DNA from: an uncultured Sphingorhabdus sp.
GTDB lineage: Bacteria; Pseudomonadota; Alphaproteobacteria; Sphingomonadales; Sphingomonadaceae
Length of the DNA: 64,000 nucleotides
Assembly (NCBI GenBank): GCA_947501885.1
Contig: CANMXN010000001.1
Coordinates: forward strand, 1,550,001-1,614,000
Direction of reading: 5' to 3'
Position numbers and translations under genes: made by a program. The notes below the pieces were generated by a model that was not told the DNA's origin, made no database searches, and worked only from the letters and a program-made list of their open reading frames with translations. Of this stretch, positions 1 through 64,000 are shown piece by piece; position 1 is the stretch's first letter, and every line of letters begins with the position of its first letter.

Positions 1-51
1 ACAGAGGAAGTGATAGCGAATATTGCTTCAAACACGAAAGTAAATGACCAT

Positions 52-570
52 ATGGGATCACATAATAACCCAATAATTGGCATCATCATGGGCAGCCAAT
101 CAGACTGGGACACGATGCGGCATGCATCCGATATATTAGACAGTTTTAATATTCCCTATGAAGTTAAGATTGTATCAGCACACCGAACACCAGATCGTCT
201 CTATGATTATGCAAAATCATCCGTAGAACGTGGTTTAAAAGTGATTATTGCTGGAGCAGGAGGTGCTGCTCATTTGCCCGGTATGGCAGCATCGATGACA
301 CGCTTGCCTGTTTTAGGGGTCCCCGTTCAATCCAAAGCATTGGATGGTATGGATAGTCTATTATCAATCGTACAAATGCCCGCAGGTATTCCCGTGGGGA
401 CACTAGCGATAGGTGTTGCTGGCGCCAAAAATGCGGCATTGCTAGCTACATCAATAATTGCGACACAAGATGATGACATTGCTATAAAACTAGATATGTG
501 GCGACAAAATCAGAGCGATAATATCGCCATAGATGTTAAAACCAAAGGTGGTAATAATGAACTTTCTTAA
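52..570 (+). CDS. purE: N5-carboxyaminoimidazole ribonucleotide mutase PurE
   Basis: PurE moves the carboxyl group of N5-CAIR to give CAIR in de novo purine synthesis, in the cytoplasm, downstream of PurK. The protein has the family signature GSQSDW near residues 14-19, SAHRTP near 42-47 and a Gly/Ala-rich [11 protein letters not shown] loop, and at 172 aa it is normal length for class I PurE. The frame is open upstream to a GTG at 10. I chose the ATG at 52 because the conserved fold begins about seven residues later. The last 14 bases overlap the start of purK, so the two are translationally coupled. Confidence 0.95.
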
Positions 571-1630
571 ACCTGGTTCTACCATTGGTATTATTGGTGG
601 CGGACAATTGGCCAAAATGCTCAGCATGGCAGCGACACGTTTAGGTTATAAAGTCCATATTTATGCACCCGAAAAAAACTGTGTTGCGGCGCAGGTATCC
701 GATCAATTCACCCAAGGTGCATATCATGATATAAATGCGCTTAACGCTTTTGCCGCTTCATGCCATGTCTTAACCTATGAGTTTGAGAATATTCCTGTCG
801 ATACGCTCAAAAAGATTGAGAAAAAACATATCATGCGGCCCAATAGCAAGGCCCTAGAAATTGCACAAAGCAGACTATCCGAAAAAAGGTTTGCCGAAAA
901 ATGTGGTGCCGTTACGGCGCGCTATGTCCCCGTTAATAAACGCGGTGATCTAGAAGCATCCATTGCACAATTAGCAAGCAATGCCATATTAAAAAGCGAT
1001 CGTTTAGGCTATGATGGCAAGGGTCAAGCACGCATCGATGAACAAACAAACCTATCAGGAGCATGGATGGCCGTCGGCCAGCGCGATGCTTTATTAGAAG
1101 GCTTTGTTGATTTTGAAGCAGAATTCTCGGTCATTTTGGTGCGAAAGTCTCAAGACGATATATTGTTCTGGGATTCACCCAAAAATATACATAAAAATGG
1201 TATTTTACATCAATCTTCTCTTCCTGCTGGACCATTGATCGAATCTCAACGCAGCGTAGCGCGCAAATTGGCCGCACGTATTGCCGATGAACTAGATTAT
1301 ATTGGGGTTTTAACACTTGAATTTTTTGCCACCACCGATGGCCCTGTGTTTAACGAAATGGCCCCGCGTGTACATAATAGCGGCCATTGGACAATCGAAG
1401 GGGCTGTTACAAGCCAATTTGAAAATCATATCCGTGCGATTACCGAAATGCCGCTGGGTTCTGTTGCAAAAATTACCGATCGTATCGAGATGGAAAATCT
1501 TATCGGTGATTATAACGATCAATTGGATGCCATATTGACGGATCATCGCAAGCATCTGCACCTCTATGGTAAAGATGAGATTATGGAAGGCCGAAAAATG
1601 GGCCATGTCACACGCTTATATTTTGACTAA
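557..1630 (+). CDS. purK: N5-carboxyaminoimidazole ribonucleotide synthase PurK
   Basis: PurK is an ATP-grasp enzyme that carboxylates AIR with bicarbonate and ATP, supplying the PurE substrate. The N-terminal nucleotide-fold motif [12 protein letters not shown] is present, as are the ATP-grasp segments LGYDGKGQ and FEAEFSVI and the metal-site segment [13 protein letters not shown]. The length of 357 aa is normal. The ATG at 557 is preceded by AGGTGG at about 545, inside the purE reading frame; the open frame starting at 533 is only an upstream extension. purE and purK form an overlapping two-gene operon, and folA follows after 9 bases, so folA may be cotranscribed. Confidence 0.95.
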
Positions 1631-1636
1631 AGGTAA

Positions 1637-3300
<1,664 letters not shown>

Positions 3301-3352
3301 AATAGCCGCAAAAATGATTGCAAGCCTCTAATAAAAGCGCCAGTGAAATATA

Positions 3353-4279
3353 ATGATTCCTATACTCTCCGCTGATAATATCATCTCTGCCGATCTGCGC
3401 GGCGCTATCATAGCTCTTGGTAATTTTGATGGCTTTCACCAAGGGCATCAGGCCGTTGCCCAAAACGCTTATGATTGGGCGCAAAGAAAAAATCACCCGC
3501 TCATCATAGCAACATTTGATCCGCATCCTGTGCGTTATTTTCGCCCCGATACGCCTCCCTTTCGCCTTACAACCTTAGAACAGCGTCAGAAATTATTTGC
3601 TGATGCAGGCGCAAATGCCATGCTTATATTTTCCTTCAATGCATCCTTAGCATCCACCAAAGCGGAGGACTTCATAGCCAATTTATTGGTCGACAGATTA
3701 GGAGCTTATGGCGTCGTCACAGGGGAAGACTTCACCTTTGGGCAAGGCGCAAAAGGCGATATCACATTATTACATGGTTATGGAGCCATGGTAGGATTAT
3801 CGGGCAAGGCCGTAAAAGCCGTGAAGGACAGTGAGGTCATTTCGTCAAGCCGCATCCGTAAAGCTCTGCAAGATGGCGACCCACAAAGCGCTATGGCTTT
3901 GCTGACCCGTCCCTTCACCATAGAAGGCAAAGTCATTCATGGTGATAAAAATGGACGGCAACTTGGCTATCCCACCGCTAATATAGAATTGCATCAATAT
4001 CTGCGCCCTAAATATGGTATTTATGCTGTGAAGGGGCGTTTAAGCGATGGCCGGATATTGAATGGGGCTGCAAACCTTGGGATGCGCCCAACATTTGATC
4101 CGCCCAAAGAGCTGTTAGAACCTTATTTTTTTGATTTTAATGAAGATTTATACGATCAAACCATCGAAGTCGAATTGCATCATTTCATTCGCGGCGAAGC
4201 AAAGTTTGACAATTTGGACGATCTGAAAAAGCAGATGGCATTAGATTGCGAAAAAGCACGTGCTTTGTTGGATAGATAA
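3353..4279 (+). CDS. ribF: Bifunctional riboflavin kinase / FAD synthetase RibF
   Basis: RibF converts riboflavin to FMN and then to FAD. The N-terminal FAD synthetase domain has the nucleotidyltransferase motif GNFDGFHQGHQ at residues 23-33 and the later SSSRIRKAL. The C-terminal kinase domain has GDKNGRQLGYPTANI followed by YGIYAVKG. The length of 308 aa is normal. The ATG at 3353 lies behind a weak AGTGAAATA context. In many proteobacteria ribF precedes ileS and lspA; here the same order is kept with one unknown gene inserted between ribF and ileS. Confidence 0.95.
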   Translation: MIPILSADNIISADLRGAIIALGNFDGFHQGHQAVAQNAYDWAQRKNHPLIIATFDPHPVRYFRPDTPPFRLTTLEQRQKLFADAGANAMLIFSFNASLASTKAEDFIANLLVDRLGAYGVVTGEDFTFGQGAKGDITLLHGYGAMVGLSGKAVKAVKDSEVISSSRIRKALQDGDPQSAMALLTRPFTIEGKVIHGDKNGRQLGYPTANIELHQYLRPKYGIYAVKGRLSDGRILNGAANLGMRPTFDPPKELLEPYFFDFNEDLYDQTIEVELHHFIRGEAKFDNLDDLKKQMALDCEKARALLDR

Positions 4280-4323
4280 AGGCATTAAACAATATTGAAT
4301 TAAGGTTTTCTTTGGGGGGAAAC

Positions 4324-5166
4324 ATGAACAATAGTATCAAATATAGCATCGCATTTATTGCTTTCATCGTCCTTGGTTTATCTCTGTATAACGCTTCATG
4401 GATCGCGGATGAACCTAAAGGCAAGATTAAGCTGGTCGGTCATGGCAAATGGCCGCTGCCAGTAGATAGTAATGATTGCATAATTGATGCACAACTTGCC
4501 CTTAATGAAAAAGCCTATAATGCCGATGTTCGCTCTTTGCGTACCATAGGGGCCTATGATGCCGATGGTATCAATTTTGAAACAGAGCTAGAAGGTGGAA
4601 AATTGGTCATACCGCGCCCTCCCGCAACCAATTGCTTATCAGACCTTGAACGCCCGCGTTCTGGCATTGTCCCAGCAATTGAGGCTATGTCAGCCTTAGA
4701 CATATATATGCCCCTGCGCAGCGGCGATGATATAAAAGCCGATGCCCTTGTCCAAGCTCTAAAAGGCAAGACATTCCCGAACCAAGTCTGGGTCTATGGC
4801 AATGATATACTAACAAAAAAAGTCGCAGCAGCGCTGCCCAATGTAAAAGCTCTGCCTATTGCGGCCGCGCGCCAATGCATTACAGATTATAAAAGCAGTG
4901 GATGGTATGGTAATATTCCCGATAGCTGCGCCCAAGGCCAGGCCATCATAACGTTGGATGATGGATTTGCCTTATGGGGCTGGCCCAATCGTTTGATGGC
5001 CCGTTTTGCCGAAAATGATATCGCCATTTTGATTGTTAAAGACATTAAAGAAGGCGAGCTATTGGGCCTGACTAAGGTCGATAGCTATGGCGATATTCCC
5101 GAGACATTTACAGGCACTATTTGGGTGGAAGATATTAAAAATCTCGGCCCTGCACTTATTCGGTAA
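4324..5166 (+). CDS. Membrane-anchored protein of unknown function
   Basis: I do not recognise this 280-aa protein with confidence. Residues about 5-23 form one hydrophobic signal or anchor segment; the rest is soluble and probably periplasmic. The stretch DADGINFETEL and the late segment WGWPNRLMARFAE loosely recall glycerophosphodiester phosphodiesterase-like proteins, but the usual N-terminal HRG catalytic motif is replaced by VGHGKWPLP, so any such activity is doubtful. The ATG at 4324 follows a strong GGGGGGAAAC Shine-Dalgarno; an in-frame TTG at 4312 is less likely. It sits between ribF and ileS. Confidence 0.75.
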   Translation: MNNSIKYSIAFIAFIVLGLSLYNASWIADEPKGKIKLVGHGKWPLPVDSNDCIIDAQLALNEKAYNADVRSLRTIGAYDADGINFETELEGGKLVIPRPPATNCLSDLERPRSGIVPAIEAMSALDIYMPLRSGDDIKADALVQALKGKTFPNQVWVYGNDILTKKVAAALPNVKALPIAAARQCITDYKSSGWYGNIPDSCAQGQAIITLDDGFALWGWPNRLMARFAENDIAILIVKDIKEGELLGLTKVDSYGDIPETFTGTIWVEDIKNLGPALIR

Positions 5167-5211
5167 GAATAAGCCCTTGCGGGGCGCGCACTATTTGCTT
5201 AATCGCATCTT

Positions 5212-8200
5212 ATGACTGATACGCCCAAAGATAGCGGTGCTGAAAAGCCCGATTATAAAGATACGGTTTTCTTGCCGAAAACTAACTTTCCTATGAAAGC
5301 TGGACTTGCCAATAAAGAGCCAGCCATACTGGAGCGTTGGGAAAATATAGGGCTATATCAAAAATTGCGCGAAAGCCGCAAATATGCAGAGAAATTCATC
5401 CTGCATGATGGGCCGCCCTATGCCAATGGCAATATCCATATCGGCCATGCGCTGAATAAAACTCTCAAAGATTTGGTGGTGCGTAGCCAGTCCTTGCTTG
5501 GCAAAGATGCGCCCTATGTACCCGGTTGGGATTGTCATGGCCTGCCGATTGAGTGGAAAATCGAAGAACAATATCGCAAGAAAAAGCGCAATAAGGATGA
5601 AGTGCCGCCAAGCGAGTTTCGCGCCGAGTGCCGCGAATATGCCGATAAATGGGTCGATGTACAGCGCGAGGAATTTAAGCGTTTGGGCGTGATGGGCGAA
5701 TGGGACACACCCTATCTCACCATGGATTATCATGCCGAGGCAACAATTGTATCCGAGCTGCTCAAATTTGCCGAGAGCGGTCAATTATATCGCGGGGCAA
5801 AACCCGTGATGTGGTCTCCGGTTGAAAAAACCGCATTGGCCGAAGCCGAGGTGGAATATGAAGATATTACATCGACGCAAATTGATGTGGCGTTTGAAAT
5901 TACCGCAGCGCCCAATGCGCCAAAACTTCAAGAGCTAATTGACGCAGGTGAAAAAATCCATGCCGTTATTTGGACAACGACACCCTGGACCATTCCTGTG
6001 AACCAAGCTTTGGCTTATGGTGCTGATATTGAATATGTTATAATTTCTGGAACCGACCTAAATCGATGGTCTGGTGACTCTGAACATCTAAAAAATTATC
6101 GCTATTTGATAGCCAAATACCTTCTCAAAGATTTCAAGTTACGTTTAGGTTTAGATAATGAGCGAGAAGAATGGTCAAACGAAGAGAATAGAGAAGTCCG
6201 AATATCACCTAATATTAAAACAATATGGGAAGGAAAAGGCTCAGAGCTTGCTGGGGCAATGGCCAAACACCCGATGGCAGACGTTCTTTCTATCCCTCTC
6301 CCCGATGGGGAGAGGCTAGGAGAGGGGAATAAACCATCCGATGAACACCCAACCCTCTCCCTCAAGGGAGAGGACTCTAAAGACGCCTCATTCTTCACAA
6401 AACCCCGTCCTTTCTTAGACGGATCAACCTTTGTCACCACCGAAGCAGGTACGGGCCTTGTCCATATGTCGCCCGATCATGGCGAAGATGATTTTGATCT
6501 GTGCAAAGCTTATGGCATCAATCCCGTATTCGCGGTTGATGGCGATGGCGTTTATCGCGAAGATTGGGCATGGTTGCCGCGCGGTGATGAACGCGCGGGA
6601 AGCGTGATAAATAATAAATTCACGGCTCCAGATGGCCCGATCTGCAATGATTTAAGAGATGCTGGCGCTTTACTCTCTGCCAAAAGGGATGAAAGCACAA
6701 AGCATAGCTATCCGCACAGTTGGCGTTCCAAAGCGAAAATCATTTATCGCTGCACGCCGCAATGGTTCGTCCCGATGGACAAGGCAAGCCAGACCTTAGA
6801 ACCTATAGAAGAACCTAAAACCGTTTGTCCTGAGCCTGTCGAAGGACAAAGCGCAACCCATGCTTCGACAAGCTCAGCAGGAACGGATGATGTGCAAAAT
6901 GCGGCAGATGAATTAACATTGCGCCAAAAAGCCATTAAGGCCATCGCCGATACGCGCTTTGTCCCCGAAAAAGGCCGCAACCGTATCAGCTCCATGGTCG
7001 AGGGGCGTCCCGATTGGGTGCTTTCTCGTCAACGTGCATGGGGTGTTCCTATCGCGCTATTCTTGGATCGCAAAACGGGCGATTATTTAAATGACAAAAA
7101 TGTGAACAATCGCATCATCGAAGCCTTCAAAAAGGGCGGTGCGGATGCTTGGTTCAATGCCGATCATCAAGAATTCTTGGGTGATGCCTATAATCTCGAC
7201 GATTATGACATTGTCACCGACATTTTGGACGTTTGGTTCGACAGCGGATGCACACATGTCTTCACGCTTGAATCCGACATATGGCCATCGCAAAGCTGGA
7301 AGGCTGACCTCTATCTCGAAGGCTCTGACCAGCACCGTGGTTGGTTCCAAAGCAGCTTACTCGAATCATGCGGTACACGCGGCGAAGCGCCCTATAAGGC
7401 GGTGCTAACCCATGGCTTCACTATGGATAAAAATGGCAAGAAAATGTCCAAATCATTGGGCAATACCATTGATCCGAAAAAGATTATCAACGTCAATGGC
7501 GCCGATATTTTGCGGCTCTGGGCGGCGAGCGTCGATTATACCGAAGACCACCGCATTGGCGATGAAATCCTAAAAGGTGTGACCGATACTTATCGCAAGC
7601 TGCGCAATACATTCCGCTATATGCTCGGCGGTCTATCCGATTTTGAGGAGAGCGAGCGCGTTGCACCTAGCGATATGCCAGAACTTGAGCGTTATATATT
7701 GCACCGCTTGGCGATAGTCGATGCGCAGCTCAAAGAGCATATCAATAATTTTGCCTTTGGCCCCTATATGCGGACATTATCGAGCTTTGCGCAGGATGAT
7801 CTCTCGGCCTTCTTTTTCGATATTCGCAAAGATTGCCTCTATTGCGATGCGCCGAGCGACCCTAAACGCCGAGCCTATCGCAGCGCAATGGATATTTTAT
7901 TCCACGCCCTCACCCGCTATATTGCGCCTGTGCTTGTTTTTACAGCAGAGGAGATTTGGCAAAGCCGCTTTCCCAATGAGAATGATAGTATCCACCTGAA
8001 AGTCTGGCCCGATGTTGATGCGGCATGGCAAGATGATGCACTTAACGATAAATGGGGGCAAATTCGCGAAGTGCGCATCCAAGTTACCGAGGCGATTGAA
8101 CCCTTACGGCGCGATAAGATCATCCGCTCTAGTTTAGAAGCCGAGGTACGATACCCGCTAAAAGATTTGCCGATAAGCGGTGAAGAATTTACCGAATTAT

Positions 8201-8343
8201 GTATTGTGGCAGATTTGACCGATGGAGAATTATCCGTCACCAAAACCGATCATCACAAATGTGGTCGTTGCTGGCGTTTACTGCCCGAAGTCAACGAAGA
8301 TGGTGATTTATGTGGTCGCTGTGAGGATGTGATACATGGATAA
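5212..8343 (+). CDS. ileS: Isoleucyl-tRNA synthetase with two in-frame repeat insertions
   Basis: Class I synthetase charging tRNA-Ile. HIGH is at residues 76-79 in ANGNIHIGHALNKTLKD and KMSKS at 744-748. The CP1 editing domain contains WTTTPWTIPVNQAL. The C-terminal zinc finger is KCGRCWRLL...LCGRCEDV. At 1043 aa it is about 70-100 aa longer than many bacterial IleRS. Part of the excess is repeat-encoded: residues about 361-387 come from a double-hairpin element and about 537-558 from a different palindrome. Both keep the frame open, and every catalytic motif is intact, so the gene appears functional. It is followed by lspA, the common proteobacterial order. Confidence 0.96.
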   Translation: MTDTPKDSGAEKPDYKDTVFLPKTNFPMKAGLANKEPAILERWENIGLYQKLRESRKYAEKFILHDGPPYANGNIHIGHALNKTLKDLVVRSQSLLGKDAPYVPGWDCHGLPIEWKIEEQYRKKKRNKDEVPPSEFRAECREYADKWVDVQREEFKRLGVMGEWDTPYLTMDYHAEATIVSELLKFAESGQLYRGAKPVMWSPVEKTALAEAEVEYEDITSTQIDVAFEITAAPNAPKLQELIDAGEKIHAVIWTTTPWTIPVNQALAYGADIEYVIISGTDLNRWSGDSEHLKNYRYLIAKYLLKDFKLRLGLDNEREEWSNEENREVRISPNIKTIWEGKGSELAGAMAKHPMADVLSIPLPDGERLGEGNKPSDEHPTLSLKGEDSKDASFFTKPRPFLDGSTFVTTEAGTGLVHMSPDHGEDDFDLCKAYGINPVFAVDGDGVYREDWAWLPRGDERAGSVINNKFTAPDGPICNDLRDAGALLSAKRDESTKHSYPHSWRSKAKIIYRCTPQWFVPMDKASQTLEPIEEPKTVCPEPVEGQSATHASTSSAGTDDVQNAADELTLRQKAIKAIADTRFVPEKGRNRISSMVEGRPDWVLSRQRAWGVPIALFLDRKTGDYLNDKNVNNRIIEAFKKGGADAWFNADHQEFLGDAYNLDDYDIVTDILDVWFDSGCTHVFTLESDIWPSQSWKADLYLEGSDQHRGWFQSSLLESCGTRGEAPYKAVLTHGFTMDKNGKKMSKSLGNTIDPKKIINVNGADILRLWAASVDYTEDHRIGDEILKGVTDTYRKLRNTFRYMLGGLSDFEESERVAPSDMPELERYILHRLAIVDAQLKEHINNFAFGPYMRTLSSFAQDDLSAFFFDIRKDCLYCDAPSDPKRRAYRSAMDILFHALTRYIAPVLVFTAEEIWQSRFPNENDSIHLKVWPDVDAAWQDDALNDKWGQIREVRIQVTEAIEPLRRDKIIRSSLEAEVRYPLKDLPISGEEFTELCIVADLTDGELSVTKTDHHKCGRCWRLLPEVNEDGDLCGRCEDVIHG
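6294..6373 (+). repeat. Double-hairpin palindromic repeat inside ileS (type A)
   Basis: Two hairpins lie 37 bases apart within the ileS coding sequence. The first pairs CCTCTCCCC with GGGGAGAGG around a two-base loop (6294-6315). The second pairs CCTCTCCCT with AGGGAGAGG (6353-6373). This paired arrangement matches the widespread bacterial REP-type sequence with a CCCTCTCCC core. It is translated in frame as a Pro/Gly/Ser-rich segment in the CP1 region. Confidence 0.85.
6821..6886 (+). repeat. Palindromic repeat inside ileS (type B, TGAGCTTGTCGAAG family)
   Basis: The arms TGAGCCTGTCGAAG (6831-6844) and CTTCGACAAGCTCA (6863-6876) form a 14-bp inverted repeat with one mismatch. The outer ends read CCGTTTGTCC and GGAACGG. 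The same family recurs at 54826-54891 in pheT and at 59955-59980 and 60070-60095 between genes. It is read in frame as a Glu/Pro/Ser/Thr-rich peptide. Confidence 0.85.
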
Positions 8344-8435
8344 TCTGTGCGGATATAGCCGTCACCTTGAATATTTTTCAGGGCCTTTAGCCTATATGGT
8401 ACCAGAGCAAAGTCTGCATAACGAAAGTTTAAGAC

Positions 8436-8939
8436 ATGGATAAAATTCAAAAATATCGCCTCCAAGCCATAATGCTGGCATCGATTATATTTATCGCTGA
8501 TCAAATGGTGAAATCTGCTCTAATTGGACCTTTGCAGCTCAAAAGCCGCGGCGTCATTCATATCATTAGCTTTTTTGATCTGCGTTGGGCGGAAAATCGC
8601 GGTGTTTCAATGGGTTTCCTCTCTGCCGAAACTGAAGTTCAGCGCTGGCTATTGGTCGGTTTGACCGCTCTTATTGCTATCGGCGTTTTGGTTTGGATAT
8701 TTAAGGAAACATTACGCAGCGATATGCTCGCTCTATCGCTGGTCTTAGGCGGAGCACTAGGCAATATTGTCGACCGTGCAAAATATGGCTATGTGGTGGA
8801 TTATGCCGATTTGCATTTTGGCGAGTTTCGGCCCTTTTTCATCTTTAATCTGGCTGATGCTGCGATCAGCATTGGCGTGGTGATTTTGCTGCTTCGTGCT
8901 TTCTTTGTGAATGATAAAGAGTCAAGCGAAGATAAATAG
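8436..8939 (+). CDS. lspA: Lipoprotein signal peptidase LspA
   Basis: LspA is an inner-membrane aspartic peptidase that removes the signal peptide from diacylglyceryl-modified prolipoproteins. The 167-aa protein has four hydrophobic segments. The catalytic aspartates lie in the two family motifs GNIVDRAKYGYVVDY and FNLADAAISIG. The N-terminal FIADQMVK segment also fits. The substrate class is represented directly downstream by the BamF-like lipoprotein. The frame starts at the ATG at 8436, about 90 bases after ileS. Confidence 0.95.
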   Translation: MDKIQKYRLQAIMLASIIFIADQMVKSALIGPLQLKSRGVIHIISFFDLRWAENRGVSMGFLSAETEVQRWLLVGLTALIAIGVLVWIFKETLRSDMLALSLVLGGALGNIVDRAKYGYVVDYADLHFGEFRPFFIFNLADAAISIGVVILLLRAFFVNDKESSEDK

Positions 8940-9003
8940 TAATGGCGCATTCATAATATATTTGATAATAGATGGGCAAAATAGCGACAATGGAGACAGA
9001 ATA

Positions 9004-9414
9004 ATGCGCAAAATAACCAATAGCATCATAGCGCTTAGTATGATGAGTATGCTGTCTGCATGCGGTTCAAGTGGTATTTTTGATCGCCAGCGCCCCGATG
9101 AATTTGCTGTATCACGCCAAGCACCATTGGTGATACCGCCAGACTTTACATTAGCGCCGCCGCAAAATGGCGCCCTTCGTCCCAATGCTACCAGCGCACA
9201 AGAGCAGGTGTTGAGCACTTTATTTGGCGGAGAAGCTGCTCGCAGCGCCGTTGAGGCAGGCGTATTAAACCAAGCGGGCGACGCAGATAGCTCCATCCGC
9301 AGCAGCGTTGATGATCCAGGTACCAATACGGTTGCAAAGGGTAATGTGACCCGCGATATTATAGCAGCACCCGAAGGGGCTGGACGCACGGCCACCGCAG
9401 ATACGCCTGAATAA
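9004..9414 (+). CDS. DUF3035 / BamF-like outer-membrane lipoprotein
   Basis: This is a small lipoprotein with a signal peptide and the lipobox LSAC, so the lipidated Cys is residue 20. The following RPDEFAVSRQAPLVIPPDF is the conserved core of DUF3035, the family to which the alphaproteobacterial BAM-complex subunit BamF belongs; BamF assists outer-membrane protein assembly. The remainder is Ala/Ser-rich and probably unstructured. The ATG at 9004 is preceded by GGAGACAG; the open frame back to 8911 overlaps lspA and is not coding. At 136 aa it is on the short side for the family. The link to BAM is by family motif only. Confidence 0.85.
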   Translation: MRKITNSIIALSMMSMLSACGSSGIFDRQRPDEFAVSRQAPLVIPPDFTLAPPQNGALRPNATSAQEQVLSTLFGGEAARSAVEAGVLNQAGDADSSIRSSVDDPGTNTVAKGNVTRDIIAAPEGAGRTATADTPE

Positions 9415-9427
9415 AGTAATAGTTACT

Positions 9428-9955
9428 TTGACAAAATCACTTAATAAGAGTTTCTTAGAAGAATTAGGCAAAATAACGATAGAATGGGCTTATCTAGAGA
9501 GTATTATAGATGTAACTTGTGCTTATTTATTCAAAGCCGCTCTCATAAATAATATGCCGATAAAACCGCCTAGGCCATTCAACCAACGGATAAAATTTAT
9601 ACGTAAAAACTTAAGACTCACATTATTTGTCCATATAAGACATGAGTTTCTTGAAAACTTAGAAGCTATCTGCGTAATTGCAAGCAAACGCAATGAAATC
9701 ATACATGCCGCATGCATTTATCGCAATGACCATTCAGCAGAACAAATTGCTATAAATATAGACAAAAGCTACAAAGCAGAAGTATTGGATATATTGACAA
9801 CAGATAAATTGAAAGATTTAACATCCCAAATTAACTCATCGTTTCGTAGACAATTAAATCTTCAGGACAGAATGTCATGTATTCTCAGAGCCCACGACGG
9901 TAAGGTTAATATAGGAAGGGGAAACCAAATTGATGAACGACAACGAAATCAATAA
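9428..9955 (+). CDS. HEPN-like protein, accessory gene
   Basis: An unrecognised 175-aa soluble, mostly helical, Lys/Ile-rich protein. Residues 88-93 read RNEIIH, fitting the Rx4-6H motif with Asn after Arg that marks catalytic HEPN RNase domains. The N-terminal EWAYLESIID segment and the basic helix before the motif also resemble HEPN-like proteins. The base composition is clearly more AT-rich than the flanking genes, suggesting acquisition. The only available start is TTG at 9428, with a poor ribosome-binding site. It overlaps the next ORF by about 23 bases, so the two form a pair. HEPN assignment rests on one motif. Confidence 0.65.
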   Translation: MTKSLNKSFLEELGKITIEWAYLESIIDVTCAYLFKAALINNMPIKPPRPFNQRIKFIRKNLRLTLFVHIRHEFLENLEAICVIASKRNEIIHAACIYRNDHSAEQIAINIDKSYKAEVLDILTTDKLKDLTSQINSSFRRQLNLQDRMSCILRAHDGKVNIGRGNQIDERQRNQ

Positions 9956-10205
9956 CCTTCTAACACAAGGGGCAACCGAGTTTTTTGACGTAGCGGTAAA
10001 CCCTCTAGCAGGAATGTTCTGTGTTCTTTTAGAATTACTTATAAAAAAAGAAGTCATATCAAAAGATGAGGCAAAAGCGGTTATTATAGCATCATTAGAT
10101 TTAATAAACCAATCAGGTCATGAAAAAGATATACTAGAACAAGGTCATGAAATGCTTCTTAGAATGGTTAATTCTATAGATACATTACCTAATAACAAGA
10201 ACTAA
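9933..10205 (+). CDS. Small helical protein partnered with the HEPN-like gene
   Basis: A 90-aa protein of unknown function starting at the ATG at 9933 behind a good AGGAAGGGG Shine-Dalgarno. It is predicted by eye to be helical, with a hydrophobic stretch [13 protein letters not shown] and an acidic C-terminal half. It is AT-rich like its upstream partner and overlaps it, which is the arrangement of many two-gene toxin-antitoxin or defence modules. No DNA-binding motif is obvious. It ends convergently, overlapping the end of dxs by four bases. A partner or antitoxin role is inference only. Confidence 0.6.
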
Positions 10206-12139
10206 GCAATAGCGTCTTCAACCCCTGCGCTATTATGGCGTAAAGCTGCTAATACGCTATCCACTATTGCGTCGGCATCAAGCCCTGCTTGCGCATATTG
10301 CACATCGGGTTTGTCTTGATCTTGGAATATATCGGGCAGGCGTAATGTACGGATTTTTAGGCCCGCATCGAGCAAGCCTTTATCGGACGCCATCGTCAAC
10401 ACATGCGCACCAAGGCCGCCTACCGCCGCCTCTTCGATGGTTAAAACTACTTCATGCGTCGCCATTAATTTGGCAATCAAATCTTCATCGAGCGGCTTGG
10501 CAAACCTTAAGTCCGCAACGCTGGTAGACAGGCCCTTGCTGTCCAAAATATCAGCCGCCTTTTGCGCCTCGGCAAGGCGCGTACCCAGTGATAAGATCGC
10601 CACTTTCTTGCCATCGCGCACGATACGTCCTTTGCCAATTTCCAAAAGCTCAGGATTATCTGGTAAAGCAATGCCAGTACCGCCGCCGCGCGGATAGCGA
10701 AAGGCGATCGGTCCGCTATCATGCTGCGCCGCGGTATAGGTCATATGAACAAGTTCGGCCTCATCGCTGGGCGCCATCACCACAAAATTGGGCAAGGTCG
10801 CCAAATAGGTAATATCAAAACTGCCCGCGTGTGTTGCGCCGTCCGCGCCGACCAAACCCGCGCGATCAATAGCAAAGCGCACGGGTAGATTTTGTATAGC
10901 CACATCATGCACAACTTGATCATAGGCGCGCTGCAGGAATGTCGAATAAATTGCACAAAAAGGACGCATACCCTGGGCTGCTAATCCTGCGGCAAATGTT
11001 ACGCCATGTTGCTCTGCAATACCAACATCAAAGCTTTTATCGGGATGGGCAGCGGCAAATTTATCAACCCCCGTACCCGATGGCATTGCCGCCGTAATAG
11101 CGCAAATTGTCGGGTCTGTATCGGCAAGCTTTGCCAATGTTTCGCCAAAGACATTTTGATAGGCAGGCGGGCCGCCACCAGGGCCTTTATCTTGCTTGCC
11201 TGTAATCACATCAAATTTGGCAACGCCATGATATTTATCGGCTGATGCTTCTGCGGGAGCATAGCCTTTGCCCTTTTGTGTAACACAATGGATGAGCACT
11301 GGGCCTTGTGCATTATCGCGCACATTTTCCAAAATTGGGATTAATTGCTCAATATCATGACCATCGATTGGGCCAACATAATAAAAGCCCAATTCTTCAA
11401 ACAATGTGCCGCCCATCGCCATGCCGCGTGCATATTCCTCAGCCCGTTCCGCTGCATTGTGCATGCGCCATGATAATTTAGCGGTTACTTTACTGGCAAT
11501 TTTACGCAGTCCCAAATATTCAGAAGATGAAACCAAGCGCGCCAAATAGCCAGACAATCCGCCTACAGGCGGGGCTATGGACATATCATTATCATTGAGG
11601 ATAACCACCAATCGATTACCTGCTGCCTCCGCATTATTCATCGCTTCATAAGCCATGCCTGCGCTCATCGCACCATCACCTATAACAGCAATTGCTTTGC
11701 CTTCTTTGCCCGATATTTTGTTAGCAATAGCAAAACCCAAAGCCGCCGAAATTGACGTTGAGCTGTGGGCTGCGCCAAAAGGATCATATTCACTCTCAGA
11801 TCGCTTCGTAAATCCAGATAGGCCGCCGCCTTGACGTAGAGTGCGTATTTGACCGCGCCGTCCAGTTATAATTTTATGCGGGTAACATTGATGGCCAACG
11901 TCAAAAATTAAACGATCTTTGGGCGTATTAAAGACATAATGTATTGCGGTGGTCAGTTCAACCACGCCTAAGCCTGCACCCAAATGCCCACCCGTTACGG
12001 ATACGGCATCGATAACCTCTGCCCGTAATTCTTCGGTGAATTGCGGTAAGTCATTTGTTGCAATTTTTCGCAAATCCGCAGGATATTGTACAGTATCAAG
12101 CAAGGGTGTGATAGGTTTGCTGTTGGGATTACTGGTCAT
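10202..12139 (-). CDS. dxs: 1-deoxy-D-xylulose-5-phosphate synthase
   Basis: Dxs condenses pyruvate and glyceraldehyde-3-phosphate to DXP, the entry step of the MEP isoprenoid pathway and a precursor for thiamine and pyridoxal. It carries the thiamine diphosphate motif [17 protein letters not shown], the early [13 protein letters not shown], the transketolase-type [14 protein letters not shown] and [15 protein letters not shown]. The length of 645 aa is normal. It starts at the ATG at 12139. The other MEP genes are not in the window. Its 3' end abuts the AT-rich accessory pair. Confidence 0.96.
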
Positions 12140-12235
12140 ATTATCTCTTTATTTGCGATTCGCGATAATTACTATGTGCGAATAATTCTCTTATCATCCT
12201 GTAAAACCATAGTGATGAACAAAGGGTGACACAAT

Positions 12236-12703
12236 TTATTTATTGTCGCAATTGGAGCATTGCCCTCTTACTTCAATAACGGGACGCACATTGGCAAAGC
12301 CATTCGCTTCTGCCGCAGCCCGCACATTTTTGGTCAATATATCATCATCCAAATGGGTGGCACTGCCGCAGCTATCACAAATTAAAAAGATACAATCATG
12401 CAAACAAGCAGGGTGGCTATTCGCCAAATACCCATTGCTGCTTTCTACTTTGCGCGCCAAATTGGTATCTACAAATAAATCTAAGATGCGATAGACGCTA
12501 TTGGGAGCGACACGTTTGCCACGCTTTTGTGAAACTAGGTCTGCTATATCATAAGCAGAGGCTGGTTTTTTAAAATCTGCCAATATCGTAAAAATATCTT
12601 CGCGCATCTGAGTCCATTGCTCACCTGCAAGAGACAGTTGCTGCTTTGCTGCATTGGTTAAGGCTTCGCCTGCATGTTCATCATGTTTATGTAAATCGGC
12701 CAT
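12236..12703 (-). CDS. zur: Fur-family regulator, probably Zur
   Basis: A 155-aa metal-responsive repressor. The N-terminal winged helix includes the segment SAYDIADLVSQKRGKRVAPNSVYRILDLF. The C-terminal half carries the metal-binding segments SHPACLHDCIFLICDSCGS and the final CSNC, giving the paired CxxC structural zinc site. The short His-rich N-terminus (LHKHDEH) and the neighbouring MerC gene point to zinc (Zur) rather than iron (Fur). It is transcribed downstream of MerC, 52 bases away, probably as one unit. The metal specificity is inferred, not shown. Confidence 0.85.
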   Translation of the reverse strand: MADLHKHDEHAGEALTNAAKQQLSLAGEQWTQMREDIFTILADFKKPASAYDIADLVSQKRGKRVAPNSVYRILDLFVDTNLARKVESSNGYLANSHPACLHDCIFLICDSCGSATHLDDDILTKNVRAAAEANGFANVRPVIEVRGQCSNCDNK

Positions 12704-12755
12704 AAAAGCCGTTTAAAACTTTTTACGCACCAGAGCAATTCATTTATAGGCAAAT

Positions 12756-13133
12756 TTAATGCGTTGCCCGATAATTTAAATCATGACCCAATGCCAAAAC
12801 GGCAAGTCCCATAATCGTATAGAGAATTTCGCTGCCATCATGAGGGAAAGTAAGCGCCCCCATCATCATGCCAAGCCCCACAGAACCAATAGCCATGGGC
12901 AATATATAACCGTGACGAATAAAGCCTGTAACCAATGCTAATATACCAAAGAATAATGCGAAAAGCATACCCACTTCATGGATAGCAGGATGTAGCAATA
13001 CACCGCCTGCAGAAGCCAGAATCGTTATAACAACCGCGCTAGCAAGGCAATGAACAAGACACAGCCCTGCTATACCTAAACCTAGGTTATCAAGATGTCC
13101 TTTAACAGACCAGTTTTCAATAATTGCACGCAT
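12756..13133 (-). CDS. MerC-domain inner-membrane protein
   Basis: A 125-aa membrane protein with four hydrophobic segments and the paired-cysteine segment LCLVHC near residues 24-29, as in the MerC family of mercury/heavy-metal transporters. No merR, merT or merA is nearby, so general mercury resistance is unlikely; pairing with a Zur-like regulator suggests a zinc-related role. The ATG is at 13133. The AT-rich upstream region contains GTTGTAAC at about 13190 (minus strand), which could be one half of a Zur site, but no full palindrome is clear. Confidence 0.85.
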   Translation of the reverse strand: MRAIIENWSVKGHLDNLGLGIAGLCLVHCLASAVVITILASAGGVLLHPAIHEVGMLFALFFGILALVTGFIRHGYILPMAIGSVGLGMMMGALTFPHDGSEILYTIMGLAVLALGHDLNYRATH

Positions 13134-13374
13134 ATTTCGAATCTATTACCTTAAATTACAGCTGCCATATAAGATAATTTGTCGCACGTTACAACATATC
13201 ATTGCAAATATTTATATGATTTTTGTGCTACACTCCTCATTTGTAGCAAAATAAGACGATATTTTTACAAACGTTCCTATACACCCCTCTATATTCTGAT
13301 GGATATGCTTGCATATAAGCAATGAGCTTGCCATAGCTCCAATAAAGCAATTACATCGATTAAATGAGGCATTC

Positions 13375-14406
13375 ATGCCAACATATATTCCATCTCAAGC
13401 ACGACCATTAGCATTATCAAATTGGCTTTTATCAGTCGCATTATTAGTATTTCTTATGGTTGTTGTTGGCGGTATAACGCGCCTCACGGAATCAGGTCTC
13501 AGTATCACGGAATGGAAACCGATAACAGGAGCTTTACCACCGCTTAATGATGCTGACTGGGCTAGCGAGTTTAATAAATATAAGCAAATTCCAGAATATC
13601 AACTTATCAATAAAGGCATGGCCATGGATGATTTCAAATTCATCTATTTCTGGGAATGGGCGCACCGCCAATTAGGGCGCTTCATTGGTTTAGCCTTTGT
13701 CATTCCATTATTGTGGTTTTGGGTGAAAAATAGCATCCCGCAAGGATATAAACCCCGATTATTAGCACTACTAGCATTAGGTACTTTACAGGTCACAATC
13801 GGTTGGTGGATGGTATCATCAGGCCTATCAGAACGCACCGATGTCAGCCATTATCGCCTCGCTATTCACTTGCTATTAGCATTGTTCATCATGGCAGGCC
13901 TAATCTGGACCGCGCTTGATTTACGAATATATCAAAAAAATAGCGCATCCAAACCTGCTATATTGCTCAACTTTTGCAAGATAGTCGCTGCCATTTTATT
14001 CATTCAACTACTTTTGGGCGCTTATGTCGCAGGTCTAAAAGCAGGTTATATTGCTAGTGATTGGCCTTTGATGAATGGGAAATTTATTCCTGATGGGATT
14101 GATAGCAGCAATGGTATATTATCTATGCTCGGCAGCGATCCTTATTGGCTTCATTTTGCCCATCGCTGGTGGGCATGGGTCTTGGTGGCAGCTCTCATTA
14201 TATTGGCGCGACGTGTGAAAGCATCTGGTGCCCGTCATATCTCTATCACTATTCATATATGTTTTGGCATACAAATTTTGCTCGGTATCGCAACGGTTAT
14301 GAGCGGTATGAATTTTACCATGGCTGTATTACATCAAGCCGTTGGCGCGCTGGTGGTTGCATCTTGCGTTTGGGGCTTTCATTATCTGGGAGCAAAAAAA
14401 TCATAA
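13375..14406 (+). CDS. ctaA: Heme A synthase CtaA (COX15 type)
   Basis: CtaA oxidises the C8 methyl of heme O to a formyl group, giving heme A for cytochrome aa3 oxidase, in the inner membrane. The 343-aa protein has about eight hydrophobic segments. The motifs VVGGITRLTESGLSITEW, FWEWAHRQLGRFIG and HFAHRWWAW supply conserved heme-ligand or structural His residues, and HQAVGAL a late one. The frame extends upstream to 13309, but the ATG at 13375 follows TGAGG and starts just before the first membrane segment. The stop overlaps the next start (TAATG). Confidence 0.94.
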   Translation: MPTYIPSQARPLALSNWLLSVALLVFLMVVVGGITRLTESGLSITEWKPITGALPPLNDADWASEFNKYKQIPEYQLINKGMAMDDFKFIYFWEWAHRQLGRFIGLAFVIPLLWFWVKNSIPQGYKPRLLALLALGTLQVTIGWWMVSSGLSERTDVSHYRLAIHLLLALFIMAGLIWTALDLRIYQKNSASKPAILLNFCKIVAAILFIQLLLGAYVAGLKAGYIASDWPLMNGKFIPDGIDSSNGILSMLGSDPYWLHFAHRWWAWVLVAALIILARRVKASGARHISITIHICFGIQILLGIATVMSGMNFTMAVLHQAVGALVVASCVWGFHYLGAKKS

Positions 14407-15170
14407 TGCATCATATATTCCTCTCTATTTTATTGTCTCTATCTAGCAGCCAAAGCGATACACGCACTCAAGAAAATATTTCAGAATATATAATATTATC
14501 ACCACCGATCGATAAAATATTACAAATTGAGCAGATACAGACTCAACATATTAATGATCAACATATTTCGCGCACAACAATATATGACATTATATTTTCA
14601 AGAACCAACAATCCCAATATTATTGGCTATGATATCGCAGTAAAATTAAGAACAGTTGATATTACAGGTGAGCAGAAATTATCCAATATTTTAGCCAATA
14701 CGAATGGGAAAATAGGCACTGTTCGTCATTTCACTTATGATCAGGTCAATAATAAATTAATCCTAAATAATAGCGATACGCTGTGGGCAGATTTTTTGAT
14801 GAATATCAATCAAATTCAAAAAAATGCTGGGCAACGCAGTGATGATGAGAAATTATCCGATCAAAAATTTCTCAATGCAATTAAAAATATTCCCATCAAA
14901 AATCGCAATATGATTTTATCAGAGGATATAAAGATAATATTATCCTTCATTGGCAGCGATCTTAATATATTGGACCATAAAACTGAGGGTGATGATATCA
15001 TCATTAATCGACAACATGACCGGCAAGACGGCAAAATAATCGAAACAAGCCGCTATCACGTTTCAAAGAACAGCGGATTGGTACATATATTTGACCGCAA
15101 AATCAGCCCCACTGATAACGAAGGACGCACAATTCATACCCAATTTAAGCTACATATACCTACGCAATAG
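14406..15170 (+). CDS. Secreted protein of unknown function
   Basis: I do not recognise this 254-aa protein. The N-terminus MHHIFLSILLSLSSSQS is a short signal peptide, and the rest is hydrophilic, rich in Asn, Ile and Asp, and probably beta-rich and periplasmic. The ATG at 14406 overlaps the ctaA stop by one base, so it is translationally coupled to ctaA. The longer open frame from 14145 is an antisense-of-frame extension inside ctaA and is not used. Composition is more AT-rich than ctaA. Coupling alone is too little to claim a cytochrome-oxidase role. Confidence 0.75.
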   Translation: MHHIFLSILLSLSSSQSDTRTQENISEYIILSPPIDKILQIEQIQTQHINDQHISRTTIYDIIFSRTNNPNIIGYDIAVKLRTVDITGEQKLSNILANTNGKIGTVRHFTYDQVNNKLILNNSDTLWADFLMNINQIQKNAGQRSDDEKLSDQKFLNAIKNIPIKNRNMILSEDIKIILSFIGSDLNILDHKTEGDDIIINRQHDRQDGKIIETSRYHVSKNSGLVHIFDRKISPTDNEGRTIHTQFKLHIPTQ

Positions 15171-15236
15171 GGTTTTAACAAAGCAAAAAAGTTTGCAGGA
15201 GGTATTATTTTACCCGTCTGAAAGTGCCTTTATATC

Positions 15237-15265
15237 TTGACTTACAGCATAGATAGCCTCATTAG
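15237..15265 (+). promoter_or_regulatory. Possible sigma-70 promoter for rplM-rpsI
   Basis: TTGACT at 15237-15242 is followed after 17 bases by CATTAG at 15260-15265. The -35 box is good and the -10 box poor. The position, about 57 bases before the rplM start, is sensible for a ribosomal operon. No promoter data support it. Confidence 0.3.
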
Positions 15266-15321
15266 CGCCCTTCATTTACTCTTATTATGAGAGTGTGATT
15301 CTCAATCAAAAGGTTAAATCC

Positions 15322-15801
15322 ATGAAGGCGTTATCAAAAACCACGAAATCGGTTCGCCCGCAAGATGTCGAAAAAGCCTGGCACATTATCGATGCCGAGG
15401 GCTTAGTTGTTGGCCGCGTAGCCACCATCATCGCCAATATATTGCGCGGTAAACATAAACCAAGCTACACCCCGCATGTCGATTGCGGCGATCATGTGAT
15501 CGTTATCAATGCTGACAAAGTGCGCTTTACGGGTAATAAGCTTAAGCAGAAAACCTATTATCGCCACACGGGACATCCTGGCGGCATTAAAGGCGTTACT
15601 GCTGAAAAAGTGCTCGAAGGTCAATTTCCTGAACGCGTTCTCGAAAAAGCTGTTGAACGTATGGTCCCACGTGGGCCATTAGGCCGCGACCAAATGCGCG
15701 CCCTTCATCTTTATAATGGCACCGAGCATCCTCATGATGGCCAAAAGCCAACCATGCTCGATATTGCTTCTCAAAACCGCAAGAATAAGGTGGTCGCATA
15801 A
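15322..15801 (+). CDS. rplM: 50S ribosomal protein L13
   Basis: L13 is an early-assembly protein of the large ribosomal subunit. The sequence has the family blocks [43 protein letters not shown] and [20 protein letters not shown]. At 159 aa it is slightly longer than E. coli L13 because of a short N-terminal extension common in alphaproteobacteria. I chose the ATG at 15322; the frame begins at 15295 with an ATT-preceded GTG. Its stop overlaps the rpsI start (TAATG), the usual rplM-rpsI operon. Confidence 0.97.
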
Positions 15802-16316
15802 TGTCTGAAACACCAGAAACATCTGAAAACGCAACTGACGCTAAACAAACATTGGCCGATCTTGAAACAATCGCACCTGTAGAGAATATTCAAGAGCCTG
15901 CTCCGCTTCGTGAGCAAGAGCTTGATAAATTTGGCCGCGCTTATGCGACTGGCCGCCGTAAAGACGCAACGGCTCGCGTTTGGCTCAAGCCTGGCAAAGG
16001 TACCATCACCGTCAATGGCCGCGATCAAACCGAATATTTCGCACGCCCCACTCTACGTCTGGTGATTAACCAACCATTCGACCTGACCGAACGCACAGGA
16101 CAATATGATATTGTTGCAACAGTAAAAGGTGGAGGCCTCTCTGGCCAAGCTGGCGCAGTGAAACATGGTATATCGCAAGCACTTACCCGCTATGAACCAA
16201 AATTACGCGGTACTGTTAAAGCCGCTGGCTTCCTAACACGTGATAGCCGTGTTGTTGAGCGTAAGAAATATGGCCGCGCGAAAGCCCGTCGTAGCTTCCA
16301 ATTCTCAAAACGTTAA
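15801..16316 (+). CDS. rpsI: 30S ribosomal protein S9
   Basis: S9 is a small-subunit protein whose C-terminal tail reaches the P-site tRNA. The core motifs are [39 protein letters not shown] and the terminal [17 protein letters not shown] with the invariant Lys-Arg end. The 171-aa length reflects an acidic N-terminal extension of about 45 residues, seen in many alphaproteobacterial S9 proteins. It overlaps rplM by one base and is followed by a good intrinsic terminator. Confidence 0.97.
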
Positions 16317-16350
16317 TTGGTACAATATATTGGACTTTGGTCCATCAAGG

Positions 16351-16376
16351 AGGCGGCCTCAATGGTCGCCTTTTTT
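16351..16376 (+). terminator. Rho-independent terminator after rpsI
   Basis: AGGCGGCC (16351-16358) pairs with GGTCGCCT (16364-16371), with one G-U pair and a five-base loop, followed by a run of six T. It lies 35 bases after the rpsI stop on the same strand. Confidence 0.85.
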
Positions 16377-16417
16377 ATGCTCATCACACTAGGCGTAAAA
16401 CATTATTGCGTAAGACA

Positions 16418-18328
16418 TTATTTTACTTCTAAAATAGCTCTTATCTTTTCGCTTTCTTGCTGCAAAAAGACTTTCGTGGCTACATCGGTAAGATGCGCAT
16501 CATCCGAATAATATATATCACCATCACGCCCAACATAGCATGTCTCTTCTTCGCAAAAGCTATCATAAGGATCAATAAAAGTTACATTGGAATAGTCTTG
16601 TGAGACTTCGTTTAAACGCTGATTAAAAGCATAAAGCTCTCCATCTTTACGGGCATAACTAAGCTTACAATCACCATTGATCAATTGTTCACAGCGTGCA
16701 TAACCATGTTTCATATATTTTGAGGATGGATAGGCTGCTGGAACATTACCAATGATGATAAAGCGTTGTTCTCTATCATATTTATCAATTAAATCTTTTA
16801 GGCCTTTTACCATCGCATCAGAGGCTTGTGGATCTTCGCCTATCTTACCAATTGCATTGCCATCAACGTCCGATAATATCGGTCCCCAACGATGCGCAAT
16901 CATGATCACATCATTTGCTTTTCGATCTTCATACAAGCTCTGCCATTGGTCAATACATTCTGCCGACACAGCTCCATTATAATAGTTAGTAAGCCCAGGC
17001 AATGATATGCAAGCAGGGCCAGCTTTCAATAGAAAGTTTTGATCATTATCATTGGCAAAGCGCTCCATAACGGGGGCATATTGCCGTGCGTGACTATCAC
17101 CATATAGGATTAATCGCCCCATGGGCTGCGTCGATGGCAGCGCGTAATTCCAAGGTGTATGTAATGCAGCATAACTCTGACCTGTAGCAAGATTTTGAGG
17201 CCCCATTCTAAAGAATAAAAAGGTTGCTGAAAATATGATAATAAATATCGGAACAAGGGCGGCCTTACCAAAGAAAGTTAATGGCCTCGTGTTTTTCAAC
17301 CATATGAAGCGCGCTGGTTTTTCTATTAGATAATAGCTAATGATCGCAAGGATCACTGACACTATAATTAACGCACTTTTGACAAGGAAATCTATTTCAA
17401 AAATTAACAATCTTGCAAACGCGAAAACAGGTTGATGCCAAAGATAGAGGCTATAGCTTATTAACCCCACTCCCACAAATAAAGGCTGCGCTAATAATCG
17501 GCCTATACCGCCCTTCTCATTAGAAAATAGTAATATTAAAAGAGTGCCGCCAATGGGCAAAAGGGCATAAAGTGATGGGAAAGGCGTATCTTTATCAAAG
17601 AGAAATATCGATATAGCTAGCAAGATAAAACCGATCCATGCCAATATATCATTAAGCTGCGTAGATATTTTTTTGTCTGTCAGCTGCGCCATATAAAAGG
17701 CAGCCAAAGAGCCAGACAAAATTTCCCATGCACGACCAAATAGCAAATAGAAATTAGCGCTAGGATAATGACGAGAACCCCATTCTGCGCTCACCAGACT
17801 AATAAGCGCTAGAAAAGCCGTTATATAGACAATTGGGTTGCGGCCAAAGCGCCATAATAGGATTAGCAAAATAGGGAAGAATATATAATATTGCTCTTCA
17901 ACAGCGAGGCTCCAACTGTGCAATAATGGTTTTTCTTCGGATATGGCGGCAAAATAATCATCTTCCAGCCAAAAAAATATATTAGATATGAAGAATATCA
18001 CAGCAATACTGCTTTGCAGAAAGTTTTTCCATTGATCGGGAAGCATGATCAGATAAGCCACACCACCAGATACCAATATTACTGTACAAAGAGCTGGTAA
18101 TATACGTCTTGCGCGCCGCTCATAGAATGTGATGAGTGAAAATTTTCCCGCATCCATTTCGCTAATCAAAATGGAAGTTATTAAATATCCCGATATGACA
18201 AAAAATATATCAACGCCAACAAAACCACCCGAAAAAGCTTCAAAACCCGCATGAAAAAATAGCACAGGAAGAACCGCTAAGGCTCTTAATCCATCAATCT
18301 CTTTTCGATAGGTGAACGCCGCAGCCAT
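16418..18328 (-). CDS. OafA/YrhL-type acyltransferase with SGNH domain
   Basis: A 636-aa membrane O-acyltransferase that probably transfers acetyl or similar groups to a surface glycan. The N-terminal acyltransferase-3 domain starts YRKEIDGLRALAVLPVLFFHAG and has about ten hydrophobic segments and the RRARRILPAL block. The C-terminal periplasmic part is an SGNH-hydrolase-like domain with LYGDSHARQYAPVM as block I and DDAHLTDVA as the terminal Asp-x-x-His block. The order is the standard OafA-like fusion. No O-antigen cluster is adjacent, so the acceptor is unknown. It is convergent with rpsI. Confidence 0.9.
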   Translation of the reverse strand: MAAAFTYRKEIDGLRALAVLPVLFFHAGFEAFSGGFVGVDIFFVISGYLITSILISEMDAGKFSLITFYERRARRILPALCTVILVSGGVAYLIMLPDQWKNFLQSSIAVIFFISNIFFWLEDDYFAAISEEKPLLHSWSLAVEEQYYIFFPILLILLWRFGRNPIVYITAFLALISLVSAEWGSRHYPSANFYLLFGRAWEILSGSLAAFYMAQLTDKKISTQLNDILAWIGFILLAISIFLFDKDTPFPSLYALLPIGGTLLILLFSNEKGGIGRLLAQPLFVGVGLISYSLYLWHQPVFAFARLLIFEIDFLVKSALIIVSVILAIISYYLIEKPARFIWLKNTRPLTFFGKAALVPIFIIIFSATFLFFRMGPQNLATGQSYAALHTPWNYALPSTQPMGRLILYGDSHARQYAPVMERFANDNDQNFLLKAGPACISLPGLTNYYNGAVSAECIDQWQSLYEDRKANDVIMIAHRWGPILSDVDGNAIGKIGEDPQASDAMVKGLKDLIDKYDREQRFIIIGNVPAAYPSSKYMKHGYARCEQLINGDCKLSYARKDGELYAFNQRLNEVSQDYSNVTFIDPYDSFCEEETCYVGRDGDIYYSDDAHLTDVATKVFLQQESEKIRAILEVK

Positions 18329-18479
18329 CCTTACTCCTCAACGATATTATAATAACCAAGTTTTCTCTATATAGTCTTTATAGCTATTGATATGCTAAGC
18401 TATGCAATAATATCATTAAATTGTGATAAATTCTAATCCACTTATTGTCTTACAAGCGCAAATCAGGCAAGAAGTGTAG

Positions 18480-19361
18480 ATGATGAAATATATTATTATC
18501 GCTTTACTCGCTGCATGCATTTTCACTGGTATTTGGTTCTATAATCTATCTGGTCCACAAAAATTAAACTTTGCCGATCAAATATGGCTAGGAGAACGGC
18601 AATTTGCATATACCGAAAAAGATATAGCTTTTGGCGACAATGATCGACAAAAACTCGATATATATTGGCCCGAAGAAAAAACCGATACGCTGCATCCTAC
18701 TATCATTTTCTATCATGGAGGGTCTTGGCGCGATGGCGAGCGTGAGGGATATGCCTTCATTGGCAGGGCCTTTGCTAGCCGCGGTTATGTAACGGTTGTG
18801 GCGGATTATCGCAAAACACCCGACGTGGTTTTCCCTGCATTTATAGAAGACGCAGCCAGCGCCTTTACTTGGGCCGAGAAAAATATCAAACGCTATGGCG
18901 GTAACCCTGAGAATATTTTTGTAATGGGTCATAGCGCAGGCGCTCACATCGCTATGCTTATGACACTTGATTCAAAATATTTAAATGCCTTAGGCAGTGA
19001 CCCTGCTAAAATTAGAGGGATTATTGGTCTTGCTGGACCTTATGATTTTTTGCCATTTACTAGCGATGCAGCCAAGGCCGCACTAGGGCAATGGCCCAAA
19101 CTAGAGGAAACCCAACCCATCACCTATGCACGCGGCGATGCAGCACCCATGCTACTGCTTACAGGAACAGACGATACCACCGTTATGCCGCGTAATGGCC
19201 AGATGCTTAAACAAGCAGTAGATGACGTAAATGGAGAGGCGGCGTTAAAAGAATATCCTAATATGGATCATTATGGGATCATCATGGCCTATGCCCGTGC
19301 TTTTCGCAGCTATGGTCCTGCCCTTGACGATACTATAGAATTTCTTGAGAAACACCGTTGA
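18480..19361 (+). CDS. Alpha/beta hydrolase (esterase/lipase family)
   Basis: A 293-aa hydrolase with a single N-terminal hydrophobic segment (residues about 3-19), so membrane-anchored or secreted. The oxyanion-hole segment FYHGGSWRDGER and the nucleophile elbow GHSAGAH identify the BD-FAE/carboxylesterase-like group. The acid residue is expected in LLLTGTDDTTVMP and the base in NMDHYGII. The start is the ATG at 18480; a second ATG at 18483 is equally possible. It overlaps the next gene if that one uses its TTG start. The substrate is unknown. Confidence 0.88.
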   Translation: MMKYIIIALLAACIFTGIWFYNLSGPQKLNFADQIWLGERQFAYTEKDIAFGDNDRQKLDIYWPEEKTDTLHPTIIFYHGGSWRDGEREGYAFIGRAFASRGYVTVVADYRKTPDVVFPAFIEDAASAFTWAEKNIKRYGGNPENIFVMGHSAGAHIAMLMTLDSKYLNALGSDPAKIRGIIGLAGPYDFLPFTSDAAKAALGQWPKLEETQPITYARGDAAPMLLLTGTDDTTVMPRNGQMLKQAVDDVNGEAALKEYPNMDHYGIIMAYARAFRSYGPALDDTIEFLEKHR

Positions 19362-19375
19362 GTAAAGTTGCAGAT

Positions 19376-20164
19376 ATGACGGTGAAATTTGATGTAATAT
19401 TGCTGGCTGGCAATCGCCCCGAAGGTGAGATCTTATCGCAAAATGCTGGCACATCATGCAAAGCATTGGTCCCTATAGCAGGCAAGCCAATGCTATATTA
19501 CCCGCTTACAACATTGCTCGAACATCCTCATATTAACCATATTTGGATTTTGCATCAGGATGTACATGCTTTTGATAATGATAATATATTAGCCCCCATG
19601 ACCAAAGACCCGCGTGTCATCATGCACAAAAGCGGAGCAGGCATTAGCAGTTCAATAGCAGCCCTAATAAACCAAGAAGATAGCCTGTTATGTCCGCTGA
19701 TGGTTACCACAGGCGATAATGTTTTACTCAGCAGCGCTATGATCGATGATTTTAGCGATGCCGCCGCAGGTCATGATGTGGCCGTAGCCATGGTAGAGAG
19801 TGAAATATTGCTGGCTCAATATCCGCAATCACAGCGCACATGGCTCAAATTTAAAGGTGGAAAATGGTCTGGGGCGAATATGTTTTGGTTGGGTGAGCGC
19901 GACAAAATATCACCACTTTTGGAATTTTGGCAAAGCATAGAACAAGACCGCAAAAAAGGCCTGAAAATTATCGGTGCCTTTGGCTTACCTTTATTATTAG
20001 CATCCTTATTACGGCTTATTACCTTGCCCGATGCGCTCAAAAAAGTTGGTAAAAAATTTGGTGTTGATGCAAAGCTAGTAGCAATGCCCCAAGCACAAGC
20101 CTGCATTGATGTTGATAAACCTGCTGATATAATTTTAACCGAATCGATATTAAAAGCACAATAA
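19376..20164 (+). CDS. MobA-like nucleotidyltransferase
   Basis: A 262-aa NTP-transferase-fold protein. The N-terminal VILLAGNRPEGEILSQ and CKALVPIAGKPMLYYPL match the nucleotide-binding G-rich loop and Lys of the MobA/GlmU-like family. The middle holds TTGDNVLLS, where the Asp should bind metal. It may transfer a nucleotide to a sugar, sugar alcohol or cofactor phosphate; the neighbours do not settle which. An in-frame TTG at 19358 overlapping the previous stop would add six residues; neither start has a strong ribosome-binding site. Confidence 0.8.
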   Translation: MTVKFDVILLAGNRPEGEILSQNAGTSCKALVPIAGKPMLYYPLTTLLEHPHINHIWILHQDVHAFDNDNILAPMTKDPRVIMHKSGAGISSSIAALINQEDSLLCPLMVTTGDNVLLSSAMIDDFSDAAAGHDVAVAMVESEILLAQYPQSQRTWLKFKGGKWSGANMFWLGERDKISPLLEFWQSIEQDRKKGLKIIGAFGLPLLLASLLRLITLPDALKKVGKKFGVDAKLVAMPQAQACIDVDKPADIILTESILKAQ

Positions 20165-20280
20165 CCCCCTCTGCTATATGCTCTATACTATAGAGAATTT
20201 TTGTTTAAGGCGGACGAATCTCTTGAGCTAATCCAAAAGCTTGGCTAAGGGTGAATAAAATTAAGTAAAGGATGAATGTT

Positions 20281-21063
20281 ATGGCCGAGTTTAGACTGCC
20301 CAAAAACAGTAGAATTCGTAATAAAGGTGAAACACATAAGTCCGAAACTAATGGAAAAGTAAAGAATTTCAAAGTCTATCGTTATGATCCTGATAGCGGT
20401 GCAAATCCGCGCTATGATAATTTCGAAATTGACCTTGAAGAATGTGGACCAATGGTACTTGATGCCTTGATCAAGATGAAAAGTGAACAAGATGCATCGC
20501 TTACCTTCCGCCGTTCTTGCCGCGAGGGAATTTGCGGTTCTTGCTCAATGAATATTGATGGTAAAAATGGTTTGGCTTGCACCACCGCCATCGAAGATAT
20601 TAAGGGTGATGTGCGTATTACGCCGCTGCCGCACATGGAAGTGATCAAAGACCTTGTTCCCGATTTTACTCATTTCTATGCACAATATGCATCGATCAAA
20701 CCATGGCTCCAAACAGTAACTCCTGAGCCCTCTGATAAAGAACGTTTGCAATCTCCCGAAGATCGCGAAAAGCTTGATGGCCTATATGAATGTATCTTGT
20801 GCGCATGTTGCTCCACCAGCTGCCCAAGCTATTGGTGGAATAGTGACAAATTTTTAGGGCCTGCAATATTGTTACAAGCCTATCGCTGGCTTGCTGATAG
20901 CCGCGATGAAATGACGGGCGAGCGCCTTGATGAATTGGAAGATCCTTTTCGTCTATACCGTTGCCATACCATCATGAATTGTGCCAATGCCTGTCCGAAA
21001 GGCCTATCACCTGCCAAGGCCATTGCAGAGACCAAAAAAATGGTCGCTGAACGCCAAATCTAA
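20281..21063 (+). CDS. sdhB: Succinate dehydrogenase iron-sulfur subunit
   Basis: SdhB carries electrons from the flavoprotein SdhA to the quinone site in complex II. The 260-aa protein has the 2Fe-2S ligands in [18 protein letters not shown]...LAC, and the 4Fe-4S and 3Fe-4S ligands in [16 protein letters not shown] and [17 protein letters not shown]. The ATG at 20281 is correctly spaced from AAAGGA at about 20266; the ATG at 20272 is too close to it. The upstream gene is a nucleotidyltransferase rather than sdhA, so sdhB is separated from sdhCDA here. Confidence 0.97.
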
Positions 21064-21101
21064 GTAGCGCTAGATTATCGCTTTTATCATGGGTTGCCAC
21101 T

Positions 21102-21548
21102 ATGAATGATCAACCCTTTATCAGCCAAGACGATCCTGAGAACCCTGGTTGGCGCACATGGCAAATGGCCGTTGATGGTCTATACAACAGTTTTTTAGGC
21201 AAAATAATCATGCGCCGCGATAGGGACGATGCTCTAGTGCGAATGACCCCCGAAATAGAACATAGCAATTTGGGCGGTGTGATGCATGGCGGGGCAATGC
21301 TCGGCTTTATTGATGTCAGCCTCTTTGCTGCTATGGATATATTGAGCGATAATGCGCCTGGCTATGCAGTTACGATTGATTTGCAAACGCAATTTACCAG
21401 TGGCGCAAAATTACATCAACCCATCACCGCCCGCGTATCAGTGAGCCGCGAAACCGGTAGCCTATTGTTCATGCGTGGTCTCGTTGAACAAAATGATCAA
21501 TCTGTTGCTGCTTATACGGGCCTTATCAAAAAAGCTCATCCATCATAA
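21102..21548 (+). CDS. PaaI-family hotdog-fold thioesterase
   Basis: A 148-aa hotdog thioesterase likely to hydrolyse an acyl-CoA. The catalytic-site segment HSNLGGVMHGGAMLGFIDVSLFAA has the HGG and following acidic residue typical of PaaI/YbgC-like enzymes, and YAVTIDLQTQFTSGA matches the second conserved strand pair. The substrate is not deducible. It ends one base inside the start of zapE (TAATG), so the two are coupled. Confidence 0.85.
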   Translation: MNDQPFISQDDPENPGWRTWQMAVDGLYNSFLGKIIMRRDRDDALVRMTPEIEHSNLGGVMHGGAMLGFIDVSLFAAMDILSDNAPGYAVTIDLQTQFTSGAKLHQPITARVSVSRETGSLLFMRGLVEQNDQSVAAYTGLIKKAHPS

Positions 21549-22666
21549 TGCCACCATTTATCAATCATTATGAACGTTTGATAGCGGCCAGGGAATTAAA
21601 AGCCGACCCCGATCAACGCAATGCCGTTGTGCAATTATCACGCGTCAAAGAAGAGTTGGAGGCAATCCCACCGCGTGGCAGCGTAATATGGCGCGCTTTT
21701 GGCCGCAAGCCTGATCCAGTGCGCGGTATCTATATGTGGGGCGGGGTAGGACGCGGCAAGTCTATGTTAATGGATCTATTTTATGATAATATAAACATTC
21801 ACCGAAAACGACGGGCCCATTTTCATGAATTTATGATCGAGATTCACGCACGTCTTCGCACTGAGCGTGACAAAGAGAAAGGGGATCCTATTCCTCCCGT
21901 TGTTGAGGCGATTGCTGATGAAGCGCGATTGCTTTGCTTTGACGAAATGGTGGTCAATAATATGGCTGATGCTGCGATTATGTCACGCCTTTTTACCGGG
22001 TTAATAGCGGCAGGCGTCACTATAATTACAACCTCAAACCGAGTCCCACAGGATTTATATAAAGACGGACTTAACCGTGCCTTATTTTTACCCTTCATTG
22101 ATTTAATCAACGATAAATTGGATATCATCTCGCTTAATGGACCCACAGATTATCGTCGTGAACGGCTCGGTAATGCATCCATTTGGCATAATCCCAACGG
22201 AGAAAAAGCCACTAAAGCGTTAAGCAATATATTTTTCAGCCTTACCGATTATGCACCCGATGGCGAAGTACCGAGCGAAACTCTCCATATTAGCGAAGGC
22301 CGTACATTGACAATCCCACGCGCTTTAAAAGGCGTTGCCGTTGTATCATTCAAAAAATTATGTGCTGAAGCACGGGGTGCCGCCGATTATTTGGCTATCG
22401 CACGCAAATATCATAGCGTCATCATGGTTGGTATTCCAAGGCTAGGGCCTGAAAACCGCAATGAAGCAGCGCGTTTTGTGACATTCATCGATGCGCTCTA
22501 TGAATATAAAGTCAAATTTATGGCAAGCGCCGATGCATCACCCGATGATCTCTATAAAGAAGGTGATGGGAAATTTGAATTTGAACGCACTGTATCACGA
22601 TTACTCGAAATGCAATCCGAGGAATATTTATCACAAGGCCATGGTAGCGAAGACCAGCACAGTTAA
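21548..22666 (+). CDS. zapE: Cell division protein ZapE / AFG1-like ATPase
   Basis: A 372-aa AAA-type ATPase of the AFG1/ZapE family, linked to Z-ring dynamics and, in mitochondria, to respiratory-complex quality control. The Walker A is GGVGRGKSMLMDLFYD and the Walker B LLCFDEMVV. The downstream TTSNRVPQDLYKDGLNR is the family sensor-1 segment. The length is typical. It sits between sdhB and mdh, a neighbourhood seen in other alphaproteobacteria. Coupled to the upstream thioesterase gene. Confidence 0.93.
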   Translation: MPPFINHYERLIAARELKADPDQRNAVVQLSRVKEELEAIPPRGSVIWRAFGRKPDPVRGIYMWGGVGRGKSMLMDLFYDNINIHRKRRAHFHEFMIEIHARLRTERDKEKGDPIPPVVEAIADEARLLCFDEMVVNNMADAAIMSRLFTGLIAAGVTIITTSNRVPQDLYKDGLNRALFLPFIDLINDKLDIISLNGPTDYRRERLGNASIWHNPNGEKATKALSNIFFSLTDYAPDGEVPSETLHISEGRTLTIPRALKGVAVVSFKKLCAEARGAADYLAIARKYHSVIMVGIPRLGPENRNEAARFVTFIDALYEYKVKFMASADASPDDLYKEGDGKFEFERTVSRLLEMQSEEYLSQGHGSEDQHS

Positions 22667-22917
22667 GAAATATATTGCTATAGCACTGGCTCTCATATCT
22701 TTAATAGCACAACAGTTATTTAGCTCATCGACACACACGACTTCGCCGTTGTGCATGCACATATTATAGAAATAATAAGGTTGCGTTATAAGTTAAACGC
22801 TATTGCGAATGAATTGCATAAATTATTTACAGCCACGTTTAAAGTTGGCTTGTATCTGTATAATAATCGTTCTACTGAATATGTTAAAACAAGATTTTCG
22901 ATTAATGATAGGCATGA

Positions 22918-23916
<999 letters not shown>

Positions 23917-23922
23917 ATAGCT

Positions 23923-24489
23923 GTGATAAATATTTTTCTGGCCTCACCTATATTATTGCTCAGTTTATCTGATGCTGAGAATTTCAAGCTCGCATCTGAT
24001 GCAAGTGCAGCAGAAATCTTAGAAAAATATTGTCTCCCAAATGGTACTGTCGATGAAAAAGCGGCTGTACTAAAAGAAGATGGCTGGATAGATTTCATGT
24101 CGCCATTGAAAGGGGTGCCCGAAACAAATACAGGTTTTCGTACTTTCACTCACCAAACCCACCCACAAATCATTATTATCACTTCGCCTAGATCTGATAC
24201 TGATATGGTCAGAGATTGCGTTGTGAATGACATCGGCACTGATATAAAAATAACAATTAAAAATACAGTATTACGGTGGGGGAAACCAGAGAAACTTAAC
24301 TACACGGATGAAGGCAAATCAGAACTTTTTTATTATTGGCCATTATCCAAAAACGCAAATCGGGCACTGTTCGTAACTAAGAGTATGAACATCAACTCCA
24401 GAACAAATAGCGAGTTGGCATTAGTTGTGCGCTTCGGTAATTCTAAATTCCCAACAAAGGAAGAGATAAATGTCAATTTTAATCGATAA
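23923..24489 (+). CDS. Secreted protein of unknown function in the sucC position
   Basis: A 188-aa protein I do not recognise. Residues 1-16 ([16 protein letters not shown]) look like a short signal peptide with GTG as start codon; the rest is hydrophilic. It begins seven bases after mdh and overlaps the first 20 bases of sucD, so it lies inside the operon. Its composition is more AT-rich than mdh or sucD and its codon use differs from them by eye. In related genomes this slot usually holds sucC. No similarity to succinyl-CoA synthetase beta is visible, so it is an insertion or replacement, not a remnant. Confidence 0.7.
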
Positions 24490-25357
24490 AAATACCAAGG
24501 TCATTACACAAGGTATGACGGGTAAAACTGGTACGTTCCATACCGAGCAAGCCTTGGCCTATGGCACGCAAATGGTTGCTGGTGTTACCCCTGGTAAAGG
24601 CGGAACCGAGCATTTGGGTCTGCCCAATTTTAACACCGTCGCCGAAGCCAAAGAGGCAACGGGTGCAACGGCATCTGTCGTTTATGTGCCGCCCAAATTT
24701 ACCGCAGCTTCCATCATCGAGGCGATTGAGGCTGAGGTGGAGTTAATCGTTGCGATTACCGAAGGCGTTCCCGTCCTTGACATGGTGCAAGTAAAAGCGA
24801 AGCTTAAAGGCAGCAAATCACGTCTTGTCGGCCCTAATTGCCCCGGCGTTTTGACCCCTAATCAATGCAAAATCGGCATCATGCCTGGCAGCATCTTTAT
24901 GGAAGGCAGCGTTGGCGTGGTATCGCGCTCTGGCACGCTAACCTATGAAGCGGTGCATCAAACCACCGCTGTTGGCCTTGGCCAAACGACAGCCGTTGGT
25001 ATTGGCGGTGATCCCGTCAATGGCACCAACTTTATCGATGTGCTGGAGCTTTTCCTTGCCGATGATGACACCAAATCCATCATCATGATTGGTGAAATTG
25101 GCGGAAGTGCCGAAGAAGAAGCCGCGCAATTCTTGGCCGATGAAGCCAAAAAAGGCCGCAGCAAACCCACGGTTGGTTTTATTGCTGGCCGTACCGCGCC
25201 TCCAGGACGCCGTATGGGCCATGCTGGCGCGATTGTATCGGGCGGCCAAGGCGGCGCTGATGATAAAATCGCCGCAATGGAAGCCGCTGGCATCCGCGTA
25301 TCCCCAAGCCCATCAGAGCTTGGAACTACATTGGCGTCTCTATTAGCTGACGCTTAA
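24470..25357 (+). CDS. sucD: Succinyl-CoA synthetase alpha subunit
   Basis: SucD forms the CoA-binding and phosphohistidine half of succinyl-CoA synthetase, making ATP or GTP from succinyl-CoA. The 295-aa protein has the CoA-binding [15 protein letters not shown] and GVTPGKGG near the N-terminus and the phosphorylated His in [11 protein letters not shown]. The beta subunit gene sucC is not next to it or anywhere in the window. The ATG at 24470 follows GAAGAGAT inside the preceding gene. Confidence 0.97.
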
Positions 25358-25397
25358 CATTCAACCTTCTTAGCCTCCCGATACATAGGAAAAACAT

Positions 25398-28178
25398 ATG
25401 GGCATCGAAAATTTAGACATTGATCCAAATGATGAACCACAAAAAGGACCAAGCTGGCAAAAAGCGCATTGGCCCTTGAATGATGATAGCGATTTAACCG
25501 CCGCGCTTGACCCCATGCAGATGGAAGCAGCTATCAAAACTGCAAGCACAGCGCGCGGCAAGCCATTGTCAGGTGAAGAATTATCCAAAGCCGCGGGTGA
25601 TAGTATTCGCGCGATGATGCTGATCCGCACCTATCGTGTGCGCGGCCATTATGCCGCCAACTTAGACCCGCTTGGTCTATCAAAACTAGAACAGCCAGCC
25701 GATCTTTCGCCTGAATTTCATGGCTTCAAAGAAGAGGATATGGACCGCGAAATATATATGGGCGGTACATTGGGCGAAGAATATGCAACCATTCGTCAAA
25801 TAGTTGAAACATTACGCGCCAATTATTGCGGTAATGTTGGCCTAGAATATATGCATATATCCGACATAGAAGAGCGCCGTTTCTTGCAAGATAGGATGGA
25901 AGGCAAGCATGCCGTCGTTGAATTTACTCCAGAGGGCAAAAAGGCGATCCTCTCCAAAGTCATCCAAGGCGAAGTTTATGAGAGCTTTTTGGGTAAAAAA
26001 TATGTCGGCACCAAACGCTTTGGCTTAGATGGCGGTGAGGCTATGTTGCCTGCGTTGGAAGCCGTTATCAAATATGGTAGCCAATATGGCGTTGAAGAAA
26101 TTATTTACGGCATGCCGCACCGTGGGCGTCTCAATGTCCTCTCCAATGTGATGGCGAAGCCCTATCATGTCATCTTTCATGAATTTTCTGGGGGCAGCTC
26201 TAACCCCGATGATGTGGAAGGCAGCGGCGATGTGAAATATCACCTTGGCACATCCACAGACCGTGAATTTGATGGCGTAAGCGTCCATATGTCGCTTGTT
26301 CCTAACCCTTCGCATCTTGAGGCGGTTAACCCCGTTGTGCTTGGCAAGGTACGTGCCCAGCAAGTGGCGGCTGATGATTTGGAAAACCATAGCAGCGTAT
26401 TGCCCGTATTATTGCATGGTGATGCAGCCTTTGCTGGACAAGGTATTGTTTGGGAATGCCTCGGTTTCTCTGGTATCAGAGGCTATAACACGGGCGGCTG
26501 TATCCATTTTATTGTCAACAATCAAATTGGCTTTACCACCAGTCCACAATTTGCGCGTTCATCACCCTATTCATCCGATGTCGCCAAGGGTGTGCAAGCG
26601 CCTATATTCCATGTGAATGGGGATGATCCAGAGGCGGTAACATTTGCCTGTAAAATTGCGATTGAGTTTCGCCAAAAGTTTGGCCGCGATATTGTTATTG
26701 ATATGTGGTGCTATCGCCGCTTTGGCCATAATGAAGGCGATGAACCTATGTTCACACAGCCGCTTATGTATGCTGCCATTAAAAAGCATCCCAAAGTCAG
26801 CAAGCAATATGGCAAACGCCTCATCGAAGAAGGTGTCATTGACCAAGAATGGATCAACAGCATTACCAAGGAATATAATGACTTCCTTGAAACCGAATTT
26901 GAGCTTGGCAAAAATTATACACCCGACAAAGCCGATTGGTTTGAAGGGCGTTGGAGCGGATTGAGCGCACCAGCCGATCCAGAAACGGCACGCCGTAACG
27001 TTGAAACAGCCATTGATGGTAAATTATTTGAAAGTCTGGGACGTACATTAACAACAGTACCCAATCATGTAGAGATTCACAAAACTCTGGGCCGTGTTTT
27101 ATCGGCCAAGCAAAAGATGTTCGATGACGGCAAAGGCTTTGATTGGGCAACAGGCGAGGCGCTGGCATTTGGCTCTCTTATTAGCGAAGGTTATAATATT
27201 CGCCTTTCAGGACAAGATAGCGGACGCGGTACTTTTAGCCACCGTCATGCTGTCTGGGTGGATCAAAAAACGGGCGACAGGCATATTCCATTAACAACCG
27301 TACCGCACGGCCGCTTTGAGGTTTTAGACAGCCCGCTCTCTGAATATGGGGTGCTGGGTTATGAATATGGTTATGCTATGGCAGATCCCAAATCGCTAGT
27401 GATATGGGAAGCGCAATTTGGCGATTTTGCCAATGGCGCACAAATTATGATTGACCAATTCATTGCCAGTGGCGAGGCCAAATGGCTACGGGCTAATGGC
27501 CTAGTCATGCTGCTGCCACATGGCTATGAGGGGCAAGGGCCAGAGCATAGCAGCGCACGTCTTGAGCGTTTCTTACAATTATGCGCAGGGGACAATATTC
27601 AAGTTTGCAATATTACAACCCCCGCCAATTATTTCCATGTGTTGCGCCGTCAGATGATGCGTTCTTTCCGAAAACCCTTGGTAATTATGGCGCCAAAATC
27701 ATTACTACGTCACAAAATGGCTGTCTCTGAAGCCGAAGAGTTTCAAGGCGATAATCATTTCATGCGGATCAAGTCTGATACTAATCCGCCTGCTGATAAA
27801 GATATAAAGCGTTTGGTATTATGCTCGGGTAAAGTGGCGTTCGATCTGATTGAAGCGCGCGATGCAGCACAAGATAAAAATACGTCAGTTGTGCGCATTG
27901 AGCAGCTTTATCCGTTTCCTAGCGAACCATTGGTAAAACGTTTGAAAAAAATGACCAGCCTAGAAGAAGTGGTCTGGGCACAAGAAGAGCCGCAAAATAA
28001 CGGCAGCTGGTTCTTTGTTAACCCCATTATTGAACAATGTTTAATCGATGCTGGTGTCAAGCCAAAGCGCCCAACATATGCTGGACGCGACGCATCGGCA
28101 TCCACCGCAACGGGATTTGCACCCGTGCATAAAGAACAACAAGATGCCCTAGTTGCACAAGCATTAGGGCATAAGTAA
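25398..28178 (+). CDS. sucA: 2-oxoglutarate dehydrogenase E1 component
   Basis: The thiamine-diphosphate E1 of the 2-oxoglutarate dehydrogenase complex. It decarboxylates 2-oxoglutarate and passes the succinyl group to the SucB lipoyl domain. The 926-aa protein has the conserved GMPHRGRLNVL, the ThDP motif GDAAFAGQGIVWECLG...NNQIGFTT, the WCYRRFGHNEGDEP segment and the late SGQDSGRGTFSHRHAV and LPHGYEGQGPEHSSARLERFLQ. The ATG at 25398 follows AGGAAAAAC. sucB and lpd follow directly, so the whole complex is encoded together. Confidence 0.97.
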   Translation: MGIENLDIDPNDEPQKGPSWQKAHWPLNDDSDLTAALDPMQMEAAIKTASTARGKPLSGEELSKAAGDSIRAMMLIRTYRVRGHYAANLDPLGLSKLEQPADLSPEFHGFKEEDMDREIYMGGTLGEEYATIRQIVETLRANYCGNVGLEYMHISDIEERRFLQDRMEGKHAVVEFTPEGKKAILSKVIQGEVYESFLGKKYVGTKRFGLDGGEAMLPALEAVIKYGSQYGVEEIIYGMPHRGRLNVLSNVMAKPYHVIFHEFSGGSSNPDDVEGSGDVKYHLGTSTDREFDGVSVHMSLVPNPSHLEAVNPVVLGKVRAQQVAADDLENHSSVLPVLLHGDAAFAGQGIVWECLGFSGIRGYNTGGCIHFIVNNQIGFTTSPQFARSSPYSSDVAKGVQAPIFHVNGDDPEAVTFACKIAIEFRQKFGRDIVIDMWCYRRFGHNEGDEPMFTQPLMYAAIKKHPKVSKQYGKRLIEEGVIDQEWINSITKEYNDFLETEFELGKNYTPDKADWFEGRWSGLSAPADPETARRNVETAIDGKLFESLGRTLTTVPNHVEIHKTLGRVLSAKQKMFDDGKGFDWATGEALAFGSLISEGYNIRLSGQDSGRGTFSHRHAVWVDQKTGDRHIPLTTVPHGRFEVLDSPLSEYGVLGYEYGYAMADPKSLVIWEAQFGDFANGAQIMIDQFIASGEAKWLRANGLVMLLPHGYEGQGPEHSSARLERFLQLCAGDNIQVCNITTPANYFHVLRRQMMRSFRKPLVIMAPKSLLRHKMAVSEAEEFQGDNHFMRIKSDTNPPADKDIKRLVLCSGKVAFDLIEARDAAQDKNTSVVRIEQLYPFPSEPLVKRLKKMTSLEEVVWAQEEPQNNGSWFFVNPIIEQCLIDAGVKPKRPTYAGRDASASTATGFAPVHKEQQDALVAQALGHK

Positions 28179-28208
28179 TTTTCCTTTCAGATTGAGGACA
28201 TAAATATT

Positions 28209-29438
28209 ATGGCAAGCGAAGTTAAAGTCCCTGTATTGGGCGAATCTATCACCGAAGCAACCATTGGCGAATGGCTAAAAAATCCTGGCGAAGCCGTTGA
28301 AATAGACGATCCTATTGCTAGTCTGGAAACCGATAAGGTCACTATTGAGGTACCCGCACCAAGTGCAGGTGTGATGGGCGATTATATCTCTCAGCTTGGC
28401 GATACGGTCGAAGTTGGTGCAATTATCGCCATGATTGAAGATGGTGAAGCGAGCGCCTCACCCGCCAAAACAAGCGAAAAGCCAGCACAAAAAGAAGAGA
28501 CGCAGAAAGAGCAAGCGCCTGCTCCTGTAGCGAGCGGCGAAATGCCAACCATGTCACCCACCGTGCGGCGTTTGGTATTAGAACATGGTATTGACCCTAG
28601 CAAAGTATCTGGCACTGGCAAAGATGGCCGCCTCACCAAAGAAGATATATTAGCCGCTGTTGAAGAACAAGGCGGTAGCACGGTAAGACCAGCCCCTGAA
28701 AACGCTGGATCAGCTACAGTTGCTCCTGCTGCTCAGCGTGGTGAAGAACGTCAGCGCATGACACGCCTGCGCCAAACCATCGCAAAGCGCCTGAAAGGTG
28801 CGCAAGAAGAAGCGGCTTTGCTGACCACATTTAACGATGTGGATATGAGCGCGGTTATGGAAACGCGCAGCAAATATAAAGAATTGTTCGAGAAAAAACA
28901 TGGCGTAAGATTGGGCTTTATGGGCTTCTTTGCCAAAGCAGCGGCCCTAGCCGCAAAAAGCGTTCCATCGGTTAATGCGCAAATTGACGGCGATGAAATT
29001 GTCTATTTCAACTATATGGATATTAGCGTTGCTGTGAGCGCACCCAATGGTTTGGTTGTACCCGTGGTGCGCAATGCCGATTCTATGAGCTTTGCTGAAA
29101 TTGAATCGAGTATTGGTGATTTTGGTAAGCGCGCAAAAACAGGTGAGCTTACTATGGATGAAATGAAGGGCGGTACTTTCACTATTTCCAACGGCGGTGT
29201 CTTTGGCAGCCTCATGTCAACACCTATCATCAACCCACCACAGAGCGCCGTTTTAGGGCTACACCGCATTGAACAGCGCCCCGTTGTATTGGATGATGGT
29301 AGTATCGCTGCTCGTCCTATGATGTATATCGCACTCAGCTATGATCATCGCTTAATCGATGGGCGAGAGGCTGTTACCTTCCTTAAAATTGTGAAAGAAG
29401 CTACCGAAGACCCCACACGTCTTTTGATTGATCTGTAA
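28209..29438 (+). CDS. sucB: Dihydrolipoyl succinyltransferase E2 component
   Basis: The E2 core of the 2-oxoglutarate dehydrogenase complex. An N-terminal lipoyl domain carries the lipoylated Lys43 in [12 protein letters not shown]. An Ala/Pro/Glu-rich linker follows (about 80-115), then a peripheral-subunit-binding domain in [19 protein letters not shown], then the catalytic acyltransferase domain ending in [13 protein letters not shown] with the active His. At 409 aa with a single lipoyl domain it is typical. It lies 30 bases after sucA. Confidence 0.97.
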
Positions 29439-29479
29439 ATATTATATGCCTTTTGACGGCAAGTAGAATGGAATAAATA

Positions 29480-30886
29480 ATGGCTGATAAATTTGATTAT
29501 GATGTAGTGGTAATTGGTGCAGGACCTGGCGGATATGTTGCCGCCATACGGGCTGCGCAATTGGGGCTTAAAACTGCTTGCGTTGAGAGCCGCGAAACAT
29601 TGGGTGGCACGTGTCTCAATGTCGGCTGTATCCCATCAAAAGCCTTATTGCACGCATCAGAATTATTCCATGAAGCTTCATCAGGGGCGATGGAAAAGTT
29701 CGGCATTAAAGTCAAAGGTGCAGAGCTTGATCTAGACGCCATGCACGCAGAAAAGCATAAAGCCGTTGGCGAATTAACGGGCGGTATTGAATTTTTGTTC
29801 AAGAAAAACAAAGTAACATGGCTAAAAGGCCATGCTGCTTTTACGGGACCGAATAGCCTTGAAGTTGATGGTAAAAATGTAACCGCAAAAGATATTATCA
29901 TTGCCACAGGATCGAATGTTGCGCCGCTTCCAGGCGTTGAAGTTGACAATGATGGCGCCATAGTGGTCGATAGCACAGGCGCACTTAACCTGCCCAAAGT
30001 ACCGAAACATTTGGTTGTTATTGGCGGCGGCGTTATTGGTTTAGAGCTTGGCAGCGTTTGGGGGCGTCTGGGTGCCAATGTGACGGTGGTTGAATATCTC
30101 GATCAAATTCTACCCGGTATGGATGGCGGCGTGCGCAAAGAAGCGGCCAAAATTTTCAAAAAGCAGGGCTTTGCCATGAAGATGTCCACCAAAGTCACGG
30201 GTGTGCATGTTAAAGGCAAAAAAGCGCATGTGAAAGTCGAACCTGCAAAGGGCGGTGATAGCGAGGTCATCGAAGCCGATGCTGTGCTGGTTTGTATTGG
30301 ACGCCGCGCCAATACAGAGGGGTTAAACCTAGAAGCTGCTGGCCTTAAAACCAATGATCGCGGCCAAGTGGAAATGGACCACCGTATGCAAACATCTGTG
30401 CCTAGCATCTGGGCTATAGGCGATGTTGCGCCCGGTCTTATGCTCGCGCACCGCGCCGAGGATGAAGGCGTTGCTGTGGCCGAGAATATTGCTGGCCTCA
30501 CAGGTATTGTGAACCATGATATCATTCCAGGTGTTGTCTATACCCATCCCGAAATTGCATCTGTTGGTCAAACTGAGGAAGAGCTGAAAGAAGCTGGCAT
30601 TGAATATAAGGTTGGTAATTTCCCATTCATGGCCAATAGCCGCGCCAAAACCAACCGTGATACCGACGGATTTGTAAAAATATTAGCCGATGCAAAAAGC
30701 GACCGTGTGCTCGGTGCGCATATCATATCATCGCTTGCAGGTACTATGATCGCGCAAATCGCTCAAGCGATGGAATTTGGTACAACTTCTGAGGATATTG
30801 CCTATACTTGCCATGCTCATCCAACCCATAGTGAAGCGATAAAAGAGGCTGCTATGGCTGTTATGGGCAAGCCGATTCATATGTGA
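29480..30886 (+). CDS. lpd: Dihydrolipoyl dehydrogenase E3 component
   Basis: The flavoprotein disulfide reductase that reoxidises dihydrolipoyl groups with NAD+. FAD-binding GAGPGGYVAAIRAAQLG is near the N-terminus. The redox disulfide is Cys45 and Cys50 in GGTCLNVGCIPSKALLH. The NAD-binding motif is VVIGGGVIGLELGSVWGRLG, the second FAD motif IWAIGDVAPG, and the dimer-interface catalytic His-Glu pair lies in CHAHPTHSEAIKEA. The length of 468 aa is normal. Last gene of the TCA operon. Confidence 0.97.
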   Translation: MADKFDYDVVVIGAGPGGYVAAIRAAQLGLKTACVESRETLGGTCLNVGCIPSKALLHASELFHEASSGAMEKFGIKVKGAELDLDAMHAEKHKAVGELTGGIEFLFKKNKVTWLKGHAAFTGPNSLEVDGKNVTAKDIIIATGSNVAPLPGVEVDNDGAIVVDSTGALNLPKVPKHLVVIGGGVIGLELGSVWGRLGANVTVVEYLDQILPGMDGGVRKEAAKIFKKQGFAMKMSTKVTGVHVKGKKAHVKVEPAKGGDSEVIEADAVLVCIGRRANTEGLNLEAAGLKTNDRGQVEMDHRMQTSVPSIWAIGDVAPGLMLAHRAEDEGVAVAENIAGLTGIVNHDIIPGVVYTHPEIASVGQTEEELKEAGIEYKVGNFPFMANSRAKTNRDTDGFVKILADAKSDRVLGAHIISSLAGTMIAQIAQAMEFGTTSEDIAYTCHAHPTHSEAIKEAAMAVMGKPIHM

Positions 30887-30899
30887 GGCTAATCCTATA

Positions 30900-31034
30900 T
30901 TGAGCGTCGACCCTATTACATTGGCAGCCCTTTGGCTGATTTGGATGGATTATATTGGCGTTGCTATATTTGCCGCATCGGGCGCATTAGCTGCGGCCCA
31001 TATAGTGGGTTTTTATTGCGTGCTAGCGCTATAA
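30900..31034 (+). pseudogene. Remnant of a TRIC/UPF0126-type membrane protein
   Basis: A 44-codon open frame from TTG at 30900 encodes a hydrophobic peptide with WMDYIGVAIFAASGALAAA. This closely matches the first membrane helix of the TRIC/UPF0126 (YicG/YadS-like) family, which normally runs to about 200 aa and continues into a conserved Gly-rich segment. Here the match stops after that helix and the frame ends at 31034. No further family motif is visible downstream. I read it as the 5' stub left by a deletion. A functional small membrane protein is possible but less likely. Confidence 0.5.
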
Positions 31035-31088
31035 AATGGGGATGGTGTTTGCCAATTTATAAAAAAGAAATTGTCAGTGATTAAGCTA

Positions 31089-31271
31089 TCACTTCTTAGC
31101 GAGAGATTGTTCCACCGTTATGGAACGTGTGTCGCTATAAATTTTGGCATGCCCATTATCGGCATTGAGAGGCTCTACGATACTAAGAGCCGCACTTCCA
31201 ATAGCGATACCGCCAAGCAAGGTTAGCGCAATATCAGACCGCAATAATTTTAAAATCTTCGTCATCTTCAT
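31089..31271 (-). CDS. Small single-span membrane protein, unknown
   Basis: A 60-aa ORF with a hydrophobic stretch at about residues 14-32 (IALTLLGGIAIGSAALSIV) flanked by a basic N-terminus, so a signal anchor or secreted small protein. I do not recognise a family. A perfect 14-bp palindrome lies just upstream at 31286-31299. The ribosome-binding site is weak (AAAAGATAA). The rest of the 30887-31446 gap holds the TRIC-like stub and AT-rich sequence without other genes. Confidence 0.45.
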   Translation of the reverse strand: MKMTKILKLLRSDIALTLLGGIAIGSAALSIVEPLNADNGHAKIYSDTRSITVEQSLAKK

Positions 31272-31285
31272 TTATCTTTTTCTGT

Positions 31286-31299
31286 CACATATATGTGAT
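31286..31299. promoter_or_regulatory. Perfect 14-bp palindrome upstream of the small membrane ORF
   Basis: TCACATATATGTGA is its own reverse complement. It sits 15 bases upstream of the start of the 60-aa ORF on the minus strand, a position suited to an operator. The cognate regulator is unknown and chance cannot be excluded in AT-rich sequence. Confidence 0.25.
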
Positions 31300-31446
31300 T
31301 GCTGTTGAAACAGGTTTCGCTGTGAGCGTAAAAAAGGTTTCAAAATAAAAGAAAAATAAATTTACAGAAAAGTAACCATATCAATAATCTTTGATAGACA
31401 ATGGCTTACAAATGATGGTCATGCAAAAATATCACACTTTTATCGC

Positions 31447-32649
31447 TTATATAAGCGCAGCACAGGCCTTTTGGATGCGTGTGCAAGCTTCCACCAAAAT
31501 ATCGTCTGATGTGGCATAGCTCACGCGAAATGCAGGGCTTAACCCAAATGCGGCGCCATGTACGGCGGCTACTTGCGCTTCTTGGAGGAAATATCCAATT
31601 AACTGCTCATCATTTTCGATCGTTTCCCCTTTCGGGGTTTTACTACCCATCAAAGCGCTTGCATCAGGATAAACATAGAATGCACCATCGGGCGTTGGAC
31701 AATTTAAACCAGGGGTATCATTGAGCATGGCCACGACCAAATCACGGCGTTTTTGAAACGCAATATTGCGTTCTTTCAGAAAATCTTGAGGGCCGCTAAG
31801 CGCCGCCACTGCAGCCGCTTGCGATATTGAACAAGGGTTAGACGTTGATTGCGATTGTAATTTGCGCATTCCTTTAATCAACCATTCTGGTCCACCCGCA
31901 TACCCAATACGCCATCCTGTCATGGCATAAGCTTTAGAACAACCATTCACGGTTAATGTACGATCATATAGATTGGGACAAACCTGCGCGATAGTAGCAA
32001 AAGGCGTCTCAGCATACCAAATATGTTCATACATATCATCGGTCATCACATAGACATGCTCATGACGTTCCAAAACTGCACCCAATGCTTTTAATTCATC
32101 GGCGCTATAGGCTGCACCGCTTGGATTGGACGGAGAATTAAGCAAAACCCATTTGGTTTTTGGCGTGATCACTGCTTCGAGCTGCTGCGGCGTAATTTTA
32201 TAGCCTTGGTCCGCACCGCCCGCAATAATCACAGGCGTTCCGCCAGCAAAAGCTACAATATCAGGATAACTTACCCAATAAGGTGCTGGGATAATCACCT
32301 CATCGCCAGTATCAATGCTCGCAACCAATGCGTTAAACAATGTGTGTTTACCGCCGCTATTTACAGTTATTTGGGCGCTCGTATAATCCAAATCATTATC
32401 GCGCTTAAACTTTGCAGCAACAGCCTCTTTCAACTGCGCGGTGCCATCAACAATTGTATATTTTGTTTGCCCCTCTTTAATGGCTTTAATTGCGGCATCT
32501 TTAACAAAATCAGGCGTATCAAAATCAGGTTCTCCTGCCGATAGACCAATAATATCGATCCCTTGAGCACGCAGCTCGCTCACCTTGCCAGACATAGCCA
32601 ATGTCGCAGATGGTTGAATACGCCCCAATGCAGCTGACAATGATGTCAT
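31447..32649 (-). CDS. aspC: Aspartate aminotransferase, class I PLP
   Basis: A 400-aa PLP-dependent aminotransferase of the Ib type found in alphaproteobacteria, exchanging the amino group between aspartate and 2-oxoglutarate; some members also act on prephenate. The motif LSAGEPDFDTP is at the N-terminus, NSPSNPSGAAYSADEL in the middle, and the PLP-binding Lys lies in VNGCSKAYAMTGWRIGYAGGP. The ATG is at 32649. It is oriented with the pab genes but separated by about 70 bases. Substrate range cannot be decided from the sequence. Confidence 0.93.
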   Translation of the reverse strand: MTSLSAALGRIQPSATLAMSGKVSELRAQGIDIIGLSAGEPDFDTPDFVKDAAIKAIKEGQTKYTIVDGTAQLKEAVAAKFKRDNDLDYTSAQITVNSGGKHTLFNALVASIDTGDEVIIPAPYWVSYPDIVAFAGGTPVIIAGGADQGYKITPQQLEAVITPKTKWVLLNSPSNPSGAAYSADELKALGAVLERHEHVYVMTDDMYEHIWYAETPFATIAQVCPNLYDRTLTVNGCSKAYAMTGWRIGYAGGPEWLIKGMRKLQSQSTSNPCSISQAAAVAALSGPQDFLKERNIAFQKRRDLVVAMLNDTPGLNCPTPDGAFYVYPDASALMGSKTPKGETIENDEQLIGYFLQEAQVAAVHGAAFGLSPAFRVSYATSDDILVEACTRIQKACAALI

Positions 32650-32718
32650 GATATTTCCTTTAGAAATTGTGATAATATTACTCAGCCTCTAATGCCCTAA
32701 CGGCAAGCGTGCAACCGT

Positions 32719-33345
32719 TTAAGCCAGCGGGTTGAAAATTAATTGCGCTTTGGTAAGTCCGCGCAAGCTGTTTCCAACAAAAAAACCATCCAATAAGTCT
32801 TTTTCCATCAAATCACCCTCGATAGCCATTCCATTATCGATCATTTCTTGGCGCAAGATACCCGGTATTAGACCTCGGCTCTTGGGCGGCGTAACATAAA
32901 TATCTCCGCGTTTTACGAATATTGATGAAATGCTGCCTTCGGTTAAATATCTCTCTTTATCCACAAAAATCACTTCATCCCAATTGGGGTGTGCAAGACG
33001 CGGCATATCATAAATGCTGCGATCAGTAGTTTTATGCGCAAGCCTTACATCATCATGATCAGCATCCATAAGCACAACCCCCGCTTTTACTATATCACGC
33101 GGCGGAGGAGCCATACTTACCTCTATTGATAAAGCCCCACTAGGCGATAACATAAGACGAATTTTAGCAGGACTATCAGCCGTGAATATGGCGGCGTGCA
33201 GTTGATTACGCGCTTCATGCCGATCAAAATCAAAGCCCAATATATTGGCGCTGTCTTTCATCCGCATCAAATGGAGCTCAAGCCTTGCTATTCCGCTTTT
33301 GGGGTCAAAGCCCATTGTCTCAAACAAATCAAAATTTGCCATCAT
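32719..33345 (-). CDS. pabC: Class IV aminotransferase, probable aminodeoxychorismate lyase
   Basis: A 208-aa fold-type IV PLP enzyme that probably eliminates pyruvate from aminodeoxychorismate to give p-aminobenzoate for folate. The segments NFDLFETMGFDP, LHLMRMKDSANILGFDFD and the late VTPPKSRGLIPGILRQEMI fit the family; the PLP Lys should lie in RLAHKTTDRSIYD. The ATG ATG at 33345/33342 follows AAGGGG. In many relatives this domain is fused to PabB; here the genes are separate, nine bases apart. It is shorter than stand-alone PabC. Confidence 0.82.
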   Translation of the reverse strand: MMANFDLFETMGFDPKSGIARLELHLMRMKDSANILGFDFDRHEARNQLHAAIFTADSPAKIRLMLSPSGALSIEVSMAPPPRDIVKAGVVLMDADHDDVRLAHKTTDRSIYDMPRLAHPNWDEVIFVDKERYLTEGSISSIFVKRGDIYVTPPKSRGLIPGILRQEMIDNGMAIEGDLMEKDLLDGFFVGNSLRGLTKAQLIFNPLA

Positions 33346-33353
33346 GCCACCCC

Positions 33354-34484
33354 TTATGCGCCGCTGATAAAAGCGCCTTTGGCAAGACACTCCGCCCATT
33401 CATCATCAACATTGGAATCTGCAACAATCCCAGATCCAAGACCAAAAGAAAATTGATCGCAACCATGCTGCATGGATAAAGTACGAATTGCAACATTATA
33501 TGCAGCATCTCCATTAGGGTCCATCCAGCCCATCGACCCACAATAAGCCCCTCGCGGGTGATGCTCAATATTGTCAATAATTTCCATTACCCTAATTTTG
33601 GGTGCGCCTGTTATCGAACCGCAAGGGAATATCTGCATCAGCACATCAATTGCATCATATGTTTTTTGTAATTTCCCCACGATCGTCGATGTCATCTGAT
33701 GCACTGTGGGATAGCTCTCAACATGAAAGAGGCTCGGCACTGCAACGCTTGAAGGTTCACAAATTTTTGACAGATCATTGCGCAGTAGATCAACAATCAT
33801 AAGATTTTCTGCTCGCTGCTTTGGATCATTCTGAAGTGCCATCTTAGCGGCATCATCCTGAATCTCATTGGGCAATATAGCGCTCGTACCTTTCATAGGC
33901 CGCGCTGTCACCTTGCCGTTTTTAAGTGTGAAAAACAACTCTGGTGAAAAGGATAATATCTGCTCATGAGAATTGTTTATAATCCCTCCATAACCAGCAC
34001 GCGCACGCGCACGCAAATGACTATATAAATTCAATATATCACCCGTAAAATCTCCATCGCATCGAAAAGTAAGGTTCGCCTGATATATATCACCATTGCG
34101 GATATAATCTTGAATCTGTTCAAAAGCTTCACGATATTGGTCTTGTGAAATCTGCGGTGTAATCTTGATTTTAGGCGCGAATATTGTTGACGGTAAAATA
34201 GCCTCATCATCATAACCATCAAACAGTCCGAACCAACCCAACGCCTCATAATCACCTAGTAAATGCGCCGTTCGCTGCTCAAGTAATAATCCTGCTTCAT
34301 AAGAAAGATAGCCCGCAACATGCAGGCCATCATTTAAGGCCGCGCGTAACCTATCGGGCAATGTATAAATATCCTCGGCTTTTCGCAGAAATATTTGATC
34401 GCGCAATTTATGGTATGTGCGTCCCTTGCCGCCATTTTGGCGTGCATCATCAAATATTACAAAAGGCTGGTCTAACGAGAGCAT
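33354..34484 (-). CDS. pabB: Aminodeoxychorismate synthase component I
   Basis: PabB converts chorismate and ammonia from PabA to 4-amino-4-deoxychorismate in folate synthesis. The 376-aa protein covers the chorismate-binding domain with QIQDYIRNGDIYQANLTF, FSPELFF, ARPMKGT, RAENLMIVDLLRNDLSKI, and the final FPCGSITGAPKIRVMEII. The N-terminal region is short compared with TrpE-like enzymes. The Lys in ARPMKGT is the residue that separates PabB from anthranilate synthase. It is followed nine bases later by the lyase gene. Confidence 0.92.
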   Translation of the reverse strand: MLSLDQPFVIFDDARQNGGKGRTYHKLRDQIFLRKAEDIYTLPDRLRAALNDGLHVAGYLSYEAGLLLEQRTAHLLGDYEALGWFGLFDGYDDEAILPSTIFAPKIKITPQISQDQYREAFEQIQDYIRNGDIYQANLTFRCDGDFTGDILNLYSHLRARARAGYGGIINNSHEQILSFSPELFFTLKNGKVTARPMKGTSAILPNEIQDDAAKMALQNDPKQRAENLMIVDLLRNDLSKICEPSSVAVPSLFHVESYPTVHQMTSTIVGKLQKTYDAIDVLMQIFPCGSITGAPKIRVMEIIDNIEHHPRGAYCGSMGWMDPNGDAAYNVAIRTLSMQHGCDQFSFGLGSGIVADSNVDDEWAECLAKGAFISGA

Positions 34485-34590
34485 GAAAAGCTTATAGATG
34501 AATATGACGCCATGAAAACATATAAGATCATCATATTGCGCTATAGGCTAGGCACGGCTAAGGCAAGGTTCAAGATATAGGGAGTAAATT

Positions 34591-35460
34591 ATGAACGAAT
34601 GGGTGGTCGGAATTATCGGTGGATCAGGCCTATATCAATTGGATCTATTGGAAAACCCGCAATGGATTGCAGTCAATTCACCATGGGGTAAACCATCCGA
34701 TGAATTATTGATCGGACATATCGCAGGGGTAAAATGTGTGTTCTTACCGCGTCACGGGCGCGGGCATCATATCGGCCCAAGTCAATTAAATTTTCGCGCC
34801 AATATAGACATTATGAAGCGCGCAGGTGTGACCGACTTACTCTCAATTTCGGCCATAGGGTCTTTGTGTGAAGAAATGGCTCCAGGCGATTTTATCACAG
34901 TCGATCAATTTATTGACCGTACATTTGCCCGTGAAAAAAGCTTCTTCGGAGACGGTATAGTGGCGCATGTTTCGATGGCCGAACCAACCTGCCCTAGATT
35001 ATCTGATCTCGCTGTATCCGCAGCACAGATGGCAGGGGCCAAGGTCCATCGCTCTGGCACATATTTAGCGATGGAAGGGCCGCAATTCTCGTCCAAAGCA
35101 GAAAGCCATATGTACCGCAGTTGGGGGGCAGATGTGATCGGTATGACTGCTATGCCTGAGGCAAAATTAGCCCGCGAAGCTGAGCTTCCTTATGCGCTTA
35201 TCGGGATGGTAACCGATTATGATTGTTGGCGCGAAAATGAAGAGGCGGTTGAGGTAGAAGCGATTATCGCGCAATTGCAAAGCAATGCTGAAAAAGCGCG
35301 TGCATTAATCACATATTTGATCGAAGCCTTGCCCAAAAAACGCGAAGCTAGCCCTATAGATACTGTGCTAGATTTTGCTATGATTACCGATCCAGCAGTG
35401 CGAAATAAAAAGCTTGCCGCCAAGCTAGATGCGGTTGCAGGACGTCTGTTAAAAACCTGA
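34591..35460 (+). CDS. mtnP: S-methyl-5'-thioadenosine phosphorylase
   Basis: A 289-aa purine phosphorylase that splits 5'-modified 5'-deoxyadenosines, normally 5'-methylthioadenosine, into adenine and the sugar 1-phosphate. Family blocks are IGGSGLYQ, LPRHGRGHHIGPSQLNFRAN, AIGSLCEEMAPGDF, and the active-site GTYLAMEGPQFSSKAESHMYRSW with MTAMPEAKLAREAELPYA, then TDYDCW. It is preceded by GGGAG. It is convergent with the radical SAM gene of the arsenic cluster. This adjacency raises the possibility that it also removes adenine from an arsenical nucleoside, which is inference. Confidence 0.93.
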   Translation: MNEWVVGIIGGSGLYQLDLLENPQWIAVNSPWGKPSDELLIGHIAGVKCVFLPRHGRGHHIGPSQLNFRANIDIMKRAGVTDLLSISAIGSLCEEMAPGDFITVDQFIDRTFAREKSFFGDGIVAHVSMAEPTCPRLSDLAVSAAQMAGAKVHRSGTYLAMEGPQFSSKAESHMYRSWGADVIGMTAMPEAKLAREAELPYALIGMVTDYDCWRENEEAVEVEAIIAQLQSNAEKARALITYLIEALPKKREASPIDTVLDFAMITDPAVRNKKLAAKLDAVAGRLLKT

Positions 35461-35469
35461 TCCATAAAA

Positions 35470-35603
35470 CAGTTTGTGCTGCCTTTTTACACGGAGCAGC
35501 TTGCACCGACATTTAATCTATAAAGCGGCTCGCGCCGACCCTATACACTGAGCGGCTTGCGCCACCCTTTATACGGAGCAGCTTGCGCCGCCTAGGACAC
35601 AAA
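35470..35603. repeat. Short degenerate tandem repeat at the 3' end of the radical SAM gene
   Basis: Four clear copies and a weaker fifth of a roughly 26-29 bp unit lie in a row. On the minus strand the core reads GGCGCAAGCTGCT with small variations. The first copy is the last codons and stop of the radical SAM gene (coding Gly-Ala-Ser-Cys-Ser-Val); the others run on into the gap towards mtnP. The copies are not in frame with each other. Confidence 0.75.
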
Positions 35604-36540
35604 AGCGCGCACAATGAGGATGATTTAATTTTATATCCTGCATCGATTCCTCCAGAGTTTGCCCCATATCAAAGCCCTTATCATAAGGCAGCAATGTACA
35701 AGCGGCAACACGCGGCGTTACCTCGCCTTTTCGTTTTACCACCATACGGCTATTGGCGCACATAATAGTGGCAGGATCAACATCCAATATTCCCCAACAT
35801 GATGTTGTGATTTCTGCCACATCAGCGCTGGCATCCATTTCTGGAAATAGCATCAAATGGGATGGGTTGCTCGCATCCAACGGCAGTTTCATTGCATCAA
35901 ATAATCCAGCATAGCCTTGCATAGCTGAAGCATTGCTCTCACCTGGTAAATGCCGCCCTGCAATTGCCAAGTGAAAATTGTTCGCAGCCAACCAACACAA
36001 TCCATCAATCGCCTTATCCCAACTATTAGGGCCGCGTTCCTCTTCGTGAATGGTTTTGGTAAAATGATCCAAACTCACGCGAAATGTTATTTTCTCACGT
36101 TTGGGAAGTGCCAGCAATTGCGTCTCAAACCGCCGCATTGGCCGCATTGCATTCGATAATATTAAAATATCAAAATCATGCTCTAAACATAGCTCTAATA
36201 TTGCTATCATATCGGGGTTCATAAATGGTTCACCACCCGTAAAAGCAATTTCTTTGATGGGCAGCCTCTTTTGGGCAATTTCATCCAAATAGGCCCGTAC
36301 TTCATCCAATGTAATATAGACTAAGGCATCATTTTTTGGCGAGCTCTCGATATAACAATTTTTACACGCCAAATTACACAAAGTCCCTGTATTGAACCAT
36401 AGGGTCTCAAATTGTGTCATAGCCACAGAGGCGCGCATTTCACCTTTGGCCGTTATATCAGGGTCTTGAAATTTATCTTTTGCAAGCGTGCGGATATTAT
36501 TTTCAATAAAGGGCGAGAGTGTTTCGGTTTGTACTGACAT
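35569..36540 (-). CDS. Radical SAM protein in an arsenosugar-type cluster
   Basis: A 323-aa radical SAM enzyme. The 4Fe-4S CxxxCxxC motif is Cys55, Cys59, Cys62 in TLCNLACKNCYIESSP, followed by GGEP at 102-105. The C-terminal part has six more Cys (248, 261, 281, 310, 314, 321) arranged like a SPASM/twitch auxiliary-cluster domain. It lacks the CNQxCxHCHVDAGP start and DUF3641-like tail of canonical ArsS. It is divergent from the arsenite methyltransferase and shares a 165-base control region with it. Its reaction is unknown; joining a 5'-deoxyadenosyl group to methylated arsenic, as ArsS does, is one hypothesis. Confidence 0.85.
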   Translation of the reverse strand: MSVQTETLSPFIENNIRTLAKDKFQDPDITAKGEMRASVAMTQFETLWFNTGTLCNLACKNCYIESSPKNDALVYITLDEVRAYLDEIAQKRLPIKEIAFTGGEPFMNPDMIAILELCLEHDFDILILSNAMRPMRRFETQLLALPKREKITFRVSLDHFTKTIHEEERGPNSWDKAIDGLCWLAANNFHLAIAGRHLPGESNASAMQGYAGLFDAMKLPLDASNPSHLMLFPEMDASADVAEITTSCWGILDVDPATIMCANSRMVVKRKGEVTPRVAACTLLPYDKGFDMGQTLEESMQDIKLNHPHCARFCVLGGASCSV

Positions 36541-36705
36541 AGTGACACTTTCGTTCTTTAGTGTTGATCGGTTACCAATAGATTGTCATGCAATTGACAT
36601 GATTTCCTATTATATGGTGATTCTTCTCTTTATTCAAAGCGCGCAGTAACTATATTATAGGCATAGCGAAACCTATTTATCGGTCTGAAATTAGGAAATT
36701 TATTT

Positions 36706-37761
36706 ATGAACCTTGAAAATAGCCAAAATTATTATGGTGAAGTCTTAAACGGATCAGATGATTTGCTCACTGATGCATGCACGATGGCCGATATGCCAAC
36801 ATTACGCGTTCGCCAAGCGCTGGCCAATGTGCATGAAGAGGTTAAATCACGTTATTATGGCTGCGGCCTTGTGGCCCCTGCGGCTATCGAAGGGGCGCGT
36901 ATATTAGACCTTGGTTCTGGCAGCGGCCAAGATGCTTATTTACTTGCCCAATTGGTCGGTGAGTATGGCAGTATTGTCGGCGTTGATGCGACCCCTGCAC
37001 AGCTTAAAGTTGCGAATGATCATATCGAATGGCATCGTGAAAAATTTGGCTATGCGCAATCTAACGTCAGCTTTATCGAAGGTGATATTGAAAAACTTGA
37101 TGAACTTGATCTTGAAGAAGGTAGTTTTGACATTATCGTGTCCAATTGCGTCATCAATTTGGTGGCCGACAAAGGGGCGGTATTTCGCGCCGCTCAGAAA
37201 TTGCTTAAGCCTGGCGGCGAACTATATTTCTCTGACGTTTATGCCGACCGCCGCGTCCCACAAGAATTGCTCAATGACCCTATTTTGCACGGTGAATGCC
37301 TATCGGGCGCGCTTTATTGGGGTGACTTTCTAAGCGTGGCTAAGGCCTCTGGTTTTGGTGATCCACGCCTTGTCAACGATCGACCCTTGGGCATTGGCGA
37401 CACTAAAATCGCTGCTAAATTGGACGGTATTAATTTCTTCTCGGCTACCTATCGTTTGTTCAATATTGCTGATTTGGAACCCGAATGCGAAGATTATGGC
37501 CAAGCCGTTGTCTACAAAGGTGGCGTGGTTGATCAAGAGCGGCTTTTCATCCTTGATAAAGGCCATGAAATAGAAGCAGGAAGAGCCTTTCTAATCTGCG
37601 GCAATAGCTGGAAAATGCTTGCCAATAGCCGCTTTCATAAATATTTTGAATTTGTCGGTGATTTTTCCAAACATTATGGCGTGTTTGAGGGATGCGGTGG
37701 CGGTATGCCCTATGATATTGTGGCCCAAGACGAAGAAGCCGCTCCTGCATCATGCTGTTAG
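36706..37761 (+). CDS. arsM: Arsenite methyltransferase ArsM (AS3MT type)
   Basis: It transfers methyl groups from SAM to arsenite, giving mono-, di- or trimethylated arsenicals. The 351-aa protein resembles the animal/algal AS3MT group: SRYYGCGLVAP, LDLGSGSGQDAYLLAQLVG, SNCVINLV, LKPGGELYFSDVY and GECLSGALYWGDF. All four arsenic-handling cysteines are present at 25, 53, 148 and 198. The SAM site is LDLGSGSGQD. The C-terminus ends in Cys-Cys, a possible extra As(III) site. The ATG at 36706 is preceded by a weak AGGAAATT. It faces two cluster glycosyltransferases convergently. Confidence 0.93.
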   Translation: MNLENSQNYYGEVLNGSDDLLTDACTMADMPTLRVRQALANVHEEVKSRYYGCGLVAPAAIEGARILDLGSGSGQDAYLLAQLVGEYGSIVGVDATPAQLKVANDHIEWHREKFGYAQSNVSFIEGDIEKLDELDLEEGSFDIIVSNCVINLVADKGAVFRAAQKLLKPGGELYFSDVYADRRVPQELLNDPILHGECLSGALYWGDFLSVAKASGFGDPRLVNDRPLGIGDTKIAAKLDGINFFSATYRLFNIADLEPECEDYGQAVVYKGGVVDQERLFILDKGHEIEAGRAFLICGNSWKMLANSRFHKYFEFVGDFSKHYGVFEGCGGGMPYDIVAQDEEAAPASCC

Positions 37762-37802
37762 AATATATAAGCTAACCCCTAAAAGAACAGCGCTCACAGC
37801 CT

Positions 37803-38534
37803 CTACCTTATGTCGGGATAATGGTCCGCAAGCCTCTCTCGTGCACCAAAAGCCCACATCAAACCAACTTTAAGATAAATATAATTAGCGCGCCATCGCC
37901 CCCAAGCCGTGATACGCCGATCCGATGTCCAGACCCAGCGATTTAGAATTTTGGTTTTACCAAAACGGGCAAGCTTAATACATAGATCTGCCTCTTCCAT
38001 CACATTAACGCGCTCATCACAGCCACCAACTTCCAAAAAATTCTGACGCCTAAAAAACATGGCATGATCACCATAGAGCAAACGCACACCATGAAAAAAG
38101 AAGAGCCTAGGCCGAAACAACATTGGCGTATACCAAGTCTTGAGCCAATTATGAATGCTTGACCCCCAGCGTGTTCCGTTTGATCCTGCGATACGGGGGG
38201 TAAAACCCGCTAAGGCCATATGTTTATCCGCCATCACATTTTTCATCACAGCAACTGCATCGACGGGCAGCATAGAATCGGCATGAAGGATACAGATGAT
38301 ATCACCGCTGGCTTTTGCTACACCATAGTTAATTTGCGATGCTCGTCCGCGCTTAGGGGCCAATAAGATTTGCAGACCAGCCTCTTGAGCAATTTTGATG
38401 CTATCATCACTGCTCTGCCCATCGATTATCAAAACCTCATCAGGTGCAGGCTCTAATTCCTGCAAAGCGGCAATCGCTTCTGGCAAGATAGCCTCTTCAT
38501 TATAAACAGGCATGATGATTGAGAGACGCACCAT
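37803..38534 (-). CDS. Family 2 glycosyltransferase, TIGR04283 type
   Basis: A 243-aa GT-A glycosyltransferase. SIIMPVYNEEAILPEAI starts the fold, LIIDGQSSDDS and CILHADSMLP hold the nucleotide-sugar Asp residues, and the late NVMEEADLCIKLARFGKTK with TSDRRITAWGRW is the hallmark of the rSAM/selenodomain-associated transferase 2 family (TIGR04283), whose members usually sit beside TIGR04282 proteins, radical SAM enzymes and ArsM. Probably adds a sugar in arsenosugar or arsenolipid synthesis. It overlaps the upstream TIGR04282 gene by one base. Confidence 0.9.
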   Translation of the reverse strand: MVRLSIIMPVYNEEAILPEAIAALQELEPAPDEVLIIDGQSSDDSIKIAQEAGLQILLAPKRGRASQINYGVAKASGDIICILHADSMLPVDAVAVMKNVMADKHMALAGFTPRIAGSNGTRWGSSIHNWLKTWYTPMLFRPRLFFFHGVRLLYGDHAMFFRRQNFLEVGGCDERVNVMEEADLCIKLARFGKTKILNRWVWTSDRRITAWGRWRANYIYLKVGLMWAFGARERLADHYPDIR

Positions 38535-39163
38535 TATAACTGTACATCCCTATATTCAGACAATAGCCAATCCCAGCGCTTTAAATCCTCTGGTTCATCA
38601 CAATCACTAAGTGGCCCTAACATATGCACCTTAAGCCCCATCGCATCGCATCGGCGCAGAGTTTCTGATAGCACTTGATCACTACTCCATGGCATGTCTC
38701 GTAATAATTCATCATATACTGAGTTCATACCAATCAGATAATAGCCGCCATCAAGCGCAGGGCCAACGACAACATCATATGTTCGCAATGCATTTACAGC
38801 ATCATTTACATGTGTTCGATTCAAATCAGGTGTATCCGATCCAAAAAATATAACGGGGGCTGGCTTTACCATAGCCAGCAAACGATCGCTTAAATCACCC
38901 TCTATTTGTTTTTGGAATATAATATTCTCACTGCCTAGCCAGTTTTGGAAATCGCCTTTTTCTGCCCCAGTATAAGATATGATAAAATCTACGTTAGCAT
39001 TATTTTTTGCCACTGAAGCGATAGTAGCCACAGTTTTTTGTGCCAATAGTTTATGGATTTTAGCAGCACCGCCTTCGCCCACTGCTGGAATAAGCCGCGT
39101 CTTGGCTTTCCCTGCCACAGGATAACGGGTAAATAATATCAATCGGATAGGTTCAATATTCAT
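38534..39163 (-). CDS. CofC/GT-A-like transferase, TIGR04282 type (DUF2064)
   Basis: A 209-aa nucleotidyltransferase-fold protein. LILFTRYPVAGKAKTRLIPAVG is the nucleotide-binding start, VIFFGSDTPDL the metal-site block, and VVGPALDGGYYLIGM the family signature of rSAM/selenodomain-associated transferase 1 (TIGR04282). It may make or transfer an activated sugar together with the TIGR04283 partner, to which it is translationally coupled (TAATG). The ATG at 39163 lies downstream of an AT-rich 196-base gap shared with the next divergent gene. Confidence 0.9.
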   Translation of the reverse strand: MNIEPIRLILFTRYPVAGKAKTRLIPAVGEGGAAKIHKLLAQKTVATIASVAKNNANVDFIISYTGAEKGDFQNWLGSENIIFQKQIEGDLSDRLLAMVKPAPVIFFGSDTPDLNRTHVNDAVNALRTYDVVVGPALDGGYYLIGMNSVYDELLRDMPWSSDQVLSETLRRCDAMGLKVHMLGPLSDCDEPEDLKRWDWLLSEYRDVQL

Positions 39164-39359
39164 TCATCTCATTTAGCTATATATAAGATAATTAACATCA
39201 AAAAATAGCGGTGCAAAAATAGTGTCATAAGATCAGATCCCTACTTATGGAGTTTGGTTTCTAAGACTGTAAAATAAAATTGGATATATGGTGTAACCAT
39301 TAATTCAAATGCTACGAATAATAGCGCAATGTAGGAATTATATCACTTAGGAGTTAGCC

Positions 39360-39725
39360 ATGAAAGTTAAAATATTAGCAGCAGCAGTAGCAATTGCAGT
39401 ATCTGTGCCAGCCACACCATTAATCGCATCTGGTGGCGGTGGTGGAGGCGGCGGCGGTGGCTTCAGCGGCGGCGGGTTTGGCAGCACTGGCCAGCGCGCA
39501 CCTCGTGCTAAGCTTACCAAAGAACAACGCGCTTTCCAGCGTGGTCAAAGAGCTTATAAAAAAGCTGTAGCTTGCAAAAAATGTGCTTATCCTCGTGGGA
39601 TTACAGCTACTAAAACTGCAAATGAAGTTGTTGCCAAAATTAAAAGTGGCGAAATTAAAGTGAAAAGCAGCCAGAAAAATGATTTGCTATATTATCTATC
39701 ACAACGCTACCGCGTTAAAGCATAA
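39360..39725 (+). CDS. Small secreted Gly-rich protein with CxxC
   Basis: A 121-aa protein with a clear signal peptide (residues 1-24, ending near PLIASG). An uninterrupted run of Gly and a GFSGGGFG segment follow, then a basic Lys/Arg/Gln-rich domain with VACKKCAYPRG holding a single CxxC. I do not recognise a family. AGGAG precedes the ATG at 39360. It stands between the arsenic-cluster glycosyltransferases and the membrane glycosyltransferase and may belong to either. The CxxC could bind metal or metalloid or act in redox; nothing in the sequence decides this. Confidence 0.75.
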   Translation: MKVKILAAAVAIAVSVPATPLIASGGGGGGGGGGFSGGGFGSTGQRAPRAKLTKEQRAFQRGQRAYKKAVACKKCAYPRGITATKTANEVVAKIKSGEIKVKSSQKNDLLYYLSQRYRVKA

Positions 39726-39767
39726 TTGATAATATAAACCATAGGCGCTATCATCGATAAAGTGATA

Positions 39768-41747
39768 ATGTCTATGAACCGATATATATATATGGCCGCG
39801 GCGGTTTCTATAACCTCCGTGGCCTTTATTATTTCTCTTACGCGATATTTCGACATATCTGTAATATATTATGTCGCAGCCTTATCATTAGGCACCGCAT
39901 GTCATTTTATGATCTTGCGCAAATTAGACCATATGTCTGCATATCTATTTTGGTTCATCACTATAATCTTGCATATTGGCGTATTATTCGGTGTCGCCTT
40001 ATATGAAGATGATTATTATCGATTTATCTGGGATGGTTGGCATGTCTTACAAGGCACACCTTATGGTAAAGCACCCGCAATATTTTATACCGATGCCAAT
40101 ATTCCTGAATATTTATGGCCCATATTGGATAATGTGAACAACCCTGAGGTCCCGACAATATATGGCCCGACATTACAATTTATATTTGCTTTCACTTATT
40201 ATGTAGCTGGAACCGATCCCACTGGCTTGCGTATCATATTCGCGCTTATCAATCTCATATTGATCATAATATTATCACGCCGTTATCCGCTACATAAAGT
40301 CGCTTTATATGCATGGTGTCCACTGGTGGTGGTTGAAATTATCATCCATATTCATCCTGATGCTATTATGGCCGCGCTACTTGCTACGGGCCTCTATATC
40401 ATGCACCGCTATCCATTGCTCGCAGGTGCTTTATGGGGTGCAGCGGCTGCTACCAAGATCATCGCATTGGCCGCCTGGCCGCTTATGTTGCGTTATTCCA
40501 AAAAAACAGTGATAGCCGCTCTCATTAGTCTGTTTCTACTCTATGGTTATTTTGCCTTATTAGGGTCAAGTTTAGGGTTCGAATCGACCAGTACATTCGC
40601 CAATGAATGGCTGTTCAACCCGATGGGTTTTGATCTTCTCTCTTTAATATTACCGCAAAATATAACGCGCTTAGCAGCGGCAATAATCGGCATAACTCTT
40701 ATCATGCTCATCCACGCACGCACACGCAATAAAGAGCATCCACCATTAGCCGCTATATTTGCTATTATCTTATTTTTTGCCCCAGCCGTGAACAGCTGGT
40801 ATATGATATGGATATTACCATTCGCTATTAATTCACGCCAAATCTGGCCCTTTGTTGCCGCGAGCATCATCCCCTTAAGCTATATAACGGGCTTAACGCT
40901 CGATACCGAAACATTACGCGAGTTTGAGGTGCATCCTATCGCTTGGTCTATCGAAGCCATCGCCATTACTGCCGCACTTTTCTATGACTTTATCAATGCT
41001 AGGCAAAATAATAATCAAACATTATTGCACAGCACAGCTATTGATAAACCCAAAATTGCCGTCATCATCCCTGCACTTAATGAGGCACAGTCAATCGGTA
41101 ATGTCGTTCAATCTATTGATAAAACGCTCAAAGATATAGGTCATAACGCCCATATCATCGTGGTAGATAATGGATCTCATGATAAAACCGCTCAAATAGC
41201 CTCTCAAGCAGGCGCACATATCATTAATGAGTCTGAACGCGGCTATGGCGCAGCATGCCTAGCTGGAATAGCCGCTTTACCCCAGGATAATAATATTATT
41301 TTATTCATCGATGCTGATGGTTCTGATGTTCCCGAAGAAGCAGTGAATTTAATCAATCCCATTATCAACGGTAAGGCTGATATGGTGATTGGCTCACGTG
41401 CATTGGGTATAATGGAAGCAGGGGCCATGACCCTACCGCAACGCTTCGGCAATTGGCTATCAACCCGTTTAGTACATCTTATTTGGCAAAAGAAAATTAC
41501 CGACCTTGGGCCCTTTCGGGCTATTCGCCGTGATGCATTGGACCAGCTTGCTATGGCAGATCGTGATTTTGGCTGGACCATCGAAATGCAAGTTAAAGCA
41601 ATCCAGCAACACATGCGTGTCTTAGAAAGTCCAGCCAATTACCGCAAACGTATTGGCAAATCCAAAATATCGGGTACGGTAAAAGGCGTGATGGGTGCTG
41701 GCACAAAAATATTATATGTCATCGGCCGCGAAGCTTATTTCCGATAG
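39768..41747 (+). CDS. GT-C membrane glycosyltransferase fused to a polyprenol-phosphate glycosyltransferase
   Basis: A 659-aa two-domain protein. Residues about 1-410 form a polytopic domain of about eleven helices with an early acidic loop YEDDYYRFIWDGWHVLQG, as in GT87/PIG-M-like GT-C enzymes. Residues about 425-659 form a GT2 domain with VIIPALNEAQSIGNV, VVDNGSHD, LFIDADGSDVP and DLGPFRAIRR, as in dolichol-phosphate mannose synthase-like enzymes. One part may make a lipid-linked sugar and the other use it. The start could be 39762 (GTG), 39768 or 39774. Related fusions occur near TIGR04282/04283 genes. Confidence 0.85.
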   Translation: MSMNRYIYMAAAVSITSVAFIISLTRYFDISVIYYVAALSLGTACHFMILRKLDHMSAYLFWFITIILHIGVLFGVALYEDDYYRFIWDGWHVLQGTPYGKAPAIFYTDANIPEYLWPILDNVNNPEVPTIYGPTLQFIFAFTYYVAGTDPTGLRIIFALINLILIIILSRRYPLHKVALYAWCPLVVVEIIIHIHPDAIMAALLATGLYIMHRYPLLAGALWGAAAATKIIALAAWPLMLRYSKKTVIAALISLFLLYGYFALLGSSLGFESTSTFANEWLFNPMGFDLLSLILPQNITRLAAAIIGITLIMLIHARTRNKEHPPLAAIFAIILFFAPAVNSWYMIWILPFAINSRQIWPFVAASIIPLSYITGLTLDTETLREFEVHPIAWSIEAIAITAALFYDFINARQNNNQTLLHSTAIDKPKIAVIIPALNEAQSIGNVVQSIDKTLKDIGHNAHIIVVDNGSHDKTAQIASQAGAHIINESERGYGAACLAGIAALPQDNNIILFIDADGSDVPEEAVNLINPIINGKADMVIGSRALGIMEAGAMTLPQRFGNWLSTRLVHLIWQKKITDLGPFRAIRRDALDQLAMADRDFGWTIEMQVKAIQQHMRVLESPANYRKRIGKSKISGTVKGVMGAGTKILYVIGREAYFR

Positions 41748-41775
41748 AATATTCTTACCTTTCCCCAAGAAAATA

Positions 41776-41810
41776 ACCCGCTTAGCATAATACACTGCGG
41801 GTCATTTTTG
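41776..41810. terminator. Bidirectional intrinsic terminator
   Basis: ACCCGC (41776-41781) pairs with GCGGGT (41797-41802), followed by CATTTTTG on the plus strand. On the minus strand the same stem is followed by TATTTTC. It lies between two convergent genes and can serve both. Confidence 0.7.
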
Positions 41811-41824
41811 TATCTTAGGTCGCT

Positions 41825-42763
41825 TTATTTGCGCCGCTTGATCAAGCGCCATCCGCCAAAACCAAGCAATAATATTAGCAATAAAGCAAGGCCGCTATAC
41901 AGCGGATAGGCAGAGATAACCCATAAGGGTGAAATGCTATTGCTTACTTCACCTTTTGGAATAACCTTATCATTTAAGCGCCAGTCATATTCGCTAAACT
42001 CAATATCATATTCACCCGTTGCTAGACCTGCGCTTTGTTCTTCATCCAAACCTAAGCTCTCACCATAAAGCGCCAAAAATTCTTCAAGATCTATAGCATC
42101 GCGCCATCCTGCTTCAAAATCACCACGATACCAATCGAAAATCTTGGATACCGTCACAACATTGCCTTCAACAAAATTACGCTCTCTATGCGTCAAAAAT
42201 GCCTTGGTGGCGGCTTCTAATTGCGCATCAACCCTATCACCCGTAAAGGCTTCATTGATTAGCGGTGGACAACCAATACTGGCACAATTCACGCCAAAGT
42301 GAATGCGCGGATCATTATAGCGGCCACTTCCACGGATCATATCATGTTCAATATTATCCAGTGATAATGTTTGTCCCAAAAGTGGCACAAATTCTTTTTG
42401 CCATGGCGATTCAATTGCTCCGCCCAATTCTTTAATCGAGTTAAGGTCCGGATATTTCGTCAAGATCAAGTCTACCGTAAAAGCATTATAGGCATTGATT
42501 AGAAAGGCCAATTGCTCATCAGTTGACCATGTATCAAATGTTGCTTGATCAACCGCTGACAATTCATCCAAATAGCTTTGAAGATCAGCCTTCTGGTTAT
42601 TCACATTGGCATAATCAATATTGGATGCTCCGCCATCATCAAGCATGGTAACATTTTCTTTAACAATCGCATCCCATTTCTCATGGTTAAAGCTTTGCGC
42701 CATTACAGGCATAGAGACGCTCATCATCAACGGCAGAATGATTGGGGCTGCATATTTTAACAT
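41825..42763 (-). CDS. DUF547 secreted, membrane-anchored protein
   Basis: A 312-aa protein with an N-terminal signal peptide (MLKYAAPIILPLMMSVSMPVMAQS), a DUF547 domain and a C-terminal membrane helix followed by RLIKRRK. The DUF547 features are AFLINAYNAFTVDLIL, HFGVNCASIGCPPL and FLTHRERNFVE. DUF547 is a family of unknown activity with a thiol-protease/transglutaminase-like appearance, often found with rSAM-associated glycosyltransferases. I chose the ATG at 42763, behind GAAGGA; the upstream open frame to 42886 is not needed. Convergent with the GT-C fusion. Confidence 0.85.
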   Translation of the reverse strand: MLKYAAPIILPLMMSVSMPVMAQSFNHEKWDAIVKENVTMLDDGGASNIDYANVNNQKADLQSYLDELSAVDQATFDTWSTDEQLAFLINAYNAFTVDLILTKYPDLNSIKELGGAIESPWQKEFVPLLGQTLSLDNIEHDMIRGSGRYNDPRIHFGVNCASIGCPPLINEAFTGDRVDAQLEAATKAFLTHRERNFVEGNVVTVSKIFDWYRGDFEAGWRDAIDLEEFLALYGESLGLDEEQSAGLATGEYDIEFSEYDWRLNDKVIPKGEVSNSISPLWVISAYPLYSGLALLLILLLGFGGWRLIKRRK

Positions 42764-42953
42764 TGTTGGTCCTTCATTAAAGTTTGGCTTCATTAAGGGT
42801 TCAAGGGATAATAGATTTTTGTAACATCCCCTATTCGTATCAATATTATCCAAAGTTACATTTTTAATACGTCTTGACAATGACAATGATATATTTATCT
42901 ACCTTCTAGTAGGATGTTAAATTTATTCACTCTAAGATTATAAGGAAAATATA

Positions 42954-43574
42954 ATGAAAATATATGACGTAGAAGGCTTTCCAAATCCAGCACGTGTGCG
43001 AATTGCTCTGGCCGAAAAAAACGCAACAGATACTGTCGAGTTCATTCCCGTAGACGTTATGGGTGGTGAGCATAGAGGTGATGCTTTTAGAGCAAAAAAT
43101 CCAGATGCAAGTGTGCCTCTGGCTGAACTAGAATGCGGCACATATATTGGGCAATGTACCGCCATTACTGAATATATTGATGGTACATATGAAGGTCCAT
43201 CTTTAATCGGCAACACCCCAAAAGAACGGGCGCAAACACATATGATGAATCTACGAGCAGAAGCAGGTCTAGTTGATGCGGTAGGTGCTTATTTTCATCA
43301 TGCCACACCAGGCCTTGGACCAGATTTAGAAACATATCAAAACGCCGATTGGGGCATGAAGCGTAAAGAAGTAGCACAAAATACTATGCGATATTTAGAC
43401 TCTGTGCTGGCTGAAAGTGATTATGTTGCTGGTAATAATTTCACTATGGCAGATATAACAGCGTTTGCTGGTTTAGCATTCGCAGATTTTGCACAGGTTG
43501 AAATACCTTCTGACTTAAACAATCTACAAGCATGGCGCGAACGTGTTGCAGCACGTCCAAGCTGCGGCGGATAA
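42954..43574 (+). CDS. Glutathione S-transferase family protein
   Basis: A 206-aa GST. The N-terminal thioredoxin-like half reads KIYDVEGFPNPARVRIALAEKN and includes the ECGTYIGQCTAITEYI segment that holds the glutathione-binding Ser/Thr region. The helical C-terminal half has the ADITAFAGLAFADF N-capping-box region. AAGGAAAAT precedes the ATG. The substrate is unknown; with an arsenic methylation cluster close by, a role in thiol handling of arsenicals is conceivable but unsupported. Confidence 0.88.
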   Translation: MKIYDVEGFPNPARVRIALAEKNATDTVEFIPVDVMGGEHRGDAFRAKNPDASVPLAELECGTYIGQCTAITEYIDGTYEGPSLIGNTPKERAQTHMMNLRAEAGLVDAVGAYFHHATPGLGPDLETYQNADWGMKRKEVAQNTMRYLDSVLAESDYVAGNNFTMADITAFAGLAFADFAQVEIPSDLNNLQAWRERVAARPSCGG

Positions 43575-43583
43575 TATATAAAT

Positions 43584-43617
43584 AAGGCTGATTATTGCCA
43601 AACCAATAGTCAGCCTT
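43584..43617. terminator. Hairpin after the GST gene, possible terminator
   Basis: AAGGCTGATTATTG and CAATAGTCAGCCTT form a 14-bp stem with one G-U pair and a six-base loop, ten bases after the GST stop. The trailing sequence lacks a proper T run, so termination efficiency is uncertain. Confidence 0.5.
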
Positions 43618-43711
43618 ATCATGGCCCTGAATATGGTTTAAAAATATTATATGGTTTAAAAATATTCTGTAATTTATAGGAGTTAGATAAAAATACCAAG
43701 GAGTATATCTA

Positions 43712-44407
43712 ATGGAATTAAATGCTGATTTCTCAAAAAGCGCTATTGTCCATTCCGATCAAATCGAATGGCTTGCATCTCCTATGGCTGGTGTTGACCG
43801 GCGTATGCTTGAACGTATAGGCGATGAGGTTGCAAGAGCGACTACTATTGTTCGTTATGCACCAGATAGTAAATTTTCTGCGCATGTCCATAGCGGCGGT
43901 GAAGAGTTTATTGTCTTAGATGGCGTGTTTCAAGACGAGTATGGCGATTATCCAGCGGGCAGTTATATCCGTAATCCACCGACTAGCAGTCACACGCCCG
44001 GTTCCGCGCAAGGCTGCACAATTTTTGTGAAATTGTGGCAGTTTGAACCCAATGATCGCACCCAAGTTAAAATTGATATGAATAAAATGCACGCCATTGA
44101 AAGTGCGACTAGGGAAGGCGTATCTATTATGCCATTATTTCAAGATACACGTGAAACTGTGCAGATGGAAATATGGGATGCAAATGCACAAATAGATATC
44201 GACATGCCAGATGGAGGCGAACTTTTGGTTTTAGAAGGCAATATTTCTACAAATTCAAAAGATATTCCATCAGAGCAATTAACACGCCATGATTGGTTGC
44301 GCATTCCCATTGGTAAAAAGCTAAATGCTATGGCAGGAAAAAATGGGGCCAAGGTCTGGGTTAAAATGGGTCATATCCCTTATGCGAAAGCCCCCAATAC
44401 GATATGA
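43712..44407 (+). CDS. ChrR-like double-cupin protein
   Basis: A 231-aa protein made of two cupin modules. The first has APDSKFSAHVHSGGEEFIVLDGVFQDEYGDYPAGSYIRNPPTSSH, with His/His/Glu metal ligands typical of ChrR-type cupins. The second (about 145-225) has ELLVLEGNIS and WLRIPIGKKL but few His. The zinc-binding N-terminal domain of anti-sigma ChrR is absent, so an anti-sigma role is unlikely; a dioxygenase or stress role is possible. AAGGAGTATA precedes the ATG. A TetR gene follows closely and may belong to the same unit. Confidence 0.85.
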   Translation: MELNADFSKSAIVHSDQIEWLASPMAGVDRRMLERIGDEVARATTIVRYAPDSKFSAHVHSGGEEFIVLDGVFQDEYGDYPAGSYIRNPPTSSHTPGSAQGCTIFVKLWQFEPNDRTQVKIDMNKMHAIESATREGVSIMPLFQDTRETVQMEIWDANAQIDIDMPDGGELLVLEGNISTNSKDIPSEQLTRHDWLRIPIGKKLNAMAGKNGAKVWVKMGHIPYAKAPNTI

Positions 44408-44449
44408 TCTAATATTAACGTTATTGTCACTTCTATGAATAGGACAGCA

Positions 44450-45010
44450 ATGGATACCAAAACAAAACTTCTCGATTGTGCAGAACATTTAGCGCGTGCG
44501 CGCGGTGTCGATGGTTTCAGCTATGCTGACATGGCGCAAGAGATAGCCATTCGAAAAGCCAGTATCCATTATCATTTTGCTACAAAGTCTGATTTATCTC
44601 TAGCGCTCATTACCCGCTATAGTGATAATTTTATGGCCTTATTGAACGCTATTGATGATAAAAGGCAGAGTGCTGGCGATGCATTACAATCTTATATTGA
44701 TCTTTACAGAAACGCTTTAGGCACTGGTAACACGGTCTGTTTATGCGTGGCATTTTCTATCGCTAAAGAAAGTCTAAGCGATGATGTTATGCAGCAGCTA
44801 CAAATTTTTCGTAGCAAAAATATAGATTGGCTAACCACCTTATTTGAGACCTCCAGAACAGACGGCTCTATCATTAATATAAGCAATGCTGAAGCCGAGG
44901 CTTATGCTTGCTTAACCAATGTAGAAGGCGCACATCTAATGGCACGTAGTGCGCAAGATTTAAAAATATTTGATTTAGGGACGGCCCTTCTACGATCACG
45001 GCTAAAATAA
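44450..45010 (+). CDS. TetR/AcrR-family regulator
   Basis: A 186-aa one-component repressor. The N-terminal helix-turn-helix region is LLDCAEHLARARGVDGFSYADMAQEIAIRKASIHYHFATKSDLSLALI, the standard TetR signature ending in the YHF segment. The C-terminal ligand-binding domain is helical and unassigned. AGGA at 44441 fits the ATG at 44450; an ATG at 44435 would add five residues. It lies 40 bases after the cupin gene, which it may control, or it may act on the MaoC/CoA-lyase genes downstream. Confidence 0.88.
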   Translation: MDTKTKLLDCAEHLARARGVDGFSYADMAQEIAIRKASIHYHFATKSDLSLALITRYSDNFMALLNAIDDKRQSAGDALQSYIDLYRNALGTGNTVCLCVAFSIAKESLSDDVMQQLQIFRSKNIDWLTTLFETSRTDGSIINISNAEAEAYACLTNVEGAHLMARSAQDLKIFDLGTALLRSRLK

Positions 45011-45188
45011 CATTCACACCAAAGCTATTTGGCTGTTAATATTATGATGCCTAAACATATGGATATGTAAGAGATTATCAAAACTATATTCCAAAATATG
45101 AAATAATGCCTTGCTTGCCCAAATAGATACAGAGGCGTAAAGGCGGTTACAATATTTTTTGTGCGAGTCGCACCAATAGAGGCAGATA

Positions 45189-45644
45189 ATGGCTGGTAAA
45201 TATTTTGACGAATGGAATATAGGCGATACCATCGAGCATGATATCCGCCGTACCGTGACTGAGACTGATAATCTGTTATTTACCACAATGACGCATAATC
45301 CCCAGCCGCTACACCTGGACGTCGAAGCCGCAAAACAGAGTGAATTTGGACAAATTCTCGTCAATGGAACTTTTACATTTAGCCTAATGGTTGGCCTATC
45401 CGTGGGTGATACTACGCTAGGCACTTTGGTGGCGAACCTTGGTTATGATAAACTCATCATGCCCAAACCTGTTTTCATTGGCGATACATTGCACGCAAGC
45501 AGCAGTGTTAAAGCGTTAAAAGAGAGCAAATCACGCCCCGATGCTGGTATCATTACTTTTGCTCATCAATGCCTTAACCAACATGATGAGATTGTCTGCT
45601 CTTGTGAACGGGCTGCTTTAATTCAGAAAAGACCATCATCATGA
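45189..45644 (+). CDS. MaoC-family (R)-specific hydratase
   Basis: A 151-aa single hotdog MaoC-like hydratase. The N-terminal FDEWNIGDTIEHDIRRTVTETDNLLFTTMTHNPQPLHLDVEAAKQSEFG is the hydratase-2 type start with the Asp/His catalytic pair region; FGQILVNGTFTFSLMVGLS follows. It overlaps the CoA-lyase gene by four bases (ATGA), so the two act together, probably adding water to an unsaturated dicarboxylic acyl-CoA before C-C cleavage. The exact acyl-CoA is unknown. Confidence 0.88.
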   Translation: MAGKYFDEWNIGDTIEHDIRRTVTETDNLLFTTMTHNPQPLHLDVEAAKQSEFGQILVNGTFTFSLMVGLSVGDTTLGTLVANLGYDKLIMPKPVFIGDTLHASSSVKALKESKSRPDAGIITFAHQCLNQHDEIVCSCERAALIQKRPSS

Positions 45645-46594
45645 GCCTATTAAGAGCCATACAAGATACATTCTCCAACAAATCTGTTGATAGAAAAGAA
45701 ACCGCTCCAGCGCCCAAAAAAGAGCATAAGTTAGAGACCGTCTTTTGCCGATCTTTATTGTTCGTTCCAGGTAATAGGCCCGAGCGTTTTGATAAAGCCG
45801 CGAGCAGCGGCGCTGATGCTATCATTATTGATTTGGAAGATAGCGTGCCTGCTGAGCATAAAGAAAAAGCACGCGAAGCAGTGCGAACCTATTTACAATC
45901 CCCCTTAACCACCAAAACATTAGTACGCATTAACCCGCTAGATAGCGAATATGCCATTCATGATATTAAGGCCATACTCGATTCAGGCTTACCGCAACAC
46001 CCAAGCGGCATAGTCTTGCCCAAAGCCGAAGGTTCGACCACCGTGAAACGCTTAATATCGCTCATGGGTGATATACGCGTGCCAATATTACCCATTGCCA
46101 CCGAAACCCCAGCAGCCGTTTTCGAAATGGGGTCTTTTCGCAAAGTTAGTAAATATCTCATGGGCCTCACATGGGGTGCAGAAGATTTGCCTGCCGCCAT
46201 TGGTGCAGAGACATCGCGTCACAGCGATGGATATTTCACACCGCCTTATGAAATGGTTCGTAATCTTGCTTTATTTGCCGCTCACGCCGCCAAAGTGCAA
46301 GCAATTGAAACCGTCTATCCCAATATCCGTGATTTGGATGGACTAGCCGATTATGCCGCGCGCGGCGTACGTGATGGATATACAGGCATGATGGCACTGC
46401 ATCCTGACCAAGTAATGATTATCAACGCGGCCTTTTCGCCCAGTGATGATTCCGTAGACCATGCGCGTGCTATTATTGCAGCATTTGCTGCTAATCCAGG
46501 TGCTGGTGTGCTAGAGCTAGACGGCAAGATGATCGATAAACCGCATTTAATTCAAGCGCGCAAAATTGTCGCTGCCGCTGCAAAAATAGCATAA
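45641..46594 (+). CDS. HpcH/HpaI-type CoA-ester lyase (citrate lyase beta-like)
   Basis: A 317-aa Mg-dependent lyase related to CitE, malyl-CoA and citramalyl-CoA lyases. After an N-terminal extension of about 35 charged residues, FCRSLLFVPGNRPERFDKAASSGADAIIIDLEDSVP holds the family start and metal-binding acidic residues; GIVLPKAEG and GLTWGAEDLPAAIGAE follow. It is coupled to the MaoC hydratase, an arrangement that suggests a pathway breaking beta-hydroxy dicarboxylic acyl-CoAs such as beta-methylmalyl- or citramalyl-CoA. Which one cannot be told from the sequence. Confidence 0.88.
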   Translation: MSLLRAIQDTFSNKSVDRKETAPAPKKEHKLETVFCRSLLFVPGNRPERFDKAASSGADAIIIDLEDSVPAEHKEKAREAVRTYLQSPLTTKTLVRINPLDSEYAIHDIKAILDSGLPQHPSGIVLPKAEGSTTVKRLISLMGDIRVPILPIATETPAAVFEMGSFRKVSKYLMGLTWGAEDLPAAIGAETSRHSDGYFTPPYEMVRNLALFAAHAAKVQAIETVYPNIRDLDGLADYAARGVRDGYTGMMALHPDQVMIINAAFSPSDDSVDHARAIIAAFAANPGAGVLELDGKMIDKPHLIQARKIVAAAAKIA

Positions 46595-46669
46595 TATTCT
46601 TGCGCATATAAAGGCTTCAAGATCATGATTTCCTATTAGATAGGCCTTAAGCAGTTATACAATCCGCTT

Positions 46670-48091
46670 CTATAAACCAAGTTCACGATAAGCACGGGCA
46701 ATCGTATTCACCGCAATCACATAAGAAGCTGTACGCATATCTTTAATGCTGGAGTCTTCTTTCATCATTTGCGAAATACGATCGTAAGCATTGAGCATCA
46801 CATCTTCGAGACCGCTACGCACCAAGTCTAATTCACTGCCACCCGATAGAAATGGCTCCCGTACTTGGCTTGGAAAAGGTTGCTCAGTCATAGTCTCCAT
46901 TGCATCGACAATAGTGCGACGATTGCGCTCTCGGCTTCGCCGGTCCATAAGACCAAAAGGAATATGGGTGAGGTTTTTTACCCACTCAAAATAAGACACA
47001 ATCACACCACCGCTATTTACAAACATATCGGGCATTATTGGAATATTACGGGCTTGTATGATCTTATCGCTTGCCGCAGATATCGGACCATTGGCAGCCT
47101 CCACAATAACTTCACAAGAAATTTTCTTTGCGACTTCTTCGGATATTACATCTTCGAGAGCCGCTGGGATGATAATATCGCAATCGGCCAAAAATGCTTC
47201 ATCTAAACTTTCTTCATAATCACCCAAATCACAGTCTTTAAAGCTGCCATTGTCAGTAAAATAAGCCTTAAGCGCCTCTACATCCATGCCATCATCATTA
47301 CTGATCATGCCATTATATTCGATCACACGCGTAATTTTACAGCCATCTTCCTCGCTCAGAAACTTAACCGCATGATAGCCCACATTACCAAAGCCTTGAA
47401 TAACGACACGCTTACCACGTAAATCTTTTCCATAGCCATATTTTTCCATCATCGCATCATCATTATAAAAGGCTTGAATCGCATATTGAACACCGCGGCC
47501 CGTTGCCTCCGTGCGACCTTCAATACCGCCGCGCCCCAGTGGTTTGCCAGTTACACAGGCTCGTGCATCCACATCATTTTGGGCATGGCGAACATATTCA
47601 TCAGCAATCCACGCCATCTCTCTCTCGCCCGTCCCAACATCTGGCGCTGGTACATTTTGTCCTGGGCCTATCAGATTTCTACGCGCCAATTCTTGGGTAA
47701 AACGACGGGTAATTTTCTCAATTTCATCCGCTTCCCATGCACTGGGGTCAATCATCAACGCTCCTTTTGATCCACCAAAAGGCAAGTCAACCAAAGCACA
47801 TTTCATCGACATAAGCGCCGCCAAAGCTTCAACCTCTTGCGCATCAACATTCATGGCGTAACGAATGCCGCCTTTAACGGGTTGAATATGTTCGCTATGA
47901 ACGCTGCGCCATCCTTGAAAGCTGAATAATTTACCGCGCAGACGCACACCGAATTTCACGGTATAGGTTGAATTACACTGCAATATCCGTTCCGATAAAC
48001 CATCGGGTAAATCCAAATAGGTCATCGCATCATTCATATAATGATTGATACTATCTAAAAAACCATGGACTTCATTATTGGCTGCATTCAT
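46670..48091 (-). CDS. Glutamate/leucine-type dehydrogenase family enzyme
   Basis: A 473-aa NAD(P)-dependent amino acid dehydrogenase of the Glu/Leu/Phe/Val family, deaminating glutamate in most members of this length. Motifs: QPVKGGIRYAMNVDAQEVEALAALMSMKCALVDLPFGGSKGAL holds the catalytic Lys region; PAPDVGTGEREMAWIADEY follows; the Rossmann fold is VVIQGFGNVGYHAVKFL. The ATG at 48091 has an in-frame GTG just before it and a weak ribosome-binding site. It is divergent from the deacetylase-like gene. Confidence 0.92.
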   Translation of the reverse strand: MNAANNEVHGFLDSINHYMNDAMTYLDLPDGLSERILQCNSTYTVKFGVRLRGKLFSFQGWRSVHSEHIQPVKGGIRYAMNVDAQEVEALAALMSMKCALVDLPFGGSKGALMIDPSAWEADEIEKITRRFTQELARRNLIGPGQNVPAPDVGTGEREMAWIADEYVRHAQNDVDARACVTGKPLGRGGIEGRTEATGRGVQYAIQAFYNDDAMMEKYGYGKDLRGKRVVIQGFGNVGYHAVKFLSEEDGCKITRVIEYNGMISNDDGMDVEALKAYFTDNGSFKDCDLGDYEESLDEAFLADCDIIIPAALEDVISEEVAKKISCEVIVEAANGPISAASDKIIQARNIPIMPDMFVNSGGVIVSYFEWVKNLTHIPFGLMDRRSRERNRRTIVDAMETMTEQPFPSQVREPFLSGGSELDLVRSGLEDVMLNAYDRISQMMKEDSSIKDMRTASYVIAVNTIARAYRELGL

Positions 48092-48191
48092 CACTTTATC
48101 CCATATTGATGCTTGAATTGTTATATCGTAATAATGTTATAATAGAATATAACAATGCTAATCTCATAAGGTTTTAACAATATTGTCCAAT

Positions 48192-49214
48192 ATGAAAATA
48201 TTTTACACATCCGATCACCAATATCATGCACCAGCCCAAGAATTACATCGCGGGGCATTTGTTCCATCGCATGAAGGGCCGCACCGTATGGACATGCTCT
48301 TAAATGGCTTGTCTAAACATGGCTATGATGGTTTTACTCCGCCCAATATGTATGACATATGTGACATTTTGTCGGTACATAGTCAGCGATATGTCGAATT
48401 TTTGCAAAATGCTTGGCAAAAATGGCAAGATGCAGGCTATAGCAGCGACGTTCTGCCGATGACTTACCCCTATAATAAGCGGCGTGAGAACCCACCCAAA
48501 GATATTGATGGTGAGGCAGGATATTATGCAGCATCCGCCGATTGTATCATTACCGAAACCAGTTGGCGCGCTATTAAAGCAGGGGCCGATTGTGCCCTAT
48601 CAGCAGCGCAGCATGTGTATGATAATGGCGGTGCTGCATTGGCACTCACGCGGCCACCTGGCCATCATGCTGGCCGCGAATATATGGCGGGATATTGCTA
48701 TCTGAATTATGCGGCGATAGCGGCGCAATATATGCGCGATGCTGGCTCCGCAAAAGTTGCGATCCTTGATGTTGATTTTCATCATGGCAATGGCACACAG
48801 GATATTTTTTATGTGCGCGATGATATATTTTTTGCATCCTTGCACGGCGAACCCGATCACCATTTTCCTTACTTTTGGGGTCATAAAGATGAAATTGGCA
48901 GCGGCATAGGCGAAGGCTATAACGCCAATTACCCTCTGCCCGCTGGCACGCAATATAGTGCATGGAAAGAAGCATTGATGAGCGCATTAGAGCGTATCAG
49001 AGACTTTGGCGCGGATGCATTAATTATCTCGCTGGGCGTTGATACATTTGAGCATGATCCGATTAGCTCGTTCAAGCTAAAAACACCCGATTATGCGGAC
49101 TATAGCCGAGAAATTGCTGCGCTAAATTTGCCAAGCGTCCTCATCATGGAAGGCGGTTATGGCGTCCCCGAAATTGGCGATAATCTCGCGGGTGTTTTGA
49201 ATGGTTTTGAGTGA
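48192..49214 (+). CDS. Histone deacetylase-like / acetylpolyamine amidohydrolase
   Basis: A 340-aa zinc deacetylase of the HDAC superfamily, removing acetyl groups from polyamines or other small amines in bacteria. The active site shows in ALTRPPGHHAGREYMAGYCYLNYAAIAAQYM (His-His and Tyr region), LDVDFHHGNGTQDIFY (zinc ligands Asp and His) and the later LGVDTFEHDPIS (third ligand), ending EGGYGV. The start is the ATG at 48192; a TTG lies three codons upstream. The insert between the zinc-site blocks is typical of acetylpolyamine amidohydrolases. Convergent with the Fic pair. Confidence 0.9.
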   Translation: MKIFYTSDHQYHAPAQELHRGAFVPSHEGPHRMDMLLNGLSKHGYDGFTPPNMYDICDILSVHSQRYVEFLQNAWQKWQDAGYSSDVLPMTYPYNKRRENPPKDIDGEAGYYAASADCIITETSWRAIKAGADCALSAAQHVYDNGGAALALTRPPGHHAGREYMAGYCYLNYAAIAAQYMRDAGSAKVAILDVDFHHGNGTQDIFYVRDDIFFASLHGEPDHHFPYFWGHKDEIGSGIGEGYNANYPLPAGTQYSAWKEALMSALERIRDFGADALIISLGVDTFEHDPISSFKLKTPDYADYSREIAALNLPSVLIMEGGYGVPEIGDNLAGVLNGFE

Positions 49215-49216
49215 TA

Positions 49217-49816
49217 TTAATCAATATTTAAGACTTGTAATCTCAATAAGTTAGCTAAATACCCAGCTAGTCTTTTAACATTAATGTGCCCATTTTCCCA
49301 ATTTTGATCGGCCTCACTAAGAGCTTCATAGTATGGAGCTCTATTCTCTCTTATTCTCTCTGGTACAGTTTTACTTCCTCCAAGCAAACGCCCTGCTCTC
49401 ATACATAAAATATAGTAACATGCGGCTCGAGCAGTTCTTCCATTACCTTCAATGAAAGGATGTATCCAATTTATGCGCCACAGTGTATACGCCGCTAACG
49501 TAGTTGGATCATCTGATATATGCCAATTCTCATGGATAAAAGAAATAAACTCATCCATATAATCTGGTACTTTATCAAAATGTGGCGGGATATGATCTCC
49601 AACATAAATAGGTTGTCGCCGAAATCTTCCGCCATGCTGGCATATATTAGATGTAGCCGCAGCATTTAGAGCCCACAAAGTGTATTTATCAAAAGAATCT
49701 ATTCCTTTAATCAACCCTATCTCAATACAGTTTGTTAATAAATCATACTGCCGTAATAAGTTCTTTTCTTCAATTCGGTCATATAATTGATCATGTTCTG
49801 TTGGCCTAACAGACAT
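49217..49816 (-). CDS. Fic-domain protein
   Basis: A 199-aa Fic enzyme predicted to AMPylate or otherwise nucleotidylate a target protein. The complete active-site loop HPFIEGNGRTAR is at residues 119-130, with catalytic His119 and the phosphate-binding Gly-Asn-Gly-Arg. The beta-flap target-dock region is around 69-85. No inhibitory helix motif is visible inside the protein, so it would need an external antitoxin; a 68-aa gene lies five bases upstream. AT-rich relative to neighbours, consistent with acquisition. Target unknown. Confidence 0.9.
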   Translation of the reverse strand: MSVRPTEHDQLYDRIEEKNLLRQYDLLTNCIEIGLIKGIDSFDKYTLWALNAAATSNICQHGGRFRRQPIYVGDHIPPHFDKVPDYMDEFISFIHENWHISDDPTTLAAYTLWRINWIHPFIEGNGRTARAACYYILCMRAGRLLGGSKTVPERIRENRAPYYEALSEADQNWENGHINVKRLAGYLANLLRLQVLNID

Positions 49817-49821
49817 AATCT

Positions 49822-50028
49822 TTAGGCACTCAGCCTACTACGACTAGCTGCTTGTTGCATTGAGTCTTTTGTTATTTGTGAGTTCTCACCTGCATTACCA
49901 TACGCAAAACTAATTCGTTGTATCGCTAACTCTTCTTCTGTAATTTCTCGGTCTTTATCTGCTGCTAATGCTTCAATTAATTCAATTGTTGGCTCATATT
50001 TTTCTACAAATTGCTTACGGTCTGCCAT
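49822..50028 (-). CDS. Small putative antitoxin of the Fic protein
   Basis: A 68-aa acidic, helical protein that precedes the Fic gene by five bases on the same strand, the position of known Fic antitoxins. Residues 39-45 read ISFAYGN. This resembles the inhibitory-helix motif (S/T)xxxE(G/N), but the usual inhibitory Glu is replaced by Gly44, with Glu48 nearby. Its start at 50028 follows AAGGAGAAT. The antitoxin role is inferred from position and weak motif similarity. Confidence 0.75.
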   Translation of the reverse strand: MADRKQFVEKYEPTIELIEALAADKDREITEEELAIQRISFAYGNAGENSQITKDSMQQAASRSRLSA

Positions 50029-50150
50029 TTGTATTCTCCTTATTTTAATCCCTTTATTCTCTTCTTTTCATCTATTTGCAATTCACTTTTTTGCAAGCAA
50101 TCATAAATGATTCATTAATTTAAGTTTTATTTTCATATAAATAAAAACAT

Positions 50151-50459
50151 TCAAAAAGCGCAGCCAGCAACGGTTCCTGCATAGGCATCCCAATTGCCAA
50201 TTTGCATATAGATAAAGCCAAATATACTCACCGATACAGTCACCAGGAAAATATAGGATGATTGCGCCCATAGCCGCAGCGCCATAAAAGCGCATATAAT
50301 AGCGGGAATGAAAGCAAATAAGGATCGGTTCGATGGTTGATTAATATCACCACAATCCGTTGGTGCATTTACCCCCACGCTCATCAACGCATAGCCAATT
50401 AACAATCCACCAAGCAGCGCCAATATGGTCGCTGGTACTTTATTTTCATTTTGCCCCAT
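50151..50459 (-). CDS. Small polytopic membrane protein, unknown
   Basis: A 102-aa protein with three or four hydrophobic segments (about 10-29, 46-64, 67-85 and possibly the C-terminus). I do not recognise a family. AGAGATTAT precedes the ATG at 50459. It is 38 bases downstream of prfC on the same strand and may be cotranscribed with it. No charged or catalytic residues stand out in the membrane segments. Confidence 0.65.
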   Translation of the reverse strand: MGQNENKVPATILALLGGLLIGYALMSVGVNAPTDCGDINQPSNRSLFAFIPAIICAFMALRLWAQSSYIFLVTVSVSIFGFIYMQIGNWDAYAGTVAGCAF

Positions 50460-50497
50460 GATAATCTCTCCAAATTATCACACCCTTTGATCGTTTT

Positions 50498-52057
50498 TTA
50501 CCGCTCTTTAGTGGCGCTAAAATTAACTTTCGGATGTTTCTCTTGTTGATAATTGACGTCCCAAGGCGATTTGGCAAGAAAAACCGCATTATCATCGCGA
50601 TCTTTTGCCATATTACCGCGATTAATATTAGCAAAAGCATCAATATCCGCATCATCACCAATCAACCAGCGCGCCGTTGCAAAGGGTGCTGCTTCTAACT
50701 TGCTTTCTACTTTATATTCTGCAGATAGCCGCGAAGTTAGCACTTCCAATTGCAATTGCCCAACAACACCGATCACCCAGTTACTGCCAATCTCAGGATA
50801 AAATACCTGGATCACCCCTTCTTCGGACAGATCATCCAATGCTTTGCGAAGCTGCTTTGTTTTGGTGGGGTCAGCCAGCGCAATACGCCGCAAAATCTCG
50901 GGCGCAAAATTGGGCAGGCCCGTGATGCGCAAATCATTTTTTTCCGACAAAGTATCACCAACCCGCAACGTGCCATGGTTCGGTATACCGATAATATCAC
51001 CGGGATAGGCTTTATCGGCAAGCTCGCGGTCTTGCGCAAAAAAGAGGATAGGCGAGTGAATAGCAATCGGCTTGCCATGCCCAGACGGGGTTAATTTCAT
51101 GCCGCGTTTAAACGTCCCCGAACAGAGCCGCATAAAGGCAATACGGTCACGGTGCTGCGGGTCCATATTGGCCTGTACTTTGAAAATAAAGCCCGTCACA
51201 TCGGGTCTATCAGGCGATACATTTTCTGGCTGCGCAGGCTGCGGGCGCGGACTAGGCGCATGCTGCGCTATCGCCTCAATAAGCTCTTCCACGCCAAATT
51301 GTTTGAGCGCCGATCCAAAATAAACAGGCGTCAAGTCGCCATTTTGATAAGATTGTAAATCAAATTCACCATAGCCGCCTTTGGCCAATTCGCCTTCGTC
51401 ATTGAGCCGTTCTATCCCATCGGCAGAGAGATGATCGGACAGTTTCGCATCATCCATACCGCCAAATTGATGCGCAACATTGTCATAGACTTTGCTATCG
51501 CCAGCGGGTTTATGCAATTGATCGCGGGCAAAATCATATATGCCCTCAAATTGCCCGCCCATGCCCACGGGCCAGCTCATCGGCACGACATCGAGCGCCA
51601 ATTTATCCGCCACCTCGTCGAGCAATTCAAACGGATCACGCCCCTCTCGGTCAACCTTATTGACAAAGGTAATGATGGGCACATTACGAAGGCGGCACAC
51701 CTCAAAGAGCTTCAATGTCTGCGCCTCAATCCCGCTGGCTGCATCAATCACCATGATCGCGCTATCAACAGCGGTGAGCGTGCGATATGTATCTTCGGAG
51801 AAATCCTCATGCCCTGGCGTATCGAGCAGATTAAAGGTAATATCACCGCGCTCAAAGGTCATAACGCTAGACGTTACCGATATACCGCGCTGCTGTTCAA
51901 TCTTCATCCAATCGGAACGTGCCCGCCGATTATCGCCGCGCGCTTTCACCTCACCCGCCAAATGGATAGCGCCGCCTTTCAGGAGCAATTTTTCAGTCAA
52001 TGTTGTTTTACCCGCATCGGGGTGGGAAATAATAGCAAAGGTACGGCGCGGATTCAT
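50498..52057 (-). CDS. prfC: Peptide chain release factor 3
   Basis: RF3 is a translational GTPase that releases RF1/RF2 from the ribosome after termination. The G domain is at the N-terminus: G1 SHPDAGKTTLTEKLLL, the switch-I segment EQQRGISVTSSVMTF, G3 LLDTPGHEDFSEDTYR and G4 TFVNKVDREGRDP. The C-terminal half has RF3 segments such as GVVGQLQLEVLTSRL. At 519 aa it is normal length and clearly distinct from EF-G. The ATG at 52057 is preceded by GAGGTT. Confidence 0.95.
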   Translation of the reverse strand: MNPRRTFAIISHPDAGKTTLTEKLLLKGGAIHLAGEVKARGDNRRARSDWMKIEQQRGISVTSSVMTFERGDITFNLLDTPGHEDFSEDTYRTLTAVDSAIMVIDAASGIEAQTLKLFEVCRLRNVPIITFVNKVDREGRDPFELLDEVADKLALDVVPMSWPVGMGGQFEGIYDFARDQLHKPAGDSKVYDNVAHQFGGMDDAKLSDHLSADGIERLNDEGELAKGGYGEFDLQSYQNGDLTPVYFGSALKQFGVEELIEAIAQHAPSPRPQPAQPENVSPDRPDVTGFIFKVQANMDPQHRDRIAFMRLCSGTFKRGMKLTPSGHGKPIAIHSPILFFAQDRELADKAYPGDIIGIPNHGTLRVGDTLSEKNDLRITGLPNFAPEILRRIALADPTKTKQLRKALDDLSEEGVIQVFYPEIGSNWVIGVVGQLQLEVLTSRLSAEYKVESKLEAAPFATARWLIGDDADIDAFANINRGNMAKDRDDNAVFLAKSPWDVNYQQEKHPKVNFSATKER

Positions 52058-52107
52058 GGATAAAACCTCTAATGATAAAAAGTAGGGGAAAGACTAAACG
52101 TTGTCCG

Positions 52108-52977
52108 TCAGTTCTCTTTCAGCCGAACCGTCATACGAAAGCTTCGACTTTCCTCTGCGGCAAGCATCATCACGCCAGGTTTTTCGGTAAAATCACCCTC
52201 AAAACCAACGGGATCAGCCATGCCAGCCCATGGTTCAATACAAAGAAATTGCGCATGCGGTTTCTGCCAAATGCCCAGCCATGGGGTGTCGGGAAATGCA
52301 ATATCAAGATATGTACTGCTTGGATCACCCCATGATAGGCGGCGCGAATTTAGCGTATCCCAAATCATCGCATCATCCTCAAAATGCGCATGACGAGGCA
52401 CTAAGACATTGCCCTCAACAGGGCTATCATGCCGCTGTTTTTCTATCAAACCATCTGATAATCTGCAAATGGGCGCAGGTTCATCTTGTTCAAAAATGAC
52501 CTTATGCACCGCTTTATCCCCATAAGGCAATGGCCATGCAAAAGCGGGATGAAAGCCGAAACTAAAGGGCATAGCATCGTCGCCTTTGTTGCTCACCTCG
52601 GTCGTCATTAAGAGCGTATCGTCCTTAATTTCAAACATCATCTTCAATTTAAAATCAAATGGATATTGCTGTTTTATATGCTCATTGCTGCATAATGTGA
52701 AAATAGCTTTGCTCGGTTCATGCTCGCGCAGTGTAAACAGACTATGCCGCGCAAAACCATGTTTTTCCATCGCATAGCTTTCGCTATTTAACCGATATTG
52801 ATCATTGTTTAATTGCCCTACAATCGGAAATAATAGCGGTGCGCGCCCGCTCCAAAAAGCAGGATTGCCATCGCTCATTATCTCGCATCCAGCATGATCT
52901 TGCAAAGACACAAGCTCTGCCCCCATGGGGTTAATCTGTGCCTGTAATTGGCCCGATGATATGGAAATATTGTCCAT
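52108..52977 (-). CDS. Aldose 1-epimerase family protein (galactose mutarotase-like)
   Basis: A 289-aa beta-sandwich sugar epimerase-like protein of the YeaD/LacX-type group. Conserved segments include GAELVSLQDHAGCE at the start, FWSGRAPLLFPIVGQL, KHGFAR with the first expected His, FSFGFHPAFAWPLP with the second, and WAGMADP near the end. It starts two bases after pheT and is probably cotranscribed with pheST. The natural sugar is unknown, and no sugar-use genes are adjacent. Confidence 0.85.
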   Translation of the reverse strand: MDNISISSGQLQAQINPMGAELVSLQDHAGCEIMSDGNPAFWSGRAPLLFPIVGQLNNDQYRLNSESYAMEKHGFARHSLFTLREHEPSKAIFTLCSNEHIKQQYPFDFKLKMMFEIKDDTLLMTTEVSNKGDDAMPFSFGFHPAFAWPLPYGDKAVHKVIFEQDEPAPICRLSDGLIEKQRHDSPVEGNVLVPRHAHFEDDAMIWDTLNSRRLSWGDPSSTYLDIAFPDTPWLGIWQKPHAQFLCIEPWAGMADPVGFEGDFTEKPGVMMLAAEESRSFRMTVRLKEN

Positions 52978-52978
52978 T

Positions 52979-55495
52979 TCAGCCCCGCAACTCGGCTCCT
53001 AATTTAGCGGCTGATACGATGATCTTGTCCGAAATTGCCACCAAATCTTCATCGGTGAAGCTGGCATCACGAGGCTGTAATTTCACCTCTACCGCTAGGC
53101 TGATATTACCATCGGGAACGCCTTCGCCTGCGAAACGGTCAAAGATACGCGCATCGGTTATATTGGCCTTATCCGCACCGCGTATCGCATTGATAATCTT
53201 TCCAGCCTCGGTCATCTCATCCAGCAAAAATGCGAAATCGCGCTTCACGCTTTGCAGCGATGGCGGCGCATAGCTGCTGCGCATAGTGGCACGGGATTTG
53301 GGCAGCGGTATGCTATCCAAATATATTTCAGCGGCCATCACATCGCCTTTAATGCCAAAGGCTTTTTGTGCGGTAGGATGCAGCGCCCCAAATGCGGCCA
53401 AGATATTTTTTGGCCCCAAACGCAGCGTTGCCGATTGGCCCGGGTGATAATGCGCGCCTGCATCGCCCATCACCATCAGGCGCGATACATCAACACCAGC
53501 GGCGGATAATATAGTCTGAACGGCCGACTTCGCATCATAGGGGTTGAAATTTGATGATTTGCCAGATTGCCAATCACGGGCTGTTTTATCACCGCTGAGT
53601 ACGATACCCAACGTCAATTTCTCATCGCTTGATCCATCCTTGGCTTTGAAATAACGGCGGCCAATTTCGAACAATCTAACCGATGAAGCGCCGCGTCCAA
53701 TATTGCGCTTTGTCGCCGATAATAGACCTGGCAATAAAGATGTGCGCATGACTTTTAAGTCTTCGGAAATTGGATTAGCAAGCACCCAATCGCCGCCAAA
53801 GTGCGCCGCTTCTTTCTCGGAAATAAAGCTCCAATTAATCGTTTCATTCAGGCCCGATGCCGCAGCCGTTCTGCGCAATTTACGCTCTAACACTTGCACA
53901 GGCGTCGCCGTTGCGGCCGCCACAGTCACGCTCTTGGGGAGCGCTACTGGGGCAATAGTATCAAGCCCTTTGATACGGATAATTTCTTCGACAATATCGG
54001 CGCTGCCAACAATATCGCGCCGCCATGTTGGGACTGTGATTGTCCATATATCGGAAGTTTGATCTACGCCAAAACCTAAAGCTTCTAATATCTGTACCTG
54101 CTCAGCGCTATCAACATCAACACCGCCCAATGTGCTGCAATGATCGGGGCGATATGTAACGCTACGTTCCTGCGTTGGCGCAGCACCAGCCTTGGTCATT
54201 TCGCTGGCTTGACCGCCGCATATTTCGAGCACTAACGCTGTTGCAATATCCAGCCCATCGGCCAAAAATGCTGGATCCACACCGCGCTCAAACCGCTGAC
54301 GCGCATCGGATGTAAGCATTAATTTCTGCCCTGTCTTGGCAATGCTTTCTGGCGTGAAATAAGCGCATTCAATGAGCACATCAACGGTGTCATCGCCAGC
54401 ACCCGTTTTCTCACCGCCCATAATGCCGCCAATATCATGCGCGCCATCATCATCGGCAATCACCGTCATGCTATCATCTAGCGCATAGGTCTTACCATTG
54501 AGCGCCAGCACTTCTTCGCCAGTCTTGGCTTTGCGCGCGACCAAATTGCCACTGATTTTGGCCATGTCATAGACGTGTAATGGCCGGCCATGATCGAGCA
54601 TCACATAATTGGTAATATCCACCAAAGCTGAAATTGGATTTTGGCCAATGGCGCGCAATCTTTGCTGCATCCATGTGGGCGATGGGCCATTTTTCACGCC
54701 TTTTACCGTGGTAGCATAAAATGCAGGAGCGCCTTCGCTATCTTCGCTACGCACATCTGGGCCATTGCCAAAACGAGGAATATTGAATATTTCAGAGTCT
54801 GAATCCGAGTTTATAACTATTACATCCGTTCGCCCTGAGCTTGTCGAAGGGTCTTGTGCATTGCGTGTTTCGACAGGCTCAACACGAACGGTGTTTGAGA
54901 GTAAATTGGCCGTCGCCAGAGCAAGGGGTTTTAATGTCCCAATACCCGATGCCGCCAAATCGCGCGCAATACCGCGCACGCCCATACAATCTTGTTTGTT
55001 CGGCGTTACCGACACATCAATCACCGGATCATCGAGCTGCGCATAATCGGCATAGCTCATGCCAATGGGCGCATCATCGGGTAGCGCGATAATGCCATCA
55101 TGCTCATCGCTAATTTCCAGCTCTTTTTCGCTGCACATCATACCGACGCTTTCTACGTCGCGTATTTTGGTGGCTTTAATCGTGAAATCAGCTCCCGGCA
55201 CATAGGTCCCTGGCGGCGCAAAAACGCCGACCAAACCCTCAGCCGCATTGGGTGCACCGCACACCACTTGCCAATCATTGCCGCTGCCATCATCGACAGA
55301 CAGCAAGCGCAATTTATCCGCATTGGGATGCTGCTGCGCCGATATGATTTTGGCCACGGTAAAGGGACGCATCGCATCCGCAGGGTTTTCAATGCCTTCT
55401 AATTCCAAACCTATAGCGGTTAATTTCTCAGTAATTTCGCTTAGGCTTGCATCGGTTTCGAGATGCTCTTTGAGCCAGCTTAATGTGAACTTCAT
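52979..55495 (-). CDS. pheT: Phenylalanyl-tRNA synthetase beta subunit with an in-frame repeat insertion
   Basis: PheT forms the structural, editing and tRNA-binding subunit of the (alpha-beta)2 synthetase. The N-terminal EMAP/OB domain (about 39-150), the B3/B4 editing domain with [22 protein letters not shown], the core [14 protein letters not shown] and the C-terminal anticodon-binding ferredoxin fold are all present in 838 aa. Residues about 202-223, beginning [13 protein letters not shown], are encoded by a palindromic repeat and lie between the OB and B3/B4 regions. The start overlaps the pheS stop by four bases. Confidence 0.96.
54826..54891 (-). repeat. Palindromic repeat inside pheT (TGAGCTTGTCGAAG family)
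   Basis: A 66-bp inverted repeat begins with CCGTTCG and ends with CGAACGG. The inner arms are TGAGCTTGTCGAAG on one side and TTTCGACAGGCTCA on the other. It is the same family as the type B element in ileS and the intergenic copies near 60 kb. Its length is a multiple of three and the pheT frame stays open across it. Confidence 0.85.
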
Positions 55496-56634
55496 GCCGC
55501 TGCTCCTTTGCCGCTTAATCCGCCCGATAAGGTCGGCACATCATGCGCATCAAACCCATAATGCCGCGCCCAACGCAAATCACCGTCAAAAAATGCCCGC
55601 AAATCATCCATGCCATATTTGAGCATCGCCAGACGATCGATACCACATCCAAAGGCAAAGCCCTGCCATTCATTGGGATCAAGGCCGCAATTCTCAATCA
55701 CTTTCGGATTAACCATGCCGCTGCCAAGGATCTCCATCCAGCCGCCATTTTCACCGCCTTCTTTTCCTTGGCGATCGCCGCCAATAATGCGCTTGCCTTT
55801 ATCAACCGAGAAACCAACATCCACCTCTGCGGATGGTTCGGTAAAGGGGAAATAGCTGGGCCGCAGGCGCAGCTCAATATCATCGCGCTCAAAGAAAGCA
55901 CGGACAAAGGTTTCAAGCGTCCATTTCAAATGTCCCATATGAATAGCCTTATCAATCACAAGCCCCTCAACCTGATGGAACATTGGTGTATGCGTGGCAT
56001 CGCTATCGCTGCGATAGGTGCGCCCTGGGGCAATGATGCGGATCGGTTCGCCTTTGCCTTCTGTGCGTTTGGCGACCTCCATCATCGTGCGAATTTGCAC
56101 GGGCGATGTATGGGTGCGCAGCAACATTTCACGCTCCTGCGCATCTTTATCGGGGAAATAAAATGTATCATGCATAGCGCGCGCGGGGTGCGTTTCGGGA
56201 ATATTCAGCGCTGTGAAATTGCGCCAGTCATCCTCAACCTCTGGCCCTTGCGCCACAGCAAAACCAAGGTCGGCAAATATCTCAGTCAGCTCATCCATCA
56301 CTTGACTAACGGGATGTATACTGCCGCTGTGACTTTGCGGCGCAGGCAAGCTCATATCCAGCCACTCGCTTGCAAGGCGTTCATTGAGAGCGGCTGTTTC
56401 CAAAGCCTCTTTGCGCGCTGCGATAGCATCGGCGATCATAGTACGCGCACCATTGATAATCGGCCCCTGCACATTGCGCTCTTCGGGCGTCATCTTGCCC
56501 AAAATTTTGAGCAGCAGGCTTATCTCGCCTTTTTTGCCAATGGCATCCACGCGAATAGCATCTAGGCTCTCTATATCAGCAGCCGCTTCTACTTTCGCTA
56601 AATAATCATTTTGAATATTTTCAATGTCGCTCAT
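55492..56634 (-). CDS. pheS: Phenylalanyl-tRNA synthetase alpha subunit
   Basis: The catalytic class II subunit that activates phenylalanine. An N-terminal coiled-coil (about 1-90) binds tRNA. Motif 2 is around [30 protein letters not shown], the substrate region includes [18 protein letters not shown], and motif 3 is [22 protein letters not shown]. At 380 aa it is slightly longer than the usual 330-360 aa because of C-terminal and insertion segments. It leads the pheS-pheT-epimerase operon. A long antisense open frame within it is a shadow. Confidence 0.96.
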
Positions 56635-56711
56635 TTATAATTCCCCGCCCCAAAATTTAAGGCCTGATTTTCTTAGTATCTTCTAAAGCAATGATGATCG
56701 CAATTGCCAAG

Positions 56712-56745
56712 AAAAAAGCGCCGAAAGTTTTCACCTCGGCGCTTT
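56712..56745 (-). terminator. Rho-independent terminator after rplT
   Basis: On the minus strand AAAGCGCCGA pairs with TCGGCGCTTT, followed by a T run (TTTTTTC). It begins about 20 bases after the rplT stop and separates rpmI-rplT from pheS. Confidence 0.85.
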
Positions 56746-56766
56746 TGAATTTTACTAACTCAACAT

Positions 56767-57129
56767 TTATTTTGCGTTGAGAGCATCCTGCGCTTGTTTG
56801 ATAATGCCTTTAAACACTTCGCCTTCGTTCATTGCCAAGTCAGCTAGAACTTTACGATCCAAATCAACACCAGCCAATTTTAAACCATGCATGAATTGAC
56901 CATAGTTAAGGCCTTCTGCGCGCGTTGCCGCGTTAATACGTTGAATCCACAAGCCGCGGAATGTGCGTTTCTTAACCTTACGATCACGATATGCATATTG
57001 ACCAGCCTTCTCTACCGCCTGACGGGCGATACGGATGGTGTTTTTACGGCGGCCATAATAGCCTTTTGCCTGTTCTAATACTCTTTTATGTTTTGCGCGG
57101 GTTGTAACACCCCGTTTGACACGTGCCAT
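56767..57129 (-). CDS. rplT: 50S ribosomal protein L20
   Basis: L20 is an early 23S rRNA-binding assembly protein. The 120-aa sequence has the family start [27 protein letters not shown], the [18 protein letters not shown]-like core and the terminal [25 protein letters not shown] lies before the ATG at 57129. It follows rpmI by 53 bases, the standard rpmI-rplT order; infC is not in front of them here. Confidence 0.97.
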
Positions 57130-57182
57130 TATCTATATCCTTCTTTTATCTAGTTGCTGTGAGAAATCTCAAACAGCGAAAA

Positions 57183-57383
57183 TTATAAACCGTAAGGCGC
57201 CCATTTTTTGATTGTGCGCGCATCTGCATCAGCGGCGACGCTGGTACCACGATTTTGACGAATATATTTGCCATTATGGCTGATAAGGCGGTGACGCTTG
57301 CCGGCTACGCCGTGCTTCACTTTGCCTGTTGCGGTGATTTTGAAGCGTTTCTTCACACCACTTTTGGTCTTTAGCTTGGGCAT
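57183..57383 (-). CDS. rpmI: 50S ribosomal protein L35
   Basis: A 66-aa basic large-subunit protein. [32 protein letters not shown] and the C-terminal [22 protein letters not shown] fit the L35 family closely. AAAGGAATCC precedes the ATG at 57383. It is the first gene of the rpmI-rplT unit; its leader contains the hairpins described at 57416-57510. Confidence 0.97.
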
Positions 57384-57415
57384 TTGGGATTCCTTTCAAA
57401 TTATTAACCGCTCCG

Positions 57416-57510
57416 GCCCTCTCCCCCACCCAGCGCACCCAGAGTTTAACCTGTCGGGTTGCTGGATGGAGGAGAAGGCTGGTGCAGCCTGTTTCACCCC
57501 ATGTGAAACA
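57416..57510. repeat. Inverted-repeat cluster in the rpmI leader
   Basis: The gap of about 256 bases between rpmI and the next gene holds an imperfect palindrome (CCTCTCCCCCACCCAGC at 57419 onward against GCTGGATGGAGGAGAAGG ending near 57478) and a separate perfect hairpin with arms TGTTTCAC and GTGAAACA (57490-57510). It is the untranslated leader of rpmI-rplT on the minus strand. The first part looks like a decayed REP element of the CCCTCTCC type; the second may be a leader structure. Confidence 0.5.
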
Positions 57511-57639
57511 AAAAGTCTTCCTTTAACGGACGCTGGTGGCAGCCCACACTGGCCAGAGCATCACTAGGAACATGCGCTATTAAAGGGATTCGTAAATATT
57601 GCAAGCAAATATCTATTGAAAAGGCCCGCACAAGCGGCC

Positions 57640-58059
57640 TTATTTATGGTCAACCTTCATGGTAATGGTGAAATCACGATTATAGGATAGGCTGTTGCGC
57701 GGAACGCCGCCCACTATCACCACATTACGGCGAAACGGCAAAACCATATTTTCTTGCATTGCGAGCGGGCGATGCTTGCCAGTGACAACATCCATCTTCC
57801 AGCGCACATGCGCTTTTCCGCTCACCGCATGAATATTGGTTTTCATTTTCATCACGGGGTAATTGGGATAATTTAGGGTAAAGCGCCCATCATCACCATT
57901 GCGCACAACCATATTGGGACGATCAACAATTTTATCACCATCGCGCACGACCATCGATATACGATAGAGATCATTGCCCATATTGGGAGCATCCAATGCT
58001 GCCGTTAAAAAGAAGAAGGCGAATAGCGCGGCGCATAATGATAATATGGTTTTTTGCAT
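57640..58059 (-). CDS. Secreted protein of unknown function
   Basis: A 139-aa protein with a signal peptide (residues 1-22, MQKTILSLCAALFAFFFLTAALDA), then a soluble beta-rich region with a short internal repeat: the phrase NMVVRNGDDGRF echoes the earlier ISMVVRDGDKIV. I do not recognise a family. Minus-strand AAAGGATTA precedes the ATG at 58059. Neighbours give no clue to function. Confidence 0.75.
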   Translation of the reverse strand: MQKTILSLCAALFAFFFLTAALDAPNMGNDLYRISMVVRDGDKIVDRPNMVVRNGDDGRFTLNYPNYPVMKMKTNIHAVSGKAHVRWKMDVVTGKHRPLAMQENMVLPFRRNVVIVGGVPRNSLSYNRDFTITMKVDHK

Positions 58060-58113
58060 GATTAATCCTTTGCCAAGATCAAAGGAAAATATGCGATTAT
58101 GGTTAATTATTAG

Positions 58114-59085
58114 TTAAATATTAATTATGAGATCACTTAAGATTACAGATTCAATAATTGGCATTTCATGAATATCCCTATCTGGGAAATAAGCTTTTAT
58201 CTTTAGACCCCATTGATCTGAGCGAATATATAAATTTCTGGTTGCTTTGGGGAAACGTATATCAAGACAAATGGATTCTATTTCTTCATTTTTACAATCT
58301 TTGAGATCTACAATCGAGCGAGGATTAATTCTTGCCAGACTATAACGAACCTTATCCTTGCATCGCGACATATCGACCTGTGCGCCATTTTGGGTTTTAG
58401 GAAATAACAACTCGTCACAATAGATACTGAATGGTAATAAGCCATCGCTTCTTGCTGTATTGATAACAAGTTCAGACAATTCCGCAGCAAGCGATGCTTT
58501 CTCTATCGTTTCCGCTTTAAACCAATATTCCATATCAATTCTCTCGCGGCATGATTGCTGAAATTCTTTAACGTATAATTTTGTCCATGGCTTTGATGTT
58601 GGAGCAACACTGCCAACAATGCCATAAAATGGTCCATCCCATCTGCCTTCAGTTTTGGACTTTCCTTTGACGTTTACAGTTTCAACGGAATATGATTTTA
58701 CAGAACAAATACCATTGAACTTAGTTGCATTGGCTGCTGGGAAAAACCTTACTGGTCTAGCAGAATGGAGAGAATAGTGCCCTTCCTCATAAGAGATGAA
58801 GTCAGTTTTAATATCTGAATTTTTTTGAGCAAAAGCATAATAATCAAGGAATTTGGAACGCTCATCTTTCCCGAATTTGGTCTGTTGTCTGATTGCCAGA
58901 ATCTCATTTTCACGCTTTAATTTTTCTTCAAGATCATAATCAGTTTGGTGCGCGGGCGAAAACACCAATTCAGATGTCAAACTAGCTTCATATCCATCTT
59001 GATATTTCAGCTCATTAACATTCACTTTTTTGCAGCCCGCCACTAAAAAGCAAGCCGCCAACATGACGATAAAATTTAATCTCAA
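58114..59085 (-). CDS. Lipoprotein of unknown function
   Basis: A 323-aa protein with a lipoprotein signal: MRLNFIVMLAACFLVAGC, lipobox LVAGC, lipidated Cys18. I chose the TTG at 59085, which overlaps the stop of the preceding phosphatase gene (TTGA); the ATG at 59064 would leave a very short signal sequence. The mature part is hydrophilic, with several Cys (in VKSYSVETVN and DLKDCKNEEIESICLDI regions). No family recognised. It is more AT-rich than the phosphatase gene to which it is coupled. Confidence 0.7.
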   Translation of the reverse strand: MRLNFIVMLAACFLVAGCKKVNVNELKYQDGYEASLTSELVFSPAHQTDYDLEEKLKRENEILAIRQQTKFGKDERSKFLDYYAFAQKNSDIKTDFISYEEGHYSLHSARPVRFFPAANATKFNGICSVKSYSVETVNVKGKSKTEGRWDGPFYGIVGSVAPTSKPWTKLYVKEFQQSCRERIDMEYWFKAETIEKASLAAELSELVINTARSDGLLPFSIYCDELLFPKTQNGAQVDMSRCKDKVRYSLARINPRSIVDLKDCKNEEIESICLDIRFPKATRNLYIRSDQWGLKIKAYFPDRDIHEMPIIESVILSDLIINI

Positions 59086-59867
59086 TGATGGCAAGCGAGG
59101 CCCTCCAAAACATCTTCTAATCGGGCGGGGTCGCCCACCGCAATCACATGGCCACCGTCTTTTTCGCTGCCTTCGTGCAATGGTTCGCCATTCCAATCGC
59201 ACATCAAACCGCCTGCACCTTCGACAATAGGTATGAGCGCCGCCATATCGTATAGCTTCAAACCGCTCTCAACGACAATATCGATATGACCGCTAGCCAG
59301 CAGCGCATAATTATAACAATCGCCGCCCCACACAACGCGCTTTGATGTTTTTTCCGCCAGCGCCATAAAATGCTGAGCGCTATGATCGTCAAAATATTGC
59401 GGCGCAGAAGATGCCAGCACAGCATCGGAAAGTTCACGGCATGGGCGCGTTTTTACGGGCGCACCATTGAGCGTTGTCTCGCGCCCCGTAACGCCCACCC
59501 AACGTTCATTCGCTATGCATTGATCGAGCACACCCATCACCGGCCAACCTTCATTCATAAGGGCGATGAGCGTGCCAAATATCGGGCGGCCCGCCATAAA
59601 GCTGACCGTGCCATCGATAGGGTCAAGCACCCATGTGCGCTTGCTATCCCCAGCTTTTACGCCAAATTCCTCGCCAATGATGGCGTCATGCGGGCATTCA
59701 GCATCCAAAATATCACGGATAGCTTGTTCGGCGGCGCGGTCAGCCTCAGTCACGGGTGATGTATCGCTTTTGGTTTCGCTATCGAAGCTATTGCGAAAGA
59801 AAGGGCGAATGGCATGGCCAGCCGCATCGGCCAGACGTTCGGCTAATTTTATATCTTTTGGTGTCAT
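59082..59867 (-). CDS. hisN: Inositol monophosphatase-family phosphatase, probably histidinol-phosphatase HisN
   Basis: A 261-aa Mg-dependent phosphatase. The metal-binding motifs are GEEFG (about 67-71) and the family signature WVLDPIDGTVSFMAGRPIFGTLIAL; the C-terminal metal Asp lies in LKLYDMAALIPIVEGAGG. Alphaproteobacterial proteins with this pattern usually act as histidinol-phosphatase in histidine synthesis, though inositol or other phosphomonoesters cannot be excluded. No other his genes are in the window. Confidence 0.85.
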   Translation of the reverse strand: MTPKDIKLAERLADAAGHAIRPFFRNSFDSETKSDTSPVTEADRAAEQAIRDILDAECPHDAIIGEEFGVKAGDSKRTWVLDPIDGTVSFMAGRPIFGTLIALMNEGWPVMGVLDQCIANERWVGVTGRETTLNGAPVKTRPCRELSDAVLASSAPQYFDDHSAQHFMALAEKTSKRVVWGGDCYNYALLASGHIDIVVESGLKLYDMAALIPIVEGAGGLMCDWNGEPLHEGSEKDGGHVIAVGDPARLEDVLEGLACHH

Positions 59868-59954
59868 AACTTCTCATATATTGGTGCTTCGTGATTTCAG
59901 CAAAGGGTTTCTGTAAAAAGCGAATAATTATCTAAGGTAATTGAGTTGCTTTCA

Positions 59955-59980
59955 CCCTTCGACAAGCTCAGCACGAACGG
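59955..59980 (+). repeat. Intergenic copy of the TGAGCTTGTCGAAG repeat (arm 1)
   Basis: CCCTTCGACAAGCTCA followed by GCACGAACGG is the same repeat arm as in pheT and ileS, here in the 288-base gap between hisN and nat. It faces the second arm at 60070-60095 in inverted orientation. Confidence 0.85.
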
Positions 59981-60069
59981 AGATTTATTTTGCGCAAACA
60001 GGGAATGAAATTAAGTGATTCATGCGCTTCATGCTTCGACGCGCGGGGGGTTTGAGCTAATGCGAAGTC

Positions 60070-60095
60070 CCGTTCGCCCTGAGCTTGTCGAAGGG
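60070..60095 (+). repeat. Intergenic copy of the TGAGCTTGTCGAAG repeat (arm 2)
   Basis: CCGTTCGCCC then TGAGCTTGTCGAAGGG, nearly the exact reverse complement of the arm at 59955-59980. A degenerate third segment with CTTCGACG lies between them near 60036. The gap holds no gene. Confidence 0.85.
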
Positions 60096-60155
60096 TGATC
60101 AATATGATTTTTATTGAATATGACAGTTTTGCGAGATGATTATGCGGGCAAAGCC

Positions 60156-60950
60156 TTATTCAAAGGCTCTAAGTGCCTTCACATCATCAAGCGTAATATC
60201 AAGATTAAAATATATATTGAGTGCATTTTGTATTGCCGCATTATCGGAAAGTGATTGCACCATCTCATCATTGCCAGAGACAGTTTTTAAAATATTATTA
60301 TTAAGACTGACCATACCCTCGTTGGTCGAAATATTGACAATCACATTTTTTAGGAAACGCGATAGCGGCGCTGTTGCCGTCCAATGATTGGACATGGCCA
60401 AATCCAAATCCGCAACCCAATCAAGCGTGAAGCTAAATTCATTTTTAAATTCGCTCTGCCCTGCCAATTTAATTTGCAACATCCAACCATGATCAGGGTC
60501 AATCGCAAGACGGTGCACTATACCATCGCTACCCGTTCTAATCGCACCTTCTTGAAGCGGCATCGGCGGGCAATAGCTGCTGCCAAAACCCGCATCCGTA
60601 ATCCATTCTTCACCACCCATCGTCACCAAATTGAGCGTATGCGTTTTGGGCGGAGTTTCTCTTGCAAATAGCCAGACCCGCGCCAATAAGGGTCGCGCTT
60701 TAAAACCAATATAATGTAATGCAGATAGCAATAATGCATTATGTTCAAAACAATATCCGCCGCGCCGCTGCGTTACCAGCTTATCAAAAATATCCTTATC
60801 TTCAATGCTGATACCGCGGCCCAAACGAACATCCAAATTCTCAAAGGGTATTGAAAAGCGGTGCGCATGCTGAATATGGGCCAAATCCTCAATTGTAGCA
60901 CTCGGGATGTAGGTTATCCCGATGCGATCAAGATAGGCCGCCAAGTCCAT
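60156..60950 (-). CDS. nat: Arylamine N-acetyltransferase
   Basis: It transfers acetyl from acetyl-CoA to arylamines and hydrazines. The catalytic triad is visible: Cys67 in RRGGYCFEHN, His103 in PKTHTLNLV and Asp118 in WITDAGFG. The N-terminal FSIPFENLDVRLGR block also fits the family, and at 264 aa the length is normal. The ATG at 60950 overlaps the prs stop by one base (TGATG), so the gene is coupled to prs; a TTG codon one position upstream is unlikely to be used. Physiological substrate unknown. Confidence 0.93.
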   Translation of the reverse strand: MDLAAYLDRIGITYIPSATIEDLAHIQHAHRFSIPFENLDVRLGRGISIEDKDIFDKLVTQRRGGYCFEHNALLLSALHYIGFKARPLLARVWLFARETPPKTHTLNLVTMGGEEWITDAGFGSSYCPPMPLQEGAIRTGSDGIVHRLAIDPDHGWMLQIKLAGQSEFKNEFSFTLDWVADLDLAMSNHWTATAPLSRFLKNVIVNISTNEGMVSLNNNILKTVSGNDEMVQSLSDNAAIQNALNIYFNLDITLDDVKALRAFE

Positions 60951-61885
60951 CAATCAAACAGGCTTGACACGCTGCTCTCCTCGGCAATACGGCGCATCGC
61001 TTCGCCCAATAAGGGAGCCATTGGCAAATGGCGAATATTCTGAGCAGCAGAAACTGCTTCTGTGGGCTGAATACTGTCGGTAATTACCAATTCTTTGAGC
61101 GAGGAATTATTGATACGATCAGCAGCATTGCCCGACAAGACACCATGCGTGCAATAGGCCACCACGTCCGATGCCCCTTGAGCGCGAAGTGCATCAGCAG
61201 CATTACAGAGCGTACCGCCGCTATCAACAATATCATCGATTAAAATACAAAAACGATCTTTCACATCACCAATGATATTCATCACCTCGGATTCACCGGC
61301 TTTTTCACGCCGTTTATCAACAATAGCCAAGGGCGCATTATCAAGACGTTTGGCCAAAGCACGCGCACGCACCACGCCGCCAACATCAGGGGAAATCACC
61401 ATTAAATTATCTCCGCCATAGCGCGATAATATATCAGCACTCATCACTGGTGCGCCATAGAGATTATCAGTAGGTATATCAAAAAAGCCTTGGATTTGCC
61501 CTGCATGCAGATCAACCGATAAGACACGGTCTGCGCCTGCTTCTGTGATAAGGTTAGCGACCAATTTGGCCGAAATCGGCGTACGCGGACCTGGCTTTCT
61601 ATCTTGGCGAGCATAACCGTAATAGGGCACGACCGCTGTAATCCGCTTGGCTGATGCGCGTTTGAGCGCATCGATCATGATAAGTAATTCCATCAAATTA
61701 TCATTGGCGGGATGGTTGGTAGGTTGCACGACAAATACATCTTCGCCGCGCACATTTTCATGAATTTCAACAAATATTTCATCATCGGCAAAGCGGCGAA
61801 CACTCGCATTTGTAAGCGGCAATTCTAAATAGCCAGCAATAGCACGTGCTAGTGGCAAATTACTATTGCCCGATAAAATTTTCAT
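60950..61885 (-). CDS. prs: Ribose-phosphate pyrophosphokinase
   Basis: It makes PRPP from ribose-5-phosphate and ATP for nucleotide, histidine and NAD synthesis. Family blocks: [62 protein letters not shown], the PRPP-binding loop [21 protein letters not shown] and [16 protein letters not shown]. The length of 311 aa is normal. AGGGGACAATTTC lies upstream of the ATG at 61885. The nat gene is translationally coupled behind it. Confidence 0.97.
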
Positions 61886-62010
61886 GAAATTGTCCCCTAA
61901 CTAATTTTACATATTAACCTTATTAGCCGCAATATCATGATTACGAAAGTATGTTTTCACATACATCCACAGCTTTTTATAGCACCGTTATTATGGTGCG
62001 GTTTTTATAT

Positions 62011-62865
62011 TTACGCTATATAGCCTGCAGTTTTTAAATCACCGACACGTGCTTGCGATACAGCTACCTCCATACCGTTGTGCAATATTAATTTATATTT
62101 TCGGCTATCACGATTGCACGATTCAATAGCATGATGTGCCACCCACCAACTTCTATGGACCTGTAAGCCTTCGATATTATTTACCTCTTTAATGGCATCG
62201 GATAAGCGCATCAAAATCATCTCTTTATGATCACCGCACTCATCACGGGCATAGACATGGACATAATGATCTTCTGATTTTAGCGCATCAATTTGGTTCG
62301 GAAAGCCAATTGGCAAACGTTCATGTAAAGCAGATCTAGATGGTGCTACTTGATCAACTTTAGTATCAGCAGCGACTGTGCTATTACCATGAAGCCAATC
62401 AAAAACCATATATATGAATAAATATATACCAAAACCCACAGCAGTACATTGGACATAGAGTAATCCATAGTGACGGAAGATTAACGCGCTATCCCATTGC
62501 AAACCCGCCATCATAAAGGCTACAAATAAACTGAATGGAAGAGCAGCCACCATACAACCCAGCAGTTCAGCAACCCAAACCGGTACTGGAATAATATCCC
62601 GAAGCTTATGCATCATTACAGCCATTGGGCGAAAGAGAGCATAGCCAATAACACCAAAAATCACCCAATAAGCGATACGTAATCCGCTGGGCATTGCATA
62701 AGTCCCAAACGGTCCCAAAAATGCCATGACCAATCCAATTAATATCACAATCAATATCTCGATCGTGATTTTTTTACTCCAATGCATATGGACATAATTA
62801 TGATTACTAATAGGCAAGCTCCCACTTTCACGCTTCGTGAACAAGTCATAGAAGCATTTATGCAC
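62011..62865 (-). CDS. LytTR-type regulator with membrane domain
   Basis: A 284-aa protein with four hydrophobic segments (about 34-160) followed by a cytoplasmic LytTR DNA-binding domain (about 185-284) seen in DALKSEDHYVHVYA, MRLSDAIKEV and VHRSWWVAHHAIE. It lacks a receiver domain, so it is a membrane-bound one-component regulator. The open frame starts with GTG at 62865; an ATG at 62787 is an alternative and would still precede the first membrane segment. It is divergent from the DUF2306 gene, the usual partnership, and probably controls it. Confidence 0.88.
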   Translation of the reverse strand: MHKCFYDLFTKRESGSLPISNHNYVHMHWSKKITIEILIVILIGLVMAFLGPFGTYAMPSGLRIAYWVIFGVIGYALFRPMAVMMHKLRDIIPVPVWVAELLGCMVAALPFSLFVAFMMAGLQWDSALIFRHYGLLYVQCTAVGFGIYLFIYMVFDWLHGNSTVAADTKVDQVAPSRSALHERLPIGFPNQIDALKSEDHYVHVYARDECGDHKEMILMRLSDAIKEVNNIEGLQVHRSWWVAHHAIESCNRDSRKYKLILHNGMEVAVSQARVGDLKTAGYIA

Positions 62866-62964
62866 GATTTCACGAAAAAAATTACCATCTTGCGCTAACT
62901 CATTTGAAACAGTGGCCTTATTATTTCAGTTTTGATGCAAGCAAAATAATATAGGGATAATGCA

Positions 62965-63498
62965 ATGAAAAATAGCGGTTCTACAAAAGCAAATAGCAAG
63001 ATGGTAATCGTCCTATCCATCACAGCTACGATTATTATCACTATGCTCTTCTCCATCTTAAGTGCTAATTTTGGAGGCTTTGCAACCAGTAACAATACGC
63101 CGCAAACAATATCCGAACGTATGACATTCCCAGTCATAATTCATATAGCGACCATAGTAGCAGCATTGCCACTAGGAGGGTATATTTTATGGGCCAAAAA
63201 AGGGGATACACTGCATAAGATGCTCGGCAAAATATGGTGCGTCTTAATGCTAACCACCGCCACCGCTACTATTTGGATTGGCGCGCCCGGAAATGGCATA
63301 GCAGGGACTGGTTTCAGCTTCATCCACATATTTACCATCATAACCTTTATATCAATACCGCTTGCTATTAGGTCAATTAAACGCGGTGATGTTGAGGGGC
63401 ATTTTAGGGCGATGCAGGGTCTCTATATTGGATCATTAATTGCTGGTGGTTTTGCATTTCTACCAGGACGCATCATGAATATATTAGCCTTTGGTTGA
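62965..63498 (+). CDS. DUF2306-family membrane protein
   Basis: A 177-aa membrane protein with about five hydrophobic segments. The segments HIATIVAALPLGGYILWAKKGDTLHKMLGKIW and FSFIHIFTIITFISIPLAI with GHFRAMQGLYIGSLIAGGFAFLPGR match the DUF2306 family, which has His residues in the membrane region and no known activity. AGGGATAATG lies before the ATG at 62965. It is 99 bases from the divergent LytTR regulator. Confidence 0.85.
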   Translation: MKNSGSTKANSKMVIVLSITATIIITMLFSILSANFGGFATSNNTPQTISERMTFPVIIHIATIVAALPLGGYILWAKKGDTLHKMLGKIWCVLMLTTATATIWIGAPGNGIAGTGFSFIHIFTIITFISIPLAIRSIKRGDVEGHFRAMQGLYIGSLIAGGFAFLPGRIMNILAFG

Positions 63499-63540
63499 AT
63501 AGCCTCTTGCCGCCATCACAGGCCGCGCCTAATAAGGGGC

Positions 63541-64000
63541 ATGAGCGAAACAATAACCATAGCCCTTGCCCAATTAAACCAGCGCGTAGGTGATTTAACC
63601 GCCAATGCCGATGCTATGCTCGCATGGCGTGACAAGGCGCTAGCACAAGATTCATCACTGGATTTAATCGTCTATCCCGAATTACAATTGGTTGGCTATC
63701 CGCCCGAAGATTTGGTGTTAAAACCTATCTTTATCAAACGCGCACGCCAAGAGCTTGATCGTATGGCCAAGGCTAGTAAAAATGGCCCCGCTATGCTGGT
63801 GGGCAGTGTATTTTTCGATGATGGCGCACTTTATAACGGCATAGCCCTATTATCGGATGGTGAAATCACCGATATTCGTTATAAATATGAACTTCCCAAT
63901 TATGGCACATTCGATGAAAAACGCCTGTTCAAATCTGGGCCGCTTCCAGAACCGATACCATTTAAAGGCCTCAAAATTGGCGTGCCTATATGTGAGGACA
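63541..64000 (+). CDS. nadE: Glutamine-dependent NAD+ synthetase, N-terminal part (cut by window end)
   Basis: The first 153 codons of an open frame that runs off the window. The translated start MSETITIALAQLNQRVGDL is the nitrilase-type glutaminase domain. The catalytic Glu is in LIVYPELQLVGYPPEDL and Lys in IRYKYELPNYGTFDEKRLF; the last residues approach the catalytic Cys at VPICED. This is the glutamine-hydrolysing domain of NadE, which supplies ammonia to amidate nicotinic acid adenine dinucleotide. The synthetase domain should follow outside the window. AAGGGG precedes the ATG. Confidence 0.93.
   Translation, partial: MSETITIALAQLNQRVGDLTANADAMLAWRDKALAQDSSLDLIVYPELQLVGYPPEDLVLKPIFIKRARQELDRMAKASKNGPAMLVGSVFFDDGALYNGIALLSDGEITDIRYKYELPNYGTFDEKRLFKSGPLPEPIPFKGLKIGVPICED

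Follow-up and report, generated by a model that had tools for sequence, protein, structure and literature searches.

An ArsS-like radical SAM protein in a putative arsenosugar-type gene cluster of Sphingorhabdus and other Alphaproteobacteria

In marine food webs, arsenosugars are among the major arsenic compounds. Two transferase families, TIGR04282 and TIGR04283, carry an arsenosugar label that is itself based on their association with ArsS. Adenosylation of arsenic by ArsS, a radical SAM (rSAM) (seleno)protein of family TIGR04167, is credited to Cheng et al. 2021 in the accessible part of PMC12159101, where the bacterial arsenosugar makers named are cyanobacteria. A second enzyme of this kind is ArsL of arsinothricin biosynthesis, described in the accessible part of PMC8552651 as a CX3CX2C radical SAM enzyme that acts on arsenic with an ArsM partner.

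We analyzed a stretch of 64,000 nt (the window) from an uncultured Sphingorhabdus sp., a member of the Sphingomonadaceae (the host family below). It holds, at positions 34591..39163, a gene cluster that brings together ArsM, both transferases, and an rSAM protein outside TIGR04167.

Gene content of the cluster

The features are as follows, with positions counted from the first letter of the window.

34591..35460, plus strand: S-methyl-5'-thioadenosine phosphorylase (MTA phosphorylase); NF006492, 451.3 bits, cutoff 437
35569..36540, minus strand: rSAM protein of 323 aa that resembles ArsS without belonging to TIGR04167; CxxxCxxC (Cys55/59/62) and, in the C-terminal part, six invariant cysteines
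36541..36705, no strand: intergenic region of 165 bp that separates the divergently oriented genes for rSAM and ArsM, from the gene layout
36706..37761, plus strand: ArsM-type arsenite methyltransferase of 351 aa with Cys25/53/148/198 and a C-terminal CC; best match NF008823, 150.7 bits, below the cutoff of 263
37803..38534, minus strand: TIGR04283-type family 2 glycosyltransferase of 243 aa; 175.6 bits over nearly the full length, just under the cutoff of 182
38534..39163, minus strand: TIGR04282 (DUF2064, CofC-like) transferase of 209 aa; 177.6 bits, above the cutoff of 134; PF09837
41825..42886, minus strand: DUF547 protein of 353 aa (called start codon TTG); PF04784

The initial annotation had listed ArsM, the rSAM protein, and the coupled TIGR04283 and TIGR04282 transferases. 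All five open reading frames at 34591-39163 are open and have the sizes it gave, and the fifth gene, which it did not name, is the MTA phosphorylase, which may be a housekeeping copy. The DUF547 protein is a probable further member of the cluster. The 165-bp intergenic region presumably holds the promoters of both flanking genes. A scan against Rfam returned no match. The four ArsM cysteines lie where they had been annotated and are invariant in all 37 aligned rows, in which some organisms were fetched twice; we take them to be the arsenic-binding arrangement of the ArsM family.

The rSAM protein has its cluster cysteines at 55, 59, and 62 (CNLACKNCYIESSP) and C-terminal cysteines at 248, 261, 281, 310, 314, and 321, a pattern that had been read correctly at the outset. 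An alignment of 45 homologues shows no variation at any of the nine, in contrast to Cys118 and Cys182. The protein had also been set apart from canonical ArsS, and the HMM search agrees: it scores 59.9 bits against TIGR04167, with a cutoff of 300, and the match is confined to residues 41-185. Against NF049973, the Rv1681 family, it scores 92.7 bits (cutoff 380), and no named NCBIfam family is above its cutoff among the 25 of 43 matches listed. The predicted structure has a mean pLDDT of 92.1, and its best Foldseek matches are BlsE, SkfB, and SuiB, with a TM score of about 0.56. A search of the genome for a canonical ArsS, whose presence would have spoken against an ArsS-like role, found none, the best TIGR04167 match being the 323-aa protein itself; a second, weak match was rejected as MoaA (357 bits). 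In the open literature we found no report of an rSAM enzyme of this type, and subscription papers may hold one. The best reading is that it belongs to a new rSAM family, diverged, ArsS-like, and without a name.

Distribution and partner genes

We surveyed 99 host-family genomes for the new rSAM protein. Orthologues with 54-100% identity were found in 28 of them, and one further genome has a fragment at a contig end, which gives 29 carriers and 70 non-carriers; weaker matches (25-33%) in five further genomes were left out of the count. TIGR04283 exceeds 150 bits in exactly the 29 carriers, while none of the other 70 genomes exceeds 86 bits. Window-type ArsM (>500 bits, weaker generic methyltransferase matches being left out) is present in 18 of the 29 carriers and none of the 70 non-carriers, and an SDR protein that adjoins the cluster in relatives shows a similar split (25/29 versus 0/70 at E 1e-30). 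The MTA phosphorylase lies beside the rSAM gene in at least 7 of the 29 carriers, the window counted. No ArsS was found in the 99 genomes at E 1e-20. Copies of an FAD oxidoreductase that are at least 45% identical occur in 26 of the 29 carriers; it was rejected as a specific partner because non-carriers have copies up to 40% identical.

Among 385 genomes of Alphaproteobacteria, of which 115 carry the rSAM gene and 270 do not, TIGR04283 was found at E 1e-32 in 108 of the carriers versus 35 of the non-carriers (Fisher p 6e-55, with species that are not independent). Only two of these 35 non-carriers have ArsS. At E 1e-30, ArsS is found in 2 of the 385 genomes, neither with the new rSAM gene. The cutoff of the TIGR04283 model itself is passed in 124 of the 385, and both ArsS carriers are outside these 124. 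The initial annotation had held that homologues lying mostly away from TIGR04283 and ArsM would count against its reading. For TIGR04283 this applies to physical linkage outside the host family, where the two genes are usually far apart (within 10 kb in 13 genomes, counted by eye among the matches listed) and nine fetched loci have the rSAM gene beside zwf/pgl/pgi genes, but not to co-occurrence in the genome.

For ArsM the concern applies in part: 18 of the 29 host-family carriers have the gene, but outside the host family NF008823 matches were found in only 12 of the 45 carriers tested. Half of these 12 matches span under 50% of the model, and an in-frame TGA is present in two of the six longer ones. 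The comparison with controls (12/45 versus 1/35) gives p 0.003 with all matches and p 0.10 when only the six longer ones are counted. These counts bear on an alternative in which the TIGR04282/04283 pathway of Alphaproteobacteria is not arsenic-specific, the rSAM protein adenosylates some other acceptor, and ArsM joined in some lineages only. A recognizable ArsM is missing from 11 of the 29 host-family carriers and from 33 of the 45 outside, where the association is weak, and the rSAM family is widespread (115/385), as this alternative would have it. We nevertheless regard it as unlikely, given the strict confinement of host-family ArsM to carriers and the recurrence of ArsM-rSAM-transferase clusters outside the host family, at loci L179 and L180. 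Both ArsS carriers in the 45-carrier/35-control test also have no ArsM, and therefore a pathway that lacks ArsM may still act on arsenic; methylarsenic can also be acquired by uptake.

Two loci were noted in passing. A Marinobacter homologue (35%) is unannotated and in two pieces, with an open reading frame of only 200 aa, and the annotation shows no arsenic gene within 8 kb of it. For an ArsM on a Nitrobacter plasmid, the annotation lists no radical SAM protein within 7 kb.

The partner types of the window are also found at canonical ArsS loci, eight of which together contain them. Two from Alphaproteobacteria (L169 and L170) have TIGR04282, a VTT-FAD oxidoreductase, an MTA phosphorylase, TIGR04283, a phosphoesterase, and PhnD/E homologues, and in both the MTA phosphorylase homologue adjoins ArsS. 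The Acinetobacter ArsS locus has an ArsM and a DUF547 protein that are 55% and 44% identical to those of the window. Hymenobacter and B. glumae likewise have DUF547 at their ArsS loci. Another DUF547 gene lies at a Roseomonas locus that carries the new rSAM gene, together with TIGR04282, an ABC transporter of the phosphonate type, and a phosphoesterase. The hypothetical protein beside ArsS in B. glumae was rejected as a phosphoesterase since it has no Pfam match, and it was left out of the count.

An MTA phosphorylase next to the rSAM gene could also point to an ArsL-like enzyme, ArsL likewise having a CX3CX2C motif and working with an ArsM (accessible part of PMC8552651). We judge this improbable: the same type of phosphorylase adjoins genuine ArsS, the 25 of 43 rSAM matches listed include no ArsL model, and the arsinothricin genes covered in the accessible part of that paper do not include TIGR04282 or TIGR04283. 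An unrelated role for the protein, for example in peptide or cofactor modification, with its place beside ArsM being incidental, is very improbable, for although its nearest PDB folds include the peptide maturases SkfB and SuiB and nine loci have zwf/pgl/pgi neighbors, TIGR04283 is present in 29/29 carriers versus 0/70 non-carriers of the host family and in 108/115 versus 35/270 of the class, and the partners of the protein are shared with ArsS loci.

Proposed pathway

We consider it fairly probable that the cluster encodes an arsenosugar-type pathway in which the rSAM protein replaces ArsS and adenosylates trivalent dimethylarsenic. This reading is based on what the genes were found to be, how they co-occur, the partners shared with ArsS loci, and the observed homology of the rSAM protein to ArsS; the chemistry is inferred throughout. 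ArsM, as its family suggests, would convert As(III) to trivalent dimethylarsenic. The rSAM protein would bind a [4Fe-4S] cluster and SAM at Cys55/59/62 and an auxiliary cluster at its C-terminal cysteines, as conservation and fold suggest, and, by analogy with ArsS, would join the 5'-deoxyadenosyl group of SAM to arsenic, which would yield 5'-deoxy-5'-dimethylarsinoyl-adenosine after oxidation. Adenine might then be cleaved off by the neighboring MTA phosphorylase or by a paralogue of it, to leave an arsenic-bearing ribose 1-phosphate; the enzyme is proposed for this step since its substrate would be like MTA with arsenic replacing sulfur. The CofC-like TIGR04282 protein and the TIGR04283 glycosyltransferase may activate the sugar and attach it to an acceptor, possibly a lipid. 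The FAD oxidoreductase, VTT protein, DUF547 protein, phosphoesterase, and PhnD/E-like transporter at the loci of relatives could have accessory redox, transport, or trimming roles. The gaps in ArsM, the higher Rv1681 score, and the distance between rSAM and TIGR04283 genes outside the host family are points against the pathway, as are the TIGR04283 genes of 35 non-carriers, the dependence of the arsenosugar label on ArsS, the conditions required for the end-to-end ArsS alignment, and the possible housekeeping nature of the MTA phosphorylase.

The initial annotation had offered two possibilities, a second rSAM family for the adenosyl-arsenic step or a different organoarsenical. The first is best supported, by the co-occurrence with TIGR04283, the absence of ArsS, and the shared partners, while the second gained no positive support.

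More tentatively, this unnamed and widespread family may be the ArsS-equivalent of Alphaproteobacteria, being found in about three of every ten sampled genomes, including ones of 1.2-1.3 Mb, with canonical ArsS nearly absent. If so, arsenosugar-type synthesis would be widespread among heterotrophic bacteria, with those carriers that have no ArsM scavenging methylarsenic produced by others. For most of the 124 Alphaproteobacteria that pass the TIGR04283 cutoff, the family would provide the enzyme that is missing, and it would represent a diverged natural route to carbon-arsenic bond formation via radical SAM chemistry. The gene and culturable hosts are now at hand for testing arsenosugar synthesis in heterotrophic bacteria; among culturable marine carriers, Aurantiacibacter and Alteriqipengyuania have ArsM at the locus and Qipengyuania does not.

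Comparison with ArsL, Rv1681, and ArsS

ArsL resembles the 323-aa protein in its CX3CX2C motif and ArsM partner but differs in its length (428 aa), the position of the motif (194-201), the predicted aminocarboxypropyl transfer, and the lack of transferase partners among those described with it (accessible part of PMC8552651).

The Rv1681 family gives the top HMM score for the rSAM core, above ArsS (92.7 versus 59.9 bits), and a Mycolicibacterium member (535.7 bits) carries CNLACDYCCVASSP. This member differs, however, in having no C-terminal cysteine tail. Nothing linking Rv1681 with radical SAM was found in the open literature.

ArsS differs from the 323-aa protein, with 24% identity over 142 core residues, HC[FY]GC where the latter has HCARFC, and no counterpart of the additional Cys248. 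It forms a separate group of its own in the tree, which was used solely to show that ArsS is one group; as proof that ArsS is the sister family the tree was set aside, since long branches meet and an Rv1681-family row falls among the new family. The core motifs are related, CNxxCxxCHVxAGP in ArsS and CNLACxxCYIESSP here. When the profile comparison included eight ArsS sequences and used a relaxed setting, both of which were required for an end-to-end alignment, it covered residues 39-323 with a probability of 98.9; with two sequences and default settings, it was limited to residues 44-193. The C-terminal halves alone align weakly (E 4.5e-4, probability 33%), although in the full comparison five of the six C-terminal cysteines match the five C-terminal cysteines of ArsS, those of MC, C, HC, C, and SC. 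The initial view that the cysteine tail is unlike that of ArsS is not borne out by this alignment, and the tail was rejected as a mark separating the two. Finally, the new family and ArsS have partner genes in common at their loci.

The gene cluster and its distribution in the host family

The genome holding the window (2.65 Mb, 21 contigs) has a completeness rated at 100%. Five genes form a cluster at 34591-39163 of the window:
First gene, + strand: MTA phosphorylase, passes the HMM cut-off
Second gene, 35569-36540, - strand: radical SAM protein (323 aa), clearly below the HMM cut-off
Third gene, + strand: ArsM-type methyltransferase, clearly below the HMM cut-off
Fourth gene, - strand: TIGR04283 transferase, narrowly under the HMM cut-off
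Fifth gene, - strand: TIGR04282 transferase, passes the HMM cut-off

The cysteine positions that the initial annotation had assigned to the radical SAM protein (55/59/62) and to ArsM (25/53/148/198) were correct when checked on the window sequences. The six further C-terminal cysteines of the radical SAM protein lie at 248, 261, 281, 310, 314, and 321, and all nine are invariant in 45 homologues. The closest named match to this protein, among the matches listed, is from an uncultured Sphingorhabdus (83% identity). Between the TIGR04282 and DUF547 genes, 39762-41747 encodes a protein of 661 aa that carries a family 2 glycosyltransferase domain at its C-terminal end, and homologues are present in two fetched loci, L057 and L059.

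Among the 99 host-family genomes, 28, including the window's own, have a full orthologue of the radical SAM gene. A fragment at a contig end in genome G037 makes a 29th carrier, and matches of 25-33% identity in five more genomes were left out of the count. TIGR04283 scores above 150 bits in exactly these 29 carriers, with a top score of 85.8 bits among the other 70 genomes. Window-type ArsM (>500 bits) was found in 18 of the 29 carriers and in none of the 70 others (next best, 48 bits); a broader model of ArsM (E 1e-25) recovers the same 18 genomes and none besides. An SDR protein (E 1e-30; 25/29 carriers versus 0/70 non-carriers) and an FAD oxidoreductase (identity 45% or more; 26/29 versus 0/70) are distributed likewise; in the window's genome the SDR was not found at E 1e-30, and the oxidoreductase copy has only 40% identity. 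Reading the match rows by eye, we found the radical SAM gene within 10 kb of TIGR04283 in 24 of the 29 carriers and within 10 kb of ArsM in 16 of the 18 genomes having both. In genomes G001 and G095, all three genes are present but far from one another. No ArsS was found in the 99 genomes at E 1e-20.

Distribution in Alphaproteobacteria

A profile built from the 28 orthologues (E 1e-25) found the new radical SAM family in 115 of 385 class genomes. TIGR04283 (E 1e-32) was found in 143, of which 108 are shared, leaving 7 carriers without TIGR04283 and 35 non-carriers with it. The two genes lie within 10 kb in 16 carriers, 13 of them outside the host family, among the matches listed. ArsS (E 1e-30) was found in just two genomes, both with TIGR04283 (146-148 bits) and both without the new family, so that the two radical SAM families occur together in none of the genomes searched for both. 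The other 33 of the 35 non-carriers with TIGR04283 have neither family; their transferases may work with a radical SAM enzyme of some other type, or without any.

ArsM was searched outside the host family with NF008823 (E 1e-25) in 80 chosen genomes. It was found in 12 of 45 sampled carriers (of 112), in none of 12 genomes (of 35, including both ArsS genomes) with TIGR04283 but no radical SAM gene of the new family, and in 1 of 23 with neither gene (from 40 drawn out of 232; many of the 23 are small genomes). Six of the 12 matches in carriers span less than half of the model, and two further ones have one in-frame TGA each (G190:C75:16268-16837 and G290:C88:32865-33449), which may reflect broken genes or selenocysteine. 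The contrast between carriers and non-carriers gave p 0.003 with all 12 matches and p 0.10 with the six longer ones; p values on genome counts are nominal only, as the species are related.

Loci of the new radical SAM family

A contig scan returned at least 590 relatives, and the best 80 of these loci, some of them short, were taken. The numbers of these loci with a tblastn match were 17 for ArsM, 33 for TIGR04283-like genes, 36 for TIGR04282-like genes, 10 for MTA phosphorylase, 25 for SDR, and 30 for FAD oxidoreductase. Within these 80, loci with partner genes are for the most part from sphingomonads. The transferases also adjoin the radical SAM gene in non-sphingomonad Alphaproteobacteria (L066, L099, L116, L127, and L135), and L179 and L180, outside the host family, have ArsM, the radical SAM gene, and both transferases; the majority of the remaining non-sphingomonad loci have no such partner genes nearby. 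In nine loci (L094, L106, L110, L117, L120, L128, L132, L134, and L136) zwf/pgl/pgi adjoin the radical SAM gene, with identities confirmed on L120 and L136; these loci mostly bear Rhodobacteraceae-type names, and one is labeled Enemella. At L131 a calcineurin-like phosphoesterase and the radical SAM protein share one ORF, and phosphoesterase homologues occur at ten more loci, Roseomonas among them. Besides TIGR04282 and DUF547, the Roseomonas plasmid locus (L190) encodes the phosphoesterase, an ABC transporter of the phosphonate type, and a second radical SAM protein; the new protein is annotated there merely as "radical SAM protein." L171, L172, and L173 are single-contig genomes of 1.2-1.3 Mb in which the radical SAM gene adjoins a gene for a VTT-domain membrane protein.

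Comparison with ArsS

The AlphaFold model of the radical SAM protein (mean pLDDT 92.1) has as top Foldseek matches the radical SAM enzymes BlsE, SkfB, and SuiB (TM ~0.56), which are of the SPASM/twitch type. BLAST aligned it to ArsS with 24% identity across 142 core residues. Profile comparison aligned residues 44-193 with two ArsS at default settings (probability 97.6) and residues 39-323 with eight ArsS at a relaxed setting (probability 98.9), where the cysteines of MC, C, HC, C, and SC face each other in the two proteins. The C-terminal half alone matched ArsS weakly (E 4.5e-4, probability 33%). The two families probably have a common architecture, and in a 25-row tree with long-branch warnings ArsS forms one group (100/100) separate from the new family.

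On a Mycolicibacterium vanbaalenii plasmid (L197), the gene at 4764-5762 encodes a radical SAM protein of the Rv1681 family (535.7 bits). Its neighbors encode a PhnD-like binding protein, CcdA, a disulfide oxidoreductase, a methyltransferase, and another radical SAM protein. These surroundings partly resemble those of arsS at the Burkholderia glumae and Acinetobacter loci, with CcdA and thioredoxin nearby, and the Rv1681 family may also be arsenic-related.

ArsS is reported to adenosylate arsenic (PMC12159101) and to work with ArsM in the initial steps by which arsenosugars are made (PMC8552651). Because of its partner genes, the probable common architecture, and the lack of co-occurrence with ArsS, itself found in just two genomes, we consider it most likely that the new family carries out the same step. 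Its product would be MTA with arsenic replacing sulfur, a substrate for the phosphorylase, which is why an MTA phosphorylase fits the pathway. Against an ArsS-like role, many carriers have no recognizable ArsM, and the TIGR04282/04283 transferases are themselves named from association.

Partner genes at the eight ArsS loci examined
L169 and L170 (Alphaproteobacteria): TIGR04282, VTT-FAD oxidoreductase, ArsS, MTA phosphorylase, TIGR04283, phosphoesterase, PhnD/E
Cupriavidus (unannotated record, tblastn): ArsM (30%), FAD oxidoreductase, TIGR04282/04283-like, MTA phosphorylase
Acinetobacter: VTT-FAD, DUF547, TIGR04283, TIGR04282, methyltransferase
Thiodictyon: family 2 glycosyltransferase, sterol desaturase, TIGR04282
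Pseudanabaena: VTT, "mercuric reductase," ArsM
Hymenobacter: DUF547, TIGR04283, epimerase
B. glumae: among these partners, second radical SAM protein and DUF547 only

The second radical SAM proteins (~460 aa) of the Roseomonas plasmid (L190, 4592-5971, adjoining the new gene) and B. glumae (L192, 9072-10469, near ArsS) are 52% identical to each other, with DUF547 close by; their top NCBIfam match is TrsS, far below the cut-off.

None of the eight loci has the full partner set. The window's ArsM and the Acinetobacter methyltransferase share 55% identity, the DUF547 proteins of Acinetobacter and of the window (41825-42886) share 44%, and the PhnD/E homologues of L169 and L170 are 57-63% identical to their Roseomonas counterparts. 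The partner genes common to ArsS loci and loci of the new family thus show that both radical SAM families use one partner set.
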